Positions 1 to 32,117 of a stretch of 32,117 nt of DNA are shown piece after piece. This stretch comes from an uncultured Chitinophagaceae bacterium (GTDB lineage Bacteria > Bacteroidota > Bacteroidia > Chitinophagales > Chitinophagaceae), in contig CAIKTE010000202.1 of NCBI GenBank assembly GCA_903830285.1, positions 1 through 32,117 on the forward strand. The letters run 5' to 3'. Every line of letters begins with the position of its first letter. Position 1 is the first letter of the stretch. Position numbers and translations under genes: made by a program. The notes beneath the pieces were generated by a model, which was not told where the DNA came from, did not search any database, and saw only the letters and a list, made by a program, of their open reading frames with translations.

Positions 1-2343
1 CTGAACCAGGATCGGTGTTCCGGTATAAACAGTTTTGATCACCAGCAGATGATTCTCGCCTGTTAAATAAACATTGCCATCCGGATTATCTTTATCAATA
101 TCAAATGCTTTTCCGTTTAGTGTTACTGCAGTTGGTTTCTTATCAAAAGGGATCAACAGATCGAATTCCTTTTGTGCAGTCTTATTTTTATAGTTCCCAT
201 TATTGCTATTGATGATGATAGAAATCTCATCATTCACCAATCCCGATGAGATAAAATTAGTTAGTGCAAATTGTTTTTGTGCGATCGCATTTTTTGATTC
301 CCCATCATCTTCATACAATTCGTACGATGATTTATTTTTTGAAGGAACGAACAATACCAACATTTTACTATTTACAATTTCTTTAGTATTCCCCTCGCCC
401 TGATACATCGGCATAAAGCTTCCTTCTTTAATGAAGTAAGGCATCTTGAATAAGTTCAATTCATAATCGATCCATTGACCGCCTTTGTATAATTTATTGT
501 CGGTTGGATCGTACCATTTTTCTTTAGGCAAATAAACTTTCCTAACTGCAGCATTTTTTTGCAATACAGGGGCTACAAGAATTTCATCACCCCACATAAA
601 TTCGTCTTCAGTTTTTACAGCGTCAGAATCATTGGCAAATTGATAATACAATGGTCTTACTAAAGGCTCTCCGTATTTTGCCTGACGATAGCTTAATGTA
701 TAATTATATGGCAGCATCTGATATCTGCGCTTGATGGTTTGCTTTACTGCCTGTTTGTATGGTTCATCCATCAATGCAGGTTCGCTCGGAAAACTGAATG
801 CATTTGGATCGATCTCATATAAGGCTGTTCCATGTGGGCGGAATATCGGAGTAAAAGTTGCAAACTGTAACCAGCGGACATATAATTCCTTATCCCCATC
901 CCCACCTCCAAAACCACCGGCATCTGCATGCGTATAAGGGATACCGCTCATGCTCATGCCCAACATTACAGGTAATTGTGCACGAAACCCGCTCCAGTTA
1001 CGTCCTACATCGCCACTCCATGGGAAAATACTGTAACGCTGACTTCCTGAAAATCCAGAACGATTCAGATGAAATAACCTTGCATTTGGATAATCCTTTG
1101 CATATTGTTCATACATGTTTTTATTCCAGTAATGCCCGTAAATATTATGAACTTCATCTGCTTTCAATGATCTTTTTACACCCTCATCTTTTAAGTTATG
1201 CATCATAGCAACTGGATGTTTTTCGGGTTCACCCAGATCGGTCCACCAACCAGCAACACCATTGCTGATCTGCTTTTTATAATGCTCGTTCCATATCCAT
1301 TGCTGCGCATCTTTTCTGAAAATATCAAGTAAACCGCCTAATCCGAAATAAAAGTCAGGAATGATATAAGGCTTGCCAACACTATCTGTTGCCAAATATT
1401 TTTGAGAAGCATTGAACATTTTGGTGTTCTCTATAAAAAATGGCTCTGTTATAAGGATCGTATTGATATTTTGCTTTTTAAAATCAGCGATCATTTCTTG
1501 TGGGTGAGGCCATTTAGTTTGATTTACCCAATCCAGATTACCCAATGTTCCTTTGATGCTATCGCCAAACCAGAAAAGGTCGAAGATGATGGCATCGAAA
1601 GGAATTTTCTCAGCTTTCATTTTCGCAGCAATCTCTTTTACCTGTGCTTCACTGCTGTAACCGAAACGGCTCATAAAATTCCCTAATGCCCATCGTGGAG
1701 GTAAAGGCTGAGTGCCTGTTAATTTTTGATAAGAAGTCAATATCTCCTTGTAATCTTTTCCAAGTATCACAAAAACATTGATTTCGCCACTCATAAACCC
1801 TGCTTCAAAAATATTGGGTGATGTTTTTCCAATATCCGCGTATCCTTTGGAAGGATTATCAAAAAACAATCCATAACCATTTGAGGATGTAAAGAAAGGA
1901 ACTGAAAAATTTAAATTATCTGCGCCTTCTCCATAGCCATACCATGGATTATTGTAAAGGTTAAGCCGGTATCCTCTGCGATTTAATGGCAATGCGCGCT
2001 CGCCACCTCCAAATATCATCTCTTGTTGATTCAATAAAAAGGAAAAACCACGATATTCATTGACTTCTGTTGTGCCTATCAATTTAAGGTTCCCAACATT
2101 AACCGTATCTCCTTTCACCTTTAATGCGATCGTTATACTTGACAAGGGTTTTAAAACAACAGCATCGGTATAATTTTCATTTCTTGTATAATCTTTCGGT
2201 TGAAAACTAAGTTTAAAAATATTAGGTGCATATTGCTGATATGTGAGCGTTCCGCCTTGATAAGCGATTTTATTTTTTACATTCGTTTGTGCATTTGAGA
2301 ACAGTGCAAAAAATGCAAACAGTATGACAAGCTTTTGTTTCAT
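1..2343 (-). CDS. Exported GH31 family glycoside hydrolase (alpha-glucosidase/alpha-xylosidase-like), 3' end beyond window
   Basis: This frame stays open from the ATG at 2343 to the window edge (781 codons), so the C-terminus is missing. The N-terminus MKQKLVILFAFFALFSNAQ is a signal peptide, which points to a periplasmic or surface enzyme. GH31 enzymes hydrolyse, or transfer from, alpha-linked glucosides or xylosides by a retaining mechanism. Residues 362-374 read GVAGWWTDLGEPE, the GH31 nucleophile motif, with D369 the predicted nucleophile. PWSGDVG around D445 is the acid/base motif. WGDEILVAPV (584-593) is the conserved strand at the end of the barrel, and the remaining sequence fits a DUF5110-type beta domain. 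The DLGEPE form resembles GH31 members that include transglucosylases, but substrate cannot be decided from sequence. The gene is divergent from ade with a 59-bp gap. The family call is firm; the specificity is not. Confidence 0.93.
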   Translation of the reverse strand, partial: MKQKLVILFAFFALFSNAQTNVKNKIAYQGGTLTYQQYAPNIFKLSFQPKDYTRNENYTDAVVLKPLSSITIALKVKGDTVNVGNLKLIGTTEVNEYRGFSFLLNQQEMIFGGGERALPLNRRGYRLNLYNNPWYGYGEGADNLNFSVPFFTSSNGYGLFFDNPSKGYADIGKTSPNIFEAGFMSGEINVFVILGKDYKEILTSYQKLTGTQPLPPRWALGNFMSRFGYSSEAQVKEIAAKMKAEKIPFDAIIFDLFWFGDSIKGTLGNLDWVNQTKWPHPQEMIADFKKQNINTILITEPFFIENTKMFNASQKYLATDSVGKPYIIPDFYFGLGGLLDIFRKDAQQWIWNEHYKKQISNGVAGWWTDLGEPEKHPVAMMHNLKDEGVKRSLKADEVHNIYGHYWNKNMYEQYAKDYPNARLFHLNRSGFSGSQRYSIFPWSGDVGRNWSGFRAQLPVMLGMSMSGIPYTHADAGGFGGGDGDKELYVRWLQFATFTPIFRPHGTALYEIDPNAFSFPSEPALMDEPYKQAVKQTIKRRYQMLPYNYTLSYRQAKYGEPLVRPLYYQFANDSDAVKTEDEFMWGDEILVAPVLQKNAAVRKVYLPKEKWYDPTDNKLYKGGQWIDYELNLFKMPYFIKEGSFMPMYQGEGNTKEIVNSKMLVLFVPSKNKSSYELYEDDGESKNAIAQKQFALTNFISSGLVNDEISIIINSNNGNYKNKTAQKEFDLLIPFDKKPTAVTLNGKAFDIDKDNPDGNVYLTGENHLLVIKTVYTGTPILVQ

Positions 2344-2360
2344 ATTATTACATTAAATAA

Positions 2361-2368
2361 CAAAGTTA
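2361..2368 (-). promoter_or_regulatory. Candidate -7 box for the GH31 gene
   Basis: On the minus strand the sequence reads TAACTTTG, an exact match to the Bacteroidota -7 consensus TAnnTTTG. It lies 17 bases upstream of the GH31 start codon. No good TTTG -33 element is visible at the usual distance, so the call rests on the -7 box and its position. Confidence 0.45.
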
Positions 2369-2402
2369 AGATTTCAATTTTCTCATTCTGAAATAAAAAT
2401 AT

Positions 2403-4070
2403 ATGGCAAGTTCATTCAAGACAGAAGGCAATTTGGTAGATGTTTGGAAAAAAGAAATTTATCCAGCAGAAATAATAGTAGAAAACGGGAAAATAAAATC
2501 TATCACGCGAATCAACCATTCAACGAATTCACTATTCAACTATATTCTACCTGGTTTTGTAGACAGTCATGTACATGTTGAAAGCAGCATGCTCGTCCCA
2601 AGTGAATTTGCAAGATTGGCTGTTGTTCATGGCAGTGTAGGAAGTGTGAATGATCCGCATGAAATAGCGAATGTATGTGGATTGGAAGGTGTAGAGTTCA
2701 TGATCGAGAATGGTAAAAAAGTAAACTTCAAATTTAATTTCGGTGCGCCGAGTTGTGTACCTGCCACCATTTTTGAAACTGCTGGTGCCGCATTGAAAAG
2801 CGATGCAGTAAAAAAATTATTGGAAAAAGATGAGATCAAATATTTGAGTGAGATGATGAATTTTCCCGGCGTTTTATTCAAGGATGATGAAGTGCTGAAG
2901 AAAATAAAATATGCTCATGAACTAAATAAACCAGTTGATGGCCATGCACCGGGTTTGCGAGGAGAAGATGCAAAAAAATATATTGAAGCCGGAATTTCTA
3001 CCGACCACGAATGTTTTACTGATGCCGAAGCATTGGATAAGTTAAAATACGGCATGAAGATTTTAATTCGTGAAGGAAGTGCCGCTAAGAATTTTGAAGC
3101 ATTAATTAATTTAATGCACGAACATTATGAGAACATGATGTTTTGCAGTGACGATAAGCATCCTGATAGTTTAGCTGTGGGCCATATCAATCAACTCTGC
3201 TCAAGAGCCGTTGCAAAAGGGATTGATATTTTTAAAATATTACAAGCCGCCTGTATCAATCCGGTACTGCATTACAAATTAGATATCGGTTTGTTACGTG
3301 AAGGCGATGATGCAGATTTTATTGTGGCTGAAGATCTCATCAACTTTAAGATCAAGCAAACATATATTAATGGGGAACTGGTTGCCGAAAATGGAAAGTC
3401 ATTTATTCAGTCTGTTCCGGTAATAGCAATTAATAATTTTCATTGTGCTGAGATCACAAAAGATCAGATACAATTTTCTTTACAGCGTTGGGGACATCAT
3501 GAACAGGAAAATATTGAACAAGTGCATGTGATCGAAGCATTGGAAGGCCAGCTCATCACGAATAAATTAATTTATCCGATCACAGATTTTAATGTAGAAG
3601 ATGGATGTATATATTCCAATACTGAAAAAGACCTGTTAAAAATGGTGGTGGTGAATCGTTATTTCAATGCGCCCATTGCAAAGACATTCATCAAAAATTT
3701 TGGGTTGCAAGAGGGTGCCATCGCATCTTCTGTAGCTCACGATAGTCATAATATCGTTGCCGTTGGTGTTGATGACCTGAGTTTGACCAGAGCTATTAAT
3801 CTAGTGATACAACAAAAAGGCGGCGTAAGTGCAGTTAGCATCAACAATGAAAAAGTATTGGGCTTACCCGTTGCAGGGTTGATGAGTGCAGATGATGGTT
3901 ATAAAGTAGCAGGTGCTTACACAGCTATTGATAAAATGGTAAAACAGGAGTTGAAAAGCACATTGGTTGCACCTTTCATGACATTAAGCTTTATGGCACT
4001 CTTAGTGATACCACATTTAAAATTGAGTGATATGGGATTGTTTGATGGTGATACTTTTTCTTTTGTGTAA
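2403..4070 (+). CDS. ade: Adenine deaminase
   Basis: This cytoplasmic enzyme hydrolyses adenine to hypoxanthine and ammonia in purine salvage and belongs to the amidohydrolase superfamily. At 555 residues it has the usual family length. The metal-binding motif DSHVHVESS carries H56 and H58; [11 protein letters not shown] follows; H181 lies in GHAPGL, H202-E203 in TDHECF and D250 in [11 protein letters not shown]. All are typical of the Ade family. The C-terminal third ([12 protein letters not shown] onward, with [12 protein letters not shown]) is the conserved Ade C-terminal domain. The ATG at 2403 is the only sensible start. The CHY zinc-finger gene follows after 18 bases in the same direction. 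Together with upp, 1 kb downstream, it puts two nucleobase-salvage genes close together. Confidence 0.95.
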
Positions 4071-4088
4071 ACACATAAATAAAAATAA

Positions 4089-4403
4089 ATGATCATCAGA
4101 GGCAAAACGATAGATGAACAAACTCGTTGTGTTCATTACCATTCAGCAATAGATATCATTGCTATTAAGATGAAATGCTGTAATGATTATTACTCTTGTA
4201 TTCATTGTCATGAAGAAGAAGCAGGACATTCATCAGAGGTCTGGGCAAAAAAAGAATTTGATACCAAAGCCGTTTTATGCGGTAATTGTTACAGCGAAAT
4301 GACCATTATGCAATATTTAGAAAGCAATTATCAATGCCCGTTTTGCAAAGCTGCATTCAATCCCAAATGCAGCAATCATAACCATTATTATTTTGAAACC
4401 TGA
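4089..4403 (+). CDS. CHY zinc-finger protein
   Basis: The 104-residue protein is rich in Cys and His. CVHYH (C14, H16, H18) is the signature opening of the CHY zinc finger. It is followed by CC (30-31), CIHCHEEEAGH (37-47), CGNC and QCPFCKAAFNPKCSNHNHYY, enough ligands for several zinc ions. The family is found in bacteria and in yeast Hot13, where a redox or metal-handling role in mitochondria has been proposed; the bacterial role is unknown. It follows ade by 18 bases and is probably co-transcribed. Its stop at 4403 is immediately next to the convergent lipoprotein gene that ends at 4405. Confidence 0.88.
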   Translation: MIIRGKTIDEQTRCVHYHSAIDIIAIKMKCCNDYYSCIHCHEEEAGHSSEVWAKKEFDTKAVLCGNCYSEMTIMQYLESNYQCPFCKAAFNPKCSNHNHYYFET

Positions 4404-4404
4404 T

Positions 4405-4815
4405 CTATTTTACAGCTTTTGCACTCATGATATATGCGGCAACACTATCTGTTCCCTTGGGTGTTTTATATCTGGCCTTGAAACTGAAATCATCATTGGG
4501 CGCTATCGTATTTTCAAATAATTCTTCATGATTTGCTACCTGAACAGCATTTTTAAAATATAATAATTTAATCCGCAGTTCAGTATACGCCGCAACAGTG
4601 GCCGTATTTTTGATCACACCCTTATATACTGTTTTGCCAAAAAAATTGCGGTGATCATCTCCGCTTAATTGCAAAAATTGTTTAGGGCTGCTTCTTTCTT
4701 TTTCTGCCAGACTGATCTTTGTTTCCTGATAAGAATGATCATCAAATCTTTTGTCTTTGTTCTTGCAGGCAAATAATCCTGTTGCAATTATCAAAAAAAG
4801 AACAACTATCCGCAT
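4405..4815 (-). CDS. Small lipoprotein of unknown function
   Basis: MRIVVLFLIIATGLFAC is a compact lipoprotein signal with lipobox LFAC, followed by a charged linker (KNKDKRFDDHS). I start it at the ATG at 4815. An upstream in-frame ATG at 4842 would add nine residues (MFIFIQNNV) before a complete signal, which is less likely. The remainder (about 100 residues) alternates beta-strand-like segments, with GVIKNTATVAAYTELRIKLLYF and then ENTIAPNDDFSFKARYKTPKG. That pattern resembles FxLYD/Ig-like periplasmic domains, but the match is too weak to name. No enzymatic motif is visible. Confidence 0.75.
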   Translation of the reverse strand: MRIVVLFLIIATGLFACKNKDKRFDDHSYQETKISLAEKERSSPKQFLQLSGDDHRNFFGKTVYKGVIKNTATVAAYTELRIKLLYFKNAVQVANHEELFENTIAPNDDFSFKARYKTPKGTDSVAAYIMSAKAVK

Positions 4816-4936
4816 AACATTATTTTGAATAAAAATAAACAAGCTCTTTGAGTTGCGGCGTTATTTTTTGTTAACTTACTGTAATACTTTTTCTGGCAAG
4901 AACCTGCTGTTAAAAGCTCATATCTTTTTTAATCGA

Positions 4937-4970
4937 AAAGTGTGCGAATCATTCTCAGGATGATTAGGAA
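4937..4970 (+). repeat. Dispersed hairpin repeat, copy 1
   Basis: GTGTGCGAATCATTC is followed by a loop and ATGATT. The stem AATCAT (4947-4952) pairs with ATGATT (4960-4965) across a 7-nt loop. A second copy lies on the minus strand near 10053-10085 with the same GTGCGAATCATTC core, stem and loop length. It is not followed by a T run, so it is unlikely to be an intrinsic terminator. Confidence 0.6.
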
Positions 4971-5051
4971 CCTAAGAATAGTCCATGAAAAACAACTGCA
5001 GATACCAAAAAAAATAAGCAAAGAGAAAGTTACAGTACAACAAATTGTATT

Positions 5052-5085
5052 TTTGAACGCAATTTGCCGATTTGTGTTACTTTTC
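5052..5085 (+). promoter_or_regulatory. Candidate upp promoter
   Basis: TTTG (5052-5055) and TACTTTTC (5078-5085, seven of eight matches to TAnnTTTG) are separated by 22 bases, within the range of Bacteroidota sigma-70-type promoters. The upp start codon is 31 bases downstream. Confidence 0.4.
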
Positions 5086-5116
5086 AGGCAAAATCCGTCA
5101 ACTCAAAACCCTTACA

Positions 5117-5770
5117 ATGATCGTTAATTTAAGTGACCAGCACAGTTTAGTAAGTAATTGGATTGCTGAAATAAGAGATGTGAATATTCAGAATGACCGC
5201 TTGCGTTTTCGCCGCAATTTAGAGCGCATTGGTGAAGTGGCAGCCTATGAAATAAGTAAACAACTGTCATGGACCGAAGTGGAAACACAAACCCCATTGG
5301 GTATACATAATAGTAAGGTCTTAGAGCAACAACCCGTTCTGGCAACTATTTTACGAGCCGGATTACCCTTACATGCCGGCATGCTGAATTATTTTGATAA
5401 AGCTGATAATGCATTTATTTCTGCTTACCGCAAACATCATCATGATGGGAGTTTTGAGATCAGTTTGGAATATATGAGTTGTCCCTCTTTAAATAATAGG
5501 GTGGTCATCATCAGTGATCCGATGCTGGCAACAGGTGCTTCTGTGGTAAAGACCATTCAATACCTGAAAGAAGAAAATGTACCTGCCGAAATTCATGTGG
5601 TAGTAGCGATTGCCTGTACCGTGGGTATCGAATATGTGCTGAGGGAATGCGGAATAAATACCAAGATCTGGTGTGGTGATATTGATGATGAATTAACTGC
5701 AAAAGGATATATTGTTCCAGGATTAGGTGATGCTGGTGACCTGGCTTTCGGTAGCAAGATGCAGGCATAA
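5117..5770 (+). CDS. upp: Uracil phosphoribosyltransferase
   Basis: The enzyme converts uracil and PRPP to UMP in pyrimidine salvage. I place the start at the ATG at 5117 (MIVNLSDQHSLVSNWIAEIRD), which gives 217 residues, the normal family length; an earlier in-frame start would run into the promoter. The N-terminal RDVNIQNDRLRFRRNLERIGEVAAYEIS matches the UPRT helix. TILRAGLPLHAGML is the central conserved segment, DPMLATGAS (134-142) is the PRPP-binding loop, and GYIVPGLGDAGDLAFG is the uracil-binding C-terminus, usually ending GDRLFGT. The flexible-loop segment reads EYMSCPSL where many UPRTs have a YyKLP-like sequence, as expected of a divergent Bacteroidota clade. Confidence 0.93.
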   Translation: MIVNLSDQHSLVSNWIAEIRDVNIQNDRLRFRRNLERIGEVAAYEISKQLSWTEVETQTPLGIHNSKVLEQQPVLATILRAGLPLHAGMLNYFDKADNAFISAYRKHHHDGSFEISLEYMSCPSLNNRVVIISDPMLATGASVVKTIQYLKEENVPAEIHVVVAIACTVGIEYVLRECGINTKIWCGDIDDELTAKGYIVPGLGDAGDLAFGSKMQA

Positions 5771-5853
5771 ATGCAGGCTCAAATTTGTTAAAAAGCATTT
5801 TAATCATTTCTTCTTACAGCATTTCGTTTATTTTAGGAGTCTTAAACTCACTG

Positions 5854-6858
5854 ATGAAAAGAATTGCACTGATTTACTGTATGCTGCTTATGTTGGGTAA
5901 AGCCTCAGCACAGGATCCGCATTTTTCTCAATTCTTTTCCTCACCACTCACTTTAAATCCTGCATTTACGGGGAAATTTGACGGTAATTACCGCGTTGCT
6001 GGCGATTACCGCAATCAATGGCCTACGATCAATAATGCCTTTACCACTGCAACCGCGTCAGTTGATTTTCATATTCTGAAAGACCGTATACCTTCCAATG
6101 ATGCATGGGGAGTAGGGTTTATGGCATACAATGATAATAGTGCAGCAGGTGCCGTTAATTTCAATTATGCCACCATTTCAACTGCTTATCATAAAGGATT
6201 GGATGAAGAAGGATATCATCAAATAAGTGCAGGTTTTCAACTTACTTATGCCAATATGCTCATCAATACAGCTGACTTGAAATTTGAAGATCAGTTAACC
6301 AGCAATGGATTTACCGGTATTACTAATGAGATATTCAATAATTCAACTTTGAAATCAAATTATGTTGATCTGAATGCCGGTATTCTATACAATGGAAGTA
6401 GCACAGACAGAAACAATTTTTATTTCGGTTTGAGTTTATACCATATCACAAGGCCCAAACAACAATTTACAGGCGGGTATTTTGCTTTGCCCTCACGAGC
6501 AACTATACATGCCGGTACCTATTTTCCCATTGGAGAAAACAATACTTTGCATTTAAGCGCTTTGCAAAGTTTTCAAGGGGGATCAACCGAAACAGTTTTG
6601 GGTGGAGCTTTTCAGCTTGTTGCCAACAATGGCTCTGAACAACCTGCCAGTGTTTATGTAGGTAGCTGGATCCGTTTAAATGACGCGATCATACCCTATA
6701 TCGGTTTGGAATTTGCAGGTATGCGTTTGGGAGCTACTTATGATATCAATACATCAGCCTTAAAAACAGCAACGCAAGGACAGGGAGGATTTGAGATCTC
6801 TCTCATTTATATAAATAAATCCGCTGATACAAAACCATTGAATTGCCCTAAGTTTTAG
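5854..6858 (+). CDS. PorP/SprF family type IX secretion outer-membrane protein
   Basis: MKRIALIYCMLLMLGKASAQ is a clean signal peptide starting at the ATG at 5854; earlier in-frame codons would only add a hydrophobic leader. The mature protein begins QDPHFSQFFSSPLTLNPAFTG, the diagnostic PorP/SprF opening (Q.P.FSQ....P...NPA.tG). About 310 residues of alternating beta strands follow, ending ISLIYINKSADTKPLNCPKF. Members sit in the outer membrane. The founding proteins are needed for gliding or T9SS cargo export, and paralogues are usually paired with large adhesin-like cargo. No such cargo gene is adjacent; the next gene is a small lipoprotein 12 bases downstream, so this is probably one of several paralogues. 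Confidence 0.9.
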   Translation: MKRIALIYCMLLMLGKASAQDPHFSQFFSSPLTLNPAFTGKFDGNYRVAGDYRNQWPTINNAFTTATASVDFHILKDRIPSNDAWGVGFMAYNDNSAAGAVNFNYATISTAYHKGLDEEGYHQISAGFQLTYANMLINTADLKFEDQLTSNGFTGITNEIFNNSTLKSNYVDLNAGILYNGSSTDRNNFYFGLSLYHITRPKQQFTGGYFALPSRATIHAGTYFPIGENNTLHLSALQSFQGGSTETVLGGAFQLVANNGSEQPASVYVGSWIRLNDAIIPYIGLEFAGMRLGATYDINTSALKTATQGQGGFEISLIYINKSADTKPLNCPKF

Positions 6859-6870
6859 TAATCTGTATTT

Positions 6871-7329
6871 ATGAAAAAACTGAGCATACTTTTTATTACA
6901 GTCACAATTTTATCCTGTAACAATCAGGAATCAACAGAGAAGGAAATTACCGTTATCAGCAATGACACTATCCCGGAACTCAGAACTGTTGTGAGTTCTA
7001 AGCCTGTTGCAAATTTCACTCAAAATGCAGGTGATGCATTAAATAAAGATTGGGCATTCTCGGTTAGAGTATATGAAACATCAAAGACTTTTCGATTTGT
7101 GATGAAAATAAAGTTCGAAGAATTAGAAGCTGTGGATACCTTAATAATACCTGATCTGCATATACAGCCCGTTGTTGAATTGCTACCCGGCAAAGAAAAA
7201 TTTTCCTGTATTGCCGGATTCAAAGACAAAGAACAAAAATTTCGTGAGTACAAAAAAGTAAGTGTAGAAAACAATCAATTGAAAATAACGACTCTGAAAC
7301 ATTATGGTGTTTATGCTACCATGAAATAA
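6871..7329 (+). CDS. Small lipoprotein of unknown function
   Basis: MKKLSILFITVTILSCNNQ is a lipoprotein signal with lipobox ILSC. The 130-residue mature part has no family I recognise. It looks like a beta-sandwich (WAFSVRVYETSKTFRFVMKIKFEELEAVDTLIIPDLHIQPVVEL and then FSCIAGFKDKEQKFREYKKVSVE), consistent with an accessory outer-membrane lipoprotein. It follows the PorP/SprF gene by 12 bases in the same direction and is probably co-transcribed. Its stop directly abuts the stop of the convergent glycosylase gene. Confidence 0.8.
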   Translation: MKKLSILFITVTILSCNNQESTEKEITVISNDTIPELRTVVSSKPVANFTQNAGDALNKDWAFSVRVYETSKTFRFVMKIKFEELEAVDTLIIPDLHIQPVVELLPGKEKFSCIAGFKDKEQKFREYKKVSVENNQLKITTLKHYGVYATMK

Positions 7330-7968
7330 TTATTTTGTCAAACTTTTCTTTCCACTCACAAAAGGATTCCCTTTTATAATAAAACGATAAGGCAGTAATG
7401 CATCTTCTTCTGCATAAATAACCCCGATCCTGGGTGTTGCAAGTATGCGATTCTTATTTACAATATATCCATCATCCGCAATAAACAATTCATCATTCAA
7501 TAAACTGACTCCCGTTTGTTGTGTAGTGATTCCCAATGCTTTTGAAACATTGCCCGGACCTTTTGTTATTGTAAAATCAAGTTTATCTTTTTTTGTTCTC
7601 ATTAACATTGTTTCAACTCCGATAACCGGCTCAACGGCTCGGATCAAAACAGCATGTGGAATTTCAGCCATATTTGTAACCACATTAAATAAGTGGTGCA
7701 TACCGTAACATAAATAAACGTAACTCGTACCGCCTGTGGCAAACATCACTTCAGTTCTTTGAGTTCTTCTGTTGCCGAATGCATGCGAAGCTTTATCTGT
7801 TGCACCATTATAAGCTTCTGTTTCAACGATTCTTCCGGCAGTAAGTATTCCTTCAAATTTTGTGATCAAAAGCTTTCCCAATAGATCTTTGGCAATGGTC
7901 ACAACATTTTTTCTTGTATAAAAATTGATCGATAATTTTTGCCAATTTTGTTTAACGTTTCTTTGCAT
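7330..7968 (-). CDS. DNA-3-methyladenine glycosylase (AAG/MPG family)
   Basis: This enzyme excises alkylated purines such as 3-methyladenine to start base-excision repair. The 212 residues match the family length. RIVETEAYNGATDKASHAFGNRRTQR holds the catalytic Glu region and the conserved D..SHA motif. MFATGGTSYVYLCYGMHHLFNVVTN is the second signature, ALIRAVEP is the nucleotide-flipping core strand, ITKGPGNVSKALGI is the usual GPG-K-L-AL motif in divergent form, and PRIGV..AEEDALLPYRFIIKGNPFVS is the C-terminal signature. The ATG at 7968 is the only good start. The gene is divergent from the EI24 gene (52-bp gap) and convergent with the preceding lipoprotein gene with no gap. Confidence 0.94.
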   Translation of the reverse strand: MQRNVKQNWQKLSINFYTRKNVVTIAKDLLGKLLITKFEGILTAGRIVETEAYNGATDKASHAFGNRRTQRTEVMFATGGTSYVYLCYGMHHLFNVVTNMAEIPHAVLIRAVEPVIGVETMLMRTKKDKLDFTITKGPGNVSKALGITTQQTGVSLLNDELFIADDGYIVNKNRILATPRIGVIYAEEDALLPYRFIIKGNPFVSGKKSLTK

Positions 7969-8020
7969 GATGATTTCCGTTATGAAACAGCTATTTTCGT
8001 GTTCCTAAATATAAAAACCT

Positions 8021-8791
8021 TTGCTTAAAGAAATTATAATAGCTATACAATCTTATTTTCAGGCACACCAATTTATTAAAAAACATAAGTTGTGGAAATG
8101 GATATTGATACCCGGCATTCTCTATAGTATACTTTTTATGATCTGCATGTATTACTTCGGTCATACAGCGAATAATTTCATTGAATGGCTGAGTTTAAAA
8201 ACAGGTTTAAAAAAATGGTTAGACAGTATCGATAGCGGTTGGCTCGGATTTTTCTTTACATTAGGAAGTTTGATGTTGTGGATGGTGATGATGCTGTTTT
8301 ATTTTTCGCTTTTCAAATATTTATTTCTCATTGTAGGCTCTCCTGTATTTGCTTATCTCAGCGAAAAAACAGAAGCCATCATTGAAGGAAAAGATTTTCC
8401 ATTCAGTTTTGTACAATTGTCGAAAGATATTATCCGTGGTATCAGTATAGCCGGAAGGAACAGTTTGTGGCAGACGGTGTATTGCCTTGCCATTTTATTT
8501 GCATCCGCCATTCCTGTTGCCGGAATGGTAACACCAATTCTAGCATTGCTTATCGAATGTTATTATTACGGTTTTTCAATGCTTGATTACAGTATGGAAC
8601 GGCATAACAAATCGGCGGCAGAAAGTATTGTATACATTACCCATCATAAAGGATTGGCAATCGGCAATGGAATGGTTTTTTACACTATGCATTGGCTACC
8701 CATTGTTGGCTGGGTCCTGGCTCCTGCTTATGCAGTTGTAGCTGCTACTTTAAGTATTCATGGTTTAAAGCAGAGTTCCTCTTCAAATTGA
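8021..8791 (+). CDS. EI24/CysZ-like domain integral membrane protein, TTG start
   Basis: The 256-residue protein is mostly hydrophobic. WILIPGILYSILFMICMYYFG and WMVMMLFYFSLFKYLFLIVGSPVFAYLSE are membrane segments in the style of the EI24 (CysZ-like) family, and LWQTVYCLAILFASAIPVAGM plus LPIVGWVLAPAYAVVAAT are later ones. The start is TTG at 8021: an in-frame TAA lies at 8012-8014, no ATG occurs before the first membrane segment, and MLKEIIIAIQSYFQAHQFIKKHKLWKW is a natural N-terminus for this group. CysZ proteins import sulfate, but many EI24-domain proteins are uncharacterised, so I do not assign transport here. The RsmI-like gene follows after 13 bases and is likely co-transcribed. Confidence 0.85.
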   Translation: MLKEIIIAIQSYFQAHQFIKKHKLWKWILIPGILYSILFMICMYYFGHTANNFIEWLSLKTGLKKWLDSIDSGWLGFFFTLGSLMLWMVMMLFYFSLFKYLFLIVGSPVFAYLSEKTEAIIEGKDFPFSFVQLSKDIIRGISIAGRNSLWQTVYCLAILFASAIPVAGMVTPILALLIECYYYGFSMLDYSMERHNKSAAESIVYITHHKGLAIGNGMVFYTMHWLPIVGWVLAPAYAVVAATLSIHGLKQSSSSN

Positions 8792-8804
8792 TTATTTTAG
8801 TGCA

Positions 8805-9509
8805 ATGAGTTTCGGTAAAGTTTATTTGATCCCAACAGTTTTGCATGAAGATGCATTGGAAACCATTCCGACTTATATTCTGGATGCTGTTAAAGATTGT
8901 CAGATATTTTTTACTGAGAATGAAAAAACAGCACGCCGCTTTTTAAAAAAATTATGGAAAGAAATGGTGATCGATGATTACCAATGGTTCACAATTCATA
9001 AAGCTGAACAGGAGGTAAAACAACAATTCATTCAATTATTGAAACAGGGGAAAAATATCGGGATCATCAGCGAAGCCGGTTGTCCGGGTGTTGCCGATCC
9101 GGGACAAATCTTAGTGGATGCTGCTCAACAAATTAAAGCAATAGTGAAACCTTTGGTGGGGCCAAGTTCAATTCTTCTCGCTTTAATGGCCAGCGGCATG
9201 AACGGACAAGGTTTTCAGTTTCTTGGTTATTTGCCGATCGATAATACAGAAAGAAAAAATACTATTAAGCAATTAGAGGCCGATTCTCATAAAAAAAACT
9301 GTACCCAGATATTCATTGAAACACCTTATCGCAATAATCCTCTCATCAAAGAATTGCTGCAATCCTGCAGGGAAGAAACAAGACTTTGCATCGCTGTAGA
9401 TATTACTGCAGCATCAGAAACCATCATTACAAAGACCGTCAAAGAGTGGAAACAATCCATTCCCGATATCCATAAAAGATTGGCCATTTTTCTACTTCAC
9501 GCAGGTTAA
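8805..9509 (+). CDS. RsmI-like SAM-dependent methyltransferase (tetrapyrrole methylase fold)
   Basis: The fold is that of the tetrapyrrole (corrin/porphyrin) methylase superfamily, which includes RsmI, the 2'-O-methyltransferase of 16S rRNA C1402. Visible motifs are GIISEAGCPGVADPG (RsmI proper has SDAGTPGISDPG), PLVGPSSILLALMASGMNGQGFQFLGYLP and IFIETPYRN, then the SAM-binding C-terminal half with RLCIAVDIT. At 234 residues the protein lacks the C-terminal extension of longer RsmI proteins. The altered DPG loop and the TEN motif near the N-terminus (IFFTENEKTARRFLK) mark it as a divergent RsmI paralogue. The rRNA target is an inference, and a true rsmI may exist elsewhere. Confidence 0.82.
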   Translation: MSFGKVYLIPTVLHEDALETIPTYILDAVKDCQIFFTENEKTARRFLKKLWKEMVIDDYQWFTIHKAEQEVKQQFIQLLKQGKNIGIISEAGCPGVADPGQILVDAAQQIKAIVKPLVGPSSILLALMASGMNGQGFQFLGYLPIDNTERKNTIKQLEADSHKKNCTQIFIETPYRNNPLIKELLQSCREETRLCIAVDITAASETIITKTVKEWKQSIPDIHKRLAIFLLHAG

Positions 9510-9533
9510 CAATCCGTTTTGTTTTCAAACTAC

Positions 9534-9546
9534 TATCTTCGCCGCC
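9534..9546 (+). promoter_or_regulatory. Candidate -7 promoter box abutting the J-domain gene
   Basis: TATCTTCGCCGCC ends three bases before the ATG at 9550. Its first eight bases match TAnnTTTG at seven positions. An almost identical 13-mer precedes ubiE (25976-25988), which argues for a real element. No -33 element at a good distance is visible here. Confidence 0.35.
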
Positions 9547-9549
9547 ATT

Positions 9550-9996
9550 ATGAAAAAAATTGAGGCGCATAGAAAGCTGTTGGGCGTAACAAAAGACGCT
9601 GCATTAAGTGAACTGAAATCTGTTTACAGAAATATGATGAAAGACTGGCACCCTGATAAGTTTCAGGATGATCATGAAGCAAGAACTGTTGCCGAAACAA
9701 AAAGCAAAACAATTATTGAAGCCTACCATCTTTTGGTAAGTATTGCCCCCGAAACCCTTGCTGCAACTGCAGAACAATACAGCCAAACCATTAATCTTGC
9801 AGGTATTGAAGAGTTTGAATACAAAAACGAAAAATTAAGTATCGATTTCTCTGATGGATGCAGTTACGAATATTTCGGTGTTCCCAAAGCTGTTTATATA
9901 AAATTTGTAAATGCCCCCTCACAGGCAAGATTCGCACGCAGGCATATTTGTAATTCTTTTGTGTACAGGAGCGTGAATAAGCTGGTTGCTGCCTAA
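9550..9996 (+). CDS. J-domain protein with C-terminal KTSC domain
   Basis: Residues 5-65 form a J-domain: LLGVTKDAALSELKSVYRNMMKDWHPDKF contains the HPD motif (34-36) needed to stimulate Hsp70/DnaK ATPase activity. There is no Gly/Phe region, zinc finger or C-terminal substrate-binding domain, so this is not canonical DnaJ. Residues about 85-145 (FEYKNEKLSIDFSDGCSYEYFGVPKAVYIKFVNAPSQARF...) match the KTSC domain, a small domain of unknown function whose members end in a fragment resembling a lysyl-tRNA synthetase. The protein is probably a specialised co-chaperone; the client is unknown. It lies 40 bases after the RsmI-like gene but may have its own promoter. Confidence 0.87.
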   Translation: MKKIEAHRKLLGVTKDAALSELKSVYRNMMKDWHPDKFQDDHEARTVAETKSKTIIEAYHLLVSIAPETLAATAEQYSQTINLAGIEEFEYKNEKLSIDFSDGCSYEYFGVPKAVYIKFVNAPSQARFARRHICNSFVYRSVNKLVAA

Positions 9997-10052
9997 AAAA
10001 TGTATCTCTTTTTTTTTGCTGCAAGCTTTCGAACAACTATTAAACAGTAGTT

Positions 10053-10085
10053 GCCTTCGAATCATCTGGTGAATGATTCGCACAG
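10053..10085 (-). repeat. Dispersed hairpin repeat, copy 2
   Basis: CGAATCAT (10058-10065) pairs perfectly with ATGATTCG (10073-10080) across a 7-nt loop. Read on the minus strand it starts TGTGCGAATCATTC, the same as the copy at 4937-4970. The stem is two pairs longer here, and the loop length is conserved while the loop sequence differs. Confidence 0.6.
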
Positions 10086-10208
10086 CTTTGCATTCAGAAC
10101 TGTACTGAACACCCGCATTTCCAAACCCGTATAGTGCTTTAGTAATTAATTGATAATCAATATTTAGGAGACTAATTTCAGTGATTCTTCTCTAATTGAA
10201 TTTCTTAT

Positions 10209-10481
10209 TTTGACAGCAGTCAACAAAGCATTTTCGTACAACAAAGCTGCTTTGACACCTATCTGAGAGGCTTTGACACCCGACAAAGAAGCATTTTCAA
10301 TCAACTTTGAAGCTTTGACACCTGTCGGGGAAGCTTTGACTGTTGTTGGAGAAGTATTTTTAGTCAACATTGAATCTTTGACACCCGTCGAAGAAGTTTT
10401 GACACCCGTCTGAGAAGCATTTTTAATCAACATTGAAGCCTTGTAAACATACAATGAGGCTTTTTGTAGTGGGAAACTTCC
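10209..10481. repeat. Tandem array of 21-bp units with 63-bp higher-order period
   Basis: Unit starts lie exactly every 21 bases at 10209, 10230, 10251, 10272, 10293, 10314, 10335, 10356, 10377, 10398, 10419 and 10440, with a decayed unit at 10461. Two unit types occur: TTTGACACC-type and ATTTTyAATCAAC-type. They alternate in the order T-T-A, so the true period is 63 bp. On the minus strand, one frame from 10493 down to a stop at 10164 reads through the whole array as heptapeptides such as ASQTGVK, TSSTGVK, ASPTGVK, ASLSGVK and ASMLIKN. That frame has no ATG before 10433, and 21 is a multiple of three, so openness alone does not prove translation. It may be a non-coding satellite or a small repeat protein. 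Confidence 0.85.
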
Positions 10482-10497
10482 TGTTTCGAACAGTTAT

Positions 10498-10566
10498 GAC
10501 TCACTTCTCTAAGGCGAAAAAGTTCCTCACAGATATTCCGTACAAGTGTGCGACGCAACGATGCAT
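10498..10566 (+). repeat. Dispersed intergenic repeat, copy A
   Basis: This copy has two conserved blocks: GACTCACTTCTCTAAG at its start and GTACAAGTGTGCGACGCAAC plus GATG at its end. A related copy lies at 21761-21824, with the blocks 39 rather than 42 bases apart. The core TGTGCGACGCAACGATG is also exact at 29268-29284 on the minus strand. Confidence 0.65.
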
Positions 10567-10601
10567 CAATTTACAATCAACTGCCAGCTTAATAAATAAA
10601 T

Positions 10602-11390
10602 TTAGGGCATCACAATTTTTTTCTGTCGGCTGGTATGTGCACTGAAATAACCCAATGCACCATTACTTATATTACTTACCGGATTTGATGGAGTTGTTTG
10701 GCTACTACTTAAATCGGCCAAAGCATACATGTAATTAAATATATTTTTATCGATGCAACGCATTTCTACAGTAACCGTATCACCCTTTTTAATGTTAAGT
10801 GAATCAACATCATCAGAATAGATCAATCTTCTTGTATTGGTTCCGCCATCGTTCACATTATCATTCCACGCATTTACATTTTTAAGTAAACGGCTATTTA
10901 CTTTTTCTACTAATTGATAATAATTTCCCAGTCCGGGGGGATCAGTAAAAATAGGTGTAACAACTTTTAAAATTTTGCTGCCAAAAGCTATTTGATCAGG
11001 CAGTATAGTATCCAGATTCACCAAAGCAGGCATGCTACTTATTGCAGTATAAATTGCGCCGTTCACATTTACATTCAGGGTATAAGTTCTGCCAGACTTT
11101 CCAATGATTGCTGATGTTGTATAGGTTCCGGGAACAGAAGAAGATTCTGAAAGTGTGTAAGTATTACCGACATTATCCTTGATTGTTACAAAAGCGCCTG
11201 AAACTGATGGAAAAGTATTGCTGCTGCTGAATATTACAGACTTCGAAATAGTAATTGTTGCAGGGTTTACATCATTTACCAAGCCTTCTATCACCAATTG
11301 TGGCGGAGCGTTATTCAGATCAACATTAATGATCTTCTTACAAGCGAAAAGAGTGATTGATAAAGAGATCAAAAGAAAATATTTGTTCAT
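10602..11390 (-). CDS. DUF4249 domain lipoprotein, TonB-receptor partner
   Basis: MNKYFLLISLSITLFACKK is a lipoprotein signal (lipobox LFAC). The mature start INVDLNNAPPQLVIEGLVND and the following ATITISKSVIF, VSGAFVTIKDNVGNTYTLSES and SGRTYTLNVNVNGAIYTAISSMP segments are typical of DUF4249. These are surface or periplasmic lipoproteins usually encoded next to a TonB-dependent receptor with a carboxypeptidase-like N-terminal domain. The arrangement here fits: it starts 17 bases after the receptor stop, on the same strand. A role as ligand-capture partner, by analogy with SusD, is inferred. Its 262 residues fall within the range for the family. Confidence 0.9.
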   Translation of the reverse strand: MNKYFLLISLSITLFACKKIINVDLNNAPPQLVIEGLVNDVNPATITISKSVIFSSSNTFPSVSGAFVTIKDNVGNTYTLSESSSVPGTYTTSAIIGKSGRTYTLNVNVNGAIYTAISSMPALVNLDTILPDQIAFGSKILKVVTPIFTDPPGLGNYYQLVEKVNSRLLKNVNAWNDNVNDGGTNTRRLIYSDDVDSLNIKKGDTVTVEMRCIDKNIFNYMYALADLSSSQTTPSNPVSNISNGALGYFSAHTSRQKKIVMP

Positions 11391-11407
11391 TGTTACTGCT
11401 TTTATAA

Positions 11408-13756
11408 TTAAAATTTAAAATTCCAAGTCACACTTGGCACAAATTTGAAAAGAGTTGTTTGCTCAGCCACTGTTTTCGTTGGATCATTCGGATCATCTTT
11501 AAATTCGATCATATACGCATTCTCTCTTCCATAAGCATTGTACAAACCAAAAGTCCAACTGCTTTGGTATTTGCGTGTTTTATTTTTCTTACTGTCAATC
11601 GTTGCTGCAATGTCTAAACGATGATAGGCAGGCATTCTGTAACCGTTACGTTCTGTGTACAGGAATACGGTTTGATTGTTTACTTTGTATTTACCGGATG
11701 GAAATGTTACTGCACTTCCGGTATAATAGATCCAGGTGCCTGAGAATGTCCATCTTTCGTTCAATTTATAAATGCCTACCACTGAGATATCATGCGTTCT
11801 GTCTTGCTTTGCTGGATAATAAGATCCGTTATTGATCTCTGCAAATTTCTTCTCCGTTCTTGATAAAGTATATCCTATCCATCCGGTTAATTTCCCGACT
11901 TTTTTTCTCATCAATAACTCCAAACCATAAGCTCTTCCTGTTCCTCCAAATAATAATTGACTTTCAACATTATCATTAGCTCTTAACTGTGCTCCGCTTT
12001 TGTAATCGATTTGGTTTTGCATCCATTTATAATATACTTCTGCTGAAAATTCGTATTCATTATCTTTCAAATTCCTGAAATATCCAAATGAAAGCTGATC
12101 GGCAATTTCAGGTTTAATATTATTACTGCTGGGCAACCATAGATCAGTTGGTGAACCGCTGGTTGAATTACTGATCAAATGAAGATTCTGGACATTTCTG
12201 GTGTATGATGCTTTTAAAGATTGTTCTTTACTCAAAACATAACTTGCAGATGCGCGTGGTTCTAAGTTCCAATAAGAAGCAACGGTTTGTCCGTTATTGT
12301 ATTTTAATGTATCCAAAGTGTTTCCTGCTGAATCATATTGATAAAAATTACCCGGACCGATAACTATCAAATTTGATAGCCTTAATCCATAGATCAAATT
12401 AAGTTTACTGCTGGCGGCCACTTCATGCGAAACATAGGCTGCAGATTCCCAGGAGTTTTTGTTTTGATAATAATTGCTTTTAAATCCCGGGTTATCTGAA
12501 CTTACTTTTCCAGGAGCTACCGAATGATGAATAACATTCACGCCAAACTTTAATTTGCTGTTGTTATTCATGAACAGATCGAAATCTTGTTTTAGGTTAA
12601 GATCTTCAACATGTGAATTGATATATAAATTATCCTGACCAGATTTGATAGCAATATTGTATTGAAAATTGCTGTAAATAAAAGAAGTGTTAGAGAACAA
12701 TCGGCTATTAACAATATGATTCCATCTTAAAGTACCGGTTGTATTCCCCCAATCAGTATTAAAGGTTTGACCAAAACCCAATACATCTCTTCCAAAATAA
12801 CCTGATAGATACAATCTATCTTTTTTGCCAAGAATATAATTAGCTTTCGCATTCAGATCATAGAAATAAATTTTATTGCTTTTAATGGTAGTGTCGTGCG
12901 AAAGTTTTAAAAACATATCAGCATAAGTTCTTCTAGCACTTACAATAAATGAGCTTTTATCTTTTACGATCGGCCCTTCAATATTTATTCTGGATGAAAT
13001 GGTACCAATGCCGCCGCTTACATCGAAATCTTTATTATTACCATCTTTCATTTTTATGTCTTCCACCGATGAAAGTCTTCCGCCGTATTGTGCAGGCATT
13101 GTTCCTTTGAACAGAGTAACGTCTTTGATGGCATCAGAATTAAAAGTGGAGAAGAAGCCAAGTAAGTGAGAAGGGTTGTACACGGGTGCTTCATCTAAAA
13201 GAATTAGATTCTGTTCACTACCGCCTCCCCGTACAAAAAAACCGCTGTTCCCTTCTCCTGCAGATTTAATTCCCGGTAACAATTGAATTGACTTTAGCAC
13301 ATCTCTCTCGCCCAATAAAACAGGAAGCTGATCAATCTCTGTCATATTCAATTTCTCTGCACCCATCTGAGGTTTAGTAATATTGTCATTCTTCCTTTTA
13401 CTCACAACGGTTACATCATTCAATGTAACAGATTGAGGTGTTAATATAATATCAAATGCGGTGTTTGATTGAATATCCAATTGCGTTGTAAACAGTTTAT
13501 ATCCTACATAGTTTACTGTTAATTTATAGGTCCCCCTGGCAACTGAAACAGCATAAAAACCATAGGCATTGCTTACTGAGCCAGCACTGCTGAGGCTATC
13601 AGTTTTTACAGAAGCACCAATTAAAACCTCTCCTGTTTTGCTGTCCTTAACAGTTCCGCTGATCGTATATTTCGTCTGAGCTATGGCAGTATAATTGCTC
13701 AATAAAAAAGCCATGATTGGCAATAAATAATATTTTTTATAAGGGTTAATCTTCAT
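11408..13756 (-). CDS. TonB-dependent receptor with carboxypeptidase-like regulatory domain
   Basis: This 782-residue outer-membrane transporter has a signal peptide (to about 27, ending AIAQ). A carboxypeptidase-D regulatory-like beta-sandwich follows at about 30-110 (YTISGTVKDSKTGEVLIGASV, then GFYAVSVARGTYKLTVNYVGY). The plug domain at about 115-240 includes QLPVLLGERDVLKSIQLLPGIKS, GFFVRGGGSEQNLILLDEAPVYNPSHLLGFFSTFN and MPAQYGGRLSSVEDI. The rest is a beta-barrel ending in the aromatic strand VTWNFKF. The LLGERD..KSIQLLPGI form of the plug is typical of receptors paired with DUF4249 lipoproteins, one of which follows directly. The ligand is unknown, and no regulator or sigma/anti-sigma pair is nearby. 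Confidence 0.95.
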   Translation of the reverse strand: MKINPYKKYYLLPIMAFLLSNYTAIAQTKYTISGTVKDSKTGEVLIGASVKTDSLSSAGSVSNAYGFYAVSVARGTYKLTVNYVGYKLFTTQLDIQSNTAFDIILTPQSVTLNDVTVVSKRKNDNITKPQMGAEKLNMTEIDQLPVLLGERDVLKSIQLLPGIKSAGEGNSGFFVRGGGSEQNLILLDEAPVYNPSHLLGFFSTFNSDAIKDVTLFKGTMPAQYGGRLSSVEDIKMKDGNNKDFDVSGGIGTISSRINIEGPIVKDKSSFIVSARRTYADMFLKLSHDTTIKSNKIYFYDLNAKANYILGKKDRLYLSGYFGRDVLGFGQTFNTDWGNTTGTLRWNHIVNSRLFSNTSFIYSNFQYNIAIKSGQDNLYINSHVEDLNLKQDFDLFMNNNSKLKFGVNVIHHSVAPGKVSSDNPGFKSNYYQNKNSWESAAYVSHEVAASSKLNLIYGLRLSNLIVIGPGNFYQYDSAGNTLDTLKYNNGQTVASYWNLEPRASASYVLSKEQSLKASYTRNVQNLHLISNSTSGSPTDLWLPSSNNIKPEIADQLSFGYFRNLKDNEYEFSAEVYYKWMQNQIDYKSGAQLRANDNVESQLLFGGTGRAYGLELLMRKKVGKLTGWIGYTLSRTEKKFAEINNGSYYPAKQDRTHDISVVGIYKLNERWTFSGTWIYYTGSAVTFPSGKYKVNNQTVFLYTERNGYRMPAYHRLDIAATIDSKKNKTRKYQSSWTFGLYNAYGRENAYMIEFKDDPNDPTKTVAEQTTLFKFVPSVTWNFKF

Positions 13757-13851
13757 TGTAATGAATTAGAAAATTGTATAACGTTAAAAAGTGTGCAAGG
13801 TTCAGATTTATTTTAAGCTAAATTGTTAAAATATTTATAATGAAAATGAAC

Positions 13852-13875
13852 AAAAAAAGCCTTGCAGAGCAAGGC
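13852..13875 (-). terminator. Intrinsic terminator of the M28 peptidase operon
   Basis: On the minus strand GCCTTGC, a 3-nt loop (TCT), GCAAGGC and then seven T form a textbook rho-independent terminator. The stem is seven perfect pairs. It lies 28 bases past the stop of the small membrane-protein gene and upstream of the TonB-receptor gene on the same strand, separating the two operons. Confidence 0.88.
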
Positions 13876-13903
13876 TTCTATTCAATATTTAGGAAACGAG
13901 TTC

Positions 13904-14296
13904 TTATTTTGGCTTGATGATGCTTTCTCCATTCACTCCTCGAACTTCATATACACTATCTACAATATAAGATTGCATACCTCTCCAAGGTAATGATCCA
14001 AGGTAGCGACTGTAATGCAATTGTACTTCTCTTCCTGAATTTTCCAATAATACTTTCGCAACCTTTTCTTCGGTCACACTGAATTCAAATTCATTACTCT
14101 GCACATTTGCCTGAAAACCGCTTTGAATTAACTTGCCTTCATATGTTTTTAAGACAAACCCTTTTTTCTGGAATGTATTTAATACACCTGCTTTTGTTCC
14201 TGTGGCAAATACAAAATAAAATTTCCAGTAAATAAATCCTGCGAGTGATAACACGAGGATCAATACAATTATTCGGGATATTTTTTTCCAATTCAT
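13904..14296 (-). CDS. Small single-pass membrane protein of unknown function
   Basis: The 130-residue protein has one N-terminal membrane helix (IIVLILVLSLAGFIYWKFYFVF) and a roughly 95-residue extracytoplasmic domain with GTKAGVLNTFQKKGFVLKTYEGKLIQSGF. I recognise this N-terminal pattern from Bacteroidota proteins often labelled 6-phosphogluconate dehydrogenase in databases. That label is not supported: there is no Rossmann fold or catalytic region. The gene starts one base after the M28 peptidase stop and ends at a strong terminator, so the two form an operon. Function is unknown. Confidence 0.8.
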   Translation of the reverse strand: MNWKKISRIIVLILVLSLAGFIYWKFYFVFATGTKAGVLNTFQKKGFVLKTYEGKLIQSGFQANVQSNEFEFSVTEEKVAKVLLENSGREVQLHYSRYLGSLPWRGMQSYIVDSVYEVRGVNGESIIKPK

Positions 14297-14297
14297 A

Positions 14298-15665
14298 TTA
14301 CAAACCGTATTTGTCTACAAGGTAAATCAATGCCGCCATATTTACAGCGCCCAACAATAATTCCCTTTTATTTACATTTTCAAAAACGTCGCTTCTTGCA
14401 TGGTGGATATCAAAATATCGCTGGTTATCGGGAGTTAATCCGGCAACAGGGGTCTTAAAGGTTCTTGCCAAAGGACCAATATCAGCACCACCGCCACCAT
14501 TTGCAAAATCGCCGCCACCATAGGGTTTCAGCAAGCTTTGCCATGTCAATACTTTTTGATATTGTGCGGGACTAACACCAAAGCCAAAGCCACGGGGAGT
14601 AAATCCGCCTTCATCACTTTCTAACGCGAAAATGTGCTTCTCATTTTTTCCTTTGGCAACTTCAGCATATTTTGAACCGCCACGTAATCCATTTTCTTCA
14701 TTGGCAAATAATACAAAACGAATGCTGTGTTTTGGATGATAGCCTGCGGCTTGTAAAGCGCGCAAAACTTCAATGGTATGCACTACTCCTGCACCATCGT
14801 CATGTGCTCCTTCATTTACATCCCAACTATCTAAATGTCCTCCCACTGTAATGAATTCATCCGGAAATGTTGATCCTTTTAATTCAGCGATCACATTATA
14901 ACCAATAGTATCCGACAACTGTTTTCCATGCATGGTCACAGAAAGTTTTACAACAGATGATTGTGTTTCTTTCCATAATCTATCGGCATCTTTTAATCCT
15001 AATGCTGCGGCGGGAATTTTTGCATAAACACTATCATATTGCATAGCGCCTGTATGCGGATTATTATCTGTTGCTTCTGTTAAGGAACGAATAACAACAG
15101 CAACTGCCCCGTATTTTGCAGCACGACTTGCACCGCTATGACGGTAGATACCACTTTCTCCATAAGCCCTTCCCGGAACAACATAAGTTGGATTGAAGGG
15201 ATAATTATAAAAAACGATCTTCCCTTTTATCTCATCTTTTCTTTTTTCGAGCTCGGCAAAATCTTTCACTGCAATCACATCGGCAGTTACTGTTTTACCA
15301 TTGCCTAATGAATTTCCGAGTGCCAATGCATCAAGAGCGATATTGACCGGTCTATTATTAATACCGGTAATAGTTACTTTATCGCCCTTTCCCCGAACCC
15401 AATGTGGTATCATACATTCCTGCAGATATACTTTATCTGCGCCGATACCATCCATTGTGGCTTTGCCCCATTTTACTGCTTGAGCAAATTGAGGTGAGCC
15501 CGCCAATCTTCCTCCAACATTCTTGGTAAGCTGGTACAAAAGATCATAGGCTTTTCCATTAGCTAATATATCATCAGATAATCTTTTAATGAAGGCAGAA
15601 TCTTCATTGTTCTGTGCCGTTGCAATGATGGGTAATGCAGCCAGCAGGAATAATAATTTTTTCAT
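14298..15665 (-). CDS. Secreted M28-type zinc aminopeptidase/carboxypeptidase
   Basis: I start at the ATG at 15665, giving MKKLLFLLAALPIIATAQ, a clean signal peptide, and a 455-residue protein; the upstream in-frame extension is not protein-like. The M28 metal ligands are visible. GGHLDSWDVNEGAHDDGAG supplies His and the bridging Asp, VLFANEENGLRGGSKYA carries the catalytic Glu pair, LESDEGG supplies the next Asp, and HHARSDVFENVN supplies the C-terminal His. A PA-type insert lies between about 120 and 260 (VFYNYPFNPTYVVPGRAYGESG, YGAVAVVIRS), as in many exported M28 peptidases. It probably trims peptides in the periplasm or outside the cell. The next gene starts one base after its stop. Confidence 0.92.
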   Translation of the reverse strand: MKKLLFLLAALPIIATAQNNEDSAFIKRLSDDILANGKAYDLLYQLTKNVGGRLAGSPQFAQAVKWGKATMDGIGADKVYLQECMIPHWVRGKGDKVTITGINNRPVNIALDALALGNSLGNGKTVTADVIAVKDFAELEKRKDEIKGKIVFYNYPFNPTYVVPGRAYGESGIYRHSGASRAAKYGAVAVVIRSLTEATDNNPHTGAMQYDSVYAKIPAAALGLKDADRLWKETQSSVVKLSVTMHGKQLSDTIGYNVIAELKGSTFPDEFITVGGHLDSWDVNEGAHDDGAGVVHTIEVLRALQAAGYHPKHSIRFVLFANEENGLRGGSKYAEVAKGKNEKHIFALESDEGGFTPRGFGFGVSPAQYQKVLTWQSLLKPYGGGDFANGGGGADIGPLARTFKTPVAGLTPDNQRYFDIHHARSDVFENVNKRELLLGAVNMAALIYLVDKYGL

Positions 15666-15754
15666 AGAAATAAAGATATAAAAATATTGATGTTGATTAT
15701 TAACTAATGATGAATGGATGAACCGAATGAAGAAATAGTTGTTACTTCGTTGTT

Positions 15755-15824
15755 GACTAGCATATAGCATAAAGTTCATAGGTCATGGCTTTCCCATTAA
15801 CTATGAACCATATGCCATGAACTA
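15755..15824. repeat. Degenerate heptanucleotide repeat cluster upstream of bshA
   Basis: Read in blocks of seven from 15755, the sequence gives GACTAGC, ATATAGC, ATAAAGT, TCATAGG, TCATGGC, then TTAACTA, TGAACCA, TATGCCA and TGAACTA. The right half is roughly the reverse complement of the left half (TTCATAG against CTATGAA). The cluster ends 12 bases before the bshA start codon. Confidence 0.5.
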
Positions 15825-15836
15825 AAAAAAAGAACT

Positions 15837-16979
15837 ATGCGTATTGGAATTGTTTGCTATCCAACTTTTGGCGGTAGCGGTGTTTTGGCTACAGAATTGG
15901 GTAAAGCATTAGCTGATGAAGGGCATCAGGTGCATTTTATTACATACCAGCAACCGGTAAGATTGAATGTTTTTAATACAAATATCTTTTATCACGAAGT
16001 GCGGGTGCCCACTTATCCATTATTCGATTATCCGCCATATGAAGTGGCTTTGGCAAGTACGATGGTCGATGTGATCATCAATCATGATCTGGATCTACTG
16101 CATGTGCATTATGCCATTCCTCATGCATCTGCCGCATATATGGCCAAGCAAATTGTAAAAAGCAAGAACGGAAGAAATATTCCAGTGATCACAACATTAC
16201 ATGGTACAGATATCACTTTAGTAGGCAAGGATAAGACATACGAACCTGTTGTAACTTTCTCCATTAATGAAAGCGATGCAATTACCGCTGTATCACAGAA
16301 TTTAAGGGAAGAAACCTACAGAAGTTTTCCGATCATCAAAGAAATAGAAGTAATCACCAATTTTGTGGATGTATCACGTTTCAATAAAAAACCCTTTGAT
16401 GCATTTAAAAAAGTAATAGCTCCGGAGGGTGAGAAAATATTGGTACATGCATCCAATTTCAGGAAAGTAAAACGTGTGGATGATGTAGTGAAAATATTTG
16501 CCGAAGTTAGAAAAGCAATGCCCGCTAAATTATTAATGGTTGGTGATGGACCTGAAAGGCCTGCCACTGAAGAATTAGCCAGGGAATTAGGAGTGATCGA
16601 TGATATACGTTTTGTGGGTAAGCAGGAACAGATGGAAGAAATACTGGCAGTAAGTGATCTATTTTTATTGCCAAGCGAATATGAAAGTTTTGGTTTGGCG
16701 GCACTGGAAGCTATGGCTGCAAGAGTAGTGGTGATCAGCAGTAATGCAGGTGGTTTACCTGAAATAGTTATTCAGGGAAAGACAGGATTCATGGCGAACG
16801 TAGGGGATATTGCAGCAATGAGCCGTGATGCCATCGACATTTTAAAGGATAATGAAAGATTAGAACAAATGAAACAAGCTGCATTTGAACATGCCTGCAG
16901 CTTTGATATTCAACATATCATTCCTCAGTACGAAAAATTATACAGTCGTTTTTGCAGAATGGAAGTGCCCTGTATTTAA
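15837..16979 (+). CDS. bshA: N-acetyl-alpha-D-glucosaminyl L-malate synthase BshA (bacillithiol synthesis)
   Basis: BshA is a GT4 glycosyltransferase that joins UDP-GlcNAc to L-malate in the first step of bacillithiol synthesis. The 380-residue length is exactly family-like. Diagnostic segments are MRIGIVCYPTFGGSGVLATELGKALADEGHQVHFI, LLHVHYAIPHA and TTLHGTDITLVGKDKTYEPVVTFSI; the last is a hallmark distinguishing BshA from other GT4 enzymes. Also present are DAITAVSQNLREET, the sugar-nucleotide-binding C-terminal half with LMVGDGPE, and SEYESFGLAALEAMA with the GT4 E-x7-E. Bacillithiol occurs in some Bacteroidota. The bshB and bshC partners are not in this window. It converges on the bactofilin gene, with three bases between the stop codons. 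Confidence 0.95.
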   Translation: MRIGIVCYPTFGGSGVLATELGKALADEGHQVHFITYQQPVRLNVFNTNIFYHEVRVPTYPLFDYPPYEVALASTMVDVIINHDLDLLHVHYAIPHASAAYMAKQIVKSKNGRNIPVITTLHGTDITLVGKDKTYEPVVTFSINESDAITAVSQNLREETYRSFPIIKEIEVITNFVDVSRFNKKPFDAFKKVIAPEGEKILVHASNFRKVKRVDDVVKIFAEVRKAMPAKLLMVGDGPERPATEELARELGVIDDIRFVGKQEQMEEILAVSDLFLLPSEYESFGLAALEAMAARVVVISSNAGGLPEIVIQGKTGFMANVGDIAAMSRDAIDILKDNERLEQMKQAAFEHACSFDIQHIIPQYEKLYSRFCRMEVPCI

Positions 16980-16982
16980 AAT

Positions 16983-17480
16983 TTAAAACCAGCCATCTGT
17001 AGACGGTGGTTCTGAAGAAATCGATTTTCTAACTTCAATCGCAGGAATAGCATTATTGGATGCTGTATTTTTTTTAGGTTGCGGTGTTTTCTCCATGCCC
17101 GATATCCTTGGCTTTTCTTCCAATGGTTTATACCGATTCTTGGTCATTGAGCCTTCAATAACAGCTCCTTCTTCAATTTCCAGTGTGGTTGCTATAATAC
17201 CGCCTTTGATCACTGCATTATTACATATAACCGCTTTGGTCTTACATTCTATATTTCCTTCCACACGGCCATATACGATTAAATGTACTGCAGTGATATC
17301 TCCATTGATCACGGCTTCTTCCCCAATCACGAGTTTAGATTCGACATTGATATTACCGGCCACATTTCCATCAATGCGTCCCGGTATTTTAGATTCAATA
17401 TCGCCTTGTATCAAAATGCCCTTTGGTAAGAGAAAACTGTCGTGGGGCTTGTTTCCAATAAGTTGGTTTAACTTAAACAC
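16983..17480 (-). CDS. Bactofilin (polymer-forming cytoskeletal protein), GTG start
   Basis: Bactofilins are right-handed beta-helical proteins that polymerise without nucleotide and scaffold cell-shape or envelope machinery. The 165 residues contain the regular ILIQGDIESKIPGRIDGNVAGNINVESKLVIGEEAVINGDITAVHLIVYGRVEGNIECKTKAVI core (about 22-115), flanked by short disordered tails, the C-terminal one Pro/Ser/Lys-rich. The start is GTG at 17480; an in-frame stop lies just upstream (17493-17495), and no ATG is available. It begins 21 bases after the stop of the actin-like gene on the same strand, so the two are almost certainly co-transcribed. Confidence 0.92.
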   Translation of the reverse strand: MFKLNQLIGNKPHDSFLLPKGILIQGDIESKIPGRIDGNVAGNINVESKLVIGEEAVINGDITAVHLIVYGRVEGNIECKTKAVICNNAVIKGGIIATTLEIEEGAVIEGSMTKNRYKPLEEKPRISGMEKTPQPKKNTASNNAIPAIEVRKSISSEPPSTDGWF

Positions 17481-17501
17481 ATCAAATGATAATTAATGAA
17501 T

Positions 17502-18539
17502 TTATCTTTTTTCATTCTCGAAGGTAGATACAATGGTAGTTGCATTACCTAAGTCAATACCAATTGCGCTTTCAAATTTTTCATCAGAAATTCTGAGTGA
17601 ATTATATAAATAACCAATGCTTGCCAATTTATCAGCATCAGGTGCAATTTCAACCGGCATCACATCTTTAAATTCTTCCTGGAATGCTTCCTGCAGTTCA
17701 GTGTAAAATGCTCCTCCTCCTAATAAATAGATCTTTTCACAATTTTCAAAATCAGAATCTGTAAAATATCTCTTGAATAATGGAGAGATGATCTCTTTAT
17801 AATACTGGTGCAAGATCTCTTTACGTAATTGTTTGAGATCGATATTTTTCCTGTTGATGAAGATGAAGCCTTTTACGAATGCATCATCCAACTGATGTTC
17901 GTTCTTCATTTCCAGATAATATTTTTTATTCAATTCCCTTGTCAGGTTATTGATCGCATAACGTAATCCATGAGAACTGAATACAGTACGCTGTACCAAT
18001 CCATCCGCAGTTGCCATTGCACCTTCAATGGTTCCGAATCCAAGACTGATCGCTATAAAACTCTTTGGTTGCTGAGGGCCTAATACTTTTTTCAAACCAA
18101 TGATACCACCCACGATTTCAGGGATCACGTCAAATCTTTCAATATCAAATAATGCTTTTTTAACCGCACCTCTGTTATGAAAGGTTTGTGTATCATATTC
18201 CACTAAAAAGTTCTTTCTAGCCAAGAAACGTTCGGCAGCTTCTTTATAAACATTATATGTAGAAAAAGGAAAACCAACTGTAACAAACATAGGTTGCTGA
18301 ATGGTTTCTGCAACGGTGATCAATGCCGCTTTAAACAACACTTCATAATCTTCTTCCTGAGGAGAAGCATTCACTACTTTATTCGGATTGATGCCTCCTC
18401 TTTTAGCAAGATTACCTGCCAAATACCAGATGCTTTCATTCTTGATCTTTAACCCGTTTAATAAATCCCTTGAAGAGTTTTCTGTATTGCCAAATGCTGA
18501 TTCAAAAACACTCGGAAAAGTAATAGTTGATACTTTCAT
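17502..18539 (-). CDS. Actin/ParM-like fold protein with circularly permuted motif order
   Basis: The 345-residue protein carries ASKHA-fold motifs, but in rotated order. It opens with TITFPSVFESAFG (5-17) and IWYLAGNLAKRGG (37-49), which in archaeal/ParM-like actins follow the phosphate-1 loop. Next come a phosphate-2-like segment FIAISLGFGTIEGA (161-174), an adenosine-type motif KIYLLGGGAFYTEL and a connect-2-like helix KLASIGYLYNSL. The protein ends with SAIGIDLGNATTIVSTFENEKR, whose GIDLGNATT (327-335) is a phosphate-1 loop that normally lies at the N-terminus. Joining the end to the beginning restores standard order. An in-frame TAA ten bases before the ATG rules out a missed N-terminus. 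S165 replaces the usual Asp of phosphate 2. The gene precedes the bactofilin gene by 21 bases. Polymer formation and nucleotide binding are inferences. Confidence 0.75.
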   Translation of the reverse strand: MKVSTITFPSVFESAFGNTENSSRDLLNGLKIKNESIWYLAGNLAKRGGINPNKVVNASPQEEDYEVLFKAALITVAETIQQPMFVTVGFPFSTYNVYKEAAERFLARKNFLVEYDTQTFHNRGAVKKALFDIERFDVIPEIVGGIIGLKKVLGPQQPKSFIAISLGFGTIEGAMATADGLVQRTVFSSHGLRYAINNLTRELNKKYYLEMKNEHQLDDAFVKGFIFINRKNIDLKQLRKEILHQYYKEIISPLFKRYFTDSDFENCEKIYLLGGGAFYTELQEAFQEEFKDVMPVEIAPDADKLASIGYLYNSLRISDEKFESAIGIDLGNATTIVSTFENEKR

Positions 18540-18621
18540 TGCTAATTAGATTGGATATGGCGAAAATAATTAAATTTTCGTCAAAATAATATTTTGATTG
18601 ATTTTTAATGCTTTAACAATA

Positions 18622-19824
18622 TTACGTTCCCAAATCGAGTACAGCAAGACTTTCAGCTATTATTCGGCAAATATCAGCTAATTCATTTTCTTTCGTAATC
18701 AAAGGAGGGGCAATCCGCATGCAATTAGGGGCAAATAAAAACCAATCTGTGATCAATCCTTTGGCGATACATTGCCGAATTACGGCATGATTGGTTTCAA
18801 ATGAATCAAATTCGATCGCCATCCATAATCCTGCCGACCGTATCGCTTTTATTGTAGAGTGATGGATCTGCTGCAATAAGAACTGCTCTTTCGCTTTTAC
18901 AGATGCAATACAATTTTCTTCCAATAGAACCTCCAAAGCCGCTTTACCTGCCGCACAGGAAACCGGATGCCCGCCAAATGTGGTGATGTGGCCAAGCACA
19001 GGATCATGGGTTAAACAGTCCATTAATTTTTTATCGGCAACAAAGGCGCCGAGCGGCATTCCGCCACCTAATGCTTTACCTAATAATAAAATATCGGGAA
19101 CAATATCAAACTGCTCAAATGCCCATAAACTACCCGTTCTGCCAAAACCTGCCTGAATTTCATCCAATATCAACAGAACACAATTATCATCACATTTTTT
19201 TCTGATGGCTTGTAACCATTCTTTTGAGGGCTTATTAATTCCGGCCTCTGCCTGCACAGTTTCAGCAATTACACAACAGGTATTTTTATCAATAAATTCA
19301 ATGGCTTCATTGCTACCATAATCGAAATGATGCACATCGGGCAATAGGGGACGAAAAGCATTTCGCCAATACTCATCTCCCATCACACTTAATGCGCCTT
19401 GTGTACTGCCATGATAAGATCTGTTGAATGAAATGATCTTTGTTCGATTTGTAACTCTCTTTGCAAGTTTCATCGCTCCTTCTGTTGCTTCAGTTCCACT
19501 GTTTGTGAAATAAACAGAATTGAGAGAAGAGGGAAGGTGATCTGTCAATAGTTTGGCATAAATCACTTGCGGTTGCTCAATAAATTCTCCATAAACGATC
19601 AAATGCATATACTGTGCGGCTTGCATTTGAACTGCTTCAACAACTTTAGGGTGACTATGCCCGATATTAGCAACACTAAACCCTGAAATAGCATCAATGT
19701 ATTTTTTACCGTTTACATCATACAAATAAATACCATCAGCCTTCACCATTTCGATTCCAATTGGTGCCGGCGATGTTTGTGCAACATGGCTCAAAAAAAG
19801 TTGTCTGTTAGAAATTCCACTCAT
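18622..19824 (-). CDS. Class III PLP-dependent aminotransferase
   Basis: The 400-residue protein is a fold-type I, class III aminotransferase (ornithine/acetylornithine/4-aminobutyrate group). Signatures include KYIDAISGFSVANIGHSHPKV at the N-terminus and YFTNSGTEATEGAMKLAKR for phosphate binding. SYHGSTQGALSVMG, VIAETVQAEAGI and LLILDEIQAGFGRTGSLWAFEQF (the Asp that pairs with the PLP ring nitrogen) follow, and LLLGKALGGGMPLGAFVA contains the Schiff-base Lys. The substrate cannot be assigned: no arginine or lysine pathway gene is adjacent. It lies 82 bases upstream of the actin-like gene on the same strand, a gap large enough for a separate promoter. It is divergent from the gamma-carbonic-anhydrase gene. 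Confidence 0.93.
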   Translation of the reverse strand: MSGISNRQLFLSHVAQTSPAPIGIEMVKADGIYLYDVNGKKYIDAISGFSVANIGHSHPKVVEAVQMQAAQYMHLIVYGEFIEQPQVIYAKLLTDHLPSSLNSVYFTNSGTEATEGAMKLAKRVTNRTKIISFNRSYHGSTQGALSVMGDEYWRNAFRPLLPDVHHFDYGSNEAIEFIDKNTCCVIAETVQAEAGINKPSKEWLQAIRKKCDDNCVLLILDEIQAGFGRTGSLWAFEQFDIVPDILLLGKALGGGMPLGAFVADKKLMDCLTHDPVLGHITTFGGHPVSCAAGKAALEVLLEENCIASVKAKEQFLLQQIHHSTIKAIRSAGLWMAIEFDSFETNHAVIRQCIAKGLITDWFLFAPNCMRIAPPLITKENELADICRIIAESLAVLDLGT

Positions 19825-19847
19825 TTATTTCTATTGCTCGATTTAAT

Positions 19848-19873
19848 GTTCGAAATTCGAAATTCGAACTTCG
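19848..19873. repeat. TTCGAAA heptanucleotide micro-repeat in a divergent promoter region
   Basis: Consecutive seven-base units TTCGAAA, TTCGAAA and TTCGAAC, then TTCGTCT, begin at 19849. Preceded by G, they form a near-palindrome from GTTCGAA to TTCGAAC (19848-19869). The cluster fills most of the 56-bp gap between the aminotransferase and gamma-carbonic-anhydrase starts. It may be an operator or simply one of the window's seven-base micro-repeats. Confidence 0.6.
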
Positions 19874-19880
19874 TCTTTTT

Positions 19881-20411
19881 ATGGCAACTATACTTACAGT
19901 TCTTGGTAAACATCCTCAGTTTGGTGAAAAATGTTTTGTAGCTCCCAATGCAACCATTGTAGGTGATGTAGTGATGGGCGAACATTGCAGTATCTGGTTC
20001 AATGCAGTTATCAGAGGCGATGTGAACTATATAAAAATCGGCAATAAAGTGAATGTACAGGACGGGGCTGTGATTCATTGCACTTTTGAAAAGAATCCTA
20101 CCAATATTGGCAACAATGTATCTATCGGACATAATGCTTTGGTACACGGATGTACCATTCATGATAATGTTTTGATCGGTATGGGTTCTATTGTGATGGA
20201 TCGGTGCGAGGTATTCAGCAACTCGATAGTGGCAGCCGGCTCTGTTGTGTTGGAAGGCACCATCATTGAATCCGGAAGTATTTATGCGGGTATCCCTGCA
20301 AAAAAGGTTAAAGAAATGCCACTAGATACTGTACACGGAGAAATTGACCGTATCGCTAATAATTATCTTAAATATTCTACCTGGTTTGAAGAACATAATG
20401 ATGCACCATAA
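19881..20411 (+). CDS. Gamma-carbonic anhydrase family protein (left-handed beta-helix)
   Basis: The 176 residues form hexapeptide repeats of the left-handed beta-helix (ATIVGDVVMGEHCSIWFNAVIRGDVNYIKIG, then NIGNNVSIGHNALVHGCTIHDNVLIGMGSIVMD), followed by a C-terminal helix. H66 (AVIHCTF), H84 (SIGHNA) and H89 (LVHGC) reproduce the three zinc/iron ligands of gamma-carbonic anhydrases, including the five-residue spacing of the second pair. Family members (YrdA/PaaY/CaiE-like) include real carbonic anhydrases and proteins with no proven activity, so CO2 hydration is likely but not certain. A small lipoprotein gene follows 37 bases downstream. Confidence 0.92.
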   Translation: MATILTVLGKHPQFGEKCFVAPNATIVGDVVMGEHCSIWFNAVIRGDVNYIKIGNKVNVQDGAVIHCTFEKNPTNIGNNVSIGHNALVHGCTIHDNVLIGMGSIVMDRCEVFSNSIVAAGSVVLEGTIIESGSIYAGIPAKKVKEMPLDTVHGEIDRIANNYLKYSTWFEEHNDAP

Positions 20412-20448
20412 AATAAGATTATATTGTAATCTTACTTAAATCATATAC

Positions 20449-20697
20449 ATGAAAAAAACGGGTACCGTTATAATAGCTTCTTTGGTCTTTAGTTCCTGTG
20501 GTATATTCAAGAAGACCAGTCAAAACGGCTGCCCTCCATCCGCTAAAAATTTGGGTGCAGAAAAAATATTGATGTATCAACAGGATGGATATACACCAAA
20601 GACAGCCAAAGAGAAAAAAGAGTATGAATTGGCAAAAAAAGAATTGAAAAGTAATAATAAACCTATCGTAAAAGAGGCTGTAAATACCAAAGACTAA
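20449..20697 (+). CDS. Short lipoprotein of unknown function
   Basis: MKKTGTVIIASLVFSSCGIFKK is a lipoprotein signal with lipobox FSSC. The mature part (about 65 residues) starts with GCPPSAKNLGAEKIL and ends in a charged helix (AKEKKEYELAKKELKSNNKP). I recognise no domain. The translation is gene-like rather than a shadow because of the clean lipobox. Its TAA stop (20695-20697) overlaps the TAG of the convergent rsgA within the four bases CTAA. Confidence 0.75.
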   Translation: MKKTGTVIIASLVFSSCGIFKKTSQNGCPPSAKNLGAEKILMYQQDGYTPKTAKEKKEYELAKKELKSNNKPIVKEAVNTKD

Positions 20698-21623
20698 CTC
20701 CAACTATTTTCTTCCATTGTTTCCATAATAGTAAGATAACTGATATAACGTTCTTCCGAAATAGTTCCTGCATTTACCGCTGCTTTCACGGCACAACCGG
20801 GTTCATTATAATGTTTGCAATTATTGAATTGACAATCATTTACCAACTTTCTCATCTCAGGAAAATAACCACTTAGCTCCTCTTTCTTCAGATCAACCAA
20901 ACCCAGTTCTCTGATACCGGGCGTATCAATGATCTTACCTCCAAAGGGAAGATCGAACATTTCAGCAAATGTGGTGCTGTGCATTCCTTTGCCGCTCCAA
21001 CCACTTACTTCAAGGATCTTTAAATCCAATTCCGGAAAAATATTATTGATCAAAGTTGATTTTCCCACACCGCTATGCCCGCTCAGTAATGTCGTTTTGT
21101 CTTTCAATAACTCTTTTACTTCTTCCATGCCCTGATGCTGTATAACACTTGCCAGTACTACTTTGTAACCGACTGCTTCATAAATAGATTTGAGCAATTC
21201 AAACTTTTCATTTTCTTTCTTTTTATAAATATCTGCTTTATTAAAAACGATGATAGCTGGCACATGATACATCTCACAAGCCACTAAAAAACGATCAATG
21301 AATCCTTGAGATGTTTTAGGATCTTTCAATGTGGCAAATAAAATACTCTGGTCTAAATTGGATGCAACAATATGATGATGGTGTTTATTATGCGGACTAA
21401 CTCTTGCCACATAATTTCTTCTATCTAATATTTCTGAAATGGTAGCAGTATTCTCCAACTCATTCTCCAGTTCCATTTCCACTTCATCACCAACAGCAAT
21501 AGGGTTCGTAGAAGTAATGCCATCGATCTTCAGCACACCTTTAATACGGGCATTGAAAAGCCTGCCATCATTGGCTTTCACTACATACCAACTGCCGGTA
21601 GATTTATATACAAGTCCATTCAT
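20694..21623 (-). CDS. rsgA: Ribosome small-subunit-dependent GTPase RsgA
   Basis: RsgA checks late 30S-subunit maturation. The 309 residues show an N-terminal OB-fold (about 1-70) and then a circularly permuted GTPase domain: G4 (VFNKAD) precedes G1 (GHSGVGKST), followed by a switch region (GKGMHSTTFAEMF) and G3 (DTPGIRELGL). The C-terminal zinc module C-x4-C-x-H-x5-C is visible in DCQFNNCKHYNEPGCAV. The permuted order is normal for this family. The gene lies downstream of batA on the same strand, but a 234-bp repeat-bearing gap separates them, so they are probably transcribed independently. Confidence 0.96.
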   Translation of the reverse strand: MNGLVYKSTGSWYVVKANDGRLFNARIKGVLKIDGITSTNPIAVGDEVEMELENELENTATISEILDRRNYVARVSPHNKHHHHIVASNLDQSILFATLKDPKTSQGFIDRFLVACEMYHVPAIIVFNKADIYKKKENEKFELLKSIYEAVGYKVVLASVIQHQGMEEVKELLKDKTTLLSGHSGVGKSTLINNIFPELDLKILEVSGWSGKGMHSTTFAEMFDLPFGGKIIDTPGIRELGLVDLKKEELSGYFPEMRKLVNDCQFNNCKHYNEPGCAVKAAVNAGTISEERYISYLTIMETMEENSWS

Positions 21624-21723
21624 TGCCTTACGAAGATAAGAGGATTGTTGTTAAAAGCTCAAGTACAAATGGCCTCTTCGGTGTCTCAATTTTTTCTGCT
21701 AAAGAATTGATCATGTGTCCTTT

Positions 21724-21793
21724 GAGTGCTATGAGCAACGAGTCATGAGCTTAGAGCAAAGACTCACATCTCTAAGCTAATACATCATAACTT
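21724..21793. repeat. Heptanucleotide micro-repeat cluster with a 9-bp inverted repeat
   Basis: In blocks of seven from 21724 the sequence reads GAGTGCT, ATGAGCA, ACGAGTC, ATGAGCT, TAGAGCA, AAGACTC and so on, a degenerate GAGnnnn repeat. Within it AGCTTAGAG (21748-21756) and CTCTAAGCT (21770-21778) are perfect reverse complements, 13 bases apart. The cluster overlaps copy B of the dispersed intergenic repeat. Confidence 0.5.
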
Positions 21794-21824
21794 TCTTAAG
21801 TACAAGAGTGCAGCGCAACAATCA
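21761..21824 (+). repeat. Dispersed intergenic repeat, copy B
   Basis: GACTCACATCTCTAAG and, 39 bases from its start, GTACAAGAGTGC then CGCAACAAT match copy A (10498-10566), with a few substitutions and a 3-base shorter spacer. It sits between the stop of batA and the start of rsgA. Confidence 0.6.
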
Positions 21825-21857
21825 TTCACTTTGAAATTCAAAAGTCACTACAAAAAA

Positions 21858-22865
21858 TTAAGGGAATTTTTTAAACAAAGTAAATCGAAGCATCATTTCA
21901 ACAACAATGCAAATCAATCCTGCCAATAAAAAAGGGAAGAACTCTTCGGTGTAACGGTTATAAGTAGATATTTCAACTTTGTTTTTTTCCAACAGATTAA
22001 TACTGTCGTATATTTTTTTCAAAGCAGCATTATCCGTTGCGTGAAAATATTGTCCACCTGTTTCTGTAGCGAGTTCTTTCAGCAATTCTTCATTGAATTC
22101 CATTTTCCTTTTTTGCGTAGTAGTACCAAACTGAGACTGCATTTGCACATCCATTTCTTTTTCACTTCCTACACCAATGGTGTACACTTTTATGCCGTAG
22201 AGCTTAGCCATTTCTTTGGCCTTATCAGGCGGGATAAAGCCACCAAAATCAACACCATCTGTTAGTAATATGATCACTTTACTTTTTGAGGTACTGCTCT
22301 TTAATCTGTCAACACTTGTTGCCAAACCTGAGCCGATAGCGGTGCCATCTTCTGGCAAATATCCATTCTCAATATTATTGATCTGAGCGAGTACAGTGTT
22401 ATGATCCGTTGTTATCGGACACAATGTAAAACTCTGACTACTGAAAATAACTATACCGATCCTGTCACCGGGACGATTGCGCACAAACTCTGCTGCAACA
22501 GCTTTTGAGGCTTCCAGCCGATTGGGAGAAAAGTCCTGCTCCGTCATACTACCACTAATATCGAAACACAATACAATATCAATTCCCTCACCATCAGTTT
22601 GTTGTTCAGTAAACTTTTGTTGTGGTCTTGCTAAAGCTATGATCAATAAGGAAACCCCAATGCATCGCAATGCAAAAGGCAGATGACGCAAGTTTGTTTT
22701 CCAATTAGTGATATGCTGTAAAAAATAAGTGGTGGTGATTTTAAAAGAGGCTGTTTGTTGCTGCAAACTCTTCACATACCAATAGATCATGTATGGCACC
22801 AGCAATAGTAGTGGTAATAACCAGGGATAAGCAAAACTTGTATGTTGTAACCAGTTACTCAGCAT
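21858..22865 (-). CDS. batA: BatA-like von Willebrand factor A membrane protein
   Basis: This 335-residue protein has two N-terminal membrane helices (FAYPWLLPLLLLVPYMIYWYV and LRCIGVSLLIIALARPQ), a VWA domain (about 92-290) and a C-terminal membrane helix (FFPFLLAGLICIVVEMMLRF). This is the BatA layout. The MIDAS metal site is intact: DISGSM (DxSxS), then DGTAIGSG (the Thr) and LLTDGVDFGG (the Asp). BatA proteins belong to the Bat operon, linked to stress or aerotolerance in Bacteroides and Leptospira, and are thought to work with the MoxR ATPase. Its ATG overlaps the preceding stop as TGATG, indicating translational coupling. No BatB follows. Confidence 0.88.
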   Translation of the reverse strand: MLSNWLQHTSFAYPWLLPLLLLVPYMIYWYVKSLQQQTASFKITTTYFLQHITNWKTNLRHLPFALRCIGVSLLIIALARPQQKFTEQQTDGEGIDIVLCFDISGSMTEQDFSPNRLEASKAVAAEFVRNRPGDRIGIVIFSSQSFTLCPITTDHNTVLAQINNIENGYLPEDGTAIGSGLATSVDRLKSSTSKSKVIILLTDGVDFGGFIPPDKAKEMAKLYGIKVYTIGVGSEKEMDVQMQSQFGTTTQKRKMEFNEELLKELATETGGQYFHATDNAALKKIYDSINLLEKNKVEISTYNRYTEEFFPFLLAGLICIVVEMMLRFTLFKKFP

Positions 22866-23875
22866 CAGTCTTTTTTGGAAAATTGAAAATGATAAATAGT
22901 TTGAACAAATGTTTTGGCATCAAAGACGGCATCTGTACATTCATTATTTGGCGGAATGAATTTTGCGAACTTTACTGCGTCTGCCAATCGCAATATTTGA
23001 AAATATCTGATCTGCGCCGGCTCATTGCCTACTTTATTTTTCAGCATCAGCATGTATTCATCTGTTGTTTTATTGGCAGAATAAATATTCAATTGCTCAT
23101 CTGAAAAATTTTTGCAAATAGTAATGAGTTCCGTAAAAAATAATTTGTGCTGCTGTTTTTCTATCAACCCCTTCGTTTCCAAATCATCTAATTGCTGTAA
23201 TACTTCTTTGATGCCGAATATTTTCGAAACTTGTTTAGGCTTTAATTTTCGTCTTCTAAAATATCTTATTACTAAAAACATAATGATTCCCAAAACAATC
23301 ACTGATGCTGCAATTGAGCCGAGGAATAACCAATCCGTTTCCGGTTTTACTTCAATGATCTCTTTAAAATCGTGATACTCTTTTAAATTAGAAACATCAA
23401 CCGGCAATACTGAAATGGAGATGGGTAACGCATTGATGCTTATTTTTTCTGCAAAAGAAACAGTGATGGCAGGTATCTGCCAGACTCCTGAATCGAATGA
23501 AGTAAGTATTATTTTTTGTGAATAATTCGTTGTTCCCTCTGCTGAGATAGTATCAATCGGGAATCTTTTAACGATCTCCATATGATTAAAGGAGTCAGGC
23601 AGATCAAACCAATGAGAGACATCTGCATTGGATTTATCAATGTCAGTCACCAATACTTTTAATTCGATCTGCTCACCAATTAATATTTTATCCCTGTCAA
23701 CAGTAGCGGATATTTTTTGTGAAAATAAATTCAAAGAAGAAAAAAAACTAAAAACTAAAAAACTAAAAACTAAGATCCGACTTCGAAAAAAAGATGAAAG
23801 ATGACGGATGACAAAAACTCCATCAGACCTTGACTTCTGACTCCTGACTCTTGGCTTTTGACTCATATTCCTCAT
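22865..23875 (-). CDS. Bat-operon single-pass membrane protein (BatD/DUF4381-like)
   Basis: The start at 23875 overlaps the DUF58 stop as ATGA, which fixes it. The N-terminus is long and odd: a basic stretch (MRNMSQKPRVRSQKSRS), then the hydrophobic ILVFSFLVFSFFSSL and a mature start near FSQKISATVDRDKILIGEQIEL. Residues about 55-180 form a BatD-like extracytoplasmic beta-sandwich, a single membrane helix (WLFLGSIAASVIVLGIIMFLVIRYF) follows near 190-213, and the rest is a cytoplasmic helical domain. The slot between DUF58 and BatA usually holds such a protein. The first 45 or so codons are built from heptanucleotide micro-repeats. The function is presumably to assist the MoxR/VWA complex; the family name is tentative. 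Confidence 0.78.
   Translation of the reverse strand: MRNMSQKPRVRSQKSRSDGVFVIRHLSSFFRSRILVFSFLVFSFFSSLNLFSQKISATVDRDKILIGEQIELKVLVTDIDKSNADVSHWFDLPDSFNHMEIVKRFPIDTISAEGTTNYSQKIILTSFDSGVWQIPAITVSFAEKISINALPISISVLPVDVSNLKEYHDFKEIIEVKPETDWLFLGSIAASVIVLGIIMFLVIRYFRRRKLKPKQVSKIFGIKEVLQQLDDLETKGLIEKQQHKLFFTELITICKNFSDEQLNIYSANKTTDEYMLMLKNKVGNEPAQIRYFQILRLADAVKFAKFIPPNNECTDAVFDAKTFVQTIYHFQFSKKD
23737..23866. repeat. Three adjacent micro-repeat blocks inside the Bat protein's 5' coding region
   Basis: On the plus strand these are ACTAAAAACTAAAAA-type repeats (about 23745-23773), a degenerate GATGAAA/GATGACG block (about 23791-23812) and a TGACTTC/TGACTCC/TGACTCT/TGGCTTT/TGACTCA block (about 23830-23864). 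Each has a period near seven bases. Such strings usually occur between genes, yet here all lie between the start codon and the mature domain of a coupled operon gene. Confidence 0.65.
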
Positions 23876-24738
23876 GCTCTTTTAATAAAAAATTGTTGCA
23901 GTGTTTTTACGTAATCATCACCCGTGGCTATTTGCAGCAGATCGGCTCCGGCAGTTCTGAAAACATTTTTAGCATCATTCTGAATTTTTACAAATTGCAT
24001 CTGGTAATTGTATTTTGTAATTGCATCACTTGTGTCTAACCAAATATTCTTTCCTGTTTCAGGATCCTGTACCTGAACTAATCCGATATCAGGAAGTGTA
24101 TGGTCATTTTTATCAAACACTTGTATACCGATCACATCGTGCTTTTTTGCTGCTATGCGCAAAGCTTCATGATAACCCTCATCTGCAAAATCACTCAATA
24201 CAAAAACAATGCTCTTGTGTCTTGTGATATTATTTAAGAACTGTAAAGCCTTTACAATATTGGTTTGCTTGGCTTTTGCTTCAAATGTCAATAATTCACG
24301 AACCATATATAATACATGCTCACGTCCTTTTGAAGAAGGAATATATTTTTCAACCGTATCAGTAAAGAATATCAAACCTGTTTTATCATTATTGCTTAAT
24401 GCACTGAATGAAAGAACAGCACATATTTCTGTAATAAGATCTTTCTTGCTTTGCGATTGTGTACCGAATAAATTACTGGCGCTTGCATCCACTAATAAAA
24501 AAACACTCAACTCTCTTTCTTCCTCGAACACTTTACTGTAAGTGCCGTTCATGCGTGCACTTACATTCCAGTCAATAAACCGAATATCATCACCTGCACT
24601 GTATTCTTTTACTTCTTTAAAAGCCATCCCCTGCCCTTTGAACGCGGTATGATATTCACCGGTGAACAAATGGTTGGTCAGCCTCTTACTTTTTATCTGA
24701 AGCTCACGTACTTTTTTTATTATTTCTGCTGCAGTCAT
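23872..24738 (-). CDS. DUF58 domain protein of the MoxR/Bat operon
   Basis: The 288-residue protein carries the DUF58 signature YSAGDDIRFIDWNVSARMNGTYSKVFEEERE, followed by a VWA-like half with the metal-site-like DASASN (the D-x-S-x-S pattern) and IVFVLSDFADEGY. DUF58 proteins are nearly always encoded directly after a MoxR ATPase and are predicted to act with it in assembly or metal insertion of partner proteins. Its ATG overlaps the MoxR stop as TAATG, and its stop overlaps the next start as ATGA, so it is translationally coupled on both sides. Confidence 0.92.
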   Translation of the reverse strand: MTAAEIIKKVRELQIKSKRLTNHLFTGEYHTAFKGQGMAFKEVKEYSAGDDIRFIDWNVSARMNGTYSKVFEEERELSVFLLVDASASNLFGTQSQSKKDLITEICAVLSFSALSNNDKTGLIFFTDTVEKYIPSSKGREHVLYMVRELLTFEAKAKQTNIVKALQFLNNITRHKSIVFVLSDFADEGYHEALRIAAKKHDVIGIQVFDKNDHTLPDIGLVQVQDPETGKNIWLDTSDAITKYNYQMQFVKIQNDAKNVFRTAGADLLQIATGDDYVKTLQQFFIKRA

Positions 24739-25736
24739 TATGGTACCTGAATTGTACGGAGAATATCATCGATCAATATCTCAGTTGTCACATTTTCTGC
24801 TTCAGCTTCATAGGTCAAACCGATTCGATGACGCAATACGTCTTTCGCTATAGCTTTAATATCATCAGGAATAACATACCCTCTTTTGTTCATGAAAGCA
24901 TGCGTCTTTGATGCCAAAGCCAGATTGATACTTGCTCTTGGTGAGCCGCCATAACTGATCATATTCTTCATTCTATCCAATCCATATTGGTCAGGATAAC
25001 GTGTTGCAAAAACAATATCAATAATGTACTGCTCGATCTTCTCGTCCATGTACACTTGACGAACCAGGTCCCTGCTTTCTAAAATTTCTTTTGTTGTAAC
25101 AACTTTTGAAACCGTTGCTGAAATAAATCCCTGCGCTTGCTGACGAATGATTAATTTTTCTTCGTTTTTATCGGGATAGCCCACAACTACCTTCAACATG
25201 AAACGGTCTACCTGTGCTTCAGGCAAAGGATAGGTTCCTTCCTGTTCCAAAGGGTTTTGAGTAGCCAAAACTAAAAATGGCTCTTCTAATTTATACGTGT
25301 GTTCGCTGATAGTAACTTGTTTCTCCTGCATTGCTTCGAGCAAAGCGCTTTGCACTTTTGCAGGGGCACGGTTAATTTCATCTGCTAAAATAAAATTGGC
25401 GAAGATGGGGCCCCGGCGTACAACAAATTCATTTTTGGATTGATTATAGATCATGGTACCGATCACATCAGCGGGAAGTAGGTCGGGCGTGAATTGTATT
25501 CTACTGAATTTGCCATCCACTGCCTGTGCAAGAGATTTGATGGTCAATGTTTTTGCCAGGCCGGGCACACCCTCCAGCAACACATGTCCGTTACTTAATA
25601 AGCCGATCAATAATCTGTCGACCATATAATGTTGACCGATGATTACTTTAGCCAACTCATTTCTTAAACGATCCACAAACTGAGAAGTATATTGGATGCG
25701 TTGGTTCAATTCTTGAATATCGGGCGCTGTTTGCAT
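24738..25736 (-). CDS. MoxR family AAA+ ATPase
   Basis: The 332-residue MoxR-type AAA+ ATPase is first in a four-gene coupled operon. HVLLEGVPGLAKTLT is Walker A, DEINRAPAKVQSALLEAMQEKQVT contains Walker B and the MoxR signature, and LATQNPLEQEGTYPLPEAQVDRFMLK contains sensor 1 and the arginine-finger region. YGGSPRASINLALASKTHAFMNKRGYVIPDDI is the C-terminal lid with sensor 2. MoxR ATPases are thought to remodel VWA-domain partners, and here those partners are the two following genes and BatA. The 253-bp divergent gap to ubiE would hold its promoter. Confidence 0.95.
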   Translation of the reverse strand: MQTAPDIQELNQRIQYTSQFVDRLRNELAKVIIGQHYMVDRLLIGLLSNGHVLLEGVPGLAKTLTIKSLAQAVDGKFSRIQFTPDLLPADVIGTMIYNQSKNEFVVRRGPIFANFILADEINRAPAKVQSALLEAMQEKQVTISEHTYKLEEPFLVLATQNPLEQEGTYPLPEAQVDRFMLKVVVGYPDKNEEKLIIRQQAQGFISATVSKVVTTKEILESRDLVRQVYMDEKIEQYIIDIVFATRYPDQYGLDRMKNMISYGGSPRASINLALASKTHAFMNKRGYVIPDDIKAIAKDVLRHRIGLTYEAEAENVTTEILIDDILRTIQVP

Positions 25737-25828
25737 GAACGTAAATTATTTTAGAATGGTGAATGTACAAAGTTGAGAGGATTGAACGACACTGAACTGG
25801 GTGAATTGGGAAATTTTTAATGATGTAA

Positions 25829-25915
25829 ATAATCAGAACAGGGATTTTGAAGGATTGATGGGATTTAAAGGGTTAAAATTGATAAAACATAAATCACCAC
25901 TACGTTTAACCCTTA
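25829..25915. repeat. GGATTT-type degenerate repeat with a 10-bp inverted repeat
   Basis: The sequence runs AGGGATTTTGAAGGATTGAT then GGGATTTAAAGGGTT, a degenerate repeat of GGATTnn units with a period of about 9-10. Its end, AAGGGTTAAA (25868-25877), is a perfect reverse complement of TTTAACCCTT (25905-25914), with a 27-base loop. It lies in the moxR-ubiE divergent region. No T run follows on either side in a terminator-like position. Confidence 0.5.
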
Positions 25916-25952
25916 TAAACCATCTTTCGGTCAAAAACAATTATTATAATTA

Positions 25953-25988
25953 GTTGAATTTGATACAATAAAAAATATCTTCGCGGCC
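25953..25988 (+). promoter_or_regulatory. Candidate ubiE promoter
   Basis: GTTG (25953-25956), 19 bases, and TATCTTCG (25976-25983, seven of eight matches to TAnnTTTG) form a plausible promoter. The box continues GCGGCC to 25988, one base before the ATG at 25990. Transcription would therefore begin at or next to the start codon, giving a very short or absent leader. The 13-mer TATCTTCGCGGCC is nearly identical to that before the J-domain gene. Confidence 0.42.
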
Positions 25989-25989
25989 T

Positions 25990-26733
25990 ATGACAGAATT
26001 TGCCCATGATAAGGTGGTACCAGATAAAGGCAGCAGCCTGAATAAAAAACAACAGGTGGCTGAAATGTTTGATAGTATTGCATTTCGTTATGATTTTTTA
26101 AACCGCTTTTTGAGTGCAGGTATCGATGTGGGCTGGCGTAAAAAAGCCATCAATCAAATAAAAACGATCCAACCCAAAAAAGTATTGGATGTGGCCACAG
26201 GTACTGCTGATGTGGCGTTAATGACCTTTAAAATGTTACACCCAGAAAAGATCATCGGTATAGATATCAGTGAAGGAATGCTGGAATTAGGCAGGCAAAA
26301 AATTGAAAAGCTCGGATTAACAAACAGTATCGAATTATTGAAAGGTGATAGTGAGAATATTAGTTTTGAAGACAATAGTTTTGATGCCATCACGGTTGCA
26401 TTTGGGGTGAGAAATTTCGAAAATTTAGAAATGGGATTAAAAGAAATGCATCGAGTATTAAGACCGGGCGGAAAATTAGTAGTACTTGAATTTTCAAAAC
26501 CTAAACAAACAGTGTTTAAAATATTCTATAACCTATACATGAATCATATTGCGCCCTCATTTGGGAAAGCATTTTCAAAAAATGATAATGCCTATCAATA
26601 CTTGAACGATAGTGTTCAGGCTTTTGCTGAAGGCGAAACATTTTTAACCATCATGAAAGATGCAGGATTCACAGACACTTATTTAAAATCCCTCACATTG
26701 GGTATTTGCAGTATTTATTGCGGAAGCAAATGA
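25990..26733 (+). CDS. ubiE: Demethylmenaquinone methyltransferase
   Basis: This SAM-dependent methyltransferase converts demethylmenaquinone to menaquinone, the respiratory quinone of this phylum. The 247 residues contain VAEMFDSIAFRYDFLNRFLSAGIDVGWRKKAI (the N-terminal UbiE/MenG signature), LDVATGTADVALM (SAM-binding motif I) and IGIDISEGMLELGRQKI. They also contain ITVAFGVRNFENLEMGLKEMHRVLRPGGKLVVLEFSKP (the C-terminal UbiE signature) and the family's final YCGSK-type end. The gene is sometimes called menG. In many Bacteroidota genomes, as I recall, porT lies directly downstream; here two opposite-strand genes intervene. Confidence 0.95.
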   Translation: MTEFAHDKVVPDKGSSLNKKQQVAEMFDSIAFRYDFLNRFLSAGIDVGWRKKAINQIKTIQPKKVLDVATGTADVALMTFKMLHPEKIIGIDISEGMLELGRQKIEKLGLTNSIELLKGDSENISFEDNSFDAITVAFGVRNFENLEMGLKEMHRVLRPGGKLVVLEFSKPKQTVFKIFYNLYMNHIAPSFGKAFSKNDNAYQYLNDSVQAFAEGETFLTIMKDAGFTDTYLKSLTLGICSIYCGSK

Positions 26734-26738
26734 TAGGG

Positions 26739-27344
26739 TCATCTGAATCGGGCTGAAATGGTGTAGCATACTTTATCATTAATGCGCCAGAAAATTTCTC
26801 CATTTATTTTCCTGATCTTATTCCTTTGTTTTTTTACCAATAGTTTTCCTTCACTGTTGAAATATTGTGGTTGTGAAAAATAAGTGAGTATATAATACTT
26901 TTTATTGGTGAACGGCTTACTTAAACCCACCGGTCGCATAGAAATAAAGATGAGTGAGCTCTTTTGTTCATCTACATAATAATCCAGGTTATTGATCCAT
27001 GTACAATGAATTGAGCGCATTTTAGTGATAATATCTCTAATGCCTTTTTCATTCAACGTATACTTCAGCAAAGTATCTTTCAACCTGGTTTCGTCGATGC
27101 CAAATTCATAAATATATTTGATCGAATCAGTCATGATCTCGATGGAAACAAAATCAAAGGATCGATCTGTAAACTCAATAGAGAATGGCTTTTGTGTGTA
27201 TAATGTTTTAAAAGACTGTTCAATATTATTCAACTCTTTTTCATTTTCCTCATAGTATTTTGTGTTGATCTTTTGTGTAGAGTTACAGGCACAAAATATA
27301 ATAGCAGTAAATAATATCAGATATAATTTACTCTTGCACATCAT
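26739..27344 (-). CDS. Lipoprotein of unknown function
   Basis: MCKSKLYLILFTAIIFCACNSTQ is a lipoprotein signal with lipobox FCAC. Two adjacent ATGs (27344 and 27341) are possible starts, both inside the 3' end of the upstream papain-like gene. The overlap of up to 17 bases indicates co-transcription and coupling. The 180-residue mature part has no recognisable family; it contains IRDIITKMRSIHCTWINNLDYYV and YYILTYFSQPQYF, a mixed alpha/beta composition. The ubiE stop is only five bases from its own stop, on the opposite strand. Confidence 0.78.
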   Translation of the reverse strand: MMCKSKLYLILFTAIIFCACNSTQKINTKYYEENEKELNNIEQSFKTLYTQKPFSIEFTDRSFDFVSIEIMTDSIKYIYEFGIDETRLKDTLLKYTLNEKGIRDIITKMRSIHCTWINNLDYYVDEQKSSLIFISMRPVGLSKPFTNKKYYILTYFSQPQYFNSEGKLLVKKQRNKIRKINGEIFWRINDKVCYTISARFR

Positions 27345-28260
27345 TCATTTTTTTAGTGCAATGAGTAATCCCATATGTGATCCTTTTCAGGAATCTGGGT
27401 GTCAGTTGTCGAAGTGATCTTCCTCCATAATCCCAATAAATCATTGTGATTGTATCATCAGCTTTCGAAATATTTTGCAGTATGATATAGTGTGTTGGCA
27501 CTGCTAATTTTAAAGCCGAATGAGTTTTTTTATAAAGGAAAGTATTGTTAATATAGAGCACCATTGTGCCTGTTTTCATCTTACTGCTGATATACTCATA
27601 CAAATCGCTTATTGCAGGATGAATCAGGTCAGAACCAACTGCATCCATTTTTTCATCAAATAATTCTCTCAACATCCGGTTGAATTTGGCATAGTTGACC
27701 GATGCCCATAACTTATCTTCATCCCCTGCATCATAGTGTTTATCAAACAGATTTAAATATCCTTTGAAATGATCGGCTAGAGACAAGAACCACATTTGAT
27801 CGGCAGGTCTTATATCCAGTTTCCCTTTAAATTTCATTGATCCTGCTGCTTGTTTAATTTCTGGCGAAGGACGAAAAGTAACTTTACCCATTATTGCTTC
27901 CCCATGTTCGTACAATTCCAGCATAAACTTTGCATAGACTAATGGATCATCATGCAGGAGTATATATGACAATGCCGCATAACCGCAAAAATTGGTGCTT
28001 ACACCTTCGTAAATACTCAAAGGTTTATTAATATTTAGCTTTATATTTTCGAGGAAGGTTGCTGGCTTTATATTGGGCCAGAAAGAACTTCTCGCCAAGG
28101 TATCGGTCTTTTGTATGAATGCTATTGCCAGTTGCCGTGCAGATGCATTTAAAGTGTCTTTTTCAATCCTAAATATATCCGAGGCTCTTGCAATATTTGT
28201 TTCCAAAAAGCATCCGCTGATGAGAAAAAAGATGCTGTAATATTTTTTCGGGAAACTCAA
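27328..28260 (-). CDS. Lipoprotein with papain-like cysteine-hydrolase fold, TTG start
   Basis: The start is TTG at 28260. An in-frame stop lies 13-15 bases upstream, and the resulting MSFPKKYYSIFFLISGC is a perfect lipoprotein signal (lipobox LISGC, C17). The mature 290 residues contain STNFCGYAALSYILLHDDP (candidate nucleophile C92 at a helix start), PTHYIIL (H257) and YWDYGG (D277). This Cys-His-Asp order and spacing fit the papain-like superfamily (C39/C70-like), but no named family is evident. It could be a peptidase, amidase or transglutaminase-like enzyme, and it may be inactive. It is co-transcribed with the following lipoprotein gene. Family unknown; the fold assignment is inference from three short motifs. 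Confidence 0.72.
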   Translation of the reverse strand: MSFPKKYYSIFFLISGCFLETNIARASDIFRIEKDTLNASARQLAIAFIQKTDTLARSSFWPNIKPATFLENIKLNINKPLSIYEGVSTNFCGYAALSYILLHDDPLVYAKFMLELYEHGEAIMGKVTFRPSPEIKQAAGSMKFKGKLDIRPADQMWFLSLADHFKGYLNLFDKHYDAGDEDKLWASVNYAKFNRMLRELFDEKMDAVGSDLIHPAISDLYEYISSKMKTGTMVLYINNTFLYKKTHSALKLAVPTHYIILQNISKADDTITMIYWDYGGRSLRQLTPRFLKRITYGITHCTKKMNDVQE

Positions 28261-28504
28261 AACATAAGAACTTTATAAACTGCAGTAAATATACTCATCT
28301 ATGCAGCCATTTCGTTTTAAACATTCAAATCAACCAATAATTGGCATTTCACAGAATAGGCTAATAATATTTTAAGAAATTTTAAAGGTTAAACTGCATT
28401 ATATTGCAACTTCATTCGGAACCTAATTCATCAAATAAATAGTCTAACTATTCTTTGTTTCTACACGTTGATCTTATTTAAGAACCTAAAAGCAAATTTT
28501 CACA

Positions 28505-29233
28505 TTGCTGCATAAACATCATTTATTGTACAACAGAATAATTATTCTTGTATTTGTTTTATTTGCAGGCAGAAACTGTTTTGCCCAAACAGAAATATAT
28601 CGTTCCGAACACGATGACGTGCCTTATTATTTTGGTGCCACATTCGGCTATAATTCTTCCTGGTTAAAAGCCACAAAATCATATAAATTTTTACAGGACG
28701 ACAGTGTATTGGTTGCATTACCCGGCAGCAGTGGTGGTGTTTCAATCGGATTACTGGCAACCGGAAGGTTAAGTGATCATTGGCAAATATGTTTTAATCC
28801 GCAAGTCATCATCGGCAGTTCCCGTTATTTTACATATACATTAAGCAATCCGGCACCCGGCGAGCCTGTTAATCAAACAAAGGTTTTACCTGCCATGATC
28901 GTTAGCTTTCCCTGGCATTTTAAATTCAACTCAGACAGGATTGATAATTTCAGGGTCTATTTATTGGGAGGGATAAAATACGATATTCATTTTGCCAGCA
29001 ATGCAAGTGATGCAAATACCGGTACCGATATAAAGTTCAAAGCGCATGATTTTGGAATTGAGGGAGGTATCGGATTCAATTTCTTCTTCCCTTATTTTAC
29101 TTTATCACCCGAATTAAAGTTCAGCAACGGATTGACCGATCTTTTACAAAGAGACCCTACAGTAAAATATTCAAGCGTGTTCGATAAGATTCAAACGAGA
29201 ATGATCATGTTCTCGCTGCATTTTGAATATTGA
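28505..29233 (+). CDS. porT: PorT family outer-membrane beta-barrel protein (type IX secretion)
   Basis: PorT/SprT is an outer-membrane component required for type IX secretion. The 242 residues have a signal peptide (IIILVFVLFAGRNCFAQ) followed by amphipathic strands: YYFGATFGYNSSWLKATKS, GVSIGLLATGRLSDHWQICFNPQVIIGSSRYFTYTL and DFGIEGGIGFNFFFPYFTLSPELKFSNGL, ending IMFSLHFEY. That is the PorT layout (opening GxxxGxN, PELK(F/Y)S.Gl near the end). No ATG is available. TTG at 28505 or TTG at 28526 (giving MYNRIIILVF) are the candidate starts, and a stop lies at 28487-28489. Its proximity to ubiE supports PorT rather than a generic porin. Confidence 0.82.
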   Translation: MLHKHHLLYNRIIILVFVLFAGRNCFAQTEIYRSEHDDVPYYFGATFGYNSSWLKATKSYKFLQDDSVLVALPGSSGGVSIGLLATGRLSDHWQICFNPQVIIGSSRYFTYTLSNPAPGEPVNQTKVLPAMIVSFPWHFKFNSDRIDNFRVYLLGGIKYDIHFASNASDANTGTDIKFKAHDFGIEGGIGFNFFFPYFTLSPELKFSNGLTDLLQRDPTVKYSSVFDKIQTRMIMFSLHFEY

Positions 29234-29267
29234 TTTTTTTTACAGGCTTTATTAACGCTATCTAACA

Positions 29268-29284
29268 TCGTTGCGTCGCACATT
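29268..29284 (-). repeat. Dispersed intergenic repeat, copy C (core only)
   Basis: On the minus strand this reads TGTGCGACGCAACGATG, an exact 17-base match to the core of copy A near 10550. The flanking GTACAAG and GACTCAC blocks are absent. It lies between the convergent stops of porT and the next gene. Confidence 0.6.
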
Positions 29285-29314
29285 TCAACTGAAGATCAAA
29301 TAATCATCAGAAAA

Positions 29315-30547
29315 TCATCTTGACATACTGAGTGGTGTAACAAGGAAATATTGTGTATTGTTATAAAAATCTGCCGGACTAAAATCAACACCAGTAGCAT
29401 TTATCACCCATGACCTTGTTAATGGCAGCTCTCTACCGGTTGCTTTCAACAGTTCCCAGCTTGCTCCGGAACAAACTAAATTATCTTTACCTAATCCATA
29501 ATTGGTTTGACCAAATACGGTATAAGCTTTCCCTTTTTCGGTGTCGAGTTCATTTTTTGCAAGCTGTAAAGCTTTCTCATAAAGTTGCTGTGCTTCTGCG
29601 GGTTTCAGAGGTTGCGCCACTCCGTTGATAGCTGATTTTGCAACACTTGCATCACGGCTGTCATATTCTCTATGGATTTGATCCTCATTTTTTATTTTCG
29701 GCCCTTCTCCCGGCATATTATCTAAAAATATTTTTTTGCCATTCACTTCTTTCAAATAAGTAACTGTATGTGAAGCATCAGAGGTTCGCGAAAGATCGGT
29801 AAGCTGAGTACCATATTTAACAACATCACCTTTCCACTCATTAGGTGCTAAGAGTATCACATCTCCTGACTCAAGCTCATCGAATTTTTTGTATGGTAAA
29901 GGAGGCGCGTTATTCTGTAACGTATTCAAGATACCCTTACTCCATTTATTTTCCTGTCTGTCTGCTATTAATTGTTTTTGCATGCTCAACCATTCAGCAT
30001 TCAACGAATTGAGCTTTTGCTGTTCCAGGTCCTCATCCGTTATATTATCCAAAGATTTAAAAGCAAGATTTGCATCATCCATTTTTTTGATGCCCAAATT
30101 TTGAGAGCCGTCTAATTGTTTATACGACTTCATTAATTTCAAGTACATCGCCATATCAATTGAATCTTTGATATGCTGTTGTTTTTCTTTTTCGGCTTTT
30201 TCTTGTGCCAATTTTATTTGCAATTGTTGTGCTGCAAGCTGTTGTTGTTTGAGTTTTTCCTGCTGCGACTTTTGGTCGGAATTGAATAAACCATTCAACA
30301 AACCTTGCATTAGTGTCCCCGCTATCATCATGTTCATATTATTAGCAGGGGTAATTGCTATCGGTTTTGAGGAAGAGGATACCTTAGGTGCATATGGACA
30401 TGTAGATTTATGTTCGGTACCACATTGAGCACCACAGGAAGCACATACACAATTAGGTATTGGTTGTGCAGCAACATTGGCATAAAAAATACAATTAATT
30501 GCAAATACAAAAAACAAATCGAATGCTATAATTGAAATGACTTTCAT
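29315..30547 (-). CDS. Secreted protein with Cys-rich head, coiled coil and permuted NlpC/P60-like domain
   Basis: From the ATG at 30547 (410 residues) it has a signal peptide (MKVISIIAFDLFFVFAINCIFYANVAAQ). A Cys-rich segment CVCASCGAQCGTEHKSTC, possibly metal-binding, comes next. A Gln/Lys-rich coiled coil lies at about 85-130 (KLKQQQLAAQQLQIKLAQ). The C-terminal domain starts SGDVILLAPNEW, with H260 in ASHTVTYL and C359 in LVCSGASWELL. The His-before-Cys order with a GDVI strand is that of circularly permuted papain-fold enzymes (YiiX/LRAT-like NlpC/P60 relatives), which act on peptides or acyl groups. The fold is likely; the substrate is unknown. It starts 48 bases after the TPR lipoprotein gene and is probably in its operon. 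Confidence 0.77.
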   Translation of the reverse strand: MKVISIIAFDLFFVFAINCIFYANVAAQPIPNCVCASCGAQCGTEHKSTCPYAPKVSSSSKPIAITPANNMNMMIAGTLMQGLLNGLFNSDQKSQQEKLKQQQLAAQQLQIKLAQEKAEKEKQQHIKDSIDMAMYLKLMKSYKQLDGSQNLGIKKMDDANLAFKSLDNITDEDLEQQKLNSLNAEWLSMQKQLIADRQENKWSKGILNTLQNNAPPLPYKKFDELESGDVILLAPNEWKGDVVKYGTQLTDLSRTSDASHTVTYLKEVNGKKIFLDNMPGEGPKIKNEDQIHREYDSRDASVAKSAINGVAQPLKPAEAQQLYEKALQLAKNELDTEKGKAYTVFGQTNYGLGKDNLVCSGASWELLKATGRELPLTRSWVINATGVDFSPADFYNNTQYFLVTPLSMSR

Positions 30548-30595
30548 AAAAATTAATTTAAAGATCACTGAATCAAAAAAATCAGTATCAAAAAA

Positions 30596-31969
30596 TTAAT
30601 CCTTCACTTTGTTCTCCCATTCATAGATCTTATCCTGCGCCGCCCTTGCATCAGGAGCATCAGGAACCAATTTCATATATATATTCATCTGATCAATTGC
30701 TTTTTTGTACTGACGAACTGTAGAATAAAGCATTGCTAAATTGAAACGCGCAAATGGATAATATGGTGTAATGCCTAATGCCAATTGATATTTCTCTATG
30801 GCAGCATCATAATTTTTTTCTTCAACACTGCTGTTTGCCTGAACCGCAAACTTCCTTACATATTCAGGTACATTTGGTTTTACCGGCAGTTTAGGATAGA
30901 TCTCATACATTTTTGAAATAATAGAATCAAGCAAGGATTTGTCTTCAGCTGTAATATTTAAAGCATATCCCCAAGCTTGTCTTAATTTTTCGAAAGCAAC
31001 TGTAAGCTTGATATCTACAAGAATTCTTGATGGAGCTGATTGCGCTTCCTCGAAATTTAAATTGGCTTCATCTAAAAATTGGTGTGTCCGTTGATGTCTG
31101 AGTTCGGTATTGTAAAACTCAAGTTTATAATCATCAGGGAAAAATGTTTTTATAGAAGGATCATACTCTGCAAATTTCAGATACAGTGAAGTTGCTTTAT
31201 CTTTTGCTCCCACATTAACATAACTGATTCCCAATGCAAATTGCTGTTTGTAATTCTTGGGATTTTTTTCTACAAACACTTCATAATCTTTCATTGCAGA
31301 AGAATAATTTTTTTCTTGAAAATAACAGTCCGCTCTCCAACTGTATAGATTAATATCTGCAGGATTATACTTTATTGATTGAGAAAAATCCTCTATTGCT
31401 TCACTTCTTTTTTTTGTGTACAAATAACATTTACCTCTGCCCCAATAGCCAAGATAATATGGCGTTGCAGGCTGACTTGCCGCTACTCCTTTTACTGTAT
31501 TGTTAGTTGTTGACGCTTTTTTATCAGCCTTAGTAACATAAGTCGTATAATCAGTTATAGCTTGATTATACATTTCCTGTTTTTCAAAGAAAGTTGCTCT
31601 TGTATAATAAAAATTCCAATTCTTATGTTCCAATTCTATGGCTTTATCAATATCAGCCATAGCTTCATTTGTCTTATTCAGTTTGCTATATACCAATGCC
31701 CGATCTTGATATGCCATGGCATTATTTGGGTCTTTTTTAATGGCATAAGAATAAGACAAAACAGCGCTATCGAATCTTCCTTCTGTTTCTTGCTTTTGTC
31801 CCTGGCCTACAGAGATACTGGCGTAATAACTTGCCGGCATGCATCCGCTCATCAATAACCACAAGATCGAAATATTAAAACATATTTTTTTTGTTAAAGA
31901 ATAAAATTTGCAACCACTGAGAGAGAATTCTGTTACTTGAAGATCATCGAATCGGGTGTTATTTTTCAT
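30596..31969 (-). CDS. TPR-repeat lipoprotein
   Basis: The 457 residues consist mainly of tetratricopeptide repeats: AVLSYSYAIKKDPNNAMAYQDRALVYSKLNKTNEAMADIDKAIEL, AITDYTTYV, AIEDFSQSIKYNPADINLYSWRADCYFQEKNYSSAMKDYEVFV, and a second group near the end (AIEKYQLALGITPYYPFARFNLAMLYSTVRQYKKAIDQMNIYMKLVPD). The lipobox LLMSGC lies at C43, preceded by an unusually long leader. No alternative start codon occurs closer to it, so I keep the ATG at 31969. TPR lipoproteins act as periplasmic or surface protein-interaction scaffolds; the neighbouring permuted papain-fold protein is a possible partner. Confidence 0.85.
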   Translation of the reverse strand: MKNNTRFDDLQVTEFSLSGCKFYSLTKKICFNISILWLLMSGCMPASYYASISVGQGQKQETEGRFDSAVLSYSYAIKKDPNNAMAYQDRALVYSKLNKTNEAMADIDKAIELEHKNWNFYYTRATFFEKQEMYNQAITDYTTYVTKADKKASTTNNTVKGVAASQPATPYYLGYWGRGKCYLYTKKRSEAIEDFSQSIKYNPADINLYSWRADCYFQEKNYSSAMKDYEVFVEKNPKNYKQQFALGISYVNVGAKDKATSLYLKFAEYDPSIKTFFPDDYKLEFYNTELRHQRTHQFLDEANLNFEEAQSAPSRILVDIKLTVAFEKLRQAWGYALNITAEDKSLLDSIISKMYEIYPKLPVKPNVPEYVRKFAVQANSSVEEKNYDAAIEKYQLALGITPYYPFARFNLAMLYSTVRQYKKAIDQMNIYMKLVPDAPDARAAQDKIYEWENKVKD

Positions 31970-32081
31970 AAAACATATTTTTCACCATTGAAGCTGAAAA
32001 TATTTCCAGCAATTATATGCTTAACAATGAAAAATAATCTTAACAAAGTTTACTGATAAACAGGGGTAATAACAAAAGAGT

Positions 32082-32097
32082 TTTCAAGCGCTTGAAA
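32082..32097. promoter_or_regulatory. Perfect 16-bp palindrome, candidate LacI-family operator
   Basis: TTTCAAGCGCTTGAAA is a perfect palindrome with the central CG typical of LacI/GalR operators. It lies 113 bases upstream of the TPR gene's start and may serve that gene or one beyond the window edge. No regulator gene is visible here. Confidence 0.4.
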
Positions 32098-32117
32098 TTA
32101 CTATATGTGCTAAAAGA

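Follow-up and report, generated by a model that had tools for sequence, protein, structure and literature searches.

An open reading frame in the window, which is the whole stretch of DNA analysed here (32,117 nucleotides), very probably encodes an actin of the ALP/ParM type whose motifs stand in a circularly permuted order; this is judged from the sequence, and the completion of the fold is inferred in the absence of a usable structure. The best explanation overall, which we regard as likely, is that the product is a permuted actin-fold ATPase of this type that works with the bactofilin encoded downstream of it. An earlier, sequence-only reading of this DNA had proposed the permutation; the recurrent two-gene unit with a divergent bactofilin goes beyond it and is new here. 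In actins, HSP70s and sugar kinases, motif order is generally assumed not to vary. A permutation that occurs naturally and is conserved would show that the fold tolerates new ends within domain I, and would offer both a test of how the actin core folds and a means of tagging actins at new ends.

The gene and the layout of its motifs

The gene had been placed at 17502-18539, and we recover there a frame of 345 aa on the minus strand; in the same frame, the plus strand of this interval is interrupted by stops. Its features are as follows.

17502-18539, minus strand: putative circularly permuted actin-like protein, 345 aa (ORF translation, family alignment, rotation tests)
18507-18518, minus strand: FPSV, residues 8-11, aligned to FPS of ordinary ALPs
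18117-18119, minus strand: E141, invariant (E in 24 of 24 members; Q in 11 of 11 ordinary ALPs)
18024-18050, minus strand: phosphate-2 loop ISLGFGTIE, residues 164-172, first Asp replaced by Ser
17709-17723, minus strand: adenosine motif LGGGA, residues 273-277, with G274-G276 invariant in 24 of 24 members
17520-17567, minus strand: C-terminal phosphate-1 hairpin, residues 325-340, with GIDLGNATT inside it at 17535-17561

The protein starts with the residues MKVSTITFPSV. The motifs named in the sequence-only reading lie where it had put them, with MKVSTITFPSVFESAFG at the protein start, YLAGNLA at residues 39-45 and GIDLGNATT near the C terminus, at residues 327-335 of 345. By alignment, FPSV opens the segment which in ordinary ALPs comes after the phosphate-1 hairpin and which is N-terminal here. 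Residues 2-7 of the family members align with positions 17-21 of the ALP_N profile, and the C-terminal hairpin aligns to the N terminus of ordinary ALPs and, weakly, to that of HSP70. Strands 1 and 2, the phosphate-1 hairpin, appear to have been shifted from the N to the C terminus, so that the chain would start at strand 3.

Such an order could also arise from a mis-called gene, if an upstream part carrying phosphate-1 were reached by another start or a frameshift. The earlier argument against a mis-called start, a stop upstream of the ATG, holds: an in-frame TAA begins nine bases before the ATG of the window gene, which leaves two sense codons between them. Moreover, when up to 400 bases upstream were read in all frames, none of 31 full-length family members showed a second phosphate-1 motif of the pattern used, so that nothing favours a tandem duplication either. 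We therefore give practically no credence to a mis-called gene, for which only the ATA that replaces the ATG in a 99% identical homologue (L002) can be cited; frameshift, upstream start and tandem duplication are all unsupported by the upstream sequence of the 31 members, 30 of which start with ATG. The ATA of L002 lies at 4001-4003, and more than 25 codons pass before a usual start codon is reached; L033 is the same genome, judged by contig number and sequence. The ATA may represent a sequencing error, an unusual start or a dead gene.

Elsewhere in the window, a minus-strand ORF of 113 aa (19821-20162) overlaps a plus-strand ORF of 176 aa (19881-20411), the product of which resembles, by eye, a protein of the gamma carbonic anhydrase type.

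Conservation of the motif order in Bacteroidota

A search with the window protein gave matches in 24 of 395 Bacteroidota genomes (E up to 0.001), one of which, a weak match of 100 residues (L030 in G031), was excluded from membership. When a profile of 24 members was used instead, 24 of the 395 genomes were again matched, and here a fragment of 47 residues at a contig end (G336) was not counted. Full-length copies are present in 23 of the 395 genomes, two of which carry two each, and all 25 copies, the window's own included, were observed to keep the permuted arrangement, which argues against chance. The other copies among these are 36-44% identical to the window protein. Nine of 147 genomes of the window's own family match, and the distribution as a whole is patchy, over several families, most of them outside the window's class; the carriers include Chitinophaga sp. 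sic0106 and CB10, and members are located on contigs of up to 4.2 Mb.

Whether homologues conserve the order was a check suggested by the sequence-only reading. All 31 full-length members share this order, as do five additional members that were recognized among eight more loci inspected. All of the 31 carry a single G-x-D-x-G-N motif, near the C-terminal end, and start four to seven residues ahead of the PS(V/I) motif. In the family alignment, which comprises 24 of the 31 members (seven near-copies were left out), G327, D329, G331 and N332 do not vary in any of the 24, and position 335 is occupied by T in 22 members and by S in two. Where estimates are possible, both the gene and the hairpin are under purifying selection: of eight chosen pairs, four had an estimable dS and gave a whole-gene dN/dS of 0.02-0.10, and in four pairs the 18 codons of the hairpin gave 0.04-0.08, although numbers are small in both cases. 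The linker ahead of the hairpin is less constrained, one pair giving a ratio near 1 on the basis of four changes.

Outside these genomes, no relative was found among 62 stretches of viral contigs that matched a pattern, and the phages gave no match. Among 72,556 plasmid records there was no close relative, only two distant ordinary hits (best 23.5% identity); a ParM system for plasmid segregation, as judged by plasmid location, is thus not supported. Since patterns made from single sequences find close relatives only, an absence outside Bacteroidota is not shown.

Rotation and profile comparisons

For rotation, the C-terminal tail was moved to the front, and ten of the 31 members were used in the ALP_N and PDB scans. 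In the native order, Pfam ALP_N matches eight of the ten, starting at profile position 17-21. Whether rotation raises the score against actin-like N-terminal families had been suggested as a check, and for ALP_N it does: nine of the ten are then matched, all from position 1, with a gain of 2.7-9.8 bits for the eight members matched in both orders, and the cut-off of 26.3 bits is exceeded by eight members before and nine after rotation. Two ordinary relatives that were scanned are matched from position 1. For the window protein itself, ALP_N gives no match before or after rotation (E up to 1); its MreB-like_C match rises from 27.0 bits to 28.5 (cut-off 27.8). At E up to 1, ALP_N matches 18 and MreB-like_C 23 of 24 members. 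All nine ALP_N matches in 247 Bacteroidota genomes belong to the permuted family and begin at profile position 16-21. Such a truncated match is the visible clue to the permutation, and domain annotation can hide permuted cases of this kind.

A comparison model built from 11 ordinary ALPs of plasmids and phages scored the window protein at 39.2 bits in the native order and at 47.6 bits on rotation. When members were doubled, the best alignment crossed the C-to-N junction in 26 of 30, entering at residue 318-326, whereas none of the 11 ordinary ALPs crossed its own junction by more than two residues; the four exceptions (L005, L006, L008 and L027) all have long tails after the hairpin. In 14 of the 30 members, the rotated score was compared with 100 shuffles of the tail each and beat all of them in ten; it was reached by one shuffle in L015, one in L029, 17 in L008 and 69 in L027, while L005 and L006 were not part of this comparison. 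The gain on rotation is small beside what the hairpin contributes (25-41 bits) in the ordinary proteins used to build the model. Profile-profile alignment (13 of the 30 members) extended from 297 columns starting at template position 30 (E 4e-22) in the native order to 318 columns starting at position 6 (E 1e-23) after rotation, and PDB sequence hits at E up to 0.1 increased from seven to 15, a modest improvement with the best hit nearly unchanged.

These comparisons also bear on the idea that the C-terminal motif is a chance decoy and the protein an actin relative without a phosphate-1 loop. Although the long-tailed L008 and L027, which gain little on rotation and resemble their tail shuffles, would fit a decoy, we consider it very unlikely in view of the G-D-G-N residues shared by 24 of 24 members, the low dN/dS of the hairpin, the match to ALP_N positions 1-17 in nine of ten rotated members and a gain unmatched by any shuffle in ten of 14.

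In a tree built from 29 permuted proteins and 11 ordinary ones, a single branch (support 100/100), with a long stem, separates the two sets, and no intermediate between the ordinary and the permuted form was found. From this two-sided tree we infer that the permutation probably arose in a single event before the sampled members diverged. L002 was left out of the junction, shuffle, profile-profile and tree analyses, and L004 also of the tree.

Predicted active site and closure of the fold

The 11 ordinary ALPs differ from the permuted family in that each has an N-terminal phosphate-1 motif, an Asp at phosphate-2 and a Gln before it (11 of 11 in each case, the two residues being read by eye). 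At the position of the first phosphate-2 Asp, the 24 members have S in 22 cases and N and G in one each. Both positions, the phosphate-2 Asp and the preceding Gln, bear on hydrolysis in ParM and actin. Because they are Ser and Glu here, ATP hydrolysis is probably slow, which is a guess by inference, as ATP binding itself is inferred.

AlphaFold run on six close sequences, a shallow alignment, gave a pLDDT of only 35.7. That the hairpin completes the nucleotide site in three dimensions is therefore an inference from homology. The low-confidence model contains strands at 325-330 and 334-340, which we take as no more than a hint of secondary structure. In ordinary actins, both termini sit near each other in domain I. 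For this reason the C-terminal hairpin would most likely fold back in cis and rebuild the same nucleotide site. A hairpin at the end of a permuted chain is also what donor-strand exchange would need, and it could instead act in trans, completing the nucleotide site of the next subunit so that assembly proceeds by strand swapping. In the alignments, a linker of about ten residues leads from the last matched segment to the hairpin. Its length can be read in favour of strand swapping, but a short linker together with neighbouring termini favours closure in cis, and no assembly data exist; we hold closure in trans to be improbable. Polymerisation, in either arrangement, is likewise an inference.

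Linkage to a bactofilin gene

The gene that had been noted 21 bases past the stop of the actin-like gene indeed starts there, with a GTG at 17480, and encodes a bactofilin; the two probably form one operon.

16983-17480, minus strand: bactofilin, 165 aa (PF04519, E 2.6e-24, 85.8 bits; cut-off 27.9)
16986-16991, minus strand: C-terminal Trp-Phe of the bactofilin, proposed docking peptide

We observed a bactofilin gene downstream on the same strand in 21 of 25 loci, or in 20 of 24 without the duplicate genome (L007 and L057 are one genome). It is the immediate next gene in 18 of the 24; one gene intervenes in L052 and L053, encoding a TPR protein in L053. The linkage covers seven family-level lineages, between which the other neighbouring genes differ. 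Not included in these 25 loci are the actin loci of G013, G131, G112, G123, G151, G199, G203, G224 and G274 and the second copies of G147 and G195; those of G013, G131, G123, G203 and G274 and the second copies were covered by the bactofilin search instead. G147 and G195, which belong to one genus, each carry two copies of the actin-bactofilin pair (L049, L050, L159 and L168). Three genome groups have the actin without the special bactofilin (f19, genus g96 of f24 and two of f17), and in the lineages without a linked copy, G171, G368, G034, G119, G013, G131 and G203 have one bactofilin each, away from the actin. The window's genome has two bactofilins and one close MreB.

The gene order in L053 is M23 peptidase (PF01551), permuted actin, TPR protein and bactofilin, followed by genes that resemble an ATP synthase operon by eye; L052 has the same gene clusters in the same order, without a Pfam basis.

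The C-terminal end of the linked bactofilins

A terminal W or F was observed in 22 of 24 linked bactofilins compared with three of 57 unlinked ones (Fisher's exact p 1.5e-14, not corrected for relatedness). The linked set comprises 20 loci from the neighbourhood comparison and four more, with L057 dropped. Its two exceptions are L052 and L053, the bactofilins of which group with ordinary ones in a weak tree; the three unlinked cases are the second copy of the window's genome, a copy from the same genus and L139. For the unlinked set, the 30 best-scoring matches were taken first, which biased it towards ordinary bactofilins, and the nine remaining were added later, changing the count from two of 48 to three of 57. 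One sequence of this set is cut off by the contig edge, so that its end is unseen, and was counted as non-aromatic. In 18 actin-bearing genomes of other families, the aromatic end is found in 11 of 13 linked and one of 17 unlinked bactofilins. A tree of the bactofilin core places 44 of 48 unlinked copies in one clade (SH-aLRT 95) and the linked ones outside it, mostly on long branches; this tree is poorly resolved and lacks the nine later additions.

The second bactofilin of the window's genome (G000:C162:21594-21875, L106) ends in GWF, has no actin gene adjacent and groups with the actin-linked kind in the core tree. A bactofilin of the same genus (G413:C57:21283-21567, L170) also ends in GWF without an adjacent actin gene.

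The permuted actin may be real and the bactofilin a mere neighbour in the operon, its aromatic end binding another envelope protein and the actin serving a separate purpose, for instance positioning or the segregation of DNA. Several lineages have retained the actin but not the special bactofilin, bactofilins with a WF end are encoded apart from the actin gene in the window's genome and in another genome of its genus, and no column of the actin alignment was found to track the presence of the special bactofilin in 24 members, so that no partner-specific residues and no docking site are visible on the actin. Mere adjacency would nevertheless have to account for a linkage that persists in 20 of 24 loci across seven family-level lineages while other neighbours change, and for the fact that, in genomes of other lineages with the actin, 16 of the 17 unlinked bactofilins lack the tail. 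We find it unlikely without dismissing it, and favour the view, which we regard as likely, that the actin-like protein and the bactofilin are functional partners.

How the two proteins would interact is inferred. The tail of ParR docks on ParM, and by likeness to this pair the terminal aromatic signature suggests a docking peptide: contact would probably be made through the C-terminal aromatic residue or residues of the bactofilin, as a short peptide docking on the actin-like protein. There are no binding data, and docking through this tail could be right but is not something that we would rely on. Bactofilins are described in the accessible part of PMC12448750 as assembling without nucleotide; with an actin-like partner, the system would gain a nucleotide-dependent switch or else a second filament. 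That the nucleotide state of the permuted actin controls a dedicated bactofilin scaffold through the C-terminal aromatic tail is a tentative proposal, which may well fail. If true, such a composite cytoskeleton would provide, as far as the literature was searched, the first case of a bactofilin under nucleotide control and of an actin fold permuted in nature. In a search that left out preprints and most subscription journals, we found neither a permuted actin nor the pairing of an actin-like gene with a bactofilin described before, and in the available part of PMC7203096 a term search found nothing relevant. How bactofilin assembly is regulated is an open question, and a two-gene unit with a short tail signature makes it testable in Chitinophaga.

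Comparison with known systems

One of the closest likenesses is to the PRTRC system protein D and ParM/StbA ALPs of plasmids and phages (ALP_N PF17989 with MreB-like_C PF21522). Once rotated, the permuted protein aligns with them over its entire length, at 18% identity over 318 profile columns, and the motif order is the same apart from the cut. The best solved relative by sequence is Dh-cParM1 (PDB 8x1i), with an E of only 2e-4 to 4e-4; the match covers the part after phosphate-1, and the phosphate-1 part lies outside it. In HSP70/BiP and the ASKHA superfamily, the phosphate-1, phosphate-2 and adenosine stretches are matched together, each of them weak alone, but the native profile of the permuted family has them in the order 2-3-1; its C terminus matches the N terminus of BiP, in a stretch that is not significant alone. 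MreB matches the C-terminal stretch of the permuted actin weakly. An identity as MreB was rejected (PF06723, 13.5 bits against a cut-off of 27), and the genome's own MreB is recognized at E 1.5e-122.

The operons of bactofilin and the M23 peptidase LmdC described in PMC10945521, as far as the accessible part of that paper goes, resemble the present unit in that a bactofilin has a conserved gene partner, and differ from it in the nature of the partner, here an actin-like protein. In L053 an M23 gene is found upstream of the actin gene, and L052 has a homologue of it; the other loci were outside the search for M23. The RsgA gene reported near the actin is present, at 20694-21623 by Pfam. GTPases of the RsgA type are circularly permuted and have kept their function with a changed order of motifs. 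They have the P-loop GTPase fold, whereas the fold of the permuted protein described here would be that of actin.
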